A stretch of 64,000 bases of DNA from Stappia sp. 28M-7 (GTDB lineage Bacteria > Pseudomonadota > Alphaproteobacteria > Rhizobiales > Stappiaceae), in contig NZ_JACMIA010000001.1 in assembly GCF_014252955.1 (NCBI RefSeq), positions 3,680,258 to 3,744,257 on the forward strand. Reading direction: 5' to 3'. Shown here piece by piece: positions 1 to 64,000 of this stretch (within the stretch, counting starts at the first letter, position 1; the number at the start of each line of letters is the position of its first letter). Below the pieces are notes generated by a model, which was not told where the DNA came from, did no database searches, and was given only the letters and a program-made list of their open reading frames with translations. The position numbers were made by a program, and so were the translations under genes.

Positions 1-1
1 C

Positions 2-2116
2 GTGCGCGCGGACGCCCCGTCCTCCACGCCGCGCACCATCCGCGCGCTCGACATGCGCGGCCTCACCCTGGGCGAGACGGATGCCTCCTTCGACGAGGAC
101 GGCGTGACCGGATCGGCCCGGTTCGACTTCCCCGTCGAGCTGCGCAACGACGTCGCCCGGCTGGAGCTGGTCGGCGAGGACAGCGCCGCCGGCGTGCAGT
201 TGCTCGACGACCGCTGGCAGCGCCGCACCGTCGGCATCGTCTCCGGCGCCTCCGCCGATCAGGCACAGCCGCTGCTGTCGCCGCTTTATTATCTGGAGCG
301 TGCGCTCTCGCCCTTTGCCGAGTTGCGCCGCCCGCGCGAGGAGAACCTCGCCGAAGCCCTGCCGGACCTGATCGAGCAGGGCGTCTCCGTCATCGTGCTG
401 GCCGATGTCGGCCGCCTGCCGGAAGGCGCGCTGGAGGCGGTCGCGGCCTGGGTCGAGCAAGGCGGGGTACTGGTCCGCTTCGCCGGCCCGCGCATGGCCG
501 GCGGCACCGACGATCTGGTGCCCTCGCCCCTTCGCGCCGGCGACCGGACGCTGGGCGGCAGCCTGTCCTGGGAACAGCCTCAACCGCTGGCAAGCTTTTC
601 GGACACCTCGCCCTTCGCCCGCCTTGCCGTTCCGGCCGACGTGACGGTCAACCGGCAGGTGCTGGCCGAGCCCGGCCCCGATCTTGCCGACCGCACCTGG
701 GCCTCGCTGGCCGACGGCACGCCGCTCGTCACCGCGTCGGCGCGCGGACGCGGCACGCTGGTCCTCTTCCATGTCACCGCCGACACCGGCTGGTCGAACC
801 TGCCGATCTCCGGCACCTTCGTCTCCATGCTGCGGCGGATCGTGGCGCTTTCCTCGGCCTCCGGCGCAAGGGGCGATGGCAACGGCACCGCCGCCGCCTC
901 CGGCACCGTGCAGGAGCCGGCAGAGGTCCTTCTGCCGCCCGTGCGCGTGCTCGACGGGCGCGGCCGTCTGGGCCCGCCGCCGGCCTCCGCCCTGCCCGTC
1001 TCCGCCCGCCAGGGTGAGGTCGAGGCCAGCCGCCGTCATCCTCCCGGCCTTTACGGCAGCGACGATGCATTCCGCGCGATCAACCTCTTCACCTCCCTCG
1101 ATCAGGTCATGCCGCTCGACCTCGCCCCGATCGAGGGCGCCGCGACGGTCGCGCGCTATCCCACGACGGAGGCAACGGACCTGCGCCCGCTGCTCTTCAT
1201 CGCCGCGCTGCTTCTGCTCTTCGCCGACGCAATCGCGATGATGTGGCTACGCGGCGATGCGCAGGGGCTGCGCAGCCGCCTGTCCCGCGGCGCGGCCGTG
1301 CTGCTTCTCGCCGGCATTGCCGCAGCGCTCGTCCAGCCGCAGACGGCAAGGGCGCAGGACACGTCCGACGATCTGGCAGCGCTGGAGGCGACGCTCGACA
1401 CCCGCCTTGCCTATGTGCTCACCGGCCAGCCGGACCGCGACGCCACCAGTCGCCAGGGCCTGCTCGGCCTCACCCGCTACATCTCCACCCGCACGGCGCT
1501 GGAGCCCGAGGCGCCCGTCGGCGTGGACATTGCAACCGACGAGCTCGCCTTCTACCCCGTGCTTTACTGGCCGATCTCCGAGACGACGCCGGTACCCTCG
1601 CCCGAGGCGCTGGCACGCATCGACACCTATATGCGCAACGGCGGCACCATCCTGTTCGACACCGCCGACCAGCTTTCGGCCGGGATTTCCGGTTTCGGAA
1701 CCTCGCCGTCGGTGCTGCGCCTGCGCCAGGTGCTCGACGGGCTCGACATTCCCCCGCTGGAACCGGTGCCCGCCGACCACGTCCTGACCAAGGCCTTCTA
1801 TCTGCTCGAGAGTTTCCCCGGCCGCTATGCCGACGGGCCGCTCTGGGTCGAGGCGACGGAAACCCAGACCGCCGGTGACCGCCCGGTGCGCGCCGGCGAC
1901 GGCGTCTCCCCGCTCCTGATCACCGGCAACGACTTCGCCGCCGCCTGGGCCGTGGACGAGGCCGGCAACCCGCTGTTCCCGACCATTCCCAACGATGCCA
2001 TGCAGCGCGAATACGCCTACCGCTCCGGCGTCAACATCGTCATGTACGCCCTGACCGGCAACTACAAGGCCGACCAGGTGCATGTTCCGGCATTGCTGGA
2101 ACGGCTCGGCCAATAG
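2..2116 (+). CDS. DUF4159 domain membrane protein, 5'-truncated by the window
   Basis: The frame is open from the left edge, so only the last 704 residues are visible and the true start lies outside the window. About residues 60-300 look like a BatA-type extracellular or periplasmic part. Two hydrophobic segments follow at about 398-417 and 434-456. The C-terminal 240 residues, from about 465, match the DUF4159 pattern (TRLAYVLTG, then a block around GGTILFDTADQ). DUF4159 proteins usually sit in an operon with a MoxR ATPase, a DUF58 protein and a second large membrane protein, and the next gene fits that second protein. Biochemical role is not known for the family. An envelope function is inferred from the membrane segments. 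Confidence 0.8.
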   Translation: MRADAPSSTPRTIRALDMRGLTLGETDASFDEDGVTGSARFDFPVELRNDVARLELVGEDSAAGVQLLDDRWQRRTVGIVSGASADQAQPLLSPLYYLERALSPFAELRRPREENLAEALPDLIEQGVSVIVLADVGRLPEGALEAVAAWVEQGGVLVRFAGPRMAGGTDDLVPSPLRAGDRTLGGSLSWEQPQPLASFSDTSPFARLAVPADVTVNRQVLAEPGPDLADRTWASLADGTPLVTASARGRGTLVLFHVTADTGWSNLPISGTFVSMLRRIVALSSASGARGDGNGTAAASGTVQEPAEVLLPPVRVLDGRGRLGPPPASALPVSARQGEVEASRRHPPGLYGSDDAFRAINLFTSLDQVMPLDLAPIEGAATVARYPTTEATDLRPLLFIAALLLLFADAIAMMWLRGDAQGLRSRLSRGAAVLLLAGIAAALVQPQTARAQDTSDDLAALEATLDTRLAYVLTGQPDRDATSRQGLLGLTRYISTRTALEPEAPVGVDIATDELAFYPVLYWPISETTPVPSPEALARIDTYMRNGGTILFDTADQLSAGISGFGTSPSVLRLRQVLDGLDIPPLEPVPADHVLTKAFYLLESFPGRYADGPLWVEATETQTAGDRPVRAGDGVSPLLITGNDFAAAWAVDEAGNPLFPTIPNDAMQREYAYRSGVNIVMYALTGNYKADQVHVPALLERLGQ

Positions 2117-2126
2117 GAGCGATCCA

Positions 2127-4205
2127 TTGATCTGGTCCCTCTCCTTTGCCCCTCTCGTGCCGCTCTGGGCGCTCATTGCCGCCGCTGTGGCGGCCTTGCT
2201 GCTCGTCGTCGGCGCGCTGGTGCTGCGCCTGCCGGCCTGGCCGTTGCGGGCGCTTGCCATGGCCCTGCTGCTTCTCGCGTTGACCGGCCCGGCGCTCGAG
2301 CGCGAGGACCGCGAGCCGCTCTCCAGCGTCGTCTCCGTCATCGTCGACGAGAGCCAGAGCCAGCGCCTTGCCGACCGCACCAGCGCCGCCGCCGAGGCCC
2401 TGACCGCCCTGGAACAGCGCTTCGCCGGCCTGCCCGGCTATGAGGTCCGGGTGACGCGGGCCGGTCGCGGCGACGGCGCCACGGCCGATGGCACGGCCCT
2501 GTTCTCCGCACTCGCCGACAGCCTGTCCGACGTCCCGCCGGATCGCATCGGCGGCGCGGTGATGATCACCGACGGCCAGGTGCACGACATTCCCGCCCGC
2601 GCGGCGGACCTTGGCTTCAACGCGCCGCTGCACGCGCTGATCACCGGCCATGAGGACGAGATCGACCGCCGCCTTGCCATTGGCCGCGCCCCGAAATTCG
2701 CGCTCGTCGGCTCGCAGCAAGTCGTCACGCTGCAGCTGCAGGATCGCGGCATGACAGACTCCGGCGGCCGGGTGCCCATCGTGGTGCGGCGCGACGGCGA
2801 GGTCGTCTCCCAGCAGATGGCCCAGCCCGGCGCGAGCATCGACATTCCCGTCACCATCGCCCATGGCGGCAACAACATCTTCGAGTTCTCCGCCGAAGTG
2901 CTGGACGGCGAGCTCACCGACATCAACAACCGGGTCGTCGTCACCATCGAGGGCATCCGCGAGAACCTGCGCGTCCTGCTGGTCTCCGGCAGCCCGCATG
3001 CGGGCGAGCGTACCTGGCGCAACCTTCTGAAGTCCGACGCCTCCGTCGACCTCGTCCACTTCACAATCCTGCGCCCGCCCGACAAGCAGGACGGCACGCC
3101 GATCAACCAGCTCTCTCTGATTGCCTTCCCCACGCGCGAGCTGTTCTCGGTGAAGATCGACGAGTTCGACCTGATCATCTTCGACCGCTACGAGCGGCGC
3201 GGCGTGCTGCCCCTGCTCTATTTCGACAACATCGCCCGCTATGTGCGCGAGGGCGGCGCCGTGCTCGTCGCCGGCGGCCCCGACTACGCGGAAGGCGGCA
3301 GCATCTACCGCACGCCGCTCTCGCCGGTCCTGCCGGCAGAGCCCAGCGGCATGATCTACGAGGAGCCGTTCCGCGCCGGCATTTCCGAGGTCGGCAACCG
3401 CCACCCGGTGACGCGCGCCCTGCCCGGCTCCACGTCGGAGCCGCCGGCCTGGAGCCGCTGGTTCCGCCTGGTCGATGCCACCATCCGCAACGGCGAGACG
3501 CTGATGACCGGCGCCGAGGACAAGCCGCTGCTCGTGCTCAGCCGCGAGGGCGAAGGCCGCGTCGCGGTGCTCCTGTCGGATCATGTCTGGCTGTGGGCGC
3601 GCGGCTACGAGGGCGGCGGCCCGCATGTCGCGCTGCTGCGCCGCCTCGCCCACTGGCTGATGAAGGAACCGGATCTGGAGGAAGAGGCCCTGCGCCTCAC
3701 CTCGCGCGGACCAGAGGTCGTCGCCGAGCGCCAGACCATCGGCGAGGCCGTCGGCGACATGACGCTGACCCTGCCGGGCGGCGAGACGCGCAACCTCACC
3801 CCGACCGAGGTGTCGCCCGGCCTGTGGCGCGCCACCGCCCCGGCCCCCGATCTCGGCCTTTATTCCGTCGACGACGGCACCCGCAAGGCGCTGGTCCATG
3901 TCGGCCCGCCAAACCCGCGCGAATTCACCGACGTGCTGTCGACGGTGGAGACGCTTGCCCCTGTCGCCGGCGAAACCGGCGGCAGCGTCCGCCGCCTCGC
4001 GGGATCGGACGACCGGATCGTCGTGCCCCGGGTGGTGCCGATGCGCCGCGCGACCAGCTTTGCCGGCGACGGCTGGATCGGCTTCCGCACCACGGAAGCC
4101 AGCATCCTGCGCGGCATCGACCGCTATCCCCTGTTCCAGGGCCTGCTCGGCCTCGCCCTGCTGCTCGGCGGCGTGTCGTTCTTGTGGTATCGCGAAGGGC
4201 GCTAG
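2127..4205 (+). CDS. Large membrane protein with glutamine-amidotransferase-like middle (DUF4159 partner)
   Basis: 692 residues. The start chosen is TTG at 2127, just after an AGGAGCG ribosome site and 10 bp after the previous stop; an in-frame start at 2082 would lack a site and overlap the upstream gene. Two hydrophobic helices lie at about residues 5-30 and 35-58. A VWA-like region follows, then a class-I glutamine-amidotransferase-like fold with FDLIIFDRYER and a GGAVLVAGGPDYAEGG stretch. I see no clear catalytic Cys in the nucleophile elbow, so it is probably a non-enzymatic member. A single C-terminal helix precedes a short basic tail. This matches the protein that normally follows DUF4159 genes in alphaproteobacteria. 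Its function is not established. Confidence 0.75.
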   Translation: MIWSLSFAPLVPLWALIAAAVAALLLVVGALVLRLPAWPLRALAMALLLLALTGPALEREDREPLSSVVSVIVDESQSQRLADRTSAAAEALTALEQRFAGLPGYEVRVTRAGRGDGATADGTALFSALADSLSDVPPDRIGGAVMITDGQVHDIPARAADLGFNAPLHALITGHEDEIDRRLAIGRAPKFALVGSQQVVTLQLQDRGMTDSGGRVPIVVRRDGEVVSQQMAQPGASIDIPVTIAHGGNNIFEFSAEVLDGELTDINNRVVVTIEGIRENLRVLLVSGSPHAGERTWRNLLKSDASVDLVHFTILRPPDKQDGTPINQLSLIAFPTRELFSVKIDEFDLIIFDRYERRGVLPLLYFDNIARYVREGGAVLVAGGPDYAEGGSIYRTPLSPVLPAEPSGMIYEEPFRAGISEVGNRHPVTRALPGSTSEPPAWSRWFRLVDATIRNGETLMTGAEDKPLLVLSREGEGRVAVLLSDHVWLWARGYEGGGPHVALLRRLAHWLMKEPDLEEEALRLTSRGPEVVAERQTIGEAVGDMTLTLPGGETRNLTPTEVSPGLWRATAPAPDLGLYSVDDGTRKALVHVGPPNPREFTDVLSTVETLAPVAGETGGSVRRLAGSDDRIVVPRVVPMRRATSFAGDGWIGFRTTEASILRGIDRYPLFQGLLGLALLLGGVSFLWYREGR

Positions 4206-4238
4206 GCCGCGCTCCCTCGCAGGCCGCGCTCCCTCGCA
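4205..4238 (+). repeat. Perfect 17-bp tandem duplication at a stop codon
   Basis: The 17-mer GGCCGCGCTCCCTCGCA occurs twice head to tail (4205-4221 and 4222-4238). The first copy begins on the last base of the TAG stop. It looks like a recent slippage duplication in the 91-bp gap between convergent genes. No function is implied. Confidence 0.85.
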
Positions 4239-4296
4239 GGGCCTGCGGTATCGCGGGATGGGGGCGCCAGGTCGCGCTATCGGGCGTGAAGGCGTA

Positions 4297-4809
4297 TCAG
4301 GCCGCGACCGCGTCGCGGCCGCCGCGCACCTTGCCATGCGGCATCTCGCTGCCCGGCACCAGATTGGCGACCAGCAGCCGCGCCGGATCGACCGGCCCCG
4401 GCAGGGTGATCCGCCCCATCGGCACCGGCGCGAAGCCGAGCGGCCCGTAATAGGGCGCATCGCCGACCAGAAGCACGCTCTTTTCGCCAAGGGCCTGCGC
4501 CGTCTTCAGCGCCTGGTTGACCAGCAGCCGGCCCAGTCCCCGGTTCTTGAAGGCCGGCGCCACCGCCAGCGGGCCAAGCAGCTGCGAGGGTGCATCGCCG
4601 ATGGTGATCGGCGTCAGCCACACTGAACCGGCGAACACGTCGCCGCTCATACCCACGAAGCTCAGCCGACGGTCGTGCTCGATCCCCTCGCGCAGACGGA
4701 AGGCCGTCTTGGCGAAGCGGCCCGGGCCGAAGGCTTCGGCCTGCAGGTCGAGAATGGCGGGAAGGTCGGAAGGCAGTTCGTTCCGGATAAGCCAGGACAG
4801 TGCGAGCAT
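4297..4809 (-). CDS. GNAT-family N-acetyltransferase
   Basis: 170 residues, the usual length of a single GNAT domain. The acetyl-CoA pyrophosphate loop is visible as AFKNRGLGRLLVNQAL (a Q/RxxGxG/A variant) at about residues 90-105, preceded by the beta-4 strand LLGPLAVAPA. The later YYGPLGFAPV is typical of predicted N-acetyltransferases of the YhbS type. The substrate cannot be read from sequence. The gene converges on the operon to its left and stands alone. The start is the ATG that gives the canonical N-terminus MLALSWLIRNE. Confidence 0.85.
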   Translation of the reverse strand: MLALSWLIRNELPSDLPAILDLQAEAFGPGRFAKTAFRLREGIEHDRRLSFVGMSGDVFAGSVWLTPITIGDAPSQLLGPLAVAPAFKNRGLGRLLVNQALKTAQALGEKSVLLVGDAPYYGPLGFAPVPMGRITLPGPVDPARLLVANLVPGSEMPHGKVRGGRDAVAA

Positions 4810-5230
4810 GGGTCGGATCTCGGTGATCGGTACGGTCAGGCGGAAACTTGTGCCCTCGATCCGCTCCGCCGGTTCATCCCCAACGCTCTAGACGGATCTC
4901 AAGGCACACGTGTGACGACGCGCGAGGGCTGGCCTCGTCGCAAGTCTCGTCGTCGCTGCCGTTCGATCCTGTTCATCGCGTCCTGCTCTCGCGGCATGCC
5001 CTTCGGCATCCGCAGCAACCGGTTTCGGCCCGACCCGCATCCCGTGACTGGAATGTGTATCATGACCGGATGGGGTCGGTATCATGCAATGCCCGGACCG
5101 TAAAGCGCTTTTACGGCCCGAACAATCGTTCACTCTCCGTGAATGGTCCATTCGCGCGGTTGAAGGCGCGCGCCGTGGCCCCATCTCCTATCGTGAACGA
5201 ACAACGACACGGAAAAAAGGGACGCGCGAC
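4810..5230. other. 421-bp intergenic region, divergent promoters expected
   Basis: It separates the GNAT gene (leftward) from the GST gene (rightward). I see no convincing coding frame. It contains a direct repeat GTATCATG about 25 bp apart near 5057-5085 and the inverted repeat listed separately at 5098-5116. No clear -35/-10 pair could be assigned. Confidence 0.5.
5098..5116 (+). promoter_or_regulatory. Inverted repeat CCGTAAA-N5-TTTACGG upstream of the GST gene
   Basis: Seven-base perfect arms (5098-5104, 5110-5116) surround GCGCT, with partial extension outward. It is 115 bp upstream of the GST start. It could be an operator or an RNA hairpin. There is no T-run, so a terminator is unlikely. 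Confidence 0.4.
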
Positions 5231-6208
5231 ATGGGCATGCTGGTGGACGGAGTGTGGAAGGACGTCTGGTACGATACCAGCTCGACCGGCGGACGGTTCG
5301 AGCGAAAGGAATCCTCCTTCCGCAGCTGGGTCACCCGCGACGGCGCGCCCGGACCCAGCGGCGACGGCGGTTTTGCCGCCGAAAGCGGCCGCTATCACCT
5401 GATCGTCTCGTTCGCCTGTCCCTGGGCGCACCGCACGCTGATCTTCCGCAAGCTCAAGGGCCTGGAGGACAAGATCTCGCTTTCCGCGGTCCAGCCCCTG
5501 ATGCTGGAGAACGGCTGGACCTTCGCGGAAGCGGAACCCGAGACCCGCGCCGAGGCCGCCTGGCAGGTCTATGTGAAGGCCAACCCCGACTATACCGGCC
5601 GCGCCACCGTGCCGATCCTCTGGGACCGCAAGACACAGACCATCGTCTCGAACGAATCGGCGGAGATCATCCGCATGTTCAACTCCGCTTTCGACGACCT
5701 GCCCGGCGTCGACAGCGGCCTGGACTTCTTCCCTGAAGGCCTGCGGTCCGAGATCGAGGAGGTCAACGCCCGCGTCTATGACGAAGTCAACAACGGCGTC
5801 TACAAGGCCGGCTTCGCCACCACGCAGGATGCCTACGAGGAGGCGGTGACGACCCTGTTCACCGCGCTCGACTGGCTGGAGGACCGCCTGTCGCGCCAGC
5901 GCTATCTCGTCGGCGGCCAGCTGACGGAGGCCGACTGGCGGCTGTTCACCACGTTGCTGCGCTTCGATCCGGTCTATGTCGGCCACTTCAAGTGCAACAT
6001 CCGCCGCATTGCCGACTATCCGGCGCTGTCCGGCTACCTGCGCGAGCTCTACCAGCACCCGGGCGTCGCCGACACGTGCGACTTCGCCACCATCAAGAAG
6101 CACTATTACGGCTCGCACGGCACCATCAACCCGACCGGCATCGTGCCGCTCGGCCCGGTGCTCGATCTCGACCGCCCGCATGGCCGCGACGCCCTGCCGA
6201 AGGGCTGA
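5231..6208 (+). CDS. Xi-class glutathione S-transferase / glutathionyl-hydroquinone reductase
   Basis: 325 residues, as expected for the ECM4/YqjG family. An N-terminal WQDVWYDT-like segment (here KDVWYDTSSTGG) precedes the signature active site CPWA at residues 63-66 (SFACPWAHRT), with the catalytic Cys at about 63. SNESAEIIRMFN (glutathione binding) and the C-terminal helical domain with QRYLVGGQLTEADWRLF follow. Family members reduce glutathionyl-hydroquinones and use the Cys for GSH-dependent thiol transfer in the cytoplasm. The start chosen is ATG 5231 (MGMLVDG), after an AAAAAAGGGA site; a longer frame upstream has no family similarity. The gene is monocistronic. Confidence 0.92.
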   Translation: MGMLVDGVWKDVWYDTSSTGGRFERKESSFRSWVTRDGAPGPSGDGGFAAESGRYHLIVSFACPWAHRTLIFRKLKGLEDKISLSAVQPLMLENGWTFAEAEPETRAEAAWQVYVKANPDYTGRATVPILWDRKTQTIVSNESAEIIRMFNSAFDDLPGVDSGLDFFPEGLRSEIEEVNARVYDEVNNGVYKAGFATTQDAYEEAVTTLFTALDWLEDRLSRQRYLVGGQLTEADWRLFTTLLRFDPVYVGHFKCNIRRIADYPALSGYLRELYQHPGVADTCDFATIKKHYYGSHGTINPTGIVPLGPVLDLDRPHGRDALPKG

Positions 6209-6212
6209 CTTC

Positions 6213-6686
6213 CTACCAACAGGGCGACGGCGGGCTTTCTCCGGAAAGCTCCGCAATGCGCCTCAGTGTCGCCGGGCTGGTGTCCGGCGGCAGCGCACCC
6301 GGCGCGAAGAACCCGGCCTCGCGGATCTCCCGATTGGGCGCCAGCGCGCCGTCGGGCACCTCCGCCACCGCCACCCGGTAGAGCGCGACATGGTCGCGGA
6401 TATGGTTGCGCCGGTTGTGGTAGACGGCGAACAGCACCGGCTCGCCGCCGATCACGCCGGTCTCCTCGTGCAGCTCGCGCAGCGCGGCCTCCGCCAGCGT
6501 CTCGCCCGCATCCACCGCCCCGCCCGGCATGTACCAGCCGGCCAGATAGGTGTGGCGCACCAGCAGCAGCCGCCCCTCCCCGTCCGTTGCCGCAACGCGC
6601 ACACCGAGCGTCATCGCCCGCTGATAGCGCGTGAGCGAGAGCGCCAGCCGTCTCAGCGCCTTCATGCCCGGCAGGCTTCGCCTCAT
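6213..6686 (-). CDS. Nudix hydrolase
   Basis: 157 residues with a complete Nudix box at about 67-89: G-x5-E-x7-REL-x-EETG, seen as the GAVDAGETL and RELHEETGV pieces. The preceding [18 protein letters not shown] is typical of NUDIX enzymes of broad nucleotide or phospho-anhydride specificity. The substrate is not predictable. It converges on the GST gene with only 4 bp between the stops and has no partner on its own strand. Confidence 0.9.
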
Positions 6687-6923
6687 GCCTCGCTGTCCCT
6701 TTCCATGGCTCCCCGCCTCCCATCCGGCGGGCAGAACCGCAAGGTTTGCTTAACCCACCATGCGCGCCCTGCATGGGAGCACTGCCCGAATCGCGCTTGT
6801 TCCAGCGCCCGATTCCGCCAATTGTGCCATCGCAGCCGAAGGAGCGGCACCCGGACGAGAGCCCGATGATACGGGCGCCGGGACGAAGCCCGTCTCCAAG
6901 CTGCGTTCTCGAAGGAGAGACCC

Positions 6924-7037
6924 ATGTTGTCGGCCCTGTTCCCGGCCTTCGCCCGTCGCCGCTATGTGTGGCGCCCGGCGGTCGACCTGACCAACCCGCG
7001 CATCGCCGCGGTGCTGACCACGTTCAGCAGCAACTGA
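6924..7037 (+). CDS. Candidate 37-residue small protein
   Basis: An ATG-TGA frame of 37 codons (starts MLSALFPAFARRRYVW) with the best ribosome site in the neighbourhood, GAAGGAGAG, seven to eight bases upstream. An intrinsic terminator lies 74 bp after the stop. The protein is basic in the first half and ends with VLTTFSSN; residues 1-9 are hydrophobic but too short for a clear membrane helix. I do not recognise it. It could instead be a leader peptide or part of a small RNA, because the 6760-6923 leader contains GC-rich inverted segments. A strong site plus a terminator makes a short independent transcript the simplest reading. Confidence 0.5.
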   Translation: MLSALFPAFARRRYVWRPAVDLTNPRIAAVLTTFSSN

Positions 7038-7110
7038 CAGGACGCCCGGCAAGGCGCGCATCGCGCCGCCGCCGAGCCTTTGTGAGCACCGTCCGCATGG
7101 GACGGATGGA

Positions 7111-7139
7111 AGCGCCCGGACCCTCCGCGGCGCTTTTTG
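7111..7139 (+). terminator. Intrinsic terminator of the 37-residue ORF
   Basis: The stem AGCGCC-CGG pairs with CCG-C-GGCGCT around a short ACCCT loop, followed by TTTTT. It ends the short transcript before the metallophosphoesterase gene. Confidence 0.75.
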
Positions 7140-7175
7140 CTTGACCGCTCCCCCTCCTGTTCCTGATGTGGGCAC

Positions 7176-8087
7176 ATGTTTCGCCTCGCCCATCTTTCGG
7201 ATCCGCATCTGGGGCCCATGCCCGATGCCAGCTTCCGCGATCTCGTCTCCAAGCGGGTCATCGGCTACGTCAACTGGCACCGCTCGCGCGCCCGCTCGAT
7301 GACCGCCAGCTGGCTGGACCTGTTGCTCGACGACCTCAAAGCCCAGTCACCGGACCACGTCACGGTCACCGGCGATCTGGTCAACATCGCCCTCGACATG
7401 GAGATTTCGGCCGCCCGCCACTGGCTGGACGATCTCGGCCGCCCCGACGATCTCACGGTCGTGCCCGGCAATCACGATGCCTATGTGCCCGGCGCCCTGC
7501 GCCGCGCGGTGCACGCGTGGGGGCCCTACATGACCGGCGACCTGCCGTTGCAGGAGGGCTTTCCCTTCATCCGCCGCCGCGGCGAGGTCGCCCTTGTCGG
7601 CGCCTCGAGTGCCAGGGCCAGCGGGCCGTGGTTCGCCACCGGCCGCCTCGGCAGCGGCCAGTCCCGGCGCCTGCGCGATCATCTCGGCCGCCTCGGCGAG
7701 GAAGGCGCGTTCCGCGTCCTGCTGATCCACCATCCCCCGCAAAGCGGCGCCACCTCGTGGAACAAGCGGCTGACGGATGCCTCGCGCGTGCGCGCCGCCG
7801 TCAAGCGCGCCGGCTGCGAGCTGGTGCTGCACGGCCATACGCATCTGGCGACCCGCACGCAGATCGAGGGGCCGAACGGCCCCGTGCCGGTGATCGGCGT
7901 GCCGTCCGCCTCCAACGGTCCGGGCCGCAAGCGCCCGGCCGCCCGCTACAATCTCTTCTCGATCTCCGGAGAGCCCGGCGCCTGGCAGTGCGAGATGGAG
8001 GAGCGCGGCATCCCCTCGACGGCCGGCCGCGACGGACCGGCCGGGGTCGAGTTCATCGCCCGGCACCAATTGAAAATACCCGGCTGA
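7176..8087 (+). CDS. Calcineurin-like metallophosphoesterase
   Basis: 303 residues. All five metal motifs of the PPP/MPE superfamily are visible: HLSDPHLG at the N-terminus, GDLVN, GNHD, HHPP and HGHTH. This indicates a two-metal phosphoesterase of the cyclic-nucleotide or phospholipid-phosphodiesterase type (Icc/UDP-diacylglucosamine-hydrolase relatives). No signal peptide is seen, so it is probably cytoplasmic. The substrate is unknown. The ribosome site is weak (GTGGGCAC before the ATG). It is a single-gene unit that faces the tail-anchored hypothetical gene. Confidence 0.9.
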   Translation: MFRLAHLSDPHLGPMPDASFRDLVSKRVIGYVNWHRSRARSMTASWLDLLLDDLKAQSPDHVTVTGDLVNIALDMEISAARHWLDDLGRPDDLTVVPGNHDAYVPGALRRAVHAWGPYMTGDLPLQEGFPFIRRRGEVALVGASSARASGPWFATGRLGSGQSRRLRDHLGRLGEEGAFRVLLIHHPPQSGATSWNKRLTDASRVRAAVKRAGCELVLHGHTHLATRTQIEGPNGPVPVIGVPSASNGPGRKRPAARYNLFSISGEPGAWQCEMEERGIPSTAGRDGPAGVEFIARHQLKIPG

Positions 8088-8142
8088 CGCGGCTGCGTCC
8101 CGGGCACCGGCCGTGCGCCGGAGGCTGTCCGTTGGGAAAGCG

Positions 8143-8763
8143 TCAGTTCAGGGGATTGGCGAACCACGCATAGCCGACCAGCGCCGCGGCGCCGACCAGA
8201 ATGCCGATGGCGAAGGCCGCGAACGGGCCCCACAGGCCGCGCACCGTCGGAACGGTGCCTGCGGCCGGTGCCGCCGGCTGCGGCTGCACGGCGGCCTCGG
8301 GCTGCGTCGTGCGCGGCGGTTCCTTCAGCCGCTTGTTCAGCCAGTCGCCCTCGACCGCGCGCTCGCGCTCCAGCACCCGCTCGGCGATGTATTCGGTGAT
8401 GCAGTCGGCCATGTCGTCGAGCTCGGGCGTCTCGAGGATGACCGTGCGGCCGAGCCTGGTGTCCTTGACGAAGCGATAGGTGCGCTTGTCGCGGCCCATC
8501 GCCACGTGGCTGGTGATGTCGATCCACAGCCGCGGCAGGTTGCCCGGCACAATCTGGAAGGAGAACTGGTCGTCGTCCTCCGGTACTTCCTTGAAGACGT
8601 CCTGCAGCTCCTCGGCGAGGAGTTCCAGACGGGCCCGCTCCGATTCCTGCAACTCCACCACCACATCGGTGCGCTCGACCTCGGCGAACTTGACCTTCCG
8701 GATTGCCTCCCGAAGGCTGCGCACCTTGGCGTGCGGCACTACATTGTCACGCGGTCTGGTCAT
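8143..8763 (-). CDS. Conserved hypothetical tail-anchored protein
   Basis: 206 residues that I cannot assign to a named family. The first 130 residues are charged and soluble-looking (VVVELQESERARLELLAEELQDV, then a block around VPGNLPRLWIDITSHVAMGRDKRTY). A Pro/Ala/Gln linker follows at about 150-172. One C-terminal transmembrane helix at about 178-200 (IGILVGAAALVGYAWF) leaves only a short tail. A cytoplasmic domain anchored by its C-terminus is the likely topology. The gene is divergent from the YbaK gene across 146 bp. Confidence 0.7.
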   Translation of the reverse strand: MTRPRDNVVPHAKVRSLREAIRKVKFAEVERTDVVVELQESERARLELLAEELQDVFKEVPEDDDQFSFQIVPGNLPRLWIDITSHVAMGRDKRTYRFVKDTRLGRTVILETPELDDMADCITEYIAERVLERERAVEGDWLNKRLKEPPRTTQPEAAVQPQPAAPAAGTVPTVRGLWGPFAAFAIGILVGAAALVGYAWFANPLN

Positions 8764-8886
8764 ACATCGTTCCGATTCGAGTCAGGTAAACGAACCCTTA
8801 ATAAAATTTGTACCATAGACTCGCATTAACCGCAGCATCGCCAGCTGCTCAACACGATTCGTCCACGGACAAACAAGTAGACATGG

Positions 8887-8900
8887 TTAACGGGGATTAA
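8887..8900 (+). promoter_or_regulatory. Possible CtrA-like half-site pair TTAA-N6-TTAA
   Basis: TTAAC and TTAAG lie six bases apart just before the YbaK start; read on the minus strand it ends in TTAACC. CtrA sites normally have seven-base spacing and this one is very close to the start codon, so it is only a weak candidate. Confidence 0.2.
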
Positions 8901-8909
8901 GACTTCTCC

Positions 8910-9383
8910 ATGGCAACAAGCAGTATAGACCGCGTCCGCCAGGCCGCCGCGGAGGCCGGCCTCACCATCGAGATCCGCGAGATGCCGTCCTCCACGCGCA
9001 CGGCGGAAGATGCGGCCAATGCCTGCGGCTGCTCCGTCTCCGAAATCTGCAAGTCCCTCGTCTTCCTCGGCAAGTCCAGCGGCGAGATCGTCCTGCTGCT
9101 GGTCAGCGGCTCGAACCGTGTCGATGAAGCCGCCGTCGCCCAGCGCATCGGCGAGGAGCTCGGACGGGCCGACGGCCGCACCGTGCGCGAGCGCACCGGC
9201 TTTGCCATTGGCGGCGTAGCTCCCCTCGGGCACCTCGCGCCGGTCAAGGTCTATCTCGACGAGGACCTTACCCGATTCGAAGGGATCTGGGCGGCCGCAG
9301 GCGCCCCCAATGCGGTGTTTGCCACAACTGCGAGCGATCTTCTGAAAGCGACGGGCGCCACCGTCATCCGCATGACGCCCTGA
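8910..9383 (+). CDS. YbaK/EbsC-type aminoacyl-tRNA deacylase
   Basis: 157 residues, the length of a free-standing YbaK/ProX editing domain. SEICKSLVFLG holds the conserved Lys used by the family, and TGFAIGGVAPLGH is the GxxxGGVSPxGH-type signature loop. Family members hydrolyse mischarged aminoacyl-tRNAs such as Cys- or Ala-tRNA(Pro). Exact specificity is not readable here. It is monocistronic and divergent from the hypothetical gene on its left. Confidence 0.88.
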   Translation: MATSSIDRVRQAAAEAGLTIEIREMPSSTRTAEDAANACGCSVSEICKSLVFLGKSSGEIVLLLVSGSNRVDEAAVAQRIGEELGRADGRTVRERTGFAIGGVAPLGHLAPVKVYLDEDLTRFEGIWAAAGAPNAVFATTASDLLKATGATVIRMTP

Positions 9384-9425
9384 CCGGGGCATCGCCCCGC
9401 CTCGCTTGCCGCCTCGCTCGCCCCC

Positions 9426-10049
9426 TCACTCGCCTTCAATCACCGGAACATGGCCTGCCGCCTCGCGCGGCAGCACGCCGGCAAGGCGCGGATCGTCGGC
9501 GATCTCGATGGCCCGCTTGTAGGGCGTGAAGCCGCTCGCCCGGTAGAAACCCAGCGCCTGCGGGCTGTCGGCGGTGCAGGTATGCACGAACAGCCGCCGC
9601 GTCTGCGGCCGCGACCAGACCCGCGACAGCGCCTCGTTCATCAGCCAGCGTCCCGCGCCGTTGCCGATTTCCTCCGCCACCAGACCGAAATAGGCGAGCT
9701 CCACATTGGCGGGATCGCCGAAGTCCAGTTCCAGCAGGCCGACCGGCTCGCCGCCCCGGCCCTTACGGCAGAAATAGACCTCGTGCCCGGGCCGCGTCAG
9801 GTCGGCGACGAGATCCGCATCGCTCCCCGTAAGCCGCCCAAACCACAGCCACTCGTCGCCGATCCGGCGGAACAGGGCGCGATATTCGGTCGGGTCCGGA
9901 TGCTCGATCCGCTCCAGCGACAGATCCGGCCGCTCGGCCCGGCGCGGCAGCGGACGGGCGTGCATCTCCAGATAGGTGACGATGGTCGCGACCTTGCCGG
10001 CCGGCAGGTCGGTATAGCCCGACAGGTCAACGGTGATCGACGACGTCAT
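9426..10049 (-). CDS. GNAT-family N-acetyltransferase
   Basis: 207 residues. An N-terminal segment (VDLSGYTDLPAGKVATIVTYLEM) precedes a GNAT fold with FFGLVAEEIGNGAGRWLMNEAL-like acetyl-CoA loop (Gly-rich GNGAGRW) and a C-terminal HTCTADSPQALGFYRASGFTPY signature at about 160-180. The longer N-terminus distinguishes it from minimal GNATs. The acceptor is unknown. It lies next to the agmatine genes but points away from them, so shared control is not indicated. Confidence 0.85.
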   Translation of the reverse strand: MTSSITVDLSGYTDLPAGKVATIVTYLEMHARPLPRRAERPDLSLERIEHPDPTEYRALFRRIGDEWLWFGRLTGSDADLVADLTRPGHEVYFCRKGRGGEPVGLLELDFGDPANVELAYFGLVAEEIGNGAGRWLMNEALSRVWSRPQTRRLFVHTCTADSPQALGFYRASGFTPYKRAIEIADDPRLAGVLPREAAGHVPVIEGE

Positions 10050-10187
10050 TCTCGCTCCTTACGCGCTGCGATGCGGCACGGCTTGAGGTAGTCCGTCCCG
10101 CCCCGGCGATCAAGCGCCCCGCGTTGGCGTGCGCACCGCCTTGCGCTAGGCTCCCTCGCGAAAGCGCCGCCCGCCAAAGGAGCCTCG

Positions 10188-11078
10188 ATGAGACAGGTTA
10201 CCCTCGCCGCCCTGCAGATGGCCTGCAGCCCCGACCGGCAGGACAATCTCGCCCGCATGGAGAGCCTGATCCGCAAGGCGGCGGCCGACGGCGCCCAGAT
10301 CGTGCTGCCGCAGGAGCTGTTTGAGACCCCTTATTTCTGCCAGGACGAGGCGCCCGACCTGCTGCTGCACGCGGAACCCGCCGAGGGCCATCCCGCGATC
10401 ACGCGCATGCAGGCGCTGGCCGCCGAGCTCGGCATCGTCATTCCGGTCAGCTTCTACGAGCTCGCCGGCCAGGCCCGCTTCAACTCCATCGCCATCGTCG
10501 ATGCGGACGGCAGCACCCTCGGCATCTACCGCAAGAGCCACATCCCCCAGGGCTCCGGCTATCAGGAGAAGTATTACTTCTCTCCCGGCGACACCGGCTT
10601 TCGCGTCTGGTCCACCCGGTTCGGGCGCATCGGCGTCGGCATCTGCTGGGACCAGTGGTTTCCCGAGACCGCCCGCGCCATGGCGCTGATGGGTGCCGAA
10701 ATGCTGTTCTTCCCCACCGCCATCGGCTCGGAGCTGCTGGACCCGCAGTGGGATTCCGCCGCCCACTGGCAGCGCGTCATGCAGGGCCATGCCGGCGCCA
10801 ACCTGATGCCGCTGGTCGCCTCCAACCGCATCGGCACCGAGCCGGGCCGCAGCGGCACGCAGCTGACCTTCTACGGCTCCTCCTTCATTGCCGATGCCAC
10901 CGGCGCCAAGGTCGCGGAGGCCGACCGCACCTCCGAGAGCATCCTGCTGCACACGTTCGATCTCGACGCGCTCGCCGCCTTGCGCGCCTCATGGGGCGTC
11001 TTCCGCGACCGGAGGCCGGAGCTTTACGGCCCGATCGCCAGCCTCGACGGCGCCACCCCCAAGGGCCCTCGCGCATGA
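10188..11078 (+). CDS. aguB: N-carbamoylputrescine amidase
   Basis: 296 residues, a nitrilase-superfamily hydrolase. The Glu-Lys-Cys triad is visible: E43 in LPQELFETPYF, K116 in IYRKSHIPQG and C153 in GVGICWDQWFPE. GYQEKYYFSPGDTGF and the C-terminal FYGSSFIADATG are typical of the N-carbamoylputrescine amidase branch. It converts N-carbamoylputrescine to putrescine, CO2 and ammonia in the cytoplasm. The next gene, agmatine deiminase, supplies its substrate. The two overlap by ATGA (11075-11078), so they are translationally coupled. Confidence 0.95.
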   Translation: MRQVTLAALQMACSPDRQDNLARMESLIRKAAADGAQIVLPQELFETPYFCQDEAPDLLLHAEPAEGHPAITRMQALAAELGIVIPVSFYELAGQARFNSIAIVDADGSTLGIYRKSHIPQGSGYQEKYYFSPGDTGFRVWSTRFGRIGVGICWDQWFPETARAMALMGAEMLFFPTAIGSELLDPQWDSAAHWQRVMQGHAGANLMPLVASNRIGTEPGRSGTQLTFYGSSFIADATGAKVAEADRTSESILLHTFDLDALAALRASWGVFRDRRPELYGPIASLDGATPKGPRA

Positions 11079-12169
11079 GCGCGCCGCTCGCCTCGCTGCC
11101 CGCCGCCGACGGCTTCCGCATGCCCGGCGAGTTCGCGCCCCATTCCGGCTGCTGGATGGCCTGGCCGGAGCGGCCCGACAACTGGCGCGAGGGCGCCGGC
11201 CCCGCCCGCCGCGCCTTCGCGGCGATTGCCGCTGCGATCCACGCCAGCGATCCGGTCACCGTGACAGTCTCCTCGGCGCAAGGGCGCGAGAGTGCGCAGG
11301 CCCTGCTGCCCGCCGGCATCCGCATCCTCGACATTCCGTCAAACGATTGCTGGATGCGCGACATCGGGCCGACCTTCCTCACGAGTCCGGGCGGCAAGAT
11401 CCGCGCCGTGGACTGGCGCTTCAACGCCTGGGGCGGCGACGTGAACGGCCTCTACTCCCCCTGGGACCTGGACGATGCCATGGCCGCGCGCGTCGCCGAG
11501 GTGGAAGGGGTCGAGCGCCACCGCGCGCCCTTCGTGCTGGAGGGCGGCGCCATCCATGTCGATGGCGAGGGCACGGTCTTCACCACCGCCGAATGCCTGC
11601 TGTCGGCGGGCCGCAATCCGCAGATGACCAGGGCCGAAATCGAACAGGGGCTGAAGGACTGGCTCGGCGCCACCACCGTTGTCTGGCTGCCGCGCGGCGT
11701 CCATCTCGACGAGACCGACGGCCATGTCGACAACCTGCTGCATGTCTGTGCGCCCGGTACCGTCGCCCTCACCTGGACGGACGACAAGGGCGACCCGCAA
11801 TACGAACGCTCGGCTGAGGCGTTGGAGCATCTTTCCGCCTGCCGCGATGCACGCGGCCGCCCCTTGCGCATCGTGCGCCTGCCGATGCCCGGCCCGCTCC
11901 ACATGAGCGCGCAGGAAGCGACCGGCATCGCCGCCGGCGACAACGGCATGGCCCGCAGTGCCGGCGAGCGGCTGGCCGGCAGCTACGCCAATTTCTACAT
12001 CGCCAACACGCGCGTGGTGTTTCCCCTGCTCGACGAGCGGACCGACACGCAGGCCGCCGCCATTCTTGCGGAGCTGTTTCCAGGCCGCGAGATTGTCGGC
12101 GTGCCGGGGCGCGAGGTGCTGCTCGGTGGCGGCAACATCCACTGCATCACCCAGCAGGTCCCGGCCTGA
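11075..12169 (+). CDS. aguA: Agmatine deiminase
   Basis: 364 residues, a guanidino-modifying (pentein-fold) enzyme. The start is the ATG overlapping the aguB stop. Visible family motifs are SNDCWMRDIGPTF at about 88-100, VLEGGAIHVDGEGT around 151-164, and HLDETDGHVDNL. The catalytic Cys is at 357 in GGGNIHCITQQ. It converts agmatine to N-carbamoylputrescine plus ammonia, and AguB completes the route to putrescine. No arginine decarboxylase gene lies nearby, so the agmatine source is elsewhere in the genome or external. Confidence 0.96.
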   Translation: MSAPLASLPAADGFRMPGEFAPHSGCWMAWPERPDNWREGAGPARRAFAAIAAAIHASDPVTVTVSSAQGRESAQALLPAGIRILDIPSNDCWMRDIGPTFLTSPGGKIRAVDWRFNAWGGDVNGLYSPWDLDDAMAARVAEVEGVERHRAPFVLEGGAIHVDGEGTVFTTAECLLSAGRNPQMTRAEIEQGLKDWLGATTVVWLPRGVHLDETDGHVDNLLHVCAPGTVALTWTDDKGDPQYERSAEALEHLSACRDARGRPLRIVRLPMPGPLHMSAQEATGIAAGDNGMARSAGERLAGSYANFYIANTRVVFPLLDERTDTQAAAILAELFPGREIVGVPGREVLLGGGNIHCITQQVPA

Positions 12170-12218
12170 GGGTCGGGCCGCGCTCCCCGGGGTCGCATTC
12201 CGCAACAAAGTGCCGATA

Positions 12219-12234
12219 CGGCAGGTTTTTTGCT
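12219..12234 (+). promoter_or_regulatory. Sigma-54 (-24/-12) promoter candidate for the 12317 gene
   Basis: CGGCAGGTTTTTTGCT matches the sigma-54 consensus TGGCACG-N4-TTGCW in 10 of 12 specified positions. The GG (12220-12221) and GC (12232-12233) are exactly 10 bases apart. Expected transcription start is near 12245, about 70 bases before the ATG at 12317. FlbD, a sigma-54 activator, is encoded 3 kb away in the facing flagellar operon. Confidence 0.6.
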
Positions 12235-12249
12235 AAGACTTTGTTAACC
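12233..12249 (+). promoter_or_regulatory. CtrA-like site CTAA-N7-TTAACC
   Basis: This matches the CtrA consensus TTAA-N7-TTAACC except for the first base. It overlaps the predicted start point of the sigma-54 promoter, so binding would be expected to interfere with it. It is supported only by motif similarity and the presence of sciP 9 kb away. Confidence 0.35.
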
Positions 12250-12316
12250 GGATTGCGGCGAGACTGTTTCCGAACATCTCGTACTCGCACAGGCTCAGGG
12301 ACCTCATTCCACCGCC

Positions 12317-12661
12317 ATGCCTCTCATCGGAAAATCTTTTGGCGGCGGCTATGGCAGCACCAAGAAGGTGTCCGGCTATCAGCAGATCCAGCAGTGGAAG
12401 GCCAAGCAGAAGGCCCATTCCCAGAAGTTCCTGAATCAGCAGGCCGTTGCGAGCAACGTCTTCTCCGTCGGCGTCAGCGAGACCCAGACCGCCACCGAGA
12501 TGCTGTTCAACAACGTCGCGGCCCGGGTGAAGAAGGCCGCCCAGGCCAAGATCGCCGAGCAGAACGAGGGCATCGACAAGGCCATCGAAACTCTCGATCT
12601 CGCCAAGTCCGACAGCAAAACCGACGAGAAGAAGACCGAAGGCGTCGACGTCACCGTCTGA
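12317..12661 (+). CDS. Small protein of unknown function, probably flagellum-associated
   Basis: 114 residues, not recognised. The N-terminus is glycine-rich and polar (MPLIGKSFGGGYGSTKKV), then a Gln/Lys-rich stretch (YQQIQQWKAKQKAHSQKFLNQQ) is followed by two amphipathic helices with no membrane segment or signal peptide. The C-terminus is Lys/Asp/Thr-rich. The upstream sigma-54 promoter candidate and its position facing the end of the flhA operon suggest a late flagellar protein, such as a rod, hook or filament accessory. This role is inferred from context only. It has its own intrinsic terminator. Confidence 0.75.
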   Translation: MPLIGKSFGGGYGSTKKVSGYQQIQQWKAKQKAHSQKFLNQQAVASNVFSVGVSETQTATEMLFNNVAARVKKAAQAKIAEQNEGIDKAIETLDLAKSDSKTDEKKTEGVDVTV

Positions 12662-12695
12662 GCGCCCGTTCTTCAGGCCATCAATCGCATTTCCG

Positions 12696-12721
12696 GCGCT
12701 CCGCTTGCGGGGCGCTTTTTC
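12696..12721 (+). terminator. Intrinsic terminator after the 12317 gene
   Basis: GCGCTCCGC pairs with GCGGGGCGC (one T-G wobble) around a two-base loop, followed by TTTTT. It lies between the convergent gene ends at 12661 and 12723. The T-run serves the plus strand only. Confidence 0.85.
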
Positions 12722-12722
12722 G

Positions 12723-14912
12723 TTACACCGATCCGACCGTCTTCAGCCTTGCGCGCGGATGCACCTCGTTCTGGCTCATCACGGTCGTGTGGGCGCGGAA
12801 CCGCTCGACGATGGAGCGCACGAAGGGCCGGGTCTGCGGCGAGGTCAGCAGCACCGGCACCTCGCCCAGCTGCGCCGCCTGCTCGAACGCATCGCGCACC
12901 AGGCGGACGAATTCCTGCAGTTTCGACGGCGCCATGGCCAGCGAGCGTTCTTCGCCCTCGCCGACGATCGACTCGATGAAGGCCTGCTCCCACTGCGGCG
13001 ACAGGGCGATCAGCGGCAGGTAACCGCCCGGCGCCTGGTTCGACGCGGTAATCTGGCGCGCCAGCCGCGAGCGCACGTGCTCGGCGATGGTGGCCGGATT
13101 GCGGGTGAAGCCGGTCGCCTCGGCGATGCCTTCCAGGATCGTGCCGAGATCGCGGATCGAGATCCGCTCGGCCAACAGCGCCTGCAGCACGCGCTGGATG
13201 CCGGAGACGGTGATCAGCGAAGGCACGATGTCCTCCACCAGCTTCGCCTGCTCGCCGGGGATTTCCTTCAGCAGCTTCTGAACGTCCGCATAGGTCAAGA
13301 GCTCGGAGACATTGCCGCGGATCGTCTCGGTCAGGTGCGTTGCCAGCACCGTCGCCGGGTCGACGACCGTGTAGCCGCGCAGCGCCGCATCCTCGCGATA
13401 CTGCCCCTCCACCCAGGTCGCCGGCAGGCCGAAGGTCGGCTCCGTCGTATGGGTGCCCGGCAGCTTCACCTGATTGCCGCTCGGATCCATCACCATGTAG
13501 TGGTTCGGGTAGAGCTGGCCGCTGCCGGCCGGCACTTCCTTGACCTTTATGACGTAGTCGTTGGCGCCCAGCTGGATGTTGTCGAGGATGCGCACCGGCG
13601 GCATCAGGATGCCGAGATCGGAGGCCAGCTGGCGGCGCAGCGCCTTGATCTGCTCGGTCAGCTGGTCGCCTTCCGCGCTCTGGTTGATCAGGGCCAGCAG
13701 CGCATAGCCGAGTTCGATGCGCAGCTCGTCCATCTTCAGCGAATCCGTCACCGGCGGCTCGCTCGGCTTCGGCGGCTCCGCCGCCGCCACCTCGGCGATG
13801 CGCACCTGTTCGGCCGCCACCTTCTGCGTTCTGCCCGAGCGATAGGCGAGATAACCGGCAAGACCGGCAAGGCTGAGGAACGGGATCATCGGGATGCCCG
13901 GCAGCATCGCCAGCGTCGCCATCACAAAGGACGACATGCCGAGCGCCTTGGGATAGCCCGAGAGCTGCTGGCCGAGCGCCTTGTCGGCCGAGCCGGCAAC
14001 GCCGGCCTTCGACACCAGCAAGCCAGCGGCGGTGGAGACGATCAGCGCCGGGATCTGCGAGACGAGGCCGTCGCCTACCGTCAGCAGCGTGTAGGAGGCC
14101 GCCGCCTGCGAGAAGCTCAGCTCCATCTGCGCGACGCCGATGATGATGCCGCCGATGACGTTGATGAAGGTGATCAGCAGGCCGGCGATGGCATCGCCCC
14201 GGACGAACTTCGAGGCACCGTCCATGGCGCCGAAGAAGGAGCTCTCGTCCTCCAGCTCGCGGCGACGCTGGCGCGCGGTCCCCTCGTCGATGAGACCGGC
14301 GGACAGGTCCGCGTCGATGGCCATCTGCTTGCCCGGCATCGCATCCAGGGTGAAGCGCGCGGCCACTTCCGCGATACGGCCCGAACCCTTGGTGATGACG
14401 ACGAAGTTCACGATCACCAGGATCGCGAAGACGATGATGCCGATGACGAAATTGCCGCCCATCACGAAGTTGCCGAAGGCCTGGATGACCTCGCCGGCAG
14501 CGTCCGTGCCCTCATGGCCATTGGCCAGGATCAGGCGCGTGGAGGCAAGGTTCAGCGCCAGCCGCAACATGGTCGCGATCAGCAGCACGGTCGGGAAGGA
14601 CGAGAATTCCAGCGGCTTCTGGATGAACAGGCCGGTCATCAGGATCAGCACGGAGAAGATGATCGAGATGGCCAGGAACAGGTCGAGCATCATCGCCGGC
14701 ATCGGCAGGATGAGCACCACCAGGATGACCATGACGCCGAGCGCCAGCGCGATGTCGCCGCGCCGGATCGTGTCCCAGGCAGCGGCAAGGTTCAGCCCGC
14801 CGAGAGACATGCGGAAACCGCCGCCGCCGGTGCCGCCCGGCGCCGGCTGAGATGCCGGAACCGGGGCCAACCCCTGGCCGCCCTTGCCCTCGCCTGCGGT
14901 CACATCGCTCAT
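12723..14912 (-). CDS. flhA: Flagellar type III export gate protein FlhA
   Basis: 729 residues. A soluble 40-residue front precedes about eight transmembrane helices (to about residue 350). The FHIPEP-family signature is seen around residues 180-200 (VVITKGSGRIAEVAARF, TLDAMPGKQMAIDADLSAG). The rest is the large cytoplasmic domain ending with ERFRAHTTVMSQNEV. FlhA forms the nonameric export gate and docks chaperone-substrate complexes. It is the last gene of the fliF operon, 65 bp after flbD. Length is within the normal range for the family. Confidence 0.97.
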   Translation of the reverse strand: MSDVTAGEGKGGQGLAPVPASQPAPGGTGGGGFRMSLGGLNLAAAWDTIRRGDIALALGVMVILVVLILPMPAMMLDLFLAISIIFSVLILMTGLFIQKPLEFSSFPTVLLIATMLRLALNLASTRLILANGHEGTDAAGEVIQAFGNFVMGGNFVIGIIVFAILVIVNFVVITKGSGRIAEVAARFTLDAMPGKQMAIDADLSAGLIDEGTARQRRRELEDESSFFGAMDGASKFVRGDAIAGLLITFINVIGGIIIGVAQMELSFSQAAASYTLLTVGDGLVSQIPALIVSTAAGLLVSKAGVAGSADKALGQQLSGYPKALGMSSFVMATLAMLPGIPMIPFLSLAGLAGYLAYRSGRTQKVAAEQVRIAEVAAAEPPKPSEPPVTDSLKMDELRIELGYALLALINQSAEGDQLTEQIKALRRQLASDLGILMPPVRILDNIQLGANDYVIKVKEVPAGSGQLYPNHYMVMDPSGNQVKLPGTHTTEPTFGLPATWVEGQYREDAALRGYTVVDPATVLATHLTETIRGNVSELLTYADVQKLLKEIPGEQAKLVEDIVPSLITVSGIQRVLQALLAERISIRDLGTILEGIAEATGFTRNPATIAEHVRSRLARQITASNQAPGGYLPLIALSPQWEQAFIESIVGEGEERSLAMAPSKLQEFVRLVRDAFEQAAQLGEVPVLLTSPQTRPFVRSIVERFRAHTTVMSQNEVHPRARLKTVGSV

Positions 14913-14977
14913 GCCACGCCCTTCGTCACAGCTTGCGGCCCGCCCGGGCCGTCAACAGAACCACTTCTCCGCCGCCC

Positions 14978-16351
14978 TCAGGCGACGGCGACCCGCGCCT
15001 CGCCCGGACCGGGGACGTTGACCCCTTCGTCGGTATACTGATTCAGCTTGTTGCGCAGCGTGCGAATGGAGATTCCGAGAATCTTCGCCGCATGGGTGCG
15101 GTTGCCGAGGCAATGGTCCAGCGTGTCGAGGATCAGGTCCCGCTCCACGTCGGCGACCGTGCGCCCGACCAGCGCGCGGCTGACCGCCTCCGCCGTTGCC
15201 GCGACATCGGCGGCAAGGCGCGCATCGGCGCTGCGGCCCGGTGCGATCGGGCTGCCGTCCGGCATGCGGATCGCGTCGACATCGATCTCGTCGCCCATCG
15301 CCAGCAGCACCGCGCGGTGCATGGTGTTTTCCAGCTCGCGCACGTTGCCCGGCCAGGGATTGGCGAGCAGCATCCGCCGCGCCTCTTCCGAGATCGGGCG
15401 CCGGCGCACGCCGTTCTCGCGGGCATAGCGCTCGACGAAATGCGAGGCGAGCTCGACAATGTCCGTCGGCCGCTCGCGCAGCGGCGGCAGCTTCAGGTTC
15501 ACGACATTGAGGCGGTAGAGCAGATCCTCGCGGAACGTGCCGGCGCGCACCGCCTCGGCAAGGTCGCGGTTGGACGTTGCGATGATGCGGATGTCGACGG
15601 GCACCGGCTTGCCGCCGCCGACCCGGTCGATCACCCGCTCCTGGATCGCGCGCAAGAGCTTCGCCTGCAGCCGCACGTCCATCTCCGAGATCTCGTCCAG
15701 CAGCAGCGTACCGCCATTGGCTTCCTCGAACTTGCCGATGCGCCGGGCGATGGCGCCGGTGAAGGCGCCCTTCTCGTGACCGAACAGCTCAGATTCCAGC
15801 AGCTGCTCGGGGATCGCCGCGCAGTTGATGGAGATGAACGGACGATTGGCGCGGGACGAGCGGGCATGCACGTAGCGGGAGATCACCTCCTTGCCCGAGC
15901 CGCTTTCGCCGGTCACCAGCACCGAGGCATCGGACGGCGCGATCTGCTCGGCAAGCCGCACCACCGCCCCCATCGACGGGTCGCGGTAGATGATGCTCGA
16001 CTGGTCGCGCGCCACCGCCGCCAGCACGGCGGCGATCATCTCCGGATCCGGCGGCAGCGGGATGTATTCCTTGGCGCCGGCGCGGATCGCCCCGACCGCC
16101 GCCGTCGCATCCGTCTTCACGCCGCATGCGACCACCGGCAGATGGAAGCGCTCCGCCTCCAGCCGCTCGATCAGGTCGGCGATGTCCAGCCCGACATCGG
16201 CCATCACCAGATCGGCGCCGCGCCCGGCGCGCAACACCTTCAGCATCTCCTCGATGGTCGCCGCATGGGTGACGGAGGCGCCGCGGTCCATGGCGATCTT
16301 CGAGGCGGTGATCAGCTGGCCTTCCAGCGTGCCGACGATCAACAGTCGCAT
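14978..16351 (-). CDS. flbD: FlbD-type sigma-54-dependent flagellar regulator
   Basis: 457 residues. Residues 1-115 resemble a response-regulator receiver but lack the usual N-terminal acidic pair (MRLLIVGTLEG), although an Asp is kept in VMADVGLD. The AAA+ domain has Walker A GESGSGKE at 148-155, the sigma-54 contact loop GAFTGA at 195-200 and a Walker B region LLLDEIS. A Fis-type helix-turn-helix closes the protein (HAAKILGISIRTLRNKLNQY). In Caulobacter, FlbD activates late flagellar sigma-54 promoters and represses fliF. The gene sits between fliN and flhA, which is the FlbD context. Likely targets in this window are the fliK promoter and the 12317 promoter. Confidence 0.9.
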   Translation of the reverse strand: MRLLIVGTLEGQLITASKIAMDRGASVTHAATIEEMLKVLRAGRGADLVMADVGLDIADLIERLEAERFHLPVVACGVKTDATAAVGAIRAGAKEYIPLPPDPEMIAAVLAAVARDQSSIIYRDPSMGAVVRLAEQIAPSDASVLVTGESGSGKEVISRYVHARSSRANRPFISINCAAIPEQLLESELFGHEKGAFTGAIARRIGKFEEANGGTLLLDEISEMDVRLQAKLLRAIQERVIDRVGGGKPVPVDIRIIATSNRDLAEAVRAGTFREDLLYRLNVVNLKLPPLRERPTDIVELASHFVERYARENGVRRRPISEEARRMLLANPWPGNVRELENTMHRAVLLAMGDEIDVDAIRMPDGSPIAPGRSADARLAADVAATAEAVSRALVGRTVADVERDLILDTLDHCLGNRTHAAKILGISIRTLRNKLNQYTDEGVNVPGPGEARVAVA

Positions 16352-16370
16352 GGGTCTTCTCCTGTTCCGA

Positions 16371-16718
16371 TCAGCGATCGGACTTGATGATTTCCGTCAT
16401 GGTCACGCCGAGCTTGTCCTCGACGAGGACGACTTCGCCGCGTGCCACCAGCCGGTCGTTCACGTAGATGTCGATGGCCTCGCCGACCTTGCGGTCGAGC
16501 TTCAGCACCGTCCCCGGCGCCAGCCGCAGCAGCTCCGACACATGCATGCGCGAGTGTCCGAGCACGGCCGAGATCTGCACCGGAACGTCGAACACCGCCT
16601 CCAGATCGGCGGCGCTGCGGGCCTGCGAATGGTCGCGCTCGCCCTCGCGGGGGGCGTCCTGCGCTTCCATGTCGGTGAGCTGGAAGCCGGTTTCCTGCAC
16701 TTCGTTGGTATCGCTCAT
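16371..16718 (-). CDS. fliN: Flagellar motor switch protein FliN
   Basis: 115 residues. A variable 40-residue front leads into one SpoA domain: FDVPVQISAVLGHSRMHVSE, then GTVLKLDRKVGEAIDIYVND and ARGEVVLVEDKLGVTM. FliN multimers form the C-ring base and bind FliH and CheY-P. The start overlaps the fliH stop by ATGA (16715-16718), so the two are coupled. It is followed after 19 bp by flbD. No fliM is present in this operon; it must lie elsewhere. Confidence 0.95.
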   Translation of the reverse strand: MSDTNEVQETGFQLTDMEAQDAPREGERDHSQARSAADLEAVFDVPVQISAVLGHSRMHVSELLRLAPGTVLKLDRKVGEAIDIYVNDRLVARGEVVLVEDKLGVTMTEIIKSDR

Positions 16719-17446
16719 CCGTCACTCCGCTCCTCGGCGGTCTCCTGGTTGAGGGCCGCTTTGTGCCCCTTGCCGGCGCGCCGGCCTTCGAAGTAGCGCT
16801 TCGCCGCCTGGTCGACCTGCCGCTCGATCGCCTTGCGGTCGCGCACGATGCCCCCGTCCGCCCATTCGATGCGGCAGTCTCCGGCGGCGATGTCCGGCTC
16901 GCCGAGCAGCACCAGCCGCCCGTCGAAGCCCTTTTCCGCGACCAGCGGGTCGAGCCGCGGCTTCAGGTCCGCCAGATCGCTGTCTCGGACCCGGATCACC
17001 AGATGCGGTGCCCGCCGCAGCGGACCCAGGCACTCCGAGATCAGCGCGATCACCTCGCCCAGCGGCTCGCGGGCGATCAGGTGGGCGCAGATCCGCCGCG
17101 CCACCAGAAAGGCCAGGGCCACCGCATCCTTCTCGTGCCGCGCCTGCTCGACATCGAGCTGGCCGATCAGCGCCGAAACGGATTCGGCCAGGCGCTCGGC
17201 CTCGTCGGCAAGGCGGCTTTCCTCGCTCTGCTGGCGCTCGCCCAGCGCCTCGGCCCGCCCGCGCTGGAACGCCGCCTGCTCGGCGATGGCCAGCAGCGCC
17301 TTGTGCTCGGCCAGCGTCATCGTCGGCTCGACCGGCTCGATGACCTCCTCGACCTCTTCCTCTTCCGGAAGCTCGACCGCCGCGAAGTTGCGGTCGAAGA
17401 GGAAACGGTGGACCTTCATTTGCGTGCTCGCCATTCTCGTCGCCAT
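16715..17446 (-). CDS. fliH: FliH-like flagellar export regulator
   Basis: 243 residues. The order is an acidic front (VELPEEEEVEEVIEPVEP, about 22-40), a long charged coiled coil (about 50-115), then a C-terminal globular half with LAFLVARRICAHLIAREPL and GEPDIAAGDCRIEWADGG. The GDCRIEW pattern is the FliH/YscL signature. FliH restrains the FliI ATPase and links it to FliN. Several starts are possible (17446, or the internal ATG before KVHRFLF). Position between fliG and fliN supports the call more than sequence alone. Confidence 0.85.
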   Translation of the reverse strand: MATRMASTQMKVHRFLFDRNFAAVELPEEEEVEEVIEPVEPTMTLAEHKALLAIAEQAAFQRGRAEALGERQQSEESRLADEAERLAESVSALIGQLDVEQARHEKDAVALAFLVARRICAHLIAREPLGEVIALISECLGPLRRAPHLVIRVRDSDLADLKPRLDPLVAEKGFDGRLVLLGEPDIAAGDCRIEWADGGIVRDRKAIERQVDQAAKRYFEGRRAGKGHKAALNQETAEERSDG

Positions 17447-17458
17447 TGCTCAGGCCAC

Positions 17459-18523
17459 TCAGTAGATGATCTCGTCGTCGCCCTTGCTCTTGGAGAGCAT
17501 CAGCTCTCCCTTTGCGGCGAGATCCTTGGCCGTTGCGACCATGCCCGACTGAGCCTCGTCGACATCGCGCAGGCGGATCGGCCCCAGCGCTTCCATGTCG
17601 TCCTGCAGCATCTTCGCGGCGCGCGACGACATGTTGGAGAAGAAGAACTCGCGCACCGATTCCGAGGCGCCCTTGAGTGCGATGGCCAGGCGATCCTTCT
17701 CCACGTTGCGAAGCAGGGTCTGGCAGCTGCCGGCATCCAGCTTCATCAAGTCGTCGAAGGTGAACATCAGCGTCTTGATGCGTTCGGCCGAGTCGCGGTT
17801 TTCTTCCTCCAGCGCGGCCAGGAAGCGGGCCTCGGTCTGGCGGTCGAAGTTGTTGAAGATCTCGGCCATCATCTCGTGGCTGTCGCGCCGCGAGGTGTTG
17901 GTCAGGTTCGACATGAACTCGACGCGCAGCGTCTGCTCGACCTTCTCCAGCACTTCCTTCTGGATCGCTTCCATCTTCAGCATGCGCGAGATCACCTCCA
18001 GCGCCAGTTCCTCCGGCAGGATGCCGAGGACCTTGGCGGCATGGTCGGGGTCGATCTTCGACAACACCACGGCGACGGTCTGCGGGTATTCGTTCTTCAG
18101 GTAGTTGGCGAGAACGTTCTCCTGCACGTTGGAGAGCTTCTCCCACATGTTGCGGCCCGCCGGCCCGCGGATCTCTTCCATGATCAGCGACACCCGGTCG
18201 CGCGGCAGGAAGCTCGACAGCAGCCGCTCGGTCACGTCGACATTGCCGTTCAGCGCGCCGTTGCTGGAGATCTTGCGCACGAAGTCGACGAACAGCTCGT
18301 CGAGCATGTTCGGCGTCACCGGACCCAACCGCGACATCGCGGCGGAGACCTCGCGCACCTCCATCTCGTCCAGCTGCTCCCAGATGCGCCGGCCGTGCTT
18401 TTCGCCGAGCGCCAGAAGCAGCACGGCGACGCGCTCGACGCCGCGCAGATCGCGCTCCTTCTCGGTCGCGCTGATCGTCAGATGGGTGCCAGGGCCGGCC
18501 TGGATGCTGCCTGCGATACTCAT
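17459..18523 (-). CDS. fliG: Flagellar motor switch protein FliG
   Basis: 354 residues with the three FliG domains. The N-terminal part ([19 protein letters not shown]) packs on FliF. The middle domain has [22 protein letters not shown], where EYPQ replaces the usual EHPQ. The C-terminal domain carries the charged torque helix ([20 protein letters not shown] and [18 protein letters not shown]). It transmits stator force and switches rotation. The start overlaps the fliF stop by four bases (18520-18523), typical for fliF-fliG. Confidence 0.97.
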
Positions 18524-20148
18524 GCTGCCTCATTCATCCAGCCGCGGATGATCCCCACTGCCTCGTTCGGATACTCGTCGATGAGGGCGCCCACCTTGGC
18601 GATGGTTGCGACCTGCACGGCGCCCTGCGCCTGAGCCTCTTCCAGCCATTCGATGCGCGGCGTGCCGTCGCCCTCGTCCTCGCCGGCGCCCGCCGAATGA
18701 TCGGCGAGCAGCGCCGGCTCCAGCGGCTGGCCGTCGGCACCCAGCAGCACGGGAGCGGCCTCTTCCTCCTTGGCCAGGATCCGCTTGACCAGCGGACGCA
18801 CCGCAAAGAGCGTCAGCAGCAGGGCGATCAGGAACAGCACGCCCAGCTCGACGAAGCGCATCAGGTCGGCGCGGGTGAACTCGAACAGCCCCGCATCTTC
18901 CTCGCCCGCCAGCATGTTCGGCGCCTGTGCGAAGCGCAGGTTGACCACCTCGACCTTGTCGCCGCGCCGGTCGTCGAAGCCGACCGCCGACTGCACCAGG
19001 GTCTGGATGCGCGTCAGTTCCTCGTCGGTGCGCGGGGTGTAGACCATGTCGCCATTGGCATCCGGCGCATAGACGCCGTCCACCAGCACCGCGACGGACA
19101 GCCGGCGGATGCCGCCTGCTTCCACCACCTCGGTCTTCACCGACTTGGAGATCTCGTAGTTGACGATTTCCTCGGACTGGTTGGAGAGGTCGCGGTCGCC
19201 GCCCTCGCCCGTCTGCTGGTCGGCGCCCGGCACCTGGTTGCCCGCGGTCACGCCGCCCTGCCGGCCTTGCGTGGAGGAGTTCTCCTCCCGCGACTGGGTC
19301 GAGCGGACCACCTGGCCTTCCGGATCGAAGGTCTCCTGGGTCTCGGAAATGCGCGTGTGGTCGAGTTCGAGAGCCACCCGGACCCGCGAGCGGCCGACGC
19401 CGACCACCGAGTTCAGGATCTCCTCGATCTGGTTGCGCAGCCGCGCCTCCATCGACTGAGTGCGCTCCTGCAGCGAGGAGGCGAGGAAGCCTTCGCCCTC
19501 GTCGCCCGCGCCGCTGGCCAGCAGCCGGCCGGTCTCGTCGACGATGGACACGAAATTCGGCTGCAGCCCTTCGACCGCGGTTGCCACCAGGTGCTGGATC
19601 GCACGGATCTGGCCCGGCTCCAGGTCGCCGCGCACCGACAGCACGATGGAGGCCGACGGCGGCTGCGAGTCGCGCTGGAACAGGCGGCGCTCGGGCAGCA
19701 CGAGGTGGACGCGGGCCGACTTGATGCGGCCGATGGAACGGATCGTGCGGACCAGCTCGCCTTCGAGTGCCCGCGTGCGGTTGATGTTCTGGACGAAGCT
19801 GGTGGAGCCCAGCGTGTCGGCCTTGTCGAAGATCTCGTAGCCGACCGAGCCGCCGAGCGGCAGGCCCTGCTCCGCCAGCCGCATGCGGGTGCGGAACACG
19901 TCAGCCTCCGGCACCAGCAGCGTCGCTCCCTCGTTCTGGATCTGGTAGGGCACCGCCAGGCTGTCGAGCTGGGAAATGATCGCCGAGGAATCCTCGAACG
20001 TCAGGTCCGTATAGAGCGGCGTCATCTGCGGCGTGGTCACACGCAGCATGATGAAGGCGAAGACGCCCACCAGGATCGCCGCCACGGCGCCCATGGCGCC
20101 CAGGCGCGCCGGGCCGAGTGCTTTCACAAGATCCGCAAGTCCGTTCAC
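18520..20148 (-). CDS. fliF: Flagellar MS-ring protein FliF
   Basis: 542 residues from GTG at 20148. This start gives the family N-terminus [19 protein letters not shown]; an upstream in-frame GTG at 20199 would add 17 atypical residues. Two membrane helices flank a large periplasmic region: the first at about 19-40 and the second at about 430-455 ([20 protein letters not shown]). YscJ/FliF ring-building motifs lie between ([35 protein letters not shown]). The last 40 residues form the FliG-binding tail. First gene of the operon. Upstream lie a GGCAA-N3-TTGCC palindrome and a TTAACC element, suggesting FlbD and CtrA-type control. Confidence 0.95.
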
Positions 20149-20255
20149 GTGCCCACCCGTCGATGCTGTCGCGGAAACCCTTTGGCGAGACCGGGCCACC
20201 CAGGGCAGCTTCTGGGGATGAGGGGATGGAAAAAAGCCACCCCGGATGGCCGGTA

Positions 20256-20268
20256 GGCAATTTTTGCC
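20256..20268 (-). promoter_or_regulatory. GGCAA-N3-TTGCC palindrome upstream of fliF, FlbD-site candidate
   Basis: Perfect 5-bp arms with a three-base spacer lie 108 bp upstream of the chosen fliF start. The identical arm and spacer arrangement recurs at 25099-25111 upstream of fliK. No GG-N10-GC sigma-54 element accompanies this copy, which suits a repressor site. In Caulobacter, FlbD represses fliF. Confidence 0.5.
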
Positions 20269-20287
20269 CGCCAGATGGTAAACGAGT

Positions 20288-20303
20288 GGTTAACGCGCGT
20301 TAG
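20288..20303 (-). promoter_or_regulatory. CtrA-like element CTAA-N6-TTAACC upstream of fliF
   Basis: Read on the minus strand, CTAA, CGCGCG, TTAACC. It overlaps a perfect 12-bp palindrome TAACGCGCGTTA (20291-20302). The half-sites match CtrA but the spacer is six rather than seven bases. It lies just upstream of the GGCAA palindrome, where a class II flagellar promoter would be expected. Confidence 0.3.
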
Positions 20304-20422
20304 GAAAGGGTAAATATCTCGGGATTTCCATCGGTTATCGTCGCGAAATGCGATAGAGGACCGGCAAAATCGACCGGGTTCCGTTAACCTTTCGCCAAGC
20401 GTAATGAGTCGCGGCACCGCCC

Positions 20423-20878
20423 CCTCGGCCGTCACCCCGGCCAAGCGAAGCGCCCGCCGGGGCCTATTGGCTCCCAGAGCGCCAGCCTTCCTCTCCCACC
20501 GCCCCCCGCGTTCGTCATCCCGGGCAAGCGCACGCGCGACCCGGGACCGGAGAGCCGAGGGCGTATGAGGCGCGCTTCGGAACCATGCCACGACCACGGT
20601 GCCTCCCCGATCCCGGATCTTCGGCCTTCGGCCTCGTCCGGGATGACGCCACGCAGAGGCCTCCCACCACACGCCGGCTGAGGGCACCAATGGTTCCCGG
20701 CTCTCCGGCTTCGCCTGCGGCCGGGATGACGTCGGAGAGTAGGGCGCGGCCGGGAAGAGAGCCGAAAGCGACGGAATGCCGGGATGACGGCCTGAGAATG
20801 ACGCACCCGCCCCGCATCCCCTCGGCCGTCACCCCGGGCAAGCGCAGCGTGACCCGGGGCCTATTGGTTCCAAGAGCG
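20423..20878. repeat. Cluster of at least five degenerate dispersed palindromic elements
   Basis: Two direct copies of a roughly 56-bp unit, starting CCTCGGCCGTCACCCCGG, lie at about 20423-20478 and 20820-20877. A related unit (CGTCATCCCGGGCAAGCGCA...) is at about 20513-20557. Two inverted relatives ending in CGGGATGACG are at about 20606-20647 and 20693-20735. Each pairs GTCA(C/T)CCCGG with CCGGG(A/G)TGAC-like sequence. These resemble the intergenic palindromic repeats common in alphaproteobacterial chromosomes. They fill the 880-bp gap between fliF and sciP. No gene is supported here. Confidence 0.7.
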
Positions 20879-20935
20879 GCGGCGAATTACGCGGGCGGAG
20901 CAACGGGCTCCCCCTCCCCGCGTGACCCGCAAACG

Positions 20936-20963
20936 TCAAAAGGCCGGCACAGGGGCCAGCCTT
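20936..20963 (-). terminator. Intrinsic terminator downstream of sciP
   Basis: On the minus strand AAGGCTGGC pairs with GCCGGCCTT (one wobble) around a six-base loop and is followed by TTTT. It lies about 70 bp after the sciP stop. Confidence 0.7.
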
Positions 20964-21030
20964 CTGGAGATATCTTCGTACTTGATCTGCGGGACGGGCC
21001 GTTGCGGGGAAGCGAGCCGGCCGGGTCCGG

Positions 21031-21306
21031 TCAGTTCCGGTATTGCTGGACGCGCGTCGCGCGCAGTCCGGCAAGGCCGTGACGGTCGATCGAACTCTGC
21101 CAGGACAGGAATTCCTCGACGGTCAGCGTATACCGCTTGCAGGCCTCGTCGAGGGACAGCAATCCGCCACGGACAGCAGCCACCACTTCGGCCTTTCGCC
21201 GGATCACCCAGCGCCGGGTTGTCGCCGGCGGAAGATCGGCAATCGTCAACGGCGAACCGTCTGGGCCGATTACATATTTGACACGCGCACTCGCTCGGTC
21301 GGTCAT
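21031..21306 (-). CDS. sciP: CtrA inhibitor SciP (DUF1153)
   Basis: 91 residues, matching SciP in length and in its helix-turn-helix core: YVIGPDGSPLTIADLPP, then TRRWVIRRKAEVVAAVRGG and the LSLDEACKRYTLTVEEFLSW segment, ending with HGLAGLRATRVQQYR. In Caulobacter this small protein blocks CtrA-activated transcription, much of it flagellar, in G1 swarmer cells. Its location between the fliF and flgD operons fits that role. A CtrA-like site lies 54 bp upstream. It is a single-gene unit with its own terminator. Confidence 0.93.
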   Translation of the reverse strand: MTDRASARVKYVIGPDGSPLTIADLPPATTRRWVIRRKAEVVAAVRGGLLSLDEACKRYTLTVEEFLSWQSSIDRHGLAGLRATRVQQYRN

Positions 21307-21359
21307 TGTACACTCACACTCAACATGACCACGTTGACTATGAATGTAACGGTTTGCCT

Positions 21360-21374
21360 TTAAAAATTACCTAA
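21360..21374 (-). promoter_or_regulatory. CtrA-like site upstream of sciP
   Basis: TTAG-N7-TTAA on the minus strand (TTAA-N7-CTAA on plus), with the correct seven-base spacer, 54 bp upstream of the sciP start in an AT-rich stretch. CtrA control of its own inhibitor is known in Caulobacter. Here it is motif evidence only. Confidence 0.4.
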
Positions 21375-21547
21375 GCGAGAAGCAACAATTCGGTAAGAAT
21401 TTGAACGACTCGAGCCCGGCAAGACATGTCGTAAGCCGAGGGAAACCCTGCCTCCGTGCCCAAAAGGCCCAAGTCGCAAAATGGGAGGAAAGGAACGCCG
21501 TCGAAAATTTCTCAGCCCTTCGCAAGATTTCGACGGGCAAGGAATCG

Positions 21548-21574
21548 CCGGACCGGCATCTGCTGCCGGCCCGG
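21548..21574 (-). terminator. Hairpin downstream of flgD
   Basis: On the minus strand an 11-bp stem (CCGGGCCGGCA pairing with TGCCGGTCCGG, one G-T wobble) with a five-base loop lies about 40 bp after the flgD stop. No U-run follows, so termination may need Rho, or the hairpin may only protect the mRNA 3' end. Confidence 0.45.
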
Positions 21575-21612
21575 AATCGGGCGAGAGAGAATCGGTGAGG
21601 GGAAAACTCGGC

Positions 21613-22278
21613 TCAGTCCCGGTTGACCGAAAGCACCGCGCCGGCGGACACGTAAACGCCGCCGATCTTCAGCACGGCGCCGGACGAGGTGAACTCGATC
21701 CCGTCGACGGTGCCGGAAATTTCGGTCGCCACCGGCACGGTCGGCCGGTTGTTGGCGTCATACCGAGCGATGGAGATGGTGTATTCGCCTTCAGGTGCCG
21801 TCGATCCGGCCGTCGTGCGCCCGTCCCAGCTGTAGGTATTGCGCCCGTAGGACAGTTCTGCGTCCTCGGAAAACACCACCGCACCGAGATTGTTGCGCAC
21901 TTCCACGCGCGCCTTGCCCGATTCCGGCGTGTCGTAGGTCCACTCCGCCTCGCCGTCCTTCAGGCTGGTTGTGTTGCCGGCGGCGGTAACGTGCGTGCCC
22001 AGGTAGCTGACATAACCGGAAGCGGTCGTGGCAGCCATCACCGACAGCAGGTCACCCAGCTGATCGTTGGTCTTGATCTGCTGCTCGACCGAGGAATACT
22101 GCACCAGCTGCTCGGTATATTTGGACGAGTCCATCGGGTTGAGCGGATCCTGGTTCTGGATCTGCGTCGTCAGGATCGACAGGAACAGCTCGTAATTGTT
22201 CGACAGCGCCGCCAGCGAGGAGGACGTTGTCGTCGCCCCGCCGCTGGTGCCGTTTCCGCTAATGCCGCTCGTCGCCAT
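21613..22278 (-). CDS. flgD: Flagellar hook-capping protein FlgD
   Basis: 221 residues. The N-terminal FlgD motif is clear: NYELFLSILTTQIQNQDPLNPMD at about 28-50, then TEQLVQYSSVEQQIKTNDQLG. The C-terminal half has the Ig/tudor-like hook-cap strands with SYLGTHVTAAGN, NTYSWDGRTTAGSTAPEGEYTIS. FlgD caps the growing hook and is a secreted export substrate. It follows fliK by 59 bp and very likely shares its sigma-54 promoter. In this family fliK and flgD are functionally paired in hook length and completion. Confidence 0.95.
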   Translation of the reverse strand: MATSGISGNGTSGGATTTSSSLAALSNNYELFLSILTTQIQNQDPLNPMDSSKYTEQLVQYSSVEQQIKTNDQLGDLLSVMAATTASGYVSYLGTHVTAAGNTTSLKDGEAEWTYDTPESGKARVEVRNNLGAVVFSEDAELSYGRNTYSWDGRTTAGSTAPEGEYTISIARYDANNRPTVPVATEISGTVDGIEFTSSGAVLKIGGVYVSAGAVLSVNRD

Positions 22279-22337
22279 CTCGTGTCACTCCTGTCGCCGC
22301 CCGCCTGCTAAGCCGCGGCGCCACCGTTCGAGCGTTT

Positions 22338-24914
22338 TCAGATCTGTATGTCGAGGGCGCCGCTCGCGCCGCTGACATAAGCCCGCGCTGCCGCACTCGG
22401 CAGCGTGTCGCCGTCCTCCTTCTGGAGGCCGCCGCTTTCTCCCGAGGCGAAGCGGCCTTGACCGCCCTCGCCCTGGTCGAACCCGGCGAAACCATTCTGG
22501 TTTTTCAGCGACATTTCCAGTCCTCCGCTCTCCAGCTTGAGGCCGGCGGCATCGAGTGCCCGTTCCAGCCCGCGCTGGTCGCGCAGGAACATGTCCAGCG
22601 TCTCGCTCCGCTCCACGGAAAGGTGTGCCTTCACCGTGCCGTCGCGCGAGACTTTCAGTTCAACGTCCACCCGGCCGAGTTCCGGCGGGTCCATACGGAT
22701 CTGGAAGCGCGTTTGCCCCTTCTGGGCAAACCTGGCGACTTCCGCCGCCAGATGAGCGCTTGCCACTGCCACATTCTGTGGCAGCGCCGCCGTCGATCCG
22801 CGCAAGGCGGCGGTTGAAACATGGGCCTGCGCCTCGGCACGGCCGATCTCTATGCGTCCATCGAAGCTGCCGTCCAGCGACGCTTCGTTGCCGGCGGTAT
22901 CGCCCGGCCGGTCGGACATGGCCGCGGCGAAGGCGAGCGCGGCAGCGCTCACGCCCGGCCGCTGCATGTCGGCGGCGGCGGTGCCCTGCGTTGCCTGGGC
23001 CTGCGGCTTGGCGCCCGGCACCGGCGTGTCGCCGTCGCCATCGCCGCCATCCGAAAGGCTGGCGCTGAGGTCGGCCGCCGCAAGGCTCTCCACCTCGCCG
23101 ATCGCCATGTTGCGCGCCTCGGCCGAAGCCGTCCCGCGCGGCAGGGCCGCAGCTGCGGCAGCTTCCACGGCCGGCATCTGCGCCTGGGCTGCAGCCGTCT
23201 GCGGCCGCGTTGCGGATGTCTCGGCCTTTGCCGCGCCGGCGGCATCGCCGTTGTCGACCGTTACCGACGCCTTCGCATCGGCCGGCATCCCGTTATTCTG
23301 GTCCGCGCCGCCGCTCACCGCCGCGCGGGCGGCAACAGCTGCGCCCGCTGCCCGTGCCGCCGCCTCGCTGACGCTGATGGTGACGCCTTCCGGCTTGGCC
23401 TGCTCGCCGGCCTGCCGGGCGCTCGCCGCGCCGGCCGAAGACTGGTCATTGGTCGCGGCGGAAACCGTCGCCTCGTCCGAGGCCTGACCGGCGGCACCTG
23501 CCGCCGTCGACGCCGTGACTGCGACCTGCGGAGAAGCTGCCGGCGCAGATGCAACAGCGACCTCGGCGGCCACTGCCGATGCGCTCGGCACTGCCGGTGC
23601 GGATGCACGTACCGGCGAAGCCTGGGCCAGGGCCTGCTCGCGCCTCATCCGGGCCACATCCGCCTGCACCTGGCTCGCCGTCACCTGGCCTGTGCGGCCT
23701 GTCGCCTGATCCTTGTCGGCCTGCACCGAAGCCCCAGCCTCGGCGGCGCCACTGCCGCCCGTCGTTGCGGCGCCGGACTGCGGAGCTGCCGCCGTCTCGC
23801 CTTCCGCATCTCCATCCGTGCCGGCGGCAAGGCCGGCCGCAATCGTCGCCGGCCCGGCTTGCGTCTCGCGCGCCGTCGTCGTTTCACCCGCCGTCTGCTG
23901 ACCGGCAACCGGCTGCGGCGTCGGCGCGCTGGTGGCGATCGTCTCGCCGCCGCGCTTGGCGGCCATGGCCAGCCTCAGCGCTTCCGCAGCGGCATCGCCC
24001 TCGCCTTCGCTGGTCGTCGCCTCGGTCTCGGCCCCGGTCCCAGCTGTCGTCCCGCCGCCCGTGGTGATCGTACCCGCAGCCTCGCCATCGCCGGCCTTGT
24101 TGCCAATTCCGGCGGCGCGCTCCAGATCGCTGGCAGCGCCGGCAGCTTTCGCAGCCAGCGAGATCGCGGCAGCATTGTCCACCTCACCGGCGGCCTCGCC
24201 CGCAAGCCCGGTCACGGCCGCGCTCCCCGGCACAGACGTTCCGCCAGCCGTCTCGCCCTCCGGCGACGGCGCCGTCACCGCACCAATGACGGCGGCCGAT
24301 GCGTCCTGCCTGGCGCCGGCCGGCGTCGTCGGCAGCACCTCCGCCGCCTTGCCGTTCTGCGCGATCAGTCCAGAGAGAATGCCGGCGATCCCGGTGGCGC
24401 CGTCGGCCTTGCCCCGACCGGCCGCAGCCGGATCGCTATCGCCTGCCCCTGCTTCGATCTGGCCGCCCTCGGGATCACCCGCACCGATGTCGCCAGGTGC
24501 GGTCTCGCCGATCACGAGCGGGAAAGTCACCTCGCCGCCTGCGGCAAGCTCGGCCGGCAGGTCCCGGCCCGTTCCGGCCATCAGGCCTTGAAGAAAGTCC
24601 AGCGGCAGGGCGCTGCCCGTCTCGCCGAGCTCGACCCGGGTCGCGGTCGCGGCCTGGATCTCCCGCCCGGCCGAAACCGGCACCGAGCCCGAGGCAAGGC
24701 GCACGAAGCCGTTGGCGATGCCGGCGACCGCCGTGCCCGCCGCCTGCACGGTTCCCTGCGCTGCCGCGCCGCCGGGCACCGCGCCCAGCAGGGCCGCGAA
24801 TGCCGACATGGCGCCGGACGCACCGGCCGGGCTGTCGCCGCCACCGGCAAGGCCGGTGCGGGCAGCCGCCATGACGCCTGTCGCGATCATCGGGATATGG
24901 CCTGCGAGGTTCAC
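22338..24914 (-). CDS. fliK: Flagellar hook-length control protein FliK
   Basis: 858 residues from GTG 24914, which has a GGAG site six bases away; the frame stays open further upstream but that part would run across the sigma-54 promoter. The first 720 residues are low-complexity and rich in Ala, Gly, Thr, Gln and Glu, as expected for the FliK ruler part. The conserved Flg_hook domain is near the end (TRFQIRMDPPELGRVDVELK, then VKAHLSVERSETLDMFLRD and LERALDAAGL). FliK measures hook length and switches export specificity at FlhB. It leads the fliK-flgD operon. It is long for the family. Confidence 0.9.
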   Translation of the reverse strand: MNLAGHIPMIATGVMAAARTGLAGGGDSPAGASGAMSAFAALLGAVPGGAAAQGTVQAAGTAVAGIANGFVRLASGSVPVSAGREIQAATATRVELGETGSALPLDFLQGLMAGTGRDLPAELAAGGEVTFPLVIGETAPGDIGAGDPEGGQIEAGAGDSDPAAAGRGKADGATGIAGILSGLIAQNGKAAEVLPTTPAGARQDASAAVIGAVTAPSPEGETAGGTSVPGSAAVTGLAGEAAGEVDNAAAISLAAKAAGAASDLERAAGIGNKAGDGEAAGTITTGGGTTAGTGAETEATTSEGEGDAAAEALRLAMAAKRGGETIATSAPTPQPVAGQQTAGETTTARETQAGPATIAAGLAAGTDGDAEGETAAAPQSGAATTGGSGAAEAGASVQADKDQATGRTGQVTASQVQADVARMRREQALAQASPVRASAPAVPSASAVAAEVAVASAPAASPQVAVTASTAAGAAGQASDEATVSAATNDQSSAGAASARQAGEQAKPEGVTISVSEAAARAAGAAVAARAAVSGGADQNNGMPADAKASVTVDNGDAAGAAKAETSATRPQTAAAQAQMPAVEAAAAAALPRGTASAEARNMAIGEVESLAAADLSASLSDGGDGDGDTPVPGAKPQAQATQGTAAADMQRPGVSAAALAFAAAMSDRPGDTAGNEASLDGSFDGRIEIGRAEAQAHVSTAALRGSTAALPQNVAVASAHLAAEVARFAQKGQTRFQIRMDPPELGRVDVELKVSRDGTVKAHLSVERSETLDMFLRDQRGLERALDAAGLKLESGGLEMSLKNQNGFAGFDQGEGGQGRFASGESGGLQKEDGDTLPSAAARAYVSGASGALDIQI

Positions 24915-24985
24915 GCGTTTCTCCGCCACACTCTCGGCACGGGCATCGGAATGTCTGCCTCGCGCCATCTTTCGCAAGGAAGGAG

Positions 24986-25001
24986 AGCAAATGCCGGGCC
25001 A
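24986..25001 (-). promoter_or_regulatory. Sigma-54 promoter of the fliK-flgD operon
   Basis: TGGCCCGGCATTTGCT on the minus strand differs from TGGCACG-N4-TTGCW at only one specified base. GG and GC are exactly 10 bases apart. Predicted start is near 24974, about 60 bases before the GTG start of fliK. Confidence 0.75.
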
Positions 25002-25074
25002 GATCGAAAAACGCGCGGAAATGCTCGCTTTTTCGGTGAACGACCTCTTGCGGAATCGCCGCATGCGCCTCACA

Positions 25075-25114
25075 TGCCGGGTAAAGTTTGCCGGGTATGG
25101 CAAGCTTTGCCGGG
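25075..25114 (-). promoter_or_regulatory. FlbD enhancer candidate: GGCAA-N3-TTGCC plus repeated TGCCGGG
   Basis: A perfect GGCAA-GCT-TTGCC palindrome is at 25099-25111. TGCCGGG heptamers (plus-strand reading) occur at 25075, 25089 and 25108. The block is about 100 bp upstream of the sigma-54 promoter, a typical enhancer distance. The same palindrome occurs upstream of fliF. Confidence 0.55.
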
Positions 25115-25317
25115 CTCAATGGGTGAAAAGCGCCCTGTCGCGCGTCGGCGTCCCCTTTCCCATTGACCGGGTGATCCGCTATAGTCGCGGGTAACAGAAG
25201 CGGGCCGCCAGATACAGTGACCTCACGCGCGTCCTCCAGCACCGTCCGCGCAGAGCCCCGAAGCCGCCGCGCAGCGGCCGCCGGCCCGCATTCCGACAGG
25301 ACCGCAAGGTGACATTC

Positions 25318-26502
25318 ATGCTCAACAGTCTCGACATCCCGAAGCGACCGGAGGACACCCGCGTCGTCGTTGCCATGTCCGGCGGCGTCGATTCCTCGGT
25401 CGTCGCCGGGCTGATGCAGCGCGAGGGCTACGACGTCATCGGCGTCACGCTGCAGCTCTACGACCATGGCGAGGCGGTGCACCGTGCCGGTGCCTGCTGC
25501 GCCGGCCAGGACATCCAGGACGCCCGCCGCGTCGCCGAGCGCCTCGGCATCCCGCATTACGTGCTCGATTACGAGGACCGGTTCCGCGAGAAGGTGATCG
25601 AACGCTTCGCCGAAAGCTACATCGCCGGCGAGACGCCGATCCCCTGCGTCGCCTGCAACCAGACCGTCAAGTTCTCCGACCTGCTGGAGACCGCGCGCAC
25701 GCTCGGCGCCGACGTGCTGGCCACCGGCCACTATGTCCGCTCCCGCCTCCTCGACGGTCACCGGGCGATGTTCCGCCCGGTCGATCTCGACCGCGACCAG
25801 AGCTACTTCCTCTTCGCGACCACCCAGGAGCAGCTCGACTTCCTGCGCTTCCCGCTCGGCGGGCTGACCAAGCCGCAGACGCGCGAGCTCGCCCGCGAGT
25901 TCGGCCTCACCGTCGCCGAGAAGCAGGACAGCCAGGACATCTGCTTCGTGCCGCAGGGCCGCTATGCCGACGTCATCGAACGGCTGAAGCCCAATGCCGC
26001 CGAGCCGGGCGAGATCGTCCATGTCGACGGCCGGGTGCTCGGCAGCCACCAGGGCATCATCCACTACACGATCGGCCAGCGCCGCGGCATCGGCATCGCC
26101 ACCGGCGAGCCGCTCTATGTGGTGCGCCTCGATGCCGAGGGGCGGCGCGTCGTCGTCGGCCCGCGCGAGGCGCTCGGCACCCGCGAGATCGTGCTGCGCG
26201 AGGTCAACTGGATCGGCCCCGGAAGCCTTTCCGACATCCCGCCGGAAGGCATCGAGCTGCACGCCAAGGTCCGCTCCACCCGTCCGCCCAAGCCTGCCGT
26301 TCTGCGCCTCGTCGAGGGCCGGGCGGTGATCGATCTCGTCGACGGCGATACCGGCGTGGCGCCGGGCCAGGCCTGCGTCTTCTTCGACGACGACGGCGAT
26401 GGCGCCCGCGTTCTCGGCGGGGGCTGGATCGAACGTACCATTCCCGTCAATTCCGGCCTCGCCGCCCCGCGCGCCGAGCCCGCCACAGCGGTATCCCTGT
26501 AA
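25318..26502 (+). CDS. mnmA: tRNA-specific 2-thiouridylase MnmA
   Basis: 394 residues. The ATP-pyrophosphatase P-loop SGGVDSS is at 21-27. The catalytic Cys pair is C113 in [10 protein letters not shown] and C209 in [28 protein letters not shown] is the conserved tRNA-binding segment. It thiolates U34 of Lys, Glu and Gln tRNAs, a persulfide passing through the two Cys residues. The start chosen is ATG 25318, with AAGGTG eight bases upstream; a GTG at 25309 is possible. It is coupled to the next gene by a TAATG overlap. Confidence 0.96.
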
Positions 26503-27206
26503 TGAGTGTCGAGTTCTTCCCTGTCAGCCGCCTGCGTCGCCTTGCCGAACGGGTCGCCAAGCGCCTGGGCCTTGCCCGCGTCGCCGGCCTGTCCACCGGC
26601 TCGGTGGAAAGCGCCTATGCCCGCTGGGCGCCGGTCTATGACTGGGTGTTCACCGCGCCGCTGGTCTTCGGCCAGCGCGCCGCCGCGCGCGAGGCCAACC
26701 GGCTGAGCGGCGAGCTGGTGGAAGTCGGCGTCGGCACGGGCCTGTCCCTGCCGCTGTACGGGGAGAACCTGACCGTTACCGGCATCGACCTGTCGAAGCC
26801 GATGCTGGAGCGCGCGCGCGAGCGCGTGCGCCGCAAGAAGCTGAAGAACGTCGCCACCCTTCGGGCGATGGACGCCTCCGAGATGGATTTCGACGAGGCC
26901 CGCTTCGACATCGCCACCGTCATGTATGTGATGACCGTGGTGCCCGATCCCTCCGCCGTGCTCAAGGAGCTGGAGCGGGTGGTGAAGCCCGGCGGCACGG
27001 TGATCATCGTCAACCATTTCGCCGCCGACAAAGGCCTGCTGGCGCTGATCGAGCGTGGCCTTGCCCGCTTCGCCTCGACCCTCGGCTGGGACCCGCTGTT
27101 CCGCCGCGAGACGGTGCTCGACAACACCTCGATGGAGCTGGTCCAGGAAGAGCGCCTCGGCCCGCTCGGCCTCTTCACGATGATGGTCTTCCGCCGCCAG
27201 GCCTGA
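26502..27206 (+). CDS. pmtA: Rhodobacter-type phosphatidylethanolamine N-methyltransferase
   Basis: 234 residues. The sequence YARWAPVYDWVF, then LVEVGVGTGLSLPLYG and VTGIDLSKPMLERAR, follows the Rhodobacter-type PmtA pattern (class I methyltransferase). A 35-residue N-terminal extension is present. Family enzymes use SAM to methylate phosphatidylethanolamine stepwise to phosphatidylcholine at the membrane. The start ATG overlaps the mnmA stop by one base (TAATG). A generic class I methyltransferase is the alternative if the match is only to the fold. Confidence 0.75.
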   Translation: MSVEFFPVSRLRRLAERVAKRLGLARVAGLSTGSVESAYARWAPVYDWVFTAPLVFGQRAAAREANRLSGELVEVGVGTGLSLPLYGENLTVTGIDLSKPMLERARERVRRKKLKNVATLRAMDASEMDFDEARFDIATVMYVMTVVPDPSAVLKELERVVKPGGTVIIVNHFAADKGLLALIERGLARFASTLGWDPLFRRETVLDNTSMELVQEERLGPLGLFTMMVFRRQA

Positions 27207-27255
27207 CCGGCCACACCATCAGACCGGCACCCATGATCGGCAACCGCTGAGCGCT

Positions 27256-27287
27256 CCCGCCGCCGCCTTTTCGGGCGACGGCGGCAG
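27256..27287. terminator. GC-rich hairpin between convergent genes
   Basis: CCGCCGCCGCC can pair with GGGCGACGGCGG around a TTTTC loop. It sits between the pmtA stop and the stop of the phytase-like gene. There is no U-run on either strand, so it is a weak bidirectional terminator candidate. Confidence 0.4.
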
Positions 27288-27299
27288 GCCTGTGCCGTG

Positions 27300-29471
27300 T
27301 CACATCTTGCCGGTGGAGAAGAACAGCGTCTCGCCGTTGCTGTCGTCGACGCCGTCATTGTCGGTGACCGCATAGCCGGTGCCCGAGGCATCGACCGTGA
27401 AGCCCTCGATCTTGTCGACCACATAGCCGCCGGTCGCCTTCAGGTCCGGGATGAAGTCGCGCAGCTCTTCCTTGGCAACCAGCGGCAGTTCGCCGCCGAG
27501 CGGGGCCGGCACCAGCGCGGAGACCGGCACGCGGTAGAGCTTCTTCAGCCGGGCATTGTCGCCGATCTGGTTGTCCCGCTCGATGAGGTAGACGTGCTCG
27601 CCGTGGAGCGCGATCTCCGACAGGCCGACCCAGCCCGTCTCCGCCCGCTCCAGCGGATAGCGCACCGCGCCCCATTCCTTCGTGGCGGTGTTGTAGGAAA
27701 CCAGCTTCACCGTGTCCTTCGGGTCGTCCTTCCACGGACGCTGGATCGCGATCCACAGCGTGTCGCCGATCAGCGTCACGCCTTCAGCGCCGAAGCGGGT
27801 CTCCACCGCCAGCAGTTCCGGCGGAAAGGCGACCTGCGCCTTGATCTCGCCCTTGCCGTCGACGCGGTAGAGCGCATGCGGCACCAGCTTGTCGGAGCGC
27901 CCTTCCGAGGCGAGCCAGAACCCGCCCTTGCCGTCGGCGACGATGCCTTCCAGATCGAGCAGCTGCGCCGGCTGGCCGGCCCGCGTCACGCGGATCGCAT
28001 CGGTGATGCGGGCGGGATGGGCGCTTGCATCGATGCGGAAGATCGTCGGCTGCATGCCGTAGGCGCTGTCGTTGATGGCGTAGAGAATGCCCGGTTCGCT
28101 CGGGTCCGCGGCCAGACCGGACAGCGCGCCGAAGCCGATCGGCCGGCCCGCATCATCCATCCGCGACACGATCATCGGATAGGCGGCGGTGCCTTCCGCC
28201 CGCTCATACAGCGTCACATGCGAGCGCAGGCCCGTCTCCTCGACAAGGTCCGCCTCGTTGGAGACGGCGAAGAGGTTGCGTCCCGGAATGGCGACCGCCC
28301 CTTCCGGCGCAACGCCGGTCGGCAGCAGTTGGACGAAGTCCGGCGCCGCACCGGTATCGCGATAGACGCCGATGGCCGAGCCGCGCTCCGACAGCACGAA
28401 GATCAGCGTCTCCTCGCCGAAGCGGTCGACCTCCAGCCCCTCGGGCTCGGCGCCCTTGTTGCCCGAACGCTTCTCTGGATAGTGACCGGCCATCGCGACG
28501 CGGTACTCGAAGTCGAGACCGCTCTCGTGGAGCACCTCGCCGGACTTGGATAGAATTGTGAAGCCGCGCGAGCCGCCCTCGTAGTCGCCCTCGTTGGCGA
28601 TCACCAGCCGCTCGCCGTCCAGCCACTTCACCGCATCGGGCTCGCGGGCAACGCCGGTCAGCGTGCCGTCGAAGGTCAGTGCCCCCTCTTCCTCGACGTC
28701 GACATTCTCCAGATCGACGGTCCCTGCGGAGAAATGCGAGAGGATCTCGCCGCTGGCCCCATCGACGATGACGATGTGGTTGTTTTCCTGCAACGTCACC
28801 GCGACCTCGTTGGCCGTGTTGATGTCGACGAACTCCGGCTCCGGATCCTCCGGGGCGATGGCAGCCAGGCCCGTCAGGTCGACCTTGCGGGCATTGGCGC
28901 AGTCGGGCAGCCCGTCCGTCACCGGCAGCAGCACCAGGAAGCCCGCCGGCATCTGCGGCAGCGCGCCGTCGTTCAGGTCCTCGTCGCGCTCGTTCTCGAT
29001 GGCGACGGCAACGAGGTCGCCGGAGGGCGACAGGGCGACGGAGTCGGGCTGGCCGCCCAGATCGCAGGACGCCCCGACCTTACGTGTGGCAATGTCGATC
29101 GTCACCAGCCGGCCGGACGGCGCGGTGTAGCTCTTCGAGGTGTTGACGCCGGCGAAGACCTGGCCGCCCAGCACCGCTACCGAGGTCGGCTCGCCGTCGA
29201 GGCCGACGAAACCGGCCGGCTTCGGTGCTGCCGCATCCGTGATGTCGATGAAGCCGACGCCGCCCAGCGGGCTGTCGGAATAGACGAGCGTCATCCCGTC
29301 GGCGGTCGCGGCGATGATCTCGGCCGAGGTTTCGGTCTTGCCGTCCGTGCCGGCCGGGAGATTGGTGTTGACCGGGAAGGAAGCGACCCGGTTGAACACC
29401 GGATCGGCGGAGGCCGCGACGGTCGAGCCGAGAAGCGCGGCGGCAAGCGCGCCGAGCACCGAGAATTTCAT
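27300..29471 (-). CDS. Exported phytase/esterase-like beta-propeller protein
   Basis: 723 residues with an N-terminal Sec signal peptide (MKFSVLGALAAALLGSTVAASA). Residues 30-420 form YVTN-like propeller repeats (GGQPDSVALSPSGDLVAVAIEN, TLQENNHIVIVDGASGEI). The C-terminal 300 residues match the esterase-like-activity-of-phytase pattern (GFGALSGLAADPSEPGILYA, LDLEGIVADGKGGFWLASEG, RFGAEGVTLIG). Family members are believed to be periplasmic or secreted phosphoester hydrolases. Catalytic residues are not established. A Pho box lies 64-81 bp upstream, so expression under phosphate limitation is likely. Confidence 0.85.
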   Translation of the reverse strand: MKFSVLGALAAALLGSTVAASADPVFNRVASFPVNTNLPAGTDGKTETSAEIIAATADGMTLVYSDSPLGGVGFIDITDAAAPKPAGFVGLDGEPTSVAVLGGQVFAGVNTSKSYTAPSGRLVTIDIATRKVGASCDLGGQPDSVALSPSGDLVAVAIENERDEDLNDGALPQMPAGFLVLLPVTDGLPDCANARKVDLTGLAAIAPEDPEPEFVDINTANEVAVTLQENNHIVIVDGASGEILSHFSAGTVDLENVDVEEEGALTFDGTLTGVAREPDAVKWLDGERLVIANEGDYEGGSRGFTILSKSGEVLHESGLDFEYRVAMAGHYPEKRSGNKGAEPEGLEVDRFGEETLIFVLSERGSAIGVYRDTGAAPDFVQLLPTGVAPEGAVAIPGRNLFAVSNEADLVEETGLRSHVTLYERAEGTAAYPMIVSRMDDAGRPIGFGALSGLAADPSEPGILYAINDSAYGMQPTIFRIDASAHPARITDAIRVTRAGQPAQLLDLEGIVADGKGGFWLASEGRSDKLVPHALYRVDGKGEIKAQVAFPPELLAVETRFGAEGVTLIGDTLWIAIQRPWKDDPKDTVKLVSYNTATKEWGAVRYPLERAETGWVGLSEIALHGEHVYLIERDNQIGDNARLKKLYRVPVSALVPAPLGGELPLVAKEELRDFIPDLKATGGYVVDKIEGFTVDASGTGYAVTDNDGVDDSNGETLFFSTGKM

Positions 29472-29534
29472 GGATGGTTCCCCCGAAAATGGCAGGCGGC
29501 GCCTACGCCGGTCCGGCAGTGTTACGGGGTGGAC

Positions 29535-29552
29535 ATGACATCTGCTTGACAG
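29535..29552 (-). promoter_or_regulatory. Pho box (PhoB site) upstream of the phytase-like gene
   Basis: CTGTCAA-GCAG-ATGTCAT on the minus strand matches the CTGTCAT-N4-CTGTCAT direct repeat in 12 of 14 specified positions with exact 11-bp periodicity. A TAACAC -10-like hexamer follows about 10 bases downstream. It lies in the 105-bp gap after the methyltransferase gene. Confidence 0.65.
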
Positions 29553-29576
29553 CCGGGGCGGGCCGCCAAAACCCTT

Positions 29577-30398
29577 TTACGCCAGAGGCTTGCGGTAGCG
29601 ACGGGCAAGGTACACGACGGCTCCGGACTTCAAGGTGCCATAGAGGATCGAGCCCTTGGCGCCGGAAAACTCCTTCAGGAACCGCCGCATCATGGCGGTC
29701 TTCTGGATGCGGCTCATCTTGCGCTCGTTGACCGCGTCGAGCGCGCTGACCACGCCCGGCGACAGATTGGTTTCGCTCTCCAGCACCAGGCCCGATGCGC
29801 CGAGATCCCGGTCCAGCCCCTCGATCATCGTCGAGGCACGCATGTCGGCCCAGGTGAAGCAGCCGCCCGGCGCCAGCACCCGCGCCACTTCGCGGGCGAA
29901 GGCCGGCACATTGGCGTAGCAATGGGAGGACTCGATGTTGACGACGATGTCGAAGCTGGCATCCGCAAAGGGCAGCGCCTCCGCATCGCCCACCTCGAAG
30001 GTAAGGTTCGGCGTGTCGCTGTTGAGCTGCCGCGCCCGCCGCACCGTCTCGGGCGAGTAGTCGAGGCCGGTCACCGCGGCCGGCGCCATGTAGCGGGCGA
30101 TGTAGCGCGCTCCGCCGCCCCGGCCCGAGCCCACTTCCAGAACGCGCGCGCCCTCGACTGCGAGCCCGGCCATCGCCTGATGGTAGAGCCCGATGAAGGC
30201 GCGCTCCGGCTCATCCTCCGCCGTCAGCGGAAAGGCGTCGCCCGCCGGCATGTAGCCGTAGTTCATGAAGCGCCAGTCGCTATCGCGCCAGGTTCTGGAG
30301 AGGATGTTGTAGAGCCGCTTCCACGCCCATTTGCGGCTCTTCGGGAAGGCGCCGCGCTCGACCGCACGCAGGATGTAGACGAAGGCGCGGCTGGTCAT
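29577..30398 (-). CDS. SAM-dependent methyltransferase
   Basis: 273 residues. The start is the ATG at 30398 overlapping the previous stop (ATGA). Motif I is VLEVGSGRGGGARYIA, followed by VTGLDYSPETVRRARQL, VGDAEALPFADASFDIVVNI and ARVLAPGGCFTWADM, all class I. The N-terminus (WAWKRLYNILSRTWRDSDWRFMNYGYMP) and the overall plan resemble small-molecule or lipid O/C-methyltransferases of the phthiotriolone-methyltransferase type. The substrate is unknown. It is translationally coupled to the metal-dependent hydrolase gene, which suggests a shared lipid or fatty-acid-like substrate. Confidence 0.8.
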   Translation of the reverse strand: MTSRAFVYILRAVERGAFPKSRKWAWKRLYNILSRTWRDSDWRFMNYGYMPAGDAFPLTAEDEPERAFIGLYHQAMAGLAVEGARVLEVGSGRGGGARYIARYMAPAAVTGLDYSPETVRRARQLNSDTPNLTFEVGDAEALPFADASFDIVVNIESSHCYANVPAFAREVARVLAPGGCFTWADMRASTMIEGLDRDLGASGLVLESETNLSPGVVSALDAVNERKMSRIQKTAMMRRFLKEFSGAKGSILYGTLKSGAVVYLARRYRKPLA

Positions 30399-31285
30399 CG
30401 GGCGGGGGTCTCCTGCGCCGCGCCGTCGGCGGCATACTCGTTGGCGAGCCAGGCTCGCCCCTTGCGGATGAGGTCGCTGTCGTCGACCTTTCGCGGATCG
30501 TAGCCCGGCATGTAGTAGCACAGGAAGGACCAGAGGCTGACCCGCGTATAGCCGGGCGAGACCATCTGCAGCCAGGCGAAGCGCGACCAGAACCGGAAGC
30601 CGGTGCGGATGCCGTCGGCCTGCGCGTGCAGGCGCACGTTGCGCAGGAAGATCCGCACGAAATGGACCGCCGTGAGGTTCATCGCCGAAACGCGAAGCCC
30701 GTAGCGCTTCCAGGCCGGCATGCCGGCCGCTGCCCGCTTGTAGACGTCGAGCGCAACCGCCTTGTGTTCCAGCTCCTCCAGCGCGTGCCACATCCACAGG
30801 CGCCGATAGGCCGGGTGCGCGCTGGAGAGGATTTTCTGGTGGCGCAGCGTCATGGTCGAGAAGTTCGCCGTCAGATGCTCGACCGCACAGGTCACCGCCA
30901 GCCGCAGCAGTGGCACCTTGACGCTGCCGAGCACCGACTTCACCGGCCGCTCCATCGCCTCCACGTCGTAGCCGAGCCTCACCAGCGTGCGGTTGTAGTC
31001 TTCGTGCTCGCGCGTGTGGAACGCCTCCTGCACCGCGTAGCCGTTGATTTCCTTGATCAGTTCCGGGTCGCCGAGCTTGGACGCATAGTGCTTCAGCGAG
31101 CGGATGAAGAACCGTTCTCCCTCGGGCAGAAAGATCGAGAAGGCGTCGAACATCGCGGTGCGCATCGGGTCGCCGCCGAACCAGTGGCGTTCCGGATTGC
31201 TGGAGATGTTGAAGCGGATGTCGCGCGGCACGATCTCGTCGTCGTCATGCTCGCCTGCCCAACCGGGCATGGTTGCGCTCGTCAT
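30395..31285 (-). CDS. Metal-dependent hydrolase (PF10118-like, ferritin-like diiron pattern)
   Basis: 296 residues, probably mostly helical. His/Glu clusters fit a four-helix metal site: QEAFHTREHEDY at about 92-103, and HALEELEHKAVALDVY at about 166-181, with AVEHLTAN between them. This is the pattern of the predicted metal-dependent hydrolase family PF10118. The reaction has not been defined for the family. Aromatic-rich C-terminal segments (RFWSRFAWLQMVSPGYTRVSLW) suggest membrane association. It is first of a two-gene operon with the methyltransferase and divergent from phoX. Confidence 0.75.
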   Translation of the reverse strand: MTSATMPGWAGEHDDDEIVPRDIRFNISSNPERHWFGGDPMRTAMFDAFSIFLPEGERFFIRSLKHYASKLGDPELIKEINGYAVQEAFHTREHEDYNRTLVRLGYDVEAMERPVKSVLGSVKVPLLRLAVTCAVEHLTANFSTMTLRHQKILSSAHPAYRRLWMWHALEELEHKAVALDVYKRAAAGMPAWKRYGLRVSAMNLTAVHFVRIFLRNVRLHAQADGIRTGFRFWSRFAWLQMVSPGYTRVSLWSFLCYYMPGYDPRKVDDSDLIRKGRAWLANEYAADGAAQETPAR

Positions 31286-31357
31286 TAATACGGACCTTAT
31301 GGAGTGTTGGACGTAAGGTAAAATGAGCGAGTTGCCCTTGCAAGACGTCCCGAGCCT

Positions 31358-31377
31358 CCGTCACACATATGAGTCAC
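31358..31377 (+). promoter_or_regulatory. GTCAC direct repeat upstream of phoX
   Basis: CCGTCAC and GAGTCAC are separated by six bases, so the repeat period is 13 rather than the 11 of a Pho box. It lies 69-88 bp upstream of phoX in the divergent gap. It could be a degenerate PhoB site or belong to another regulator. Confidence 0.25.
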
Positions 31378-31445
31378 ACCGGCGCTAGGGTCCAGCCAGA
31401 GGCCGCCGATGCGGCCCGCTTCCGGCCAGCGACAGGAGAGCCAGC

Positions 31446-33353
31446 ATGGATCGCGACACCCAGCCCGACATCGATTTCGAGGACTTTTCCTTCGACGCGT
31501 TCGACGAGGCCCGCCGGCCCGGCCCGCAGGCAACCGGCTTCGACCAGGTGGTCGAGCGCGCACTGAGCCGCCGTGGTTTCCTGGGCGTTCTGGCCTATGG
31601 CTCGGGCGCTGCCGCCATGGGCCTCGGCACGGGCATGACCGGCCTGCTGTCGTCCGTCTCGGCCGAGGCCGCGACCTCGCGCTTCGCATTCACGCCGATC
31701 CCGATCGCCACCGACGCCACGGTCCACGTGCCCGAGGGCTACACCTGGCAGGTGCTGGCGCGCTGGGGCGACCCGCTGTTTTCCGATGCCGGCGAGTTCG
31801 ACCACGAGACCGGCGGCGATGCCGCCACCTCCAGCCGCGTCTTCGGCGAAAACACCGACGGCATGGAGCTGTTCGTCGTCGGCGGCCGCCAGGTGATCGC
31901 GGTCAACCACGAATACGTCAATCCGAAGCTGAACCTGCCGAAGAACGACAAGGGCACGCCGGCAAGCGCCGAGGACGTGCGCAAACTGCAGAACCTGCAG
32001 GGCGTCACGGTGATGGAAGTGACCGAAAGCGAGACCGGCTGGCGGATCGTCGTCGACAGCCCGCTCAACCGGCGCATCGACCACAACACCGAGATGCGCC
32101 TTTCCGGTCCGGCCGCCGGCCACGACCTTCTGAAGACCGAGGCCGATCCGACCGGCACCGCCTCGCTCGGCACCTTCAACAATTGCGGCGCGGGCCGCAC
32201 CCCGTGGGGCACCTACCTGACCTGCGAGGAAAACTTCAACGGCTACTTCGGCTCGACCGACGAGGCCTTCGCCCTGCCCGAGCACTACAAGCGCTACGGC
32301 ATCGGCGCCAAGAGCGTCTATTCCTACGAAAAGTTCGACGCCCGCTTCGATGTCTCGAAGAACCCGAACGAGCCGCACCGCGCCGGCTACATCGTCGAGA
32401 TCGACCCGTCCGACCCGGGCTCCGTTCCGGTCAAGCGCACCGCCCTCGGCCGTTTCAAGCACGAGAACGCGGCGCTGACGCTGGCCCGCGACGGCCGCGT
32501 CGTCGTCTACATGGGCGACGACGAGCGCGGCGAGTTTCTCTACCGCTTCGTCTCGAACGGCCTCTACACGCCGGGCGCCGACACCTCGGCGCTGCTGGAC
32601 GAGGGCACGCTCTCCGTCGCCCGCTTTGCCGACGACGGAAAGGGCGAGTGGGTCGCGCTGACGCCGGAGGCGACCAGCATGTCGGCCGCCGAGATCGCCG
32701 TCTTCACGCGCGTTGCCGCCTCGAAGGTCGGCGCCACCACGATGGACCGGCCGGAATGGGTCGCGGTCAACCCGGTCGCGGTCGAGGCCTACTGCGCGCT
32801 GACCAACAACACGCGCCGGGGCGTCAAGCCCAATGCCGGCGGCGACGAGACGCCGGTCGGCGGGCCGAACCCGCGCGCCGAGAACCAGTACGGCCAGATC
32901 GTGCGCTGGTATCCCGAGAACGACGACCACGCCGCCGACAGCTTCGCCTGGGACCTCTTCGTCATGGCCGGCAACCCGGCCGTGCACAAGGATGCCTATG
33001 GCGGCTCGGACAACGTCAACGAGGGCAACATGTTCAACTCGCCCGACGGGATGATGTTCGACACGACGGGCCTTCTGTGGATCCAGACCGACGGCGACGA
33101 CGACAACGAGGGCGACTTCGCCGGCCAGGGCAACAACCAGATGCTGGCTGGCGACCCGGTGACGGGACGCATCGAGCGCTTCCTGACAGGCCCGAACGGT
33201 TCGGAGGTGACCGGCCTCACCTGGTCGGCCGACCGGCGCACCATGTTCGTCGGCATCCAGCATCCCAAGGCCCCCTTCCCGGATGGGGAAGGCACGCTCG
33301 GCCGCTCGAGCATCATCGCGGTGAAGCGGGCGGACAACGCACCGGTCGGCTGA
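31446..33353 (+). CDS. phoX: PhoX-family alkaline phosphatase, Tat-exported
   Basis: 635 residues. The Tat signal has twin Arg at 42-43 (SRRGFLGVLAYG) after a 40-residue acidic front that is usual for this family, then a hydrophobic stretch to about 75. PhoX-type signatures include AVNHEYVNP, then NNCGAGRTPWGTYLTCEENF (iron/calcium site region with its conserved Cys) and VVYMGDDERGEFLYRF. PhoX is a monomeric Ca/Fe phosphomonoesterase of the periplasm, usually PhoB-controlled. Here the upstream repeat is only a poor Pho-box match. It has good start context after GACAGGAGAGCCAGC. Confidence 0.92.
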   Translation: MDRDTQPDIDFEDFSFDAFDEARRPGPQATGFDQVVERALSRRGFLGVLAYGSGAAAMGLGTGMTGLLSSVSAEAATSRFAFTPIPIATDATVHVPEGYTWQVLARWGDPLFSDAGEFDHETGGDAATSSRVFGENTDGMELFVVGGRQVIAVNHEYVNPKLNLPKNDKGTPASAEDVRKLQNLQGVTVMEVTESETGWRIVVDSPLNRRIDHNTEMRLSGPAAGHDLLKTEADPTGTASLGTFNNCGAGRTPWGTYLTCEENFNGYFGSTDEAFALPEHYKRYGIGAKSVYSYEKFDARFDVSKNPNEPHRAGYIVEIDPSDPGSVPVKRTALGRFKHENAALTLARDGRVVVYMGDDERGEFLYRFVSNGLYTPGADTSALLDEGTLSVARFADDGKGEWVALTPEATSMSAAEIAVFTRVAASKVGATTMDRPEWVAVNPVAVEAYCALTNNTRRGVKPNAGGDETPVGGPNPRAENQYGQIVRWYPENDDHAADSFAWDLFVMAGNPAVHKDAYGGSDNVNEGNMFNSPDGMMFDTTGLLWIQTDGDDDNEGDFAGQGNNQMLAGDPVTGRIERFLTGPNGSEVTGLTWSADRRTMFVGIQHPKAPFPDGEGTLGRSSIIAVKRADNAPVG

Positions 33354-33412
33354 GGCTGCCCCGGATCGCACTTATCCCCGCCTTATCCCCGTTTCGGGGC
33401 TGGGCGATATTC

Positions 33413-33442
33413 TCCGGCGCGCCGCGAAATCGGCGCGCCGGA
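33413..33442 (+). terminator. Perfect 12-bp inverted repeat after phoX
   Basis: TCCGGCGCGCCG and CGGCGCGCCGGA surround a six-base loop CGAAAT, 60 bp after the phoX stop. Exceptionally stable hairpin, but no U-run. Probably a transcript end or mRNA-stabilising structure. Confidence 0.5.
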
Positions 33443-33453
33443 TTTCGAGACGA

Positions 33454-33514
33454 TTGAGAGCGTTTGGAGCGCCGTTTCTCGAAATTTCGCAAAATTTTGC
33501 AAAATCGCTCTCAA
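33454..33514. repeat. Nested palindromes upstream of the small GNAT gene
   Basis: Outer arms TTGAGAGCG (33454-33462) and CGCTCTCAA (33506-33514) enclose two abutting perfect palindromes, CGAAATTTCG (33480-33489) and GCAAAATTTTGC (33489-33500). The core is AT-rich, unlike its surroundings. It could be an operator array or a structured RNA leader. Confidence 0.5.
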
Positions 33515-33619
33515 GGCGTGCAGAAAGGCGATTTCGAGCCGGCGCTTGCGCCCGCGCCTTCCTAGCTGACAGGATTGCGATCGCGAAACGGCCACAAGGG
33601 CCGGTCCAGGAGACAGACG

Positions 33620-33919
33620 ATGACCGACGCGATCACCATCGAGCTCGAGCAGTCCGGCAGCAAGGGACGCTACGTCGCCCGTGTCGAGGGCCGCGAGGGC
33701 GAGGCCGAACTCACCTTCTCGGTCGCCAGCGACACGCTGGTCATCGCCGACCATACCGGCGTGCCGGAGACCATGCGCGGCACCGGCATCGGTCTTGCCA
33801 TGGTCGAGCGTCTGGTTGCCGACGCGCGCGAAAAGGGCTTTCGCATCATGCCGCTCTGCCCCTTCGTCAACGCCCAGCGCAAGAAGCACCCCGAGTGGGC
33901 GGACGCCTTCAACGTCTGA
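33620..33919 (+). CDS. YjdJ/PF14542-type small GNAT N-acetyltransferase
   Basis: 99 residues, the minimal GNAT class. After two beta strands ([21 protein letters not shown]) comes the [22 protein letters not shown] acetyl-CoA loop, then [21 protein letters not shown], the diagnostic CPFV-x12-P pattern. The start is ATG 33620 with AGGAG seven bases upstream. The target is unknown; family members are small cytoplasmic proteins. Confidence 0.9.
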
Positions 33920-34079
33920 CTGTCCCGACAGCCTCACCGACCCTCATCCCGGGCACTCCGTCGAAAACACCGATGGAAAGGAGCTTTTTTCCGTCGAACT
34001 CCATGTCATAGTCTGCAGTCTCACCACATCACGGGAGTCGGCGGCGCTGGACGGAGCCTCGCGCGACGGAGGAGAACCG

Positions 34080-35000
34080 ATGGACGACTTGTCTGGGATC
34101 GACGGCGCGCCTGCCCGGCGGAAGACCGCGAAGGACTTTCCGCAAGAGCTGCTGGAGCTCTACGATTTCTACGCTCACGGCCGGATCGATCGCCGCGAAT
34201 TTCTCGACCGCGCCGCAAAGTTCGCCGTCGGCGGCGTCACCGCGCTGGCGCTGCTACGCCAGCTTTCGCCCGACTACGCGCTCGCCCGGCAGGTCGCCCC
34301 GGACGATCCCGCGATCCAGACCTCCCGAATCGCCTACCCTTCTCCGAACGGCCATGGCTCCGTCGACGCCTACCTGGTGCGCCCGGCCGGCATCACCGGC
34401 AAGCTGCCGGCGGTGCTGGTGATCCACGAGAACCGCGGCCTCAACCCGTATATCGAGGACGTCGCCCGGCGCATGGCCAAGGCCGGCTTCATGGCACTGG
34501 CGCCCGACGGGCTGAGCTCGGTCGGCGGCTACCCGGGAGACGATGATCGCGGCCGCGAGCTGCAGCGCACGGTCGATGCGACCAAGCTGCTGAACGATTT
34601 CTTCGCCGGTTTCGAGCATCTGGCCGCCCGCGACGACAGCACCGGCAACGTCGGCGCCATCGGCTTCTGCTATGGCGGCGGCGTGGTCAACGCGCTGGCG
34701 GTCGCCTATCCGGAACTGAGCGCGGGCGTCGCCTTCTACGGCCGCCAGGCGCCGATTGACGGCGTATCGTCGATCGAGGCACCGCTGCAGCTCCACTATG
34801 CCGGCCTCGACGAGCGCATCAACACCGGCTGGCCCGCGTATGAGGCGGCCCTGCAGCAGCACGGCAAGAGCTACGAGGTGCACTTCTATCCCGGCGCCAA
34901 CCACGGCTTCCACAACGACACGACGCCGCGCTACGACGAGACCGCGGCGAAGCTCGCGGAAGAGCGCACCATCGCCTTCTTCCGCAAGCACCTGATCTGA
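34080..35000 (+). CDS. Tat-exported dienelactone-hydrolase-family protein
   Basis: 306 residues. The start is ATG 34080, with GGAGGAG nearby. A Tat-like motif ([16 protein letters not shown], Arg pair at 38-39) precedes a hydrophobic run to about 60, so it is probably exported. The alpha/beta hydrolase core has [18 protein letters not shown], the nucleophile elbow GFCYGGG with Cys 197, and the catalytic His in [14 protein letters not shown]. This is the YghX-like branch. The Cys nucleophile is the dienelactone-hydrolase trait. The substrate is unknown. The gene is last before the terminator shared with the accessory cluster. Confidence 0.88.
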
Positions 35001-35035
35001 AAAGAAAAAGCGGGCGGAGCATCGCCCCGCCCGCT
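35000..35035 (-). terminator. Intrinsic terminator of the 35-43 kb accessory cluster
   Basis: On the minus strand AGCGGGCGG pairs with CCGCCCGCT around a nine-base loop (35009-35035) and is followed by TTTTCTTTTC. It lies about 60 bp after the last cluster stop at 35097. On the plus strand the same stem follows the dienelactone-hydrolase gene without a U-run. Confidence 0.8.
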
Positions 35036-35096
35036 GGCCGGAATGGGCCCGGGAGAAGGGCGCCGCCCCTCCTCCCGGACCGCCGCTGGCGCCGTC

Positions 35097-38000
35097 TCAC
35101 TCGTCCTTGACCACTTCCGTGAGTTCCCAGACGGCGACGCCGGCGGAGCCGAGATTGCCGACGACGATCAGCGCCTCGCCGATGATCGCCGGGATGTAAT
35201 AGGTCGCTTCCTGGATATCCGGAACGAACAGGAAGCGGGTGGCCTGGCCCGGAATGACATTGGTCAGCGCCCTGGACAGGCCGAGCTTGGCAAGCTTGTC
35301 CTTGTTTTTGCTGGCCGCGTAATTCCATGAGATCATTCCGATATTGGCAAAGCCCCACAGAGTGATGGTCAGCTCCGCCGTATAGGTGCGCGCCTTGCCG
35401 CCCGGAAACGCCAGGATCAGCAGTCCGCGTGTCGGCCCGGCCAACACCTGACAGATCCAGATGACGCCGGCGAAGCCGGGGTCGCCGGCCGGGCAGTTCG
35501 GCGCCGGCGAGCCGGGCCGGATCAGCCAGGGCATGGTCGCGAAGGTGGTGACATAGCGCATCAGGACGGCAGCAAGGCCGGCGAGGTTCTTGCCCTTCGG
35601 CGTCCAGCTCTTCGAGTAGGTCTTCAGCCCTTCCGGCACCTTGCTGCCCTCATCGGGGATCGCCCCGGTGGAGCTGAGGAAGCCGGTGAGCCCGTCGGTG
35701 AAGATGCGCACGACCATGGCGGCGGCGTAGATGCCGAGCGAGACGCCCGCCACCACCTTCTCCGAGGTGCTGTCGAGCAGCACCTGTTTTTGCGTCGTCA
35801 TGCCGAACTTCGATTTCACCCAGTCGACGGTGACGTAGTTCTTGTAGGCATCGAGCGAGGCCTGGTCGGGGAACGGCGCCTTGCCGGTGGCCAGCTTGTA
35901 GATCAACGTCGCCGGGATCGCGACCAGCCAGGAGGCGATCTGGCTGACCCGGATCGACAGGCTCTTGCCGGTAAAGAACTTGTAGAGCTGCGACAGGACC
36001 GGAATTTCCCATTCCGCGAACAGCACGTCGCGGAAGGATTCCACCACCTCCCGCACGAGATCCATCAGCGTCGCGATGACGCCCTTGGCCGCGTCGAGCG
36101 CGAACAGGGCAACGCTCTCCATCAGCTTGATGACGCCGCTCATCAGGAGGTTGAGGGCATCATTGGGATTGTCGCCGATGGCGGTGAAAAAGGTCAGCGC
36201 CTCGTTGAAGGCTTCCTTGCCGTCGCCGAACTGGAAGTTGTTGGCAAGGTCCTCCATCATCGCGACCAGATCGTCGAGCGAACTCGACAGCGCGCTGGAA
36301 CTCATCAGGCTGACCGCTCCGCTGCCGCCTTTCTCTTCCGCCTTGCCGCCATTCTGCTCGTAGGCGTTGGAGAACAGATTGTGCTCCATTTCGTAGGCCT
36401 GATCGTCGGTCATCTCCTGCTGCGACGAGAACTGGTCGTAGGTCGGGTTGTCGTCCTTGTTGAGCTCGTCGATCATCGTGTCGACGACCGACTGGAGCGA
36501 GTCCTTCAAGGTGTCGATGCCCGACAGGATCATGTCCTTGACGTGGTCGACCCCCGCCGCCGTGAAGTCGAGCAGAACCCGGGTGTTGTGTTCCACCGCC
36601 TCGGCCATGCGCTGGAAGTCGCCGAGGTTGAACAGGAAGGCGAGCCACTCGAACAGCTGGCGCAGCTTCACCTTCAACCAGTTCCAGACCCCTTGCACGA
36701 AGTCGAAGGCCTGCTGGACGAACTCAATGATCGCCTCGAACACCTTGCCGGCGATCTCGAACAGAACCCGGCCGATACCGTCGATGATCTCGACGACGAT
36801 CTTGGTCAGCCCGTCGATGACGTAGTTCGCAGCGTTCTTGATGCCGTTCCAAACATCGCCCCAGTCGATGCCGAGGAACCCGGCGACCTCGGCGCTGTCG
36901 TCATTGGCCGCCGAGGCCCGCATCACTGCCAGCCGCTCGCCCTTCCAGTCGGCCACCTGCGCGAGCGTCATCGGCTGATACTGCGGAAACCCGGAGGTGA
37001 AGTCGATGGACCAGGCCGTGCCGGACATGGCCCTGAGATCCAGCCGCGGGTCGAAGCCCCGCGCCGCCTTGCGCCGGGAGACCGTGTGGTAAACCACCCG
37101 CGCGGCGCGCGTCTCGCGCTGGCCGGCGATCTCCATCGAGGCCTGGGTGATCTGCTGCAGGCTCTGCGCATACTCGTCGCTGCTGCGATATTGGGCCGGC
37201 AGCAGGTAGTTGCCGGCCGCATCCTTGGCGTTCTTGATGTCGGTGACCGAAAGGCTGGCAAGCTTTTCCTGCAGCTGCAGGTTCGGCTCCACCACGATGG
37301 GCGTGCCGGCCAGTGTTCCCGGCGTCTCGATATAGACCGTCGCCGCCGCCAGCGCCGTCGCCTGCTGGTAGATCACCAGCTTGCCGCCCGGCCCGGTCTG
37401 GGCCGCAACCCGGTTGAGCTGGCTGCAACGGTAGGAGCGGCCGTCGACGAACAGGGTCACCAGGAACGAGGCCTGGATCGAGACCGGCGCGAAGGACAGC
37501 GGCATGCCGTCTTCGTCCAGAACCACCACCTCCAGCGCATGGGTCTCCACCGGCACCATGTCGTTGTCCTGGCGCAGCAGGTCGATGCGCTGGTCGAACC
37601 ACTGGCGCGAGGTCGGCGACTGCCAGAAGCGGGTGAGATCGCCGCCCGCCGAAACGGTATAGGCCTCCGCATAGCCCGCCCGGTCGCGCCCGACGGTGAA
37701 GATCGTCGCCTTGGAGCCCGGATCGGCCGGGATCTCGTTGCCCAGCGGAAACAGCGTCTGCCACACAGGCTCGGCGCTGCGACCGCTGCCCGCGGCCTGC
37801 CCGGCGCGCCACAGCCGCCCGTCGGTGCCGATGCCGAACACCTGCAGCAGGTCGTCGAAGGTGACGGAGGCGTAGATCTCCGTCAGCGGCACGCTCTGCG
37901 CGGGATCGACCTGGATCCAGTCGTCGAACTGCTTCACCGTGCCCGACTGGTACTTTTTCTCCTTCTTCAGCAGCAGCTTGCCGGTGCCCAGCTCGACCGC

Positions 38001-38771
38001 GAAGATCGCCAGCCGGTCATTGGCATCCGCGACGACATAGAGCGCCGTCGCCTTCTTCGGCCCGAGCGCGCGCAGCGCCGAGGTGCGGTCGCTGGTCTCG
38101 CTGAACAGGACCGAGTTGTCCTTGCCGATGGCGAAGATCGCCGACTGCACGGAGCTGTTGGCCACCATCGCGATACTCTTGACCTGGGCCTGCGTACCGC
38201 CCGGCCCCATCACCGGCGCCCAGACGGGACCTGCCCATTCGCTGGTGCCCGGCTTGAAGAAATTGTTGGCGAGCAGGCCGTAGTCCTCGCCCGGCACGTC
38301 CAGCATGACGTTGACATAGACATTGCCGGTGATGCCCCGCGCGCCGCGGAACTGGCGGATGGTCTCGCCCGCATCGCGCGGCTTGGTCTCGCGCTGGTAA
38401 TAGGTGCCGGTGGTCGCCTGGTGTTCGGCCAGCGACAGCTGCCCGCTGTCGCCCAGCGTCATGATGTTGGGCGTGTCGCTGCCTTCCGTGCCGGAGGTGT
38501 AGAGGAACAGCTGACGGCCGCGAATGTGCAGATCGGTGTCTTCGTAGGGCGCCATCGACTTCTCGCCCCGACGCAGGCGGTAGATCTCGCCTCCCGTACC
38601 GATCGTGTAGAGGTCGAGATCGCCCGCGCCATTGGCGTAGGTGACGATATCGGTGCCGCCGAGTGCCGGCCGGGAGAGCTGGAAAGTCTCCATGTATTTG
38701 GTGCTGGCGCGCGCCGCCGGGCGCTCGCCCGTATCGAGTTCAGCAAAAACGGACCTGGGCATCGCAATCAT
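35097..38771 (-). CDS. 1224-residue protein: beta-propeller-like front, amphipathic-helix block, hydrophobic C-terminus; unknown
   Basis: Not recognised. The start is ATG 38771, with a clean GGGAGG site inside the upstream gene. Residues to about 420 contain repeated short beta motifs of a lectin or tectonin-like propeller (DLDLYTIGTGGEIYRLRRG, IFAIGKDNSVLFSE, VFGIGTDGRLWRAG, AYTVSAGGDLTRFW). A beta-sandwich-like part follows, then a long run of amphipathic helices (about 620-800) rich in Ile, Phe, Trp and Val (WNGIKNAANYVIDGLTKIVV; QLFEWLAFLFNLGDFQRM). Several hydrophobic segments near the C-terminus could insert in a membrane. There is no signal peptide. A sugar-binding, membrane-active protein is my inference. 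Confidence 0.8.
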   Translation of the reverse strand: MIAMPRSVFAELDTGERPAARASTKYMETFQLSRPALGGTDIVTYANGAGDLDLYTIGTGGEIYRLRRGEKSMAPYEDTDLHIRGRQLFLYTSGTEGSDTPNIMTLGDSGQLSLAEHQATTGTYYQRETKPRDAGETIRQFRGARGITGNVYVNVMLDVPGEDYGLLANNFFKPGTSEWAGPVWAPVMGPGGTQAQVKSIAMVANSSVQSAIFAIGKDNSVLFSETSDRTSALRALGPKKATALYVVADANDRLAIFAVELGTGKLLLKKEKKYQSGTVKQFDDWIQVDPAQSVPLTEIYASVTFDDLLQVFGIGTDGRLWRAGQAAGSGRSAEPVWQTLFPLGNEIPADPGSKATIFTVGRDRAGYAEAYTVSAGGDLTRFWQSPTSRQWFDQRIDLLRQDNDMVPVETHALEVVVLDEDGMPLSFAPVSIQASFLVTLFVDGRSYRCSQLNRVAAQTGPGGKLVIYQQATALAAATVYIETPGTLAGTPIVVEPNLQLQEKLASLSVTDIKNAKDAAGNYLLPAQYRSSDEYAQSLQQITQASMEIAGQRETRAARVVYHTVSRRKAARGFDPRLDLRAMSGTAWSIDFTSGFPQYQPMTLAQVADWKGERLAVMRASAANDDSAEVAGFLGIDWGDVWNGIKNAANYVIDGLTKIVVEIIDGIGRVLFEIAGKVFEAIIEFVQQAFDFVQGVWNWLKVKLRQLFEWLAFLFNLGDFQRMAEAVEHNTRVLLDFTAAGVDHVKDMILSGIDTLKDSLQSVVDTMIDELNKDDNPTYDQFSSQQEMTDDQAYEMEHNLFSNAYEQNGGKAEEKGGSGAVSLMSSSALSSSLDDLVAMMEDLANNFQFGDGKEAFNEALTFFTAIGDNPNDALNLLMSGVIKLMESVALFALDAAKGVIATLMDLVREVVESFRDVLFAEWEIPVLSQLYKFFTGKSLSIRVSQIASWLVAIPATLIYKLATGKAPFPDQASLDAYKNYVTVDWVKSKFGMTTQKQVLLDSTSEKVVAGVSLGIYAAAMVVRIFTDGLTGFLSSTGAIPDEGSKVPEGLKTYSKSWTPKGKNLAGLAAVLMRYVTTFATMPWLIRPGSPAPNCPAGDPGFAGVIWICQVLAGPTRGLLILAFPGGKARTYTAELTITLWGFANIGMISWNYAASKNKDKLAKLGLSRALTNVIPGQATRFLFVPDIQEATYYIPAIIGEALIVVGNLGSAGVAVWELTEVVKDE

Positions 38772-39687
38772 GGAAACCTCCCGAAAATCTGGCCGGTGAA
38801 AGAGACAGGTCGAAAGGGGCCGACGCCCGGTCGGCAAGTTGCCGGGCGAGTTGCAGCGCCGGTGCGCGCCAGAGCGGGCGGCCGTGGGCGTTGCAATAGA
38901 GCGGACGGTCCTGCGGGCGGCGGGCGGCGCGGTCGCGCGCGTCCACCGGGGCAAGCGATGCGGCCATGCCGTCGAGGCCGGCAGCCCCGCAGGCCCTCGC
39001 CCGCAGCGCGGCGATCGCCAGTTCCGCAGGATCGGCGTAAAAGGGGCTGAGCACGCGCATCGCCGAGCGGGTCGGCGCATGCGGCGCAAAGGCTGCGGAG
39101 ATGCGCCCGGCAAGCCGCGGCATCAGGGCGGTCAGCCCACAGCCCGAGCGCCCCGCACCGCAGGCGCCGAGCGCCGCCAGCACGTTGAGATTGGCCGTCA
39201 GGTCGACGGGACCCGGATCGCTTTCCTGAAACCAGGTGCGCAGGAGCGGCGCCCGCGCGAACGGCGGATCGCCGCGCCGCAGCGGCCCGCAGACAAGGCG
39301 CGGCAGCAGGCCCGCAAGCCGCACCAGCCCTTCGCGCGCCTCCCGGCGGCGGCCAGCAACCAATGCCATCCAGGCGAGCGCCGTGTCGTCCGCATCCGGC
39401 GGCAGGCCGTCGATCAGGCGGGGGCCGCTTCGCTCTTGCGGATAAAAGCGGAAGGCCCCCGGCAGGCTGTCATCCTCGCAAGTCTCGAGAAAATCGAGCG
39501 CCCGCGCATGGGCATGGGTCGCCGCCTCGCTGCGGCCCAGCGCCGCGAGCAACAGCGCCACCTGCGCGGTGACGAAGCAACTTTCGTCGGCAACACACCC
39601 TGCCGGCGTTTCCACCTGCGAGGGGAACGCCCCGGACGGAGCCTGAAGGGCCAGAAGATCGGCAAGACGCGGGGCAGGCTCAACCAT
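38740..39687 (-). CDS. Alpha/alpha-toroid protein with a DADDTA motif (prenyltransferase/class II cyclase-like)
   Basis: 315 residues. Repeated helical pairs of the terpenoid-cyclase/prenyltransferase toroid are visible (FVTAQVALLLAALGRSEAA, ALAWMALVAGRRREAREGL, LNVLAALGACGAG). At about residue 100 it has PPDADDTALAW; DxDDTA is the acid motif of class II terpene cyclases. At this length only one toroid domain fits, so it may be a minimal cyclase-like enzyme or a non-catalytic toroid. It overlaps the upstream gene by 8 bp and the downstream gene by 32 bp, so the cluster is tightly coupled. Confidence 0.75.
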   Translation of the reverse strand: MVEPAPRLADLLALQAPSGAFPSQVETPAGCVADESCFVTAQVALLLAALGRSEAATHAHARALDFLETCEDDSLPGAFRFYPQERSGPRLIDGLPPDADDTALAWMALVAGRRREAREGLVRLAGLLPRLVCGPLRRGDPPFARAPLLRTWFQESDPGPVDLTANLNVLAALGACGAGRSGCGLTALMPRLAGRISAAFAPHAPTRSAMRVLSPFYADPAELAIAALRARACGAAGLDGMAASLAPVDARDRAARRPQDRPLYCNAHGRPLWRAPALQLARQLADRASAPFDLSLSPARFSGGFHDCDAQVRFC

Positions 39688-40780
39688 GGCCGGGCTCCCT
39701 CTGATATCCTGGCAGGGCCAGCGTTGCCGTCACGCGCGGCGGGGCCTCAAGCGCCAGCACCATGCCGATGAGCCCGTGCCGCTGCAGCGGGACCTCGTCC
39801 TCGCTGTGCCGGGTGTCGCAGGCTGCGAAGGCCTGTCGGTAGGCCGTCATGTCCCAGCCGCGCGCCGCCCCCTCCGCGAGCAGCGCATCGGCGATGCGCG
39901 CATCCGGGCCGAGCAGGGCAGCGGCGTTCGAATAGAAGGTGAAGGCGCACGCATGGGCGCGCCGCGACCTGCCCTCGCCCGCCATCCGGAAGGCGACGGA
40001 AAAACCGATGTCGCTGGAGGGGATCTCGAAGCGGACGCTGCGCCCGGTCAGCCGCTCGACCAGCCGGCGGACCTCCTGCCCCTGCGGGACAAGGCCGAAC
40101 CGGCGCATCAAGGTGTCGAGATCGCCGGGAAACAGCGGGTCGGTGCGATAGTAGAGCTCCAGCAGCCCGCCGTCCGGCGTCAGCCCAGCCATGGTCGGCC
40201 TCAGGTTCCGGCCCGTGAGAACCGGCGGCGCGCCGGCAAGCCACTCCTCGAAGCCGGCCCAGAGCGGACGGCCCCGTGAATCGGCGACAGGCGCCACCTC
40301 AAGATAGAGCTTGGCCGCAAGGTCGCCGGCCTCGCCCTGGCGGAGGCCCGCCCAGGCGCCGTAACGGCACCCCGCCCGTTGCTGCCAGCAGGACAACCGC
40401 GCGGCGAGCCGCAACACGTCGGGCGCCGGCTCAGTGCCGGAGACCGACCGGCAGAGCGACAGCGCGGCCTCGAGCCGGCTTTCGGGCTGGGCCCCGGGAG
40501 CAGGATCGAGACTGATGCGCGGATCGCAGCCGGCTTCACCATCGGCCCAGACGAAGGCCGCCTCGACCGGGGCGCCCGAAGGCGTCAGGTTGCTTGCCGG
40601 ATGGGCCGCCTCAAGGAGTTCCAGCGGCAGCACCATACGGACAGCTGCGAGCAGGCGGTCGAGCGAGGAGACGGCCGCAGCCGGGTCAGCCCCCGCCCGC
40701 AAGGAGGGGAGCGGTGCCGGGGGTGCACCCCCCGGCCCCTGCTGCAACCGCACGCTCCCGGAGGAGATCGGCGGCTGCAT
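39680..40780 (-). CDS. Unknown protein, possible ABBA-type aromatic prenyltransferase
   Basis: 366 residues, no named family recognised with certainty. The plan resembles bacterial ABBA prenyltransferases: repeated beta-strand pairs spaced by helices (AAFVWADGEAGCDPRISLDP; AAKLYLEVAPV; GGLLELYYRTDPLFPGDLDTLMRRFGL; SVAFRMAGEGRSRRAHACAF; VTATLALPGY). The order of LYY-, LMRRFGL- and FSV-like segments follows the NphB layout. If correct, it would attach an isoprenoid to an aromatic substrate. It follows the 782-residue gene by 6 bp. An unrelated alpha/beta fold remains possible. Confidence 0.7.
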   Translation of the reverse strand: MQPPISSGSVRLQQGPGGAPPAPLPSLRAGADPAAAVSSLDRLLAAVRMVLPLELLEAAHPASNLTPSGAPVEAAFVWADGEAGCDPRISLDPAPGAQPESRLEAALSLCRSVSGTEPAPDVLRLAARLSCWQQRAGCRYGAWAGLRQGEAGDLAAKLYLEVAPVADSRGRPLWAGFEEWLAGAPPVLTGRNLRPTMAGLTPDGGLLELYYRTDPLFPGDLDTLMRRFGLVPQGQEVRRLVERLTGRSVRFEIPSSDIGFSVAFRMAGEGRSRRAHACAFTFYSNAAALLGPDARIADALLAEGAARGWDMTAYRQAFAACDTRHSEDEVPLQRHGLIGMVLALEAPPRVTATLALPGYQREPGHG

Positions 40781-40786
40781 GACAGA

Positions 40787-43135
40787 TCACCCGCCCTGGC
40801 GCATCCGCGCAGCAAGCGCCTCAGGCTCGATCACCTGGTGCACGAGGCCGGGCGTCACGGTCGCCGGCGGCAAGGCCGGCAGTTCCACCGACAGGCGGCC
40901 CGAGACTTCCTGGTTTGCCAGCTCGCGGGTCGTGCCGTCCTTCAGCACATAGACGGCCGTGTAATAGAACTCGATCGTCGGTTCGGCGATCGGCCGCTGG
41001 ATGCCGTAGAACCGCTCCAGATCGTCGACGACGACACCGGACGGCGCTCCCAGCAGGCTGAACAGGATGACGTTCTGCTGCGAGGCCTCGGCTTCCACCC
41101 GCTCCGCCCGGCTCATCTCGTGGCGCGGCCGGGTCAGGAAGGCCGGCAGGGCCTTGCCGAAGGTCTTGCGAGCCTGCGGCTTGAGTTGAAACATCGTGAG
41201 ATTGACGCTGGAAACCTGCGTCCAGTCGATGAGGCTGCTGTCGACCTTGATGCTGTAGTTCTGCACCGTGTTGGTGACCGTCATGGTCTTGTATTCGCTC
41301 GACTGACGATAGCCATCGAGGGTGAAGCTCTCGCCATTCGAATAGAAGATCGTGCCCGAGATGTTGAAATAGGCGTTGTTGGTGTTGTCGACCGCCTGGA
41401 AATTCCAGCGCGGCTCGGCGAAGCTCAACAGCCCCGTCGGCTGCCAGTTCGACCAGGTGTTCTCCGCCAGCCAGCTGTCGCCGTTGTTGAGCGGGTCGAA
41501 ATACTGGGCGTTGACGTCGACCAGCAGCAGCGTCGTCGTTTCCGTCGTGTAGTTGAACGCACGCAGCGTGAACTGGGTGAACAGCCCCTTCGGGTCGGCC
41601 ACGAACACGATGTCCGCATTGCCCGATCCCGTGAAGTCGGGTGCCGACGACAGGGCGCCGGGCGGTTCCGAGACGATCTCGCTGTTGTCGGCCATCTGGT
41701 AGCGCAGCCGATAGCTGTAGTTCTGGCCGATGGGCAGATTGTAGAAGCTGTCGAACCGGACGCCGTTCTCCACTCCGTTGCCGGTCAGGGTCTTGGTCTG
41801 GACGATGGCCGGGTTGCCCGCCGGCGGCGCGAAGAAGAAGTCGATATTGACCTCCCGCACGCCGGCCGGACCGGTAAAGGGAATGTTCTGGCCGATGAAG
41901 GTCACCTGCCGCGTTCCGAAAACGTTCGGTGTGATGTTGACCAGCGTTTCCGTCGTGGTGATCGGGTCGCTCTGGAAGGTCTTGCCGTCCTTGAAGTTGA
42001 TCACATAGCTGTAGGTGAATTCCGGATTGTAGCTGCCCCCGGAAAAGTCGCCCGGCGCCTCGTAGATCTTCGAGGACTTGTCGCCATCGGTGACGATCAG
42101 CGTGAACGTGTTGTCGGTCTTGCGGCTCGGATAGGTGACAGTGACCGTCACCGTCTCGGCAACCGGATCATCGGTCCCGGAGCGGTTGAGTTCGCCGATC
42201 AGGTTGAACACCACCGAGAGCTTGCGGTTATCGACCCTGGTGAAGACCTGCTTCCACTCGTCGGAGGAGAAGCGGCGCATGAAGCTGCTCACCGGCGTCG
42301 ACCAGTCGATCACCGTATCTTCCTGATAGGTCTGGTTGAACGAGGTCGTCGCCGAGACGGGATTGGGGCCCGTCGCCATGACGGCCGCCGCCGCCACCGT
42401 GTTGGCCACCTGGTTTTCCAGCGTCGTCCAGCCCCAGTCGCGCACCCGCTGGGCCAGCTCGTCGCTGCTGCCCGGTCCGAGCTCGACCTTCACTTCGCCC
42501 GCGCCCGACTGGCGCAGCACCTGCTTGACCTCCTGCAGGACCTGCTTCTGGTTGCCCCAGGTGTCGCGGACGGTCTTGTATTTCTTCTCGTATTCGATGG
42601 CCGCCTCGGCCGTGTAGATTACCGTGGCCTTGGCGCCGAGCAGCTTGGTCAACACCTGCATCTCGTATTCGACGCGGAAGGTCGAGGCGCCGCCTGCATC
42701 ACCGCTGAAGGCGTTCTTGAAGCTGTTGACCGCCTCCGGCGTCGCCAACTCGATCTGGAAGGCCGCGACATTGGTGCCATAGAGCGTCGGCTCTACCGCA
42801 AGAACCTGATTTTCGCCCGCGATGTCGTAGTAGAAATAGGCCGTACCGCCCACCCACACGAAACCTCCCCAGGAGATGTCGGTGCCGAGGATCTCTTCGG
42901 CCGCGCGGCGCGCCTCGATCGGCTGCACGAGCTCCATCTCGAAGGTACACAGGCCCGCGATGCCGCCGCCATTGGAGGTGTACTCCGTCAGACCGAAGGA
43001 GGGGGCGCCGTCCAGCGTCCGCAACCTCGGAACCGGCACCATGTACCAGAGCTTGGGATTGTCGTGATCCTGGTAGACATAGGTGACGCCGCTGGCGCCG
43101 TACTCGATCTCGCGAACGCTCGAGACGTCGAACAT
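40787..43135 (-). CDS. 782-residue beta-rich protein of unknown function
   Basis: Not recognised. The start is ATG 43135, after GGAGGG at good spacing. There is no signal peptide. The first 150 residues form an apparent domain (GVTYVYQDHDNPKLWYMVPV, then TFEMELVQPIEARRAAEEIL). A helical linker (EKKYKTVRDTWGNQKQVLQEV) follows, then three or more Ig-like or fibre-like beta modules rich in Thr, Asn, Tyr and Phe. It is the first gene of the cluster and is lower in GC than its neighbours. The amino-acid composition (Asn, Thr, Tyr rich) suggests an extracellular or structural protein rather than an enzyme. Confidence 0.8.
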   Translation of the reverse strand: MFDVSSVREIEYGASGVTYVYQDHDNPKLWYMVPVPRLRTLDGAPSFGLTEYTSNGGGIAGLCTFEMELVQPIEARRAAEEILGTDISWGGFVWVGGTAYFYYDIAGENQVLAVEPTLYGTNVAAFQIELATPEAVNSFKNAFSGDAGGASTFRVEYEMQVLTKLLGAKATVIYTAEAAIEYEKKYKTVRDTWGNQKQVLQEVKQVLRQSGAGEVKVELGPGSSDELAQRVRDWGWTTLENQVANTVAAAAVMATGPNPVSATTSFNQTYQEDTVIDWSTPVSSFMRRFSSDEWKQVFTRVDNRKLSVVFNLIGELNRSGTDDPVAETVTVTVTYPSRKTDNTFTLIVTDGDKSSKIYEAPGDFSGGSYNPEFTYSYVINFKDGKTFQSDPITTTETLVNITPNVFGTRQVTFIGQNIPFTGPAGVREVNIDFFFAPPAGNPAIVQTKTLTGNGVENGVRFDSFYNLPIGQNYSYRLRYQMADNSEIVSEPPGALSSAPDFTGSGNADIVFVADPKGLFTQFTLRAFNYTTETTTLLLVDVNAQYFDPLNNGDSWLAENTWSNWQPTGLLSFAEPRWNFQAVDNTNNAYFNISGTIFYSNGESFTLDGYRQSSEYKTMTVTNTVQNYSIKVDSSLIDWTQVSSVNLTMFQLKPQARKTFGKALPAFLTRPRHEMSRAERVEAEASQQNVILFSLLGAPSGVVVDDLERFYGIQRPIAEPTIEFYYTAVYVLKDGTTRELANQEVSGRLSVELPALPPATVTPGLVHQVIEPEALAARMRQGG

Positions 43136-43154
43136 CACAGCCCTCCATCGAAAA

Positions 43155-43277
43155 AATTGAATGAATTTCAATTACACCCTATGCGCGAATGTTCGCATCG
43201 CGCTCAGGCATAAACAATCGACAGAAGCTGCAATATTGATCCTATTTTCGACATTGAACGCGAATTTCAAGTCGAAA
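43155..43277 (-). promoter_or_regulatory. AT-rich leader of the accessory cluster with three inverted repeats
   Basis: The 251-bp gap 43136-43386 is strikingly AT-rich. It holds AATTGAA-N5-TTCAATT (43155-43173), GCGCGA-N9-TCGCGC (43183-43203) and a near-perfect pair TTTCGAC-A-TTGAA / TTCAA-GTCGAAA (43246-43277). The last spans 32 bp and looks like an operator. A TTGAAA-like -35 overlaps it on the minus strand, but I cannot assign a -10 confidently. Confidence 0.5.
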
Positions 43278-43386
43278 TTAAAATTATCGTTTTATAAAAA
43301 CTGTCATATTGACGCAGAGGAATCTCATAAATTGGAATAAATACGATGATATATCGATAGATATAAATTCTTCATCGGTGAAAATA

Positions 43387-44310
43387 TCAGGCCGAAGGCT
43401 CGCCGATACGCCGGCGATGCGGCGCAAAGAGGCAGGCGACAGCCAGGATTGCACCGGACACAGTGGCAATCATGCCGGCAGCGCTGACCGCGTTGGCAGC
43501 GCCGAGCCATTGCGGCCCGTAGCCGGCCAGCACATAGCCGAGCACCGCAGAGAGCGCGGCGAAGACAGCGCTCCAGGCGACCTGACGCTCCAGCCGCTCG
43601 GTCATCAGCCGCGCGGTCGCCGGCGGGCAGATGAACATGGCGATGACGATGATCGAGCCAACCGCGTCGAAGGCCGCAACCGCCGCAACGGCCGAGGCGG
43701 CGACCAGCGCCAGACCGATCAGCCGCACCGGCAGGCCGAGTGTCGCGGCAAACCCCTCGTCGAAGGTGGACAGTTTCAACGGGCGCCAGAATACCAGCAT
43801 CAGGACGGTCATCACGGCGGCGACCAGCGCGATGCGCGGCAGCTCGGGCGGCAGTCCGGCAAGGGCCGCCGGATCCAGCAGCGAGCCCCAGCCGGTCGCG
43901 TCGAACCAGATCAGGCTCTCCAGGTTGCCCATCAGCGCGTGCTCGACATCGAGGTGAACGCCACTGGTGTCGCTCTGTTCCAGCAGCAGCACGCCCCCGG
44001 CGAACATCGCGGTGAACACGACGCCCATGGCCGCGCCCGGCTCGATGCCGCCGAGCCGGCGGATCGTCTCGATCAGCAGGACCGCAACCAGCGCCGCTCC
44101 GGCGGCGCCCAGCAGCATCGGCAGGCTGGCAAGACTGCCGGTGACCAGGAAGGCGACGACGATACCGGGCAGCACCACATGACTGATGGCATCGCCGATC
44201 AGCGCCTGCCGGCGCAGGATCAGGAAATTGCCCGGCAGCGCGCAGGCGATGGCCGAGAGCACGCCGATCAGGATCGGCGTCAGCGACAGCTGGACGAACT
44301 CGGCACCCAT
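43387..44310 (-). CDS. Metal ABC transporter permease (MntB/ZnuB type)
   Basis: 307 residues with about eight transmembrane helices and the ABC-3 family signature (GNFLILRRQALIGDAISHVVLPG, VGSIIVIAMFICPPATARLM). ABC-3 permeases import Mn, Fe or Zn. The start ATG overlaps the stop of the second permease gene by TGATG. Last gene of a four-gene operon; the AT-rich gap before the unknown cluster follows. Pairing of two different permease genes is typical of SitCD/TroCD systems and suggests a heterodimer. Confidence 0.92.
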   Translation of the reverse strand: MGAEFVQLSLTPILIGVLSAIACALPGNFLILRRQALIGDAISHVVLPGIVVAFLVTGSLASLPMLLGAAGAALVAVLLIETIRRLGGIEPGAAMGVVFTAMFAGGVLLLEQSDTSGVHLDVEHALMGNLESLIWFDATGWGSLLDPAALAGLPPELPRIALVAAVMTVLMLVFWRPLKLSTFDEGFAATLGLPVRLIGLALVAASAVAAVAAFDAVGSIIVIAMFICPPATARLMTERLERQVAWSAVFAALSAVLGYVLAGYGPQWLGAANAVSAAGMIATVSGAILAVACLFAPHRRRIGEPSA

Positions 44311-45557
44311 CAGACAGCTCCCTCCTTGCGCCGCAGCTTCGCCGCCGCCGCCAGCATGCGGTCGATCTCGTCGATCTCGTCGCCCGTCAACACCGCCGAG
44401 ATGGGCGTCAACCCGTCGTAGCGATGGCTGAGCGGATCGTCCTGGTGGATCCGGCGCGCGACCTCGAAGCGGCGCTCGTCGACCAGCGCCCGGCCGGCCT
44501 CGACACGCCCGGCCTCGGTCGGCACCCGGTCGGGGCGGATCAGCCCCTCGCGGCGCAGGACCTTGAGCGTCAGCGGATCGAAGATCGGCTCGCCCCGCGC
44601 CAGCGACAGAAGACCCTGACGGCGATGCAGACGCAGCTGGAAGCGCCGATGGCGGATGGCAGCGGCCAACACGCCGCGCCCGGGCGCAAAGGCGAGCGAA
44701 AGCAGGAATAGCGAGAAGGCGAAGAGCACGATGATCGGCCCCGTCGGCAGACCTGGCGCGGCAGCGGACATGGCCGCCCCCGCATAGCCCGACACGCCGC
44801 CGATGGCACCGGCGATCAGCACCACATGGTCGGTCCGCTCGCTCCACAGGCGGGCAGCGACCGGCGGCACGATCAGCAGCGCCACCACCAGGACGAGGCC
44901 GACGATCTTCAGCCCCGTCACGGTGACGGCCAGCACCAGCAGCATCATGGCAAGATCGATGCGGCGGGTGTTGAGACCGAGCGCGGCCGCAAAGCCCGGA
45001 TCGAAGCAGACGAGCGTCATCGGCCGCCGCAGCACGACAAGAGCGACAACCGCGAGCGCGCCGCCGACCGCTATCACCACCGCGTCGGAATAGAGCATGC
45101 CCGCCGTCGAACCGAGCAGGAAGCCCTCGAGCCCGGCCTGCCGCCCCTGCGACTGGGTCTGGATCACCGTCAAAAGGACGATGCCGAAGCCGAAGAAGAC
45201 GGACAGCACAGCGCCGATCGCCGTGTCCTCGGCAAGGCGGGTGCGGCGGGTGATCCATTCGACGCACAGAAGACCGAGCGCGGCCGACAGGGCCGAGCCC
45301 GCCAGCAGCCCGACCAGGCTGCGGCCGTCCAGCCCGAAGCCGACCATCACGAGAAAGGCGATGCCAACGCCCGGCAGCGTCGCATGGGCGATGGCATCGC
45401 TGACCAGCGCCCGCTTGCGCAGGAACAGGAAGGTGCCTCCCGCCCCCGCGGCAATGCCGAGGAGCCCAGCGCCGATGGCGACCAGCGCCGCGTTGTAGCC
45501 GGCCTGGAGCAGGAGCGCGGAAACGAACGCCTCCAACGGAGTGCTTGGCACGCTCAC
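44310..45557 (-). CDS. Metal ABC transporter permease with C-terminal winged-helix-like domain
   Basis: 415 residues, about 110 longer than its partner. Residues 1-290 are an ABC-3 permease ([34 protein letters not shown]). From about 300 a soluble tail resembles the DNA-binding/dimerisation part of metal-dependent repressors ([25 protein letters not shown], then [23 protein letters not shown]). Similar tails occur in TroC/SitC-type permeases. The tail may sense metal or bind nucleic acid; no function is established. It lies immediately before the second permease and overlaps the ATPase stop by four bases. Confidence 0.9.
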
Positions 45558-46381
45558 CCCCCGTGCTCCGAGAGCCGCAGCTGGTCGATATGGGCGGAGG
45601 CCAACCGGCCGCCGTAGGTCGCCTGCAGGTTCTCGGCCGTGAAGACTTCGGCGACCGGCCCTTCGGCGATGCGGCGGGTGTTGATCAGAAGCACCCGGTC
45701 GAAATAGTCGGTGACAGTCGCAAGGTCGTGATGCACGCAGACCACCGTGCGCCCCTCGCGCTTCAGCTCCTTCAGCACGTCGATGATCGCCTTCTCGGTC
45801 GCCACGTCGACACCGGCGAAGGGCTCGTCGAGCAGGTAGAGATCCGCCCCTTGCGCCAGCGCGCGGGCAAGGAACACGCGCTGCTGCTGCCCGCCGGACA
45901 ACTGTCCGATCTGACGCGTGGCAAAATCCGTCATGCCCACACGGGCAAGGCAGGCAAGAGCACGCTCGCGGTGGCCGGCCCGCACCAGGCCGAGCAACCC
46001 GAGCTCGCGGTAAAGGCCCATCATCACCACATCGATGACGCGGGTGGGGAAGTCCCAGTCGACCGAGGCGCGCTGCGGCACATAGGCGACCCGCTCGCGC
46101 GCCCGCTCCAGCGGCGCACCGAAGACGGAGACGGTGCCGGACAGGCGCGGCACGACACCGAGCGCGGCCTTCAGCAGGGTCGACTTTCCGGCCCCGTTCG
46201 GCCCGACGATGGCAATGAGGCTGTCGCGCGGAAACGTGGCGTCGACGGAGAACACGGCCGGGCTTTGGCCGTAGGAAACCGTGATCTCCCGCAAGGCCAT
46301 CGCCGCGCGCGCCGCCTCCGCCCGTGCCGCCGCCTCGGCCTCCGGACCCTGCACCAGTTCGATCCTGTCCCGCACCTGCAT
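45554..46381 (-). CDS. Metal ABC transporter ATP-binding protein
   Basis: 275 residues with Walker [10 protein letters not shown], the signature [15 protein letters not shown], Walker [13 protein letters not shown] and an H-loop (HHDL). The order [16 protein letters not shown] and [16 protein letters not shown] is characteristic of Mn/Zn importers. It powers the two permeases. A 35-residue N-terminal extension is somewhat unusual. It follows the binding-protein gene by 15 bp and ends inside the start of the next gene. Confidence 0.95.
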
Positions 46382-46396
46382 GGCCCTCGTGCTCCC

Positions 46397-47383
46397 TCAG
46401 CTTCCGCTCGCCAGTCGCCCGGACATGCCGCGCTCGGGCGCGGCGCCGCCAAGGGCGCGGGAGATAATCGTGGCGTTGTGGTCGATCATGCCCGGATACG
46501 TGCCCTCATAGGTGCCGTCCGCCCCCATAGCGTCGGAAAACAGCTCGCCGCCGATGATCACGGTATGGCCCCTGGCCGCCGCACCCTCGATCAGGGCCCG
46601 CACCGACCGGTCGGAGACCGAGCTTTCCACGAAGACGGCGCCGATCTTGCGCTGGACGAGAATGTCGACGAGCTCCGCCACCCGCTGCAGCCCCGCCTCG
46701 CTCTGGGTCGAGATGCCCTGGATGCCGAGCACCTCGAAGCCCTGGGCCCTGCCGAAATAGCTGAAGGCATCATGTGCGGTCACCAGAACCCGCGCAGTTT
46801 CGGGCACGCTGGCAAAAACCTTGTCGGAGTAGTCGGCAAGCTGGGTCAGCTCGCCGAGATAGGCTTCGGCATTGGCCGCGAAAACCTCCGCGTCCTCGGG
46901 CCGGGCCGCGACCAGCGCCTCGCGCACCGTTTCGACCACCCGCGACCACAGGCGCGGATCCATCCACACATGCGGGTCGAACTTGTCGGAATAGTCGACG
47001 TGAGAGATCAGCAGCTCGCGCGGCAGGCTTTCGGCAACCGCAACGACCGGCTTGCGGGCGCCGAGCTCCCTCAGGAACTCTTCCATCTGCGCCTCGAGAT
47101 AGAGCCCGTGCCACAGGACCAGGTCGGCCCGGACCATGGCGGCGATGTCAGTGCGGGTCTGGCGATAGGCATGCGGATCGACACCCGGCCCCATCAGGGC
47201 GCGCACGCTCACCCGGTCGCCGCCGATCTGCCGGGCTGCGTCCGCGATCATGCCCGTGGTCGCAACGACCGACAGCGGGGCCTCTGCCCGCGCCTCGACG
47301 GGTGAAAAGACACCCAGCGCTGCCAGTGCGAGCGCCCCCGCCATCGCGATCCGTCGGAGCCTGCTGAAGACCGTCCTGCGCAT
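46397..47383 (-). CDS. Metal ABC transporter substrate-binding protein (TroA/SitA type)
   Basis: 328 residues with an N-terminal signal peptide (IAMAGALALAALGVFSPVEARA). Metal-ligand positions are visible: HGLYLEAQMEEFLREL, FDPHVWMDPRLW and VTAHDAFSYFGRAQGFEVLG. The His-rich loop of zinc-specific ZnuA is absent, which favours manganese or iron. It delivers metal to the permeases from the periplasm. First gene of the four-gene operon; the promoter region has two operator-like repeats. Confidence 0.93.
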   Translation of the reverse strand: MRRTVFSRLRRIAMAGALALAALGVFSPVEARAEAPLSVVATTGMIADAARQIGGDRVSVRALMGPGVDPHAYRQTRTDIAAMVRADLVLWHGLYLEAQMEEFLRELGARKPVVAVAESLPRELLISHVDYSDKFDPHVWMDPRLWSRVVETVREALVAARPEDAEVFAANAEAYLGELTQLADYSDKVFASVPETARVLVTAHDAFSYFGRAQGFEVLGIQGISTQSEAGLQRVAELVDILVQRKIGAVFVESSVSDRSVRALIEGAAARGHTVIIGGELFSDAMGADGTYEGTYPGMIDHNATIISRALGGAAPERGMSGRLASGS

Positions 47384-47458
47384 GTGCCGTCATCCCGTGG
47401 TTCTGCCGCGGCCGCCGAGCGAAACGGGCAGCAGCCTTCTTCCTTTTAATGATTATGA

Positions 47459-47501
47459 GAACCATTTGCAGTTTGTCAATGCAATTGCGAACCATTTGCA
47501 A
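47459..47501 (-). promoter_or_regulatory. Duplicated metalloregulator-like operator upstream of the metal importer
   Basis: The 12-mer GAACCATTTGCA occurs at 47459-47470 and 47489-47500, exactly 30 bp apart. The second lies in an imperfect 17-bp palindrome TTGCGAA-CCA-TTTGCAA (47485-47501), six of seven arm bases matching. It resembles Fur-family manganese (Mur) sites of alphaproteobacteria. It lies 76-118 bp upstream of the binding-protein start. Confidence 0.5.
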
Positions 47502-47585
47502 AAACAAACTCGCAAGCCGCTGCGGAGCGGTGTCCGGACCAGGAGACCCCACTGATTTCCAACAAGGTGAATTCTGTCATTGTAT

Positions 47586-47619
47586 GTTCATATGAACGTT
47601 GTGCTATGTTCATATGAAC
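47586..47619 (+). promoter_or_regulatory. Two identical palindromes GTTCATATGAAC, 22 bp apart
   Basis: Perfect 12-bp palindromes lie at 47586-47597 and 47608-47619, two helical turns apart. They overlap a possible promoter (TTGTAT at 47580 and TATGTT at 47605). The ATGTTC half-site is like those of GlpR/DeoR-family regulators, and the next gene encodes one. Autorepression is the natural reading. Confidence 0.65.
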
Positions 47620-47664
47620 GAAGTAGAGACGGAACGTCCGCATTCGGGAGGAACACAGTCGCTC

Positions 47665-48455
47665 ATGACCAGCGGCCTGGCCATAACTGCGCGCCAGCGC
47701 GAGATCGCCGATCTCGTGCAGTCCAACGGCTTCGCCTCGGTGGAGTCGCTGGCCGAGCGCTTCGACGTCACCACCCAGACCATCCGGCGTGATCTCACGC
47801 GGCTGTGCGAGCACGGCATCCTGCGCCGCACCCATGGCGGTGTCGAGCCCCCCGCGCCCGCCGGTAACCTCCACTATGCGCGCCGCCAGATCCTGAACCT
47901 GCCGCAGAAGCGCGCGATCGCCGAAACGGTGGCACGCGAGGTTCCGAACGGAGCCTCCCTTGCCTTTTCCATCGGTACGACCCCCGAAATCGTCATGCAG
48001 GCGCTGGCCCGCCATCAGGGACTGCGGGTCTTCACCAACAACCTGCATGTGGCCTTTTCCGCCTCGCAGAACCCGGATTTCGAAGTGACCATCGCCGGCG
48101 GGCGCCTGCGCCACGGCGACCGCGACATCCTGGGCGCCGATACCGAACGCTTCTTCTCCGCCTACAAGGTCGACATCGGCGTCTTCGGCGTCGCCGGTGT
48201 CGATGCCGACGGCACCCTGCTCGACTTCCACGAGGACGAGGTCGCCGCGCGCCAGGCCATCCTGGCCAATTGCCGGCGCGCCTTCCTGGTGCTCGACGCC
48301 AGCAAGTTCGGCCGGCCCGCGCATGTACGCGGCGGTCATATCACCGACGTTGCCGCGGTCTTTTGCGACACCGCCCTGCCCGCCTCCGTCGAGGCGTTGC
48401 TGGCGGCAGCCGGACGCGAGAGCGTGGTGTGCACCAACAACAACGAGGAGCGCTG

Positions 48456-48456
<1 letters not shown>
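47665..48456 (+). CDS. DeoR/GlpR-family transcriptional regulator
   Basis: 263 residues. The N-terminal helix-turn-helix has the DeoR signature (ITARQREIADLVQSNGFASV, FDVTTQTIRRDLTRL, ILRRTHGGVE). The C-terminal domain is the DeoR sugar-phosphate sensor (FSIGTTPEIVMQAL, VDIGVFGVAGVDADGTLLDF, LDASKFGRPAHVRGG). It should sense a phosphorylated sugar or glycerol phosphate and control the importer that follows. The start is ATG 47665; an earlier ATG at 47614 would overlap the second operator palindrome. It overlaps the ATPase gene by TGATG. Confidence 0.9.
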
Positions 48457-49535
<1,079 letters not shown>

Positions 49536-49591
49536 GGCGAACGGGAAACACACGAACAGGGGGCTGGCAACGGCTCTCCACACAGGAACGC

Positions 49592-49610
49592 TTCCGCGCC
49601 GCACGCGGAA
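49592..49610 (+). promoter_or_regulatory. Hairpin before the binding-protein gene
   Basis: TTCCGCG and CGCGGAA surround a five-base loop in the 131-bp gap. It may stabilise the abundant binding-protein part of the transcript or form an attenuator. No U-run. Confidence 0.4.
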
Positions 49611-49666
49611 CGTCAAGCCGGCAAAGCCACCGCTAAGCGGCCGGCACAACATGAGGGAAGGCAGAC

Positions 49667-50962
49667 ATGTTGAAATCGATGCTGATGAAGGCCGTCGCCA
49701 CGGCGACCCTTTCGACCGGACTGGCACTCGGCACATGGGCCTCCGCCCAGGCCGTCGAGCTGCAGTTCTTCTTTCCGGTGGCTGTCGGCGGCAAGGCCGC
49801 GGAGACCATCCAGTCCCTGACCGACGAGTATGTCGCGAACAACCCGGACGTGAAGATCGACGCCGTCTATTCCGGCTCCTACCAGGACACCATTGCCAAG
49901 GTGATCACCGCCTCGCGCGGCGGTACCCCTCCGCAGCTGTCCATGGCGCTGTCGGCCGACATGTTCACCCTGATCGACGAAGACCTGATCGTCCCCTTCG
50001 ACGACTACCTGAAGACCGATGAGGACAAGGCCTGGCTCGAGGGCTTCTATCCCGCCTTCATGGAAAACAGCCAGACCGGCGGCAAGACCTACGGCATCCC
50101 GTTCCAGCGCTCCACCCCGGTGATGTACTGGAACAAGGAGGCCTTCAAGGAGGCCGGCCTCGATCCCGAGACGCCCCCGGCGACCTGGGAAGAGCTGGTC
50201 GAGTTCGGCAAGAAGCTGACCAAGAAGGACGCCAACGGCAACGTCACCCAGTGGGGCGTGCGCATCCCGAGCTCCGGCTTCCCCTACTGGCTGTTCCAGG
50301 GTCTGACGACGCAGAACGACGTCATCCTGGCCAACAGCGAGGGCAACAAGACCAATTTCGACGACCCGAAGGTCGCCGAGGCGCTGCAGTACATGGTCGA
50401 CCTGTCGACCAAGCACGGCGTGATGGAGCCGGGCATCATCGAGTGGGGCGCAACGCCGAAGGCCTTCTTCGAGCGCCAGACCGCGATCATGTGGACCACC
50501 ACCGGCAACCTGACCAACGTGCGTGACAACGCGCCGTTCGAGTTCGGCGTCGGCATGCTGCCCGCCCACAAGCGCCGCGGCGCGCCGACCGGCGGCGGCA
50601 ACTTCTATCTCTTCAAGGGTGCGTCCGAAGAGCAGCTGACCGCGGCCGCCAACTTCGTGAAGTGGATCACCGGTCCCGAGCAGGCGGCCAAGTGGACCAT
50701 TGCCACGGGCTATGTCGCGCCGCGTCCGGACGCCTGGGAGACCGAGGCGATGAAGACCTACGCGGCCGACTTCCCGCCGGCGACCGTTGCCCGCGACCAG
50801 CTCGAGTTCGCCGTCGCGGAGCTGTCCACCTACCAGAACCAGCGCGTGACGACGATCTTCAACGATGCGCTGGCCGCTGCGATCACCGGCCAGAAGGACG
50901 CGGCGACCGCTCTGAAGGACGCGCAGGCCCAGGCCGACGCGATCCTCGCCGAGTATCGCTGA
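49667..50962 (+). CDS. CUT1 ABC importer substrate-binding protein
   Basis: 431 residues with a Sec signal peptide (AVATATLSTGLALGTWASAQA). The family 1 extracellular solute-binding plan is visible: IDAVYSGSYQDTIAKVITAS, GKTYGIPFQRSTPVMYWNKEAFKEAG, and VGMLPAHKRRGAPTGGGNFYLF. This resembles UgpB-type proteins, but the ligand residues cannot be read, so glycerol-3-phosphate is only one possibility. It is the most strongly expressed member of such operons. Confidence 0.92.
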   Translation: MLKSMLMKAVATATLSTGLALGTWASAQAVELQFFFPVAVGGKAAETIQSLTDEYVANNPDVKIDAVYSGSYQDTIAKVITASRGGTPPQLSMALSADMFTLIDEDLIVPFDDYLKTDEDKAWLEGFYPAFMENSQTGGKTYGIPFQRSTPVMYWNKEAFKEAGLDPETPPATWEELVEFGKKLTKKDANGNVTQWGVRIPSSGFPYWLFQGLTTQNDVILANSEGNKTNFDDPKVAEALQYMVDLSTKHGVMEPGIIEWGATPKAFFERQTAIMWTTTGNLTNVRDNAPFEFGVGMLPAHKRRGAPTGGGNFYLFKGASEEQLTAAANFVKWITGPEQAAKWTIATGYVAPRPDAWETEAMKTYAADFPPATVARDQLEFAVAELSTYQNQRVTTIFNDALAAAITGQKDAATALKDAQAQADAILAEYR

Positions 50963-51088
50963 CGCCTGACGGTGACCGGGCAACCGGGTCACGATGAACA
51001 AGGAGACCGGCAGCCGTCGCTGCCGGTCCCCATCCCGGTTCGAGGCAGGACGAGCCGACAGGGTTGCGAGGGAAGGAACAAGGACAAG

Positions 51089-52003
51089 ATGACGACCGCG
51101 ACAGGCCGCACGAGAGTGCCGATGCTGATACGCAGCCGCGAATGGATACACGCGTGGCTGCTGCTGCTTCCCGCCCTCTTCTTCCTTTTCGCCTTCACCC
51201 ATGTGCCGGCGGTGATGACGCTGTGGAACAGCTTCCACTCCACCCCGCGCGGCCGGCGCCCCGCCCGCTTCATCGGCCTCGACAATTACGAGCGGATGAT
51301 GGGCGATCCCATCTTCTGGAAGGTGCTCGGCAACAATCTGTGGTTCGCCTTCGGCACGATCCCGCTCTCCGTCGGCATCGCCATCGTCATGGCGCTCTGG
51401 GTCAATGACCGCCTCACGGGGCGCGGCTTCGTGCGCATGGCCTATTTCACCCCGACCGTGCTGCCGCTGATCGCCGTCGCCAATATCTGGCTGTTCTTCT
51501 ACACGCCGGGTTTCGGCCTGATCGACCAGGTCGGCTCCGCCCTGTTCGGCTGGCCGCAGACCAACTGGCTCGGCGATCCGGCCACCGCCCTCAACGCCGT
51601 CATCGTCGTCACGGTGTGGAAGGAGGCCGGCTTCTTCATGATCTTCTATCTGGCGGCCTTGCAGGCGATCCCGCCCTCCCTGGTGGAGGCGGCCAAGATC
51701 GAGGGCGCCGGCCGCTGGACGATCTTCTGGCGCATCACCTTCCCGCTGATGATGCCGACCACGCTCTTCGTATCGATCAACGCGGTGATCAACTCGTTCC
51801 GCCTGGTCGATCACATCTTCATCCTGACCAATGGCGGCCCGGACAACGCCTCCTCGCTGCTGCTGTTCCACATCTACGAAACGGCCTTCAAGTACTGGGA
51901 GACCGGCTACGGCGCGACGCTGACCGTCGCAATGCTGGCGATCCTGTGTGCGCTCGCCATCGGCCAGTTCTTCTTCTTCGACCGCAGGGTGCACTACAAA
52001 TGA
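51089..52003 (+). CDS. CUT1 ABC importer permease 1 (UgpA/MalF class)
   Basis: 304 residues with six predicted helices. The EAA loop for ATPase contact reads EAAKIEGAGRWTIFWRITFPLM. The N-terminal WIHAWLLLLPALFFLFAFTHV and HIFILTNGGPDNASSLLLF are UgpA-like. The start is ATG 51089, with AAGGA seven bases upstream; the frame stays open further upstream but has no family match there. It overlaps permease 2 by ATGA. Confidence 0.93.
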   Translation: MTTATGRTRVPMLIRSREWIHAWLLLLPALFFLFAFTHVPAVMTLWNSFHSTPRGRRPARFIGLDNYERMMGDPIFWKVLGNNLWFAFGTIPLSVGIAIVMALWVNDRLTGRGFVRMAYFTPTVLPLIAVANIWLFFYTPGFGLIDQVGSALFGWPQTNWLGDPATALNAVIVVTVWKEAGFFMIFYLAALQAIPPSLVEAAKIEGAGRWTIFWRITFPLMMPTTLFVSINAVINSFRLVDHIFILTNGGPDNASSLLLFHIYETAFKYWETGYGATLTVAMLAILCALAIGQFFFFDRRVHYK

Positions 52004-52851
52004 CCGCCGCAGCCGACGCTCCCGCCCGCCCGCGCCGCCGGCGCTTCGACCTCGACCGGACGCTCAACACGCTCGCTGCCTGGGTGCTGGCCCTGATGTG
52101 GATCCTGCCGCTCGCCTTCGCGATCTGGACGGCGATCCACCCGTCGGCCTACGAGGCCCGCTTCGAGTTGCTGGCCCCGCTCACCTTCGAGAATTTCGAG
52201 AAGGCCTGGGCGGCCGCCCCCTTCGCGCGCTACTTCCTCAACACCTTCATGCTGGTGACGCTGATCCTCGCCGGCCAGTTCCTGCTGTGCACGCTGGCCG
52301 CCTATGCCTTCGCGCGCTTCACCTTTCCTGGCCGCTCGATCCTGTTCACGCTGGTACTGCTGCAGCTGCTGGTGATGCCGGATATCCTGATCGTCGAGAA
52401 CTACAAGACCATGCGCATTCTCGGCCTGGTCGACACGATCCCGGCGATCGCGCTGCCCTACATCGCCTCCGGCTTCGGCATCTTCCTGCTGCGCCAGACC
52501 TTCATGACCGTGCCGCGCGAACTCGACGAGGCCGCGCGCATTGAGGGCTCCAGCATCCTCGGCATCCTGTGGCGGGTCTACATCCCGCTCGCCAAGCCGA
52601 CCTACCTCGCCTACGGCCTCGTCTCGGTCAGCCACCACTGGAACAACTTCCTGTGGCCACTGATCGTCACCAACTCGGTCGACACCCGCCCCGTCACGGT
52701 CGGCCTCAGCGTCTTCTCGGCCATCGATTCCGGCATCGAATGGTCGGTGATCAATGCAGCGACGCTGATGACCTCCGGACCGCTGCTGATCGCCTTCCTG
52801 CTGTTCCAGCGCCAGTTCGTGCAGAGCTTCATGCGCGCCGGTATCAAGTAG
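52000..52851 (+). CDS. CUT1 ABC importer permease 2 (UgpE/MalG class)
   Basis: 283 residues. Six membrane helices with the EAA loop DEAARIEGSSILGILWRVYIPL. LAAWVLALMWILPLAFAIWTA is the usual first helix, after an Arg-rich front. It is coupled to permease 1 by the ATGA overlap. The importer is complete: regulator, ATPase, binding protein and two permeases. No catabolic enzyme accompanies it, so the imported compound is not revealed by neighbours. Confidence 0.93.
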   Translation: MTAAADAPARPRRRRFDLDRTLNTLAAWVLALMWILPLAFAIWTAIHPSAYEARFELLAPLTFENFEKAWAAAPFARYFLNTFMLVTLILAGQFLLCTLAAYAFARFTFPGRSILFTLVLLQLLVMPDILIVENYKTMRILGLVDTIPAIALPYIASGFGIFLLRQTFMTVPRELDEAARIEGSSILGILWRVYIPLAKPTYLAYGLVSVSHHWNNFLWPLIVTNSVDTRPVTVGLSVFSAIDSGIEWSVINAATLMTSGPLLIAFLLFQRQFVQSFMRAGIK

Positions 52852-52878
52852 GACGAAGTGCCTTCGCCGAAATGCAAG

Positions 52879-52919
52879 ACACCCCGACAGGCTGGCCGCC
52901 TGCCGGGGTGTTTTCTTTT
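52879..52919 (+). terminator. Intrinsic terminator after the CUT1 operon
   Basis: ACACCCCGACAGG pairs with CCTGCCGGGGTGT (one mismatch) around a seven-base loop, followed by TTTCTTTT. It is the strongest terminator in the window. Confidence 0.9.
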
Positions 52920-52936
52920 CCAAGGCAGACTCGTGC

Positions 52937-54913
52937 CTATTTCACCGTGACCGGGACCCGCGCGACAACCCGTGGCTCGCCGGTGGCGATGACATAGCGC
53001 AGTTCGTACTGGCCCGGTTCCGTCGGCGCCATGACCGAGATCCGGCCGTCCGCGATGTTCTCGGCGCTGTTCCAGGCCCCGCCGACATAAGCGGCTTCGC
53101 CCTCGCCCGGCAGGGCGAAGCCCACCCAGTTGGCGCCGGCCATCGGCCCTTCGGCGATCACCTGCACCTCGCTGCCGGCCGCGACCTCGGCGGGTGCCTC
53201 CAGCTTCACCTCGGCTTCCGCCACCGTAACGGGAAGAGAGGCCAGCACCTTGGGCCCTTCCGAGGCCGAGAGCACGTAGCGCAGCTCGTAGTCGCCCGCG
53301 ATCCCCGGCGTCGGCAGGCGGACGCTGGTCCCCTCGGGCGTCGCCCAGCCGAGATACTCGGCGGCCGGCGCGCCGACCGAGGCAAAGCCGACCCAGTCGG
53401 ACCCGCCTCCGGGGCCGGTCCAGGCCACGTCCACATGACTGCCGACCACGAGCGGCCCCTCGAACGAGACCGTTGCAGGCGAAGCCACCACCTTGAACGG
53501 CGTGCGGAGCATCACCTGCCCGTCATTGCCGGCGACATAGACCGCCTCGAACTCGCCGGGCTCGGAAGGAGCTTGCATCGACAGAACCGCGCCATCGCGC
53601 ACATAGGCATAGCGGCCGTCGTGATCGTCTCCCGTCTCGCCGACGGGAACGAAGGCGAGATAGTCGCCCTGCCCGTTCGGGCCGCGCCAGGAGACCTTGG
53701 CCGTTGTGCCGGCAGGCACCTCTGCCGGCAGCTCGATGGCAAGGTCGGCCGGCGTCACCTCGATCGCCGCCGTGGCGATGCTCCGGTCGCCGCCCTTTGC
53801 CCAGACATAGGCGACCGCATAGCGGCCGGGCTCGGAAGGAAGGCGCATGGACAGCGGGTTGCCGTCGCGCACCCAGACCCAGCTGTCGGTTTCCAGCCGC
53901 TCCCCGTCGGGACCGGTGATGCGCAGGAAATCGTCATCCTCCATCGGCCCGGTGAAGGCGATCGACAGGCTGGACGAGGCGGGAGCGGAGGTCGCAGCCG
54001 GGGTGACGGTCGCCTGCGGCACGTCGCTGGCGAGCTTGACCACGACCGACGCACCCTGATCGTTCACGCTGACCTCGACTCCGCCGGCGCGCTCCCCGGA
54101 CGTCGCGGTGACGAGATAGTCGCCCGCCGGCAGCTCCATCTTGGCATCGTTGCCGCCGAGCGTCGCCACGAGCTGCTCGCTCGACGCATCGACGACCGTC
54201 CAGTCGACCGCACCAGTGATCGCATTGCCGGTCTCGGCCTCGACCGCGCTGAAGGTGACGGGGAAACCGGCCGGTTCGGCCGGCGCTGCCTCGGTCGAGC
54301 TCTTCAGCGCCTCCGACAGTTCGCCCGCATTGCGCGCGTTGAAATAGCGCCCACCGGTCGCAGAGGCGATGCAGGCGATCTTCGCCTGATCGGCGCGCGA
54401 GGCGATGTCGAAGCCGATGACATGGGCGGTGAAGTCGATGCCCCCGGCCGCCAGCTCTCGCGCAAGAGCGCAAGGATCGCCGCCGCAGGTCTCGATGCCG
54501 TCGGAGATCAGCACGAGCCGGGCCGGCCGGTCATTGGCATTGAGCCCGGCGGCCGCCTGCCGCAGCGCCTCTGTGATCGGCGTCTTGCCGCGCGGCTTCA
54601 TCGCCGCCACGGCGCGGGTCAGCGCGGCGCGGTCGAGCGGGGTAACCGGGACCACCTGCTCGACATCACCGCAGTCGCCGGTGCGCCGGTGACCATAGGC
54701 CATCAGACCGGTCGGCGCGCCGTCGGGAAGGGTTTCCACCAGCCCGGCCAAGGCCTCGCGGGCGATCTCCACCTTGGCCACGCCGTCGATCTGTCCCCAC
54801 ATCGAGTTGGACATGTCGATGACGAGCAGCGTGTCGGGCTGCGTCTCCTGCGCTGTCGCCGCGGGCACGGCCAACGCCGCTGCCAGCAGGGCAGCAAGTC
54901 CTGTCTGTCGCAA
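52937..54913 (-). CDS. Exported VWA-domain protein with four repeated beta modules
   Basis: 658 residues. The start chosen is TTG 54913, with GGTGGAGG five bases upstream, giving signal peptide RQTGLAALLAAALAVPAATA. The VWA domain has a MIDAS motif (DMSNSMWG) and metal-site partners (GKTPITEAL, LISDGIETCGGDPC). A carboxypeptidase-regulatory-like domain follows. Then four modules of about 85 residues repeat W-x-GP...D(W/Y/F)(V/L)xF..G and end in (P/S)EPGxYExxYV, for example GPGGGSDWVGFASVG, GPNGQGDYLAFVPVG and GPMAGANWVGFALPG. Probably a periplasmic or surface adhesion-type protein. An ATG at 54934 is an alternative start. Confidence 0.85.
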   Translation of the reverse strand: MRQTGLAALLAAALAVPAATAQETQPDTLLVIDMSNSMWGQIDGVAKVEIAREALAGLVETLPDGAPTGLMAYGHRRTGDCGDVEQVVPVTPLDRAALTRAVAAMKPRGKTPITEALRQAAAGLNANDRPARLVLISDGIETCGGDPCALARELAAGGIDFTAHVIGFDIASRADQAKIACIASATGGRYFNARNAGELSEALKSSTEAAPAEPAGFPVTFSAVEAETGNAITGAVDWTVVDASSEQLVATLGGNDAKMELPAGDYLVTATSGERAGGVEVSVNDQGASVVVKLASDVPQATVTPAATSAPASSSLSIAFTGPMEDDDFLRITGPDGERLETDSWVWVRDGNPLSMRLPSEPGRYAVAYVWAKGGDRSIATAAIEVTPADLAIELPAEVPAGTTAKVSWRGPNGQGDYLAFVPVGETGDDHDGRYAYVRDGAVLSMQAPSEPGEFEAVYVAGNDGQVMLRTPFKVVASPATVSFEGPLVVGSHVDVAWTGPGGGSDWVGFASVGAPAAEYLGWATPEGTSVRLPTPGIAGDYELRYVLSASEGPKVLASLPVTVAEAEVKLEAPAEVAAGSEVQVIAEGPMAGANWVGFALPGEGEAAYVGGAWNSAENIADGRISVMAPTEPGQYELRYVIATGEPRVVARVPVTVK

Positions 54914-55206
54914 ATGAACCTCCACCGGATGCATCAGGCACCGCACGCGAGCGCACGCGGCGCTTTTCACCATGACCGGCCCAACCACCCAGTGATGTGA
55001 CACCCGTCACGCAGCGAGCGTCGGCATGTTCGCGAGCTTGCAGCGCGTCCGTTTTTTTCGACGCTGCGTCCGGCAGACGGGGATGACGCTTGGCCGCCGG
55101 CCCGGCTGCCGACAAGAAAGACGGGCGTGCCAACCGCCGCGTCGAGGGGGGCGATGTGGCACGGATCCCCGAAACGGACGTCCACACCGGATTTCAGGAT
55201 ACGCGC

Positions 55207-55851
55207 ATGACCCTTTCCCGCACCGCACGCCCGGCTCCCCGGGCGACCGCCGCCCTGCTTTTTGCCGCCGCCCTTGCCGGCTGCCAGGCCCCTGCCAGCT
55301 CCGGCCCACCGCCCCCGCCTCCCGCTTTTGCTGCTCCGAATTTCGTATCCCCGTCTTTCGGCAGCACCAACCAGGCGTCCTCCATGTCCCCGATGCAGCG
55401 CACCACCACGCTGTCCTCCTCCTCGAAGTCATGGGTGACACCGGACGGCACCCGCCACACCAAGTCGTCCAGCACCACCGCCTCTGTGCGCGTCGACCCC
55501 AACGCGATGGGCAATGCCGCAGCGATGCTGTTCGGCGCGATGGTGGGTCAGTCCGCGGCTCCCGCCCCGGTCACCAAGGGCCAGATCGCCGGCGACTGGA
55601 ACGTCGATGTCGATGGCAAGCAGTGCCGCCTGTCGCTGCGCCCGACCGGCGCGGGCATGGGCGACTTCGCATCCACGTTCGGATGCATGGGCACCGACCT
55701 GCAGAGCGTTTCCAGCTGGTCCCTGCGGGGCAACGAAGTCGTGCTGACTGGCATGATGAGCCGGCGCGTTGCGGTGCTTGCCCTCAAGGGCACAAACCGC
55801 ATGGACGGTACGGCGGATGGGTCGTCCGGCAGGATCATCGCCTGGCGCTGA
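55207..55851 (+). CDS. Omp19/Inh-type lipoprotein, predicted protease inhibitor
   Basis: 214 residues. The signal peptide ends in a lipobox, LAGC (Cys at about 26), so it should be lipid-anchored. A long low-complexity Pro/Ser/Thr linker follows. The last 100 residues match the AprI/Inh-Omp19 fold (IAGDWNVDVDGKQCRLSLRP, STFGCMGTDLQSVSSWSL, GNEVVLTGMMSRRVAVLAL) with the conserved Cys pair. Brucella Omp19 has been described as a protease-inhibiting outer-membrane lipoprotein. Here the linker is longer than in Omp19. Confidence 0.88.
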   Translation: MTLSRTARPAPRATAALLFAAALAGCQAPASSGPPPPPPAFAAPNFVSPSFGSTNQASSMSPMQRTTTLSSSSKSWVTPDGTRHTKSSSTTASVRVDPNAMGNAAAMLFGAMVGQSAAPAPVTKGQIAGDWNVDVDGKQCRLSLRPTGAGMGDFASTFGCMGTDLQSVSSWSLRGNEVVLTGMMSRRVAVLALKGTNRMDGTADGSSGRIIAWR

Positions 55852-55861
55852 CACGTAAGCA

Positions 55862-55885
55862 CGGCGCGGGACCTGTCCCGCGCCG
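55862..55885. terminator. Bidirectional hairpin between convergent genes
   Basis: CGGCGCGGGAC and GTCCCGCGCCG form perfect 11-bp arms around CT. It sits between the ends of the lipoprotein and AraC genes. There is no U-run on either side. Confidence 0.5.
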
Positions 55886-55891
55886 CATGGC

Positions 55892-56944
55892 TCAGGCGCT
55901 GAGAAGGCGGATCCACTCCTCGTAGCGGCGGTCGAGATCGCGGTTGAAATCGCTGCTCACCCGCTCCGCTCCCGCGGGCGCTGCCCGCATGTCCCGCGCC
56001 GTGGTGCCGAAACGGGCGCGGAAGGCACGTGAAAACGCGCTGTCATTGGCAAAGCCGCAAGCGGAGGCCACGGCCGAGATCGGCCATTCGGCGAAGCGGT
56101 GGTCGATCAGCATGCGCAGGGCCAGCCGCAACCGCTGTTCGCGGATATAGGCAAGCACTCCGCCGAAGGGCTCGAACATCTCGTAGAGACGGGTTCGGGA
56201 AACCCCGGAGAGACGCGCCACCCGTGCCGGCGAAAGCTCCGGATCGCGCAGGTGCTCGGCAATGCGCTGACGCGCGCGCACCAGCAGCGCAAAGGCGATG
56301 CCCGCCTCGCCCTGCCCGTCGTCGCGGCGGCTGGCATTGAGGCAGGCCGCCGTCAGCGCCACGGTCGCCGCGCTCGCTTCGGTGCCTTGCGAAAGGTTCA
56401 TGTTCGGCGCCAGCGCCTTCAGCGTTGTCATGTGGTCGATCAGCAGGCGGGCAAGCGGATTTCCCTGCGCCTGGATGACCTGCATGTGCCGGTCGCCGGC
56501 CTGCTTGAGCTGAGGCTCGATGAGCGAGCGCGGCACGAGAAGCGACAGGTTGGTGAAGTCGCTGGTCTGCGACTGCATTTCCTGCGCCAGATCGAAGACC
56601 ACCAGCGCATCCTGGGTGAAGACTTCCTCCCGCCCGCGATGGCTGAACTCCATCCGGCCCTGCTCGTAGATCTGGATCATCAGGTGATCCATGCCGTCAC
56701 GCGCGATGGTCGCCGACGAGCGCGCCCAGGATTGGGCCTCGGTTCGGGTGCGGGCCAGCGCCACATCGCCGATCACATGGGCATCCAGTTCCGCGCGAAA
56801 TCCTTGGGCCCGACGCTCCTGCGGAACGCCCACCTCGAAGAGACAGCCAATACTCTCGCGCCAGACCTCGAAGCGGTCTGCGAGCGGAACCGCATCCAGC
56901 GAAAACACCGAATGCGGAACGCGGGAAATGTCTTCCGTCGTCAA
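55892..56944 (-). CDS. AraC-family transcriptional regulator
   Basis: 350 residues from TTG 56944, which has a GAGGAGGGG site; an ATG 16 codons upstream lacks one. Residues about 10-190 resemble the AraC-binding-like (cupin) domain seen in NphR/FeaR-type regulators (SVFSLDAVPLADRFEVWRE, FTQDALVVFDLAQEMQSQTSDF). The C-terminal pair of helix-turn-helix motifs is clear (LSPARVARLSGVSRTRLYEM, ISAVASACGFANDSAFSRAFR, FGTTARDMR). Its effector is unknown. The MOSC gene lies just upstream on the same strand and may be co-transcribed. Confidence 0.9.
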   Translation of the reverse strand: MTTEDISRVPHSVFSLDAVPLADRFEVWRESIGCLFEVGVPQERRAQGFRAELDAHVIGDVALARTRTEAQSWARSSATIARDGMDHLMIQIYEQGRMEFSHRGREEVFTQDALVVFDLAQEMQSQTSDFTNLSLLVPRSLIEPQLKQAGDRHMQVIQAQGNPLARLLIDHMTTLKALAPNMNLSQGTEASAATVALTAACLNASRRDDGQGEAGIAFALLVRARQRIAEHLRDPELSPARVARLSGVSRTRLYEMFEPFGGVLAYIREQRLRLALRMLIDHRFAEWPISAVASACGFANDSAFSRAFRARFGTTARDMRAAPAGAERVSSDFNRDLDRRYEEWIRLLSA

Positions 56945-57019
56945 AGCCCCCTCCTCGGGATTTGCGCCGGGGAATTTAGCAGGTGCTGGCAACGCCGCAA
57001 GGGACCACGACGCGCCGGC

Positions 57020-57709
57020 TCATCCCCCCTGGAGGCGGGCGGAGGTGTCTTCGGAAAAGCCCGCCTGCGACTTCTTCACGAACGCCGCACGCCACGACGC
57101 GGACAGCGGCGCCAACGCGGCAATGGCATCGGCCACCTCCGGATCGAGGCGCGGATCGAAGCGGGCGGCGATCACCTTGTCGAGCGGCCAGTCGGGACAG
57201 GGACGGGCGGTGAGTTCCATCTTGTCGCCGACCGTGATCCGGCCTCCTTCCAATACCCGGTAGTACCAGCCGGTGCGCCCGCTCTTCTGCATGGCCATGG
57301 CCATCTCGTCGATCCCCGTATGCGCGGGCAGCTTCCAGCAGGGCTGGCGGCCCTGGCAGATCTCTACGAGAGTCGAGCCGATGCTGAACCGGTCGCCAAG
57401 GCAAACGTCGGCCTCGGTAATGCCGAGAGTGGAGATGTTTTCGCCGAAGCCGCCGGCAACGAAACGCTCGACATGCTCGGGCCACCGCGCCGCCCAATAC
57501 GCATAGTGATCGGCGGGATAATGATGCAGCGCCTTTTCGGGCCCGCCATGTACTGCCCGGTCCGCCTGTTCGTCGTCTTCGAACCCGTCGAGGCCGAGTT
57601 CCAGGGGGCCGCGGACGGATTGCTTGCCGATCGCCGAAGGCGGCTTGCCCTCCCAGCGCTCGCGCGCCTTGCCGATGTAAAGGCCAGTGACGGTGGCAGT
57701 CGTCTGCAT
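57020..57709 (-). CDS. MOSC-domain protein (YiiM-like)
   Basis: 229 residues. The order of motifs is a short beta-rich start (TVTGLYIGKARERWEGKPPSAIGK), DDEQADRAVHGGPEKALHHYP, FGENISTLGITEADVCLGD and the conserved Cys in EICQGRQPCWKLPAHTG at about 118-133. It ends with the 3-alpha domain (PLSASWRAAFVKKSQAGF). YiiM proteins bind molybdenum cofactor and reduce N-hydroxylated compounds. The Cys is kept, so it should be active. Confidence 0.93.
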   Translation of the reverse strand: MQTTATVTGLYIGKARERWEGKPPSAIGKQSVRGPLELGLDGFEDDEQADRAVHGGPEKALHHYPADHYAYWAARWPEHVERFVAGGFGENISTLGITEADVCLGDRFSIGSTLVEICQGRQPCWKLPAHTGIDEMAMAMQKSGRTGWYYRVLEGGRITVGDKMELTARPCPDWPLDKVIAARFDPRLDPEVADAIAALAPLSASWRAAFVKKSQAGFSEDTSARLQGG

Positions 57710-57800
57710 GGGAAAGCTCCGATAGGCGGCAGGACCGGCACTTTACGCCCCCGCCCTCCGCCCCTCAAGCGACCCGCCGCCGCACCCCGGCGACAGCACG

Positions 57801-57967
57801 AACCAATAATTGATTGGTTCCACATCACAACATGCTCACCCCGCCGGCATCGCCCCATCAATGACGCTGAAAATTTCGCCACAGCCGCTCATTTCGCAAG
57901 CATCGCAAACCAACCCCGCCACGGCGGCTTGCCAGACCGTTTCTTTCGCGCCATTAATGGAACCAAT
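57801..57967. promoter_or_regulatory. Operator candidates upstream of the GntR gene: AACCAAT palindrome and TTGGTTCCA repeats
   Basis: AACCAAT-N5-ATTGGTT is a perfect inverted repeat at 57801-57819. ATTGGTTCCA (57813-57822) and its inverse TGGAACCAAT (57958-57967) lie about 145 bp apart, flanking the leader of the GntR gene. They share the TGGTTCCA core expected for FadR-subfamily operators. Looping between the two is possible. Confidence 0.5.
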
Positions 57968-57990
57968 AGACAAAAAGGTACGAGGCGGGC

Positions 57991-58713
57991 TTGGCTTCCA
58001 CGGCGGACGATACCCAGACACAACGCAACTCCAGCCTTGCCCTGGAGCGCCTTCGCATCATCGTCGACCAGCTGGAGCGGGAAGCGCGGGACCAGCTGCC
58101 CACGGAACGCGAGCTGGCCGAGGAGATCGGCGTGGGACGGCGCGCGGTACGCCGCGCACTCGACGTCCTGGAGGCAGAGGGGCGCATCTGGCGCCGCCAG
58201 GGGGCCGGCACCTTCATCGCCGCTGCTCGTGGGCGCGCTGAAAGCCGCATCCGCCACCTGCCGGAAATGAGCAACATGTTTGAGGTGATGGAGGTCCGGC
58301 TACGCATCGAGCCGGCGCTTGCCCGCCTCGCCGCGCTCCGGGCCACCGCCGCCGACATCGCGCGCATGCGCGAGATTTCCGAAAAGGTCGCAACCGCCCC
58401 GGACATGGACAGCCGCGAGCTGTGGGACAGTTCCCTGCACAGGGCCGTTGCCCTGGCCGCAGGCAACACGCTGTTCCTGGCCCTGTTCGATGTAGTCGAC
58501 CGGGTGCGGCAGGACGAGAACTGGCGCCATGTGCGCGAGGCGCTGCGCACACCCAGCTCGCAAAGGCTCTACCATTCCCAGCACGAGGAGCTGGTCGACG
58601 CGCTGGAAAGGCGCGATCCGGTGGCTGCCGAGCGAACGATGCGCAAGCACCTGCTCAGTCTGCAGGAGCGGCTGATGCTGCAGACCGTCGAGGGCAATGC
58701 CGATGCAGGCTGA
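57991..58713 (+). CDS. GntR/FadR-family transcriptional regulator
   Basis: 240 residues from TTG 57991 with a GAGG site five bases upstream. The winged helix has [41 protein letters not shown]. The C-terminal FCD domain has the metal/effector pattern ([58 protein letters not shown]). It probably controls the peptide-type importer that follows, with which it overlaps by 11 bp. Effectors of FCD regulators are usually small organic acids or amino acids. Confidence 0.9.
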
Positions 58714-59728
58714 GACGGGCACCACCCAGACCCTTGCGATCCGCACGCCGCTGCTGGTCGTCGAGGACCTTGCCCTCCGCTTCGGCGGTGGCCCCTCCAA
58801 CGTGGTCGACGGCGTCAGCTTCGACGTCGCCGCTGGCGAGACCCTGTGCATCGTCGGCGAGAGCGGCTGCGGGAAGTCGGTGACATCGCTCGCCCTCATG
58901 GGGCTGCTGCCGATGCCCCCCGCCGAGATCGTGCGCGGCCGCGCCCTGTTCGAGGGGCGCGATCTGCTGGCCCTGTCTCGCCGCGAGATCGGCAGGCTGC
59001 GCGGCGACCGCATGGCGATGATTTTCCAGGAGCCGATGACCTCGCTGAACCCGGTCTACACGGTCGGAGAACAGATTGCCGAGATCGTCCGCCGGCACCG
59101 GCCGGTCGGACGGGCAGAGGCGCGGGCACGGGCGCTCGAAATGCTGGAGCGGGTCAAGGTGCCGGCGGCAAAACGCCGGCTCGACGACTACCCGCACCAG
59201 ATGTCAGGCGGCATGCGGCAGCGGGTGATGATCGCCATGGCGCTTGCCAACGATCCACGCCTGCTGATCGCCGACGAGCCGACCACGGCGCTCGATGTGA
59301 CGATCCAGGCCCAGATCCTTGACCTGATGCGCGAGCTGCAGCAGGAAACCGGCACGGCCCTCATTCTCATCACCCATGACCTCGGCGTCGTCGCCGAAGT
59401 CGCCGACAAGGTGGCGGTGATGTATGCCGGGCGCATCGTCGAGACCGGGCCGGTGGCCGCGATCTTCGACGACCCGCAGCACCCCTATACGCTCGGCCTG
59501 ATCAGTTCCGTGCCCTCGCTCGGCGAGCGCGGCGGGCGCCTTGCGACGATCCCCGGCATGGTGCCGACCGTCGAACGCATGCCGGCCGGCTGCCGCTTCG
59601 CCCCGCGCTGTCCCTTTGCCGATGCCGGCTGCCGGGCGGAGGTACCCCCGCTGACGCAAATCGCCAAAGGCCACTCGGCCGCCTGTCGCTACGCCCCGCT
59701 GGAACGCCATTTCGGAGACGCGGCATGA
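58703..59728 (+). CDS. Peptide/nickel-type ABC importer ATP-binding protein 1 (DppD class)
   Basis: 341 residues from ATG 58703; a second ATG six bases upstream sits too close to the GAGGG site. Walker A GESGCGKS, signature [15 protein letters not shown], Walker [13 protein letters not shown] and the C-terminal oligopeptide-transport tail with Cys pairs ([14 protein letters not shown]) that often carry an iron-sulfur cluster. It overlaps the second ATPase gene by ATGA. Confidence 0.95.
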
Positions 59729-60828
59729 GCAGCGAAACCCGCGACGTCATCCTCGAAGCCAGAGGCCTTGCCAAGCGCTTCCCCGTCGGCATGAAGCTTT
59801 TCGGCGAGCGCCAGAGCGTGCGCGCGGTCGACGGCGTGTCGCTGAAGGTCCATCGCGGCGAGACGCTGGCCGTGGTCGGCGAAAGCGGTTGCGGCAAGTC
59901 CACCCTCGCCCGGCTGCTGCTGCGCCTGATCGACCCGAGCGAAGGCGAGGTGCTCTACGGCGGCAAGGACATCGCCTCCCTGCCCAAGGGCGAGATGCGA
60001 CGGCTGCGCAAGGATCTTCAGTTCGTCTTCCAGGACCCCTTCTCATCGCTGAACCCGCGCATGAGCGTCGGTGCCATCATCGAGGAGCCGATGCGCGTCC
60101 ATGGCCTTGGCAACGCCGCATGGCGCCGGGAGGAAGTCGCGCGCCTCCTGACCCGCGTCGGACTGACGGCCGAGTTCGCCGACCGCTACCCGCACGAGTT
60201 CTCCGGCGGCCAGCGCCAGCGTATCGGCATCGCCCGGGCTCTCGCCAGCGGTCCCAAGGTGCTGATCGGCGACGAGCCTGTCTCCGCGCTCGACGTGTCG
60301 ATCCAAGCCCAGGTGATCAACCTCCTGGAAGACCTGAAGCAGGAATACGACCTGACGCTGGTGCTGATCGCCCACGATCTCGCCGTCATCCGCCACATGA
60401 GCGACCGGGTCGCCGTGATGTATCTCGGAGAGATCGTCGAGGAAGGCGCGACCGCCGCCCTCTATACGGCTCCGCTTCACCCCTATACCCGCGCCCTGAT
60501 GCAGGCGATCCCGATCCCCAGCCCGCGGGCCCGCAAGGCCGCAGTCAAGCTGACCGGCGATGTGCCCTCGCCTCTTGCTCCCCCCTCCGGCTGTCGCTTC
60601 CACACCCGCTGCCCGCTTGCCGACCTGCGATGCGCCGTGGACCGGCCCGCCCTTCAGGACGTGGAGCCCGGCCGCCGCGTCGCCTGTCATCACTGGCAAC
60701 GCGTGGCGAAGGAAGGGACCGCCGCCCTTGCCGAACCGGAGGCCTCGCAGGCCGCCCGCCGCCGTCTTTCGCTTTACCGGGACAGAAGCGAACGCCAGCA
60801 GAACTCCGTCCCGCAATCTGAATCATAA
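59725..60828 (+). CDS. Peptide/nickel-type ABC importer ATP-binding protein 2 (DppF class)
   Basis: 367 residues. Walker [10 protein letters not shown], signature [15 protein letters not shown], Walker [14 protein letters not shown]-loop AHDLAVI and the C-terminal [14 protein letters not shown] block. The C-terminal 30 residues beyond this block are rich in Arg and Ser and have no family counterpart. It pairs with protein 1 to form the heterodimeric motor. The gene is 25 bp before the binding-protein gene. Confidence 0.95.
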
Positions 60829-60853
60829 GAACCTGACCAGAGGAGCCTTGAGA

Positions 60854-62365
60854 ATGCGACAGAGTCTTCTTGCAGCCCTGCTGCTGAGCGCCAGCGCCCT
60901 TGTGGCCCTGCCCGCTGCCGCGGCCGACCTGAGGATCGGCCTTCAGGAGGACCCGGATGTGCTCGATCCGGATCAGTCCCGCACATTCGTCGGCCGTATC
61001 GTCTACGCCTCGCTTTGCGACAAGCTGGTCGACATCACGCCGGACCTCGAAATCATCCCGATGCTCGCGACCGCATGGACGTGGTCGGAGGACGGCAAGG
61101 TCCTGACCATGGACCTGCGCGAAGGCGTCACGTTCCATGACGGCACCGCCTTCGACGCGGAAGCGGTGAAGGCCAATATCGAGCGCTCAAAAGGGCTGCC
61201 GGAAAGCCGTCGCAAGAGCGAGGTCAAGTCGATCGAAAGCGTCGAGGTGACCGGCCCGCTGCAGGTGAAGATCACCCTCGGCCAGCCCGATGCGACGCTG
61301 CTCGCCCAGCTCGCCGACCGCGCCGGCATGATGGTCTCGCCCACGGCCGCTTCCGCCGCCGGGGCCGACTTCGGCTCCAACCCGGTCTGCTCGGGTCCCT
61401 TCGCCTTCAAGGAGCGCGTCCAGCAGGACCGCATCGTGCTGACCCGCTTTGCCGACTACTGGAACGCCGACGCGATCCATTTCGACAGCGTGACCTTCCT
61501 GCCGATCCCCGACACGACCGTACGCCTCGCCAACCTGCGCTCCGGCGATCTCGACATGCTGGAGCGCCTGGCCGCCACCGATGCGGCCTCGGTGAAGGCC
61601 GACTCCGGGCTCGTCTATGCGGATGCGGTCAGCCTCGGCTACCAGGGCATCACCATCAATGTCGACAATGGCGAGCGCGGCAACAACCCGTTCGGCAACG
61701 ACCCCAGGCTGCGTCAGGCGTTCGAGCTGACGCTCGACCGCGAGGCGATCAACCAGGTCGTGTTCGAGGGCGTGTTCGCGCCGGGCAACCAGCCCTTCCC
61801 GCCGACCAGCCCCTGGTACGACAAGGAGACACCGATCCCGGCCCGCGACATCGCCAAAGCCAAGGAGCTGATGAAGGAAGCCGGACACGAAACCTTCGAT
61901 CTGGAGGTGCAGGTCGCCAACAACCCGGTGCAGACCCAGCTGATGCAGGTGGTGCAGTCGATGGCCGCCGAGGCCGGCTTCAACGTCAAGCTGAAGTCGA
62001 TGGAGTTCGCCAGCCTGCTCGCCGACCAGACGGCTGGCAACTACCAGGCGAGCCAGGTGGGCTGGTCGGGCCGTACGGACCCGGACGGCAACATCCACCA
62101 GTTCATGACCTGCAAGGGCGGCATCAACGACAGCAAGTACTGCAATCCGGAGGTCGACGCGCTGCTCGACAAGGCGCGCACGAGCAACGACACGGCGACC
62201 CGCAAGGCGAGCTATGACGCGGCCCGCAAGATCCTCGCGAAGGATCTGCCGATCATCTACCTCTACCACCAGACCTGGATCTGGGCGCTGGATGACAAGG
62301 TCGAAGGCTTCGTTCCCTATCCGGACGGCATGATCCGCCTGCAGAACGTCAAGTTCAAATCCTGA
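60854..62365 (+). CDS. Peptide-type ABC importer substrate-binding protein (SBP_bac_5)
   Basis: 503 residues with a signal peptide (LLAALLLSASALVALPAAAA). The family 5 pattern is clear: DVLDPDQSRTFVGRIVYASL, LDREAINQVVFEGVFAPGNQ, QVGWSGRTDPDGNIHQFMTC, and YLYHQTWIWALDDKVEGF. Ligands range from peptides to glutathione and opines; none can be assigned. The start is ATG 60854, with AGAGGAG nearby. It lies between ATPase and permease genes, an unusual order (motor first). Confidence 0.93.
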   Translation: MRQSLLAALLLSASALVALPAAAADLRIGLQEDPDVLDPDQSRTFVGRIVYASLCDKLVDITPDLEIIPMLATAWTWSEDGKVLTMDLREGVTFHDGTAFDAEAVKANIERSKGLPESRRKSEVKSIESVEVTGPLQVKITLGQPDATLLAQLADRAGMMVSPTAASAAGADFGSNPVCSGPFAFKERVQQDRIVLTRFADYWNADAIHFDSVTFLPIPDTTVRLANLRSGDLDMLERLAATDAASVKADSGLVYADAVSLGYQGITINVDNGERGNNPFGNDPRLRQAFELTLDREAINQVVFEGVFAPGNQPFPPTSPWYDKETPIPARDIAKAKELMKEAGHETFDLEVQVANNPVQTQLMQVVQSMAAEAGFNVKLKSMEFASLLADQTAGNYQASQVGWSGRTDPDGNIHQFMTCKGGINDSKYCNPEVDALLDKARTSNDTATRKASYDAARKILAKDLPIIYLYHQTWIWALDDKVEGFVPYPDGMIRLQNVKFKS

Positions 62366-62379
62366 CGCAAACACCCGCG

Positions 62380-62400
62380 GGGCCCGGATGACCCGGGCCC
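62380..62400 (+). promoter_or_regulatory. Intercistronic hairpin after the binding-protein gene
   Basis: GGGCCCGG pairs with CCGGGCCC around a five-base loop, 15 bp after the stop, and is followed by TGCACCCCTTTTT. A partial terminator or 3' stabiliser here would keep binding protein in excess over the permeases. Confidence 0.5.
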
Positions 62401-62430
62401 TGCACCCCTTTTTCCGGATACGGCCCGTTC

Positions 62431-63378
62431 ATGCTGACCTTCATCGCAAGACGCCTGCTGATCGCGATCCCGACCCTGCTTCTGGTGTCGGTCTTCGTGT
62501 TCACGCTGCAAAAACTCCTGCCCGGCGACCCCGCGCTGGTCCTGGCCGGTGAGGAGCGCGACCCGGAAGTGCTCGCCTTCATCCGCGAGAAATACCGGCT
62601 GAACGATCCGATCTTCTATCAATACGCCTACTGGCTCGGCGGTCTGGTACAGGGCGATCTCGGCATCTCCCTGCGCACCAACCAGCCGGTGCTGCAGCTC
62701 ATCCTCGACAAGCTGCCCGTCACCATCCAGCTCGCGGTGATGGCGATGATCATCGCCATGGTTATCGGCATCCCGGCCGGCATCCTGTCGGCGGTGAAGA
62801 AGGGCGGCCCCATCGACTACATCGCCAATTTCGTGGCGCTGTCGGGCCTGTCGATCCCGAATTTCTGGCTCGGGATCATGCTGATCCTGCTGGTGTCCGT
62901 GGAGCTAGGCTGGCTGCCGGCCTCCGGCTACACCTCGCCGCTGGAGGATCCCGTGCGATCCTTCCAGACCATGATCATGCCCGCCTTCGTGCTGGGCACG
63001 GCGCTGGCCGCCACCTTGATGCGGCACACGCGCTCGGCCATGCTCGGCGTGCTCAAGGCCGACTATGTGCGCACCGCCCGCGCGAAAGGCCTGGGCGAGC
63101 GCATCGTCATCCTCAAGCATGCCTTCCGCAACGCCCTGTTGCCCATCGTCACGCTCGGCGCGTTGCTGTTCGGCGAACTGCTGGCCGGCGCGGTGCTGAC
63201 CGAACAGATCTTCACCATTCCCGGCTTCGGCAAGCTGATCGTCGATGCGGTCTTCACCCGCGACTACGCGGTGGTGCAGGGCGTCGTACTGTGCACCGCT
63301 GCCGGCTTCATCCTGATGAACCTGATCGCCGACGTGCTCTACTTCCTGCTCAATCCGCGCATGAGGGCGACCCTGTGA
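62431..63378 (+). CDS. Peptide-type ABC importer permease 1 (DppB class)
   Basis: 315 residues with six helices. The start FIARRLLIAIPTLLLVSVFVF and LLPGDPALVLAGEE are typical of DppB. The EAA loop is RTARAKGLGERIVILKHAFRNALLPI. LLAGAVLTEQIFTIPGFGKL follows. It overlaps the next permease by GTGA. Confidence 0.95.
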   Translation: MLTFIARRLLIAIPTLLLVSVFVFTLQKLLPGDPALVLAGEERDPEVLAFIREKYRLNDPIFYQYAYWLGGLVQGDLGISLRTNQPVLQLILDKLPVTIQLAVMAMIIAMVIGIPAGILSAVKKGGPIDYIANFVALSGLSIPNFWLGIMLILLVSVELGWLPASGYTSPLEDPVRSFQTMIMPAFVLGTALAATLMRHTRSAMLGVLKADYVRTARAKGLGERIVILKHAFRNALLPIVTLGALLFGELLAGAVLTEQIFTIPGFGKLIVDAVFTRDYAVVQGVVLCTAAGFILMNLIADVLYFLLNPRMRATL

Positions 63379-64000
63379 CCACGCCCGCCAACGCCGCCCC
63401 GCCCGTGTCCGCCGCCGCCGAAGACAACGCCCTGCCCGCGCGCAGCGGCAGCCGCGCCTGGAAGAAGCTGAAGCGCAACAAGAGCGCGCTCTTCGGCTTC
63501 CTGCTGGTCGCCTTCTTCGTCGGCATCGCCGTGCTGGCGCCGATCCTGCCCATCGCCGATCCCGCCGCCACCAGCTGGTCGGCGATCCGCAAGCCACCGT
63601 CCGAACTCTACTGGCTGGGCAGCGACGAGATCGGCCGCGACATTCTCTCCCGGATGATCTGGGGCGCCCAGGCCTCGCTGCTCGCCGGCGTCGTCTCGGT
63701 GCTGATCGCCGTGGTCGTCGGCGTGCCGTTCGGCCTCTTGGCAGGCTATTTCGGCGGCTGGACCGACCAGATCATCTCGCGCATCACCGACGCGCTGCTG
63801 GCAACGCCGTTCCTGATCCTCGCCATCGCGCTCGCCGCCTTCCTCGGCCCCAGCCTGACCAATGCGATGATCGCCATCGGCCTGTCGGCGACACCGATCT
63901 TCATTCGCCTGACCCGCGGCCAGGTGCTGTCGGTGAAGACGGAAGACTATGTGGAGGGCGCGCGCGCCGTCGGCCTGTCGGACGTCGCGATCATGTCGCG
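63375..64000 (+). CDS. Peptide-type ABC importer permease 2 (DppC class), 3'-truncated by the window
   Basis: Starts at GTG 63375, overlapping the previous stop. 208 residues are visible and the frame stays open to the right edge. An Ala/Pro-rich cytoplasmic front precedes the first helix (FGFLLVAFFVGIAVLAPILPI), then SDEIGRDILSRMIWGAQASL, the DppC signature, and the start of the EAA loop (VEGARAVGLSDVAIM). It would form the heterodimeric channel with permease 1. Confidence 0.93.
   Translation, partial: MTTPANAAPPVSAAAEDNALPARSGSRAWKKLKRNKSALFGFLLVAFFVGIAVLAPILPIADPAATSWSAIRKPPSELYWLGSDEIGRDILSRMIWGAQASLLAGVVSVLIAVVVGVPFGLLAGYFGGWTDQIISRITDALLATPFLILAIALAAFLGPSLTNAMIAIGLSATPIFIRLTRGQVLSVKTEDYVEGARAVGLSDVAIMS

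Follow-up and report, generated by a model that had tools for sequence, protein, structure and literature searches.

What might a bacterium make from four tightly packed genes, two of which encode giant proteins while the other two resemble isoprenoid enzymes? The question is raised by a locus in the marine bacterium Stappia sp. 28M-7 (Alphaproteobacteria, Stappiaceae), situated in a stretch of 64,000 nucleotides (the window) of a 5.1 Mb genome. The initial annotation, made from the sequence alone, had described four minus-strand genes packed as one unit with an AT-rich leader and an intrinsic terminator. This layout was confirmed: genes A, B, C and D are separated by a 6 bp gap (A-B) and joined by overlaps of 8 bp (B-C) and 32 bp (C-D), and an AT-rich leader and a terminator-like site flank them (Table 1).

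Table 1 Features of the A-B-C-D locus, in coordinates of the window.
Feature	Position	Strand	Description
AT-rich leader, upstream of A	43136-43330	minus	195 bases, 37% GC
Gene A	40787-43135	minus	782 aa, intact ORF
A W193 codon	42557-42559	minus	tryptophan invariant in 16/16 A proteins of ABC loci
Gene B	39680-40780	minus	366 aa, intact ORF
B E73 codon	40562-40564	minus	aligns with GxPLE of TleC (4yzj), a tryptophan dimethylallyltransferase
Gene C	38740-39687	minus	315 aa, intact ORF
C residues 98-102, DADDT	39382-39396	minus	class II cyclase-like DxDD motif; DADDTA in the window
Gene D	35097-38771	minus	1224 aa, intact ORF
Intrinsic-terminator-like site	35009-35035	minus	12 pairs, T-rich tail

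A scan for promoters and terminators found no sigma-70-like promoter. The ABC-transporter permease gene upstream lies on the same strand as A and ends at 43387, and since no terminator was listed between the two, permease and operon may share a transcript. By eye, the flanks of A-D in the window and in two relatives (L015 and L018) carry the same ABC-transporter and dienelactone hydrolase genes. A search of the window's leader and 3' end for ORFs of 15-90 aa that include a tryptophan gave none; such small ORFs do occur in the leaders of L015, L018, L024 and L029, none of them (by eye) common with the window. A 32-aa leader ORF devoid of tryptophan (window 43136-43440), with a counterpart in L015 and none in L018 (by eye), may be a product of chance.

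When the same four-gene order was sought in other genomes, A-B-C-D was retained in all 10 loci found with D: eight in Stappia, one in Rhodobacteraceae and one in Pyxidicoccus, the last at 44-47% identity. Gene A was found in 13 of 101 genomes: our own, 12 of the other 13 listed under the genus, and 0 of the remaining 87. Measured against four relatives (L015, L016, L018 and L023), dN/dS was 0.04-0.24 for A, 0.08-0.26 for D, 0.19-0.31 for C and 0.30-0.46 for B. Purifying selection acts on each of the four genes, tightly on A and D and more loosely on B and C, which evolve faster (dN/dS 1.9 to 7.5 times that of A for B, and 1.3 to 4.8 times for C). As every gene is kept by selection and the order is kept throughout these loci, the four-gene unit exceeds chance.

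Gene B had been called ABBA-like, and its confident predicted structure, which has the ABBA barrel, bears this out: all 50 matches listed by each structure-search program were, by their titles, prenyltransferases of the ABBA fold, and, again by title, most of those listed act on small aromatic compounds, free tryptophan among them. The model thus points to an ABBA/DMATS-fold prenyltransferase homologue. Over about 300 residues its fold resembles that of the bacterial dimethylallyltryptophan synthases IptA, 5-DMATS, PriB and TleC, with which B also has in common the Glu of the GxPxE motif and one KxY motif. It differs from them in its identity (about 14-20% in structural alignments), in a Glu at one Lys position, in its operon with giant proteins, and in lacking a match to Pfam Trp_DMAT (PF11991), which found nothing elsewhere in the genome either and reached at best E = 0.19 on the relatives scanned. 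Since sequence evidence for the ABBA fold is weak by itself, the assignment rests on the model; a first B profile searched against the PDB placed two tryptophan dimethylallyltransferases on top (E = 0.085 and 0.5), and these DMATS matches were gone with a larger profile (A9).

The residue E73, which we take to be the catalytic Glu of ABBA/DMATS prenyltransferases, is invariant in 15/15 rows of A9 and replaced by Gln in the remote L061 protein, while the first KxY motif (residues 157-159) is kept in the same 15/15 rows. At the second KxY motif, ExY is found in B of all four ABC lineages aligned, and Lys only in L041 and L061. This Lys presumably corresponds to the DMATS position within an Arg/Lys/Tyr set that binds the diphosphate, so that with Glu in its place donor binding by B may be altered or lost.

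For C, the earlier suggestion of a toroid, terpene-cyclase-like protein draws support from the invariance of its DxDDT motif and from matches of a family profile, and a monodomain class II terpene-cyclase-like protein is a well-supported prediction. The motif, aligned with that of squalene-hopene cyclase (SHC), is invariant in 9/9 C rows. A six-row profile matched SHC-like proteins of other genomes at the DxDD motif and, in the PDB, SHC only (E = 0.22). Enlarged to nine rows with the myxobacterial L060 and L061 proteins and a Nostoc relative, it matched SHC at 1e-5 and drimenol synthase at 5e-4, with weaker PDB matches to ent-copalyl diphosphate synthase (0.02), MstE (0.13) and thioester-domain proteins. 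C is like MstE, SHC and drimenol synthase in motif and profile, and unlike them in that the relation is weak, above all to MstE, and in its length of about 315 aa. The window's C has no Pfam family and does not reach the SQHop_cyclase cut-off, whereas its L060 and L061 relatives exceed that of SQHop_cyclase_C (PF13243). Among other settings of C relatives, the one in L060 (L060:8059-14846) is RiPP-like, with asparagine-synthase-like and LanM-like genes adjoining; on a Nostoc plasmid (L072:9752-13683) the relative lies within a large TPR protein and adjoins an AMP-binding gene; and in genome G251 (L081:8852-12502) a C-like domain with DADDTA ends a large protein that is membrane-like by eye.

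Gene A has no family in Pfam, NCBIfam or PADLOC. Its AlphaFold2 model, of moderate confidence (21 rows; pLDDT 71.9, pTM 0.37), has an N-terminal alpha/beta domain (about residues 1-260) followed by a string of Ig/FN3-like beta-sandwiches, and structure searches with it returned generic Ig-string matches. Both large proteins had been described as beta-rich or membrane-active, and the 'beta-rich' part of that description holds for A. Across 16 A proteins of ABC loci, 55 residues are invariant, among them four tryptophans, of which only W193 falls in a stretch below pLDDT 50 (residues 181-204). We speculatively regard W193 as a candidate terpene acceptor, a case weakened by four further residues (T255, P257, S463 and P468) that are likewise invariant and in low-confidence stretches of the model.

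Judged from its sequence, D combines a weakly beta-propeller-lectin-like N-terminus, a helical middle and a hydrophobic C-terminus. Residues 141-387 resemble PLL/CV39L beta-propeller lectins in a weak profile match (NCBIfam NF052350, E = 8.4e-5; the score of 21.8 bits compares with a cut-off of 350), and the long helical part and hydrophobic C-terminus set D apart from them; residues 636-898 form a helical stretch with a tape-measure-like PHROG match (E = 1.2e-5), and hydrophobic stretches lie near residues 1005, 1103 and 1195. No sequence match to HBL/Mak alpha-pore-forming toxins was found for D in Pfam or among PDB sequences. Plasmids of Stanieria, Streptomyces and Kovacikia carry relatives of its second half, and the stretches fetched around these hold neither A nor B nor C; next to the Stanieria relative (L025:7569-12616) lies a protein of 471 aa that belongs to no known family.

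Beyond the loci with D, A-B-C occurs in the same order without D on plasmids of Azospirillum lipoferum 4B and Calothrix, the only records found when 72,556 plasmids were searched with A, B and C (leaving aside matches to transposon ends and a single match of B at E = 5). In Azospirillum (L028:6481-14285), the three genes directly upstream of A-B-C are MakB-like (1.3e-55), MakA-like (4.5e-78) and, weakly, HBL-like (E = 0.07). This is a point of likeness to the Mak/Hbl/Nhe alpha-pore-forming toxins, from which the Stappia operon differs in having no such gene and a D unrelated to them in the sequence searches made. The end of C on this plasmid runs into a Tn3-like transposon. In Calothrix, a fragment of A comes after A-B-C, along with two further genes and a protein of 1494 aa, part of which is A-like. 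Given the A-B-C linkage across lineages, the dedicated system postulated in the initial annotation is likely right.

The linkage is not strict. An orphan B homologue in genome G197 (L080:9241-10221; E = 5e-36 with a six-row profile), in which the KxY motif seems missing by eye, lies in 20 kb where no A, C or D was found, and the C-like domain of G251 is part of a large protein. With the own or query genome included, the A profile matched 2 of 299 genomes of the Stappia phylum and 2 of 195 of the Pyxidicoccus phylum; the B profile matched 3/299 at E 0.001 (one of them in the profile) and 4/195 at E 0.01 (three marginal), and the C profile 3/299 at E 0.001 and 10/195 at E 0.01 (seven above 1e-4). 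Some of the profile matches to L041 and L061 are circular, these proteins being already in the profiles. Genome G493, of the Pyxidicoccus phylum, has tandem A-like genes (L040, G493:C192:14001-34000) with no B or C on the whole contig (L040, L044, L045). In G159, of the Stappia phylum, tandem A-like genes are accompanied by a B homologue (E = 1.5e-5 among local ORFs), and no C was found with them. That locus (L041, G159:C6:31001-51000) holds three A-like genes of 855, 791 and 750 aa (E = 2e-14 to 6e-6), two further genes (634 and 466 aa) that are A-like by eye only, and, as other neighbours, a Nal1-like protease, an amidase and a cysteine protease (the last by eye). In G468 (L061:9100-19950), three genes in a row encode a C-like protein, a 2694-aa RHS/SpvB giant and a weakly B-like protein, with a collagen-like glycine-rich gene (by eye) after them; the B-like assignment relies on a few motifs, the gene scoring 3.6 bits against the B profile, with E = 0.28 in a search of local ORFs, and giving no match at E 0.01 in the B-profile genome search.

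A comparable enzyme pair is found in NctPC, which a 2026 review (PMC13290415) describes as the fusion of an ABBA transferase with a cyclase similar to MstE, itself a monodomain cyclase; NctPC places geranylgeranyl onto tryptophan and then cyclises it. The title of a paper cited there indicates its ribosomal-peptide (RiPP) setting. Set against that description, B and C would be the same two enzyme kinds, an ABBA-fold transferase and an MstE-like monodomain class II cyclase, with the differences that they are separate genes and that no precursor peptide was found beside them, their neighbours being giant proteins. The composition of the operon suggests that some product is terpene-decorated, and by analogy with the NctPC pair, with giants replacing the precursor peptide and W193 as a possible site, B and C may attach a terpene to something the operon encodes, A being the likeliest candidate.

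We tentatively favour, at somewhat less than an even chance, a two-step terpenylation module accompanied by two giant proteins that resemble a toxin-like or surface complex stored in the cytoplasm. Starting from the operon, its conservation, the fold of B and the family signal of C, we would picture activity, order of steps, acceptor and membrane role as follows. B would take an allylic prenyl diphosphate and transfer its prenyl chain to an aromatic acceptor, and the DxDD aspartate of C would protonate the chain end, folding the chain into rings. The acceptor would most probably be encoded in the operon itself, with A the foremost candidate, because A-B-C stays linked whereas other giants or pore formers can take the place of D; a terpene on A could then aid its binding to a target membrane or its assembly there, jointly with D. 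The decorated product and the toxin-like complex, originally put forward as alternatives, could on this evidence both apply.

It is rather unlikely that B and C instead make a small indole-terpenoid-like metabolite from a free aromatic, which A and D, themselves unmodified, carry, sense or accompany. The substrates of most listed structural neighbours of B, the biosynthetic genes near C relatives (in L060 and on the Nostoc plasmid) and the quicker pace at which B and C evolve, as may be seen in product-diversifying enzymes, would all suit such a metabolite, but the unit includes no oxidase or precursor-making gene, and the A-B-C linkage across four lineages argues that A is part of the function. 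The elevated dN/dS of B and C, the Glu at the DMATS lysine position and the G197 orphan seemingly without its KxY could also mean that neither protein is still an enzyme, their ABBA and toroid scaffolds serving as chaperones or accessory subunits for the folding or assembly of A and D. We consider this improbable: pseudoenzymes usually lose catalytic motifs early, and the idea is weakened by E73, the first KxY and DxDDT being kept in every B row of A9 and every C row. A ribosomal precursor peptide encoded elsewhere in the genome, with A and D as delivery or target proteins, is a very unlikely substrate, for although NctPC acts on a ribosomal peptide (PMC13290415) and one C relative adjoins a LanM-like gene, the window's leader offers no tryptophan-bearing small ORF, those of its relatives are not common with it (by eye), and the B-C pair travels with giants, not small peptides.

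Terpenylation of a giant protein, the reading we prefer, has evidence against it as well. A small-molecule product or lost activity would also fit the Glu in B and the higher evolutionary rate of B and C, and further contrary points are B without the other genes nearby (G197), A-like genes and B without C (G159), A-like arrays without B or C (G493), C relatives in RiPP-like and other settings, the weak G468 B-like gene, the absence of PF11991 matches from the genome, the loss of DMATS matches with the larger B profile, and a first C profile reaching SHC only (E = 0.22). Its most specific form, in which a cyclised terpene on W193, within a flexible stretch, anchors A, the giant acts on a membrane with D, and a split NctPC-like pair has been exchanged between phyla with different toxin-like partners, is a long shot.

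In the literature consulted, bacterial terpenylation by such enzymes concerns small molecules and ribosomal peptides. The kind of enzyme pair has been known since NctPC; no precedent for the giant-protein setting turned up in the open-licence papers searched, and A represents an uncharacterised family spread over alphaproteobacteria, myxobacteria and cyanobacteria. If the preferred reading is true, an ABBA transferase and a cyclase travelling with giant toxin-like proteins would extend terpenylation to large proteins and would constitute a new way of giving a protein a membrane anchor.
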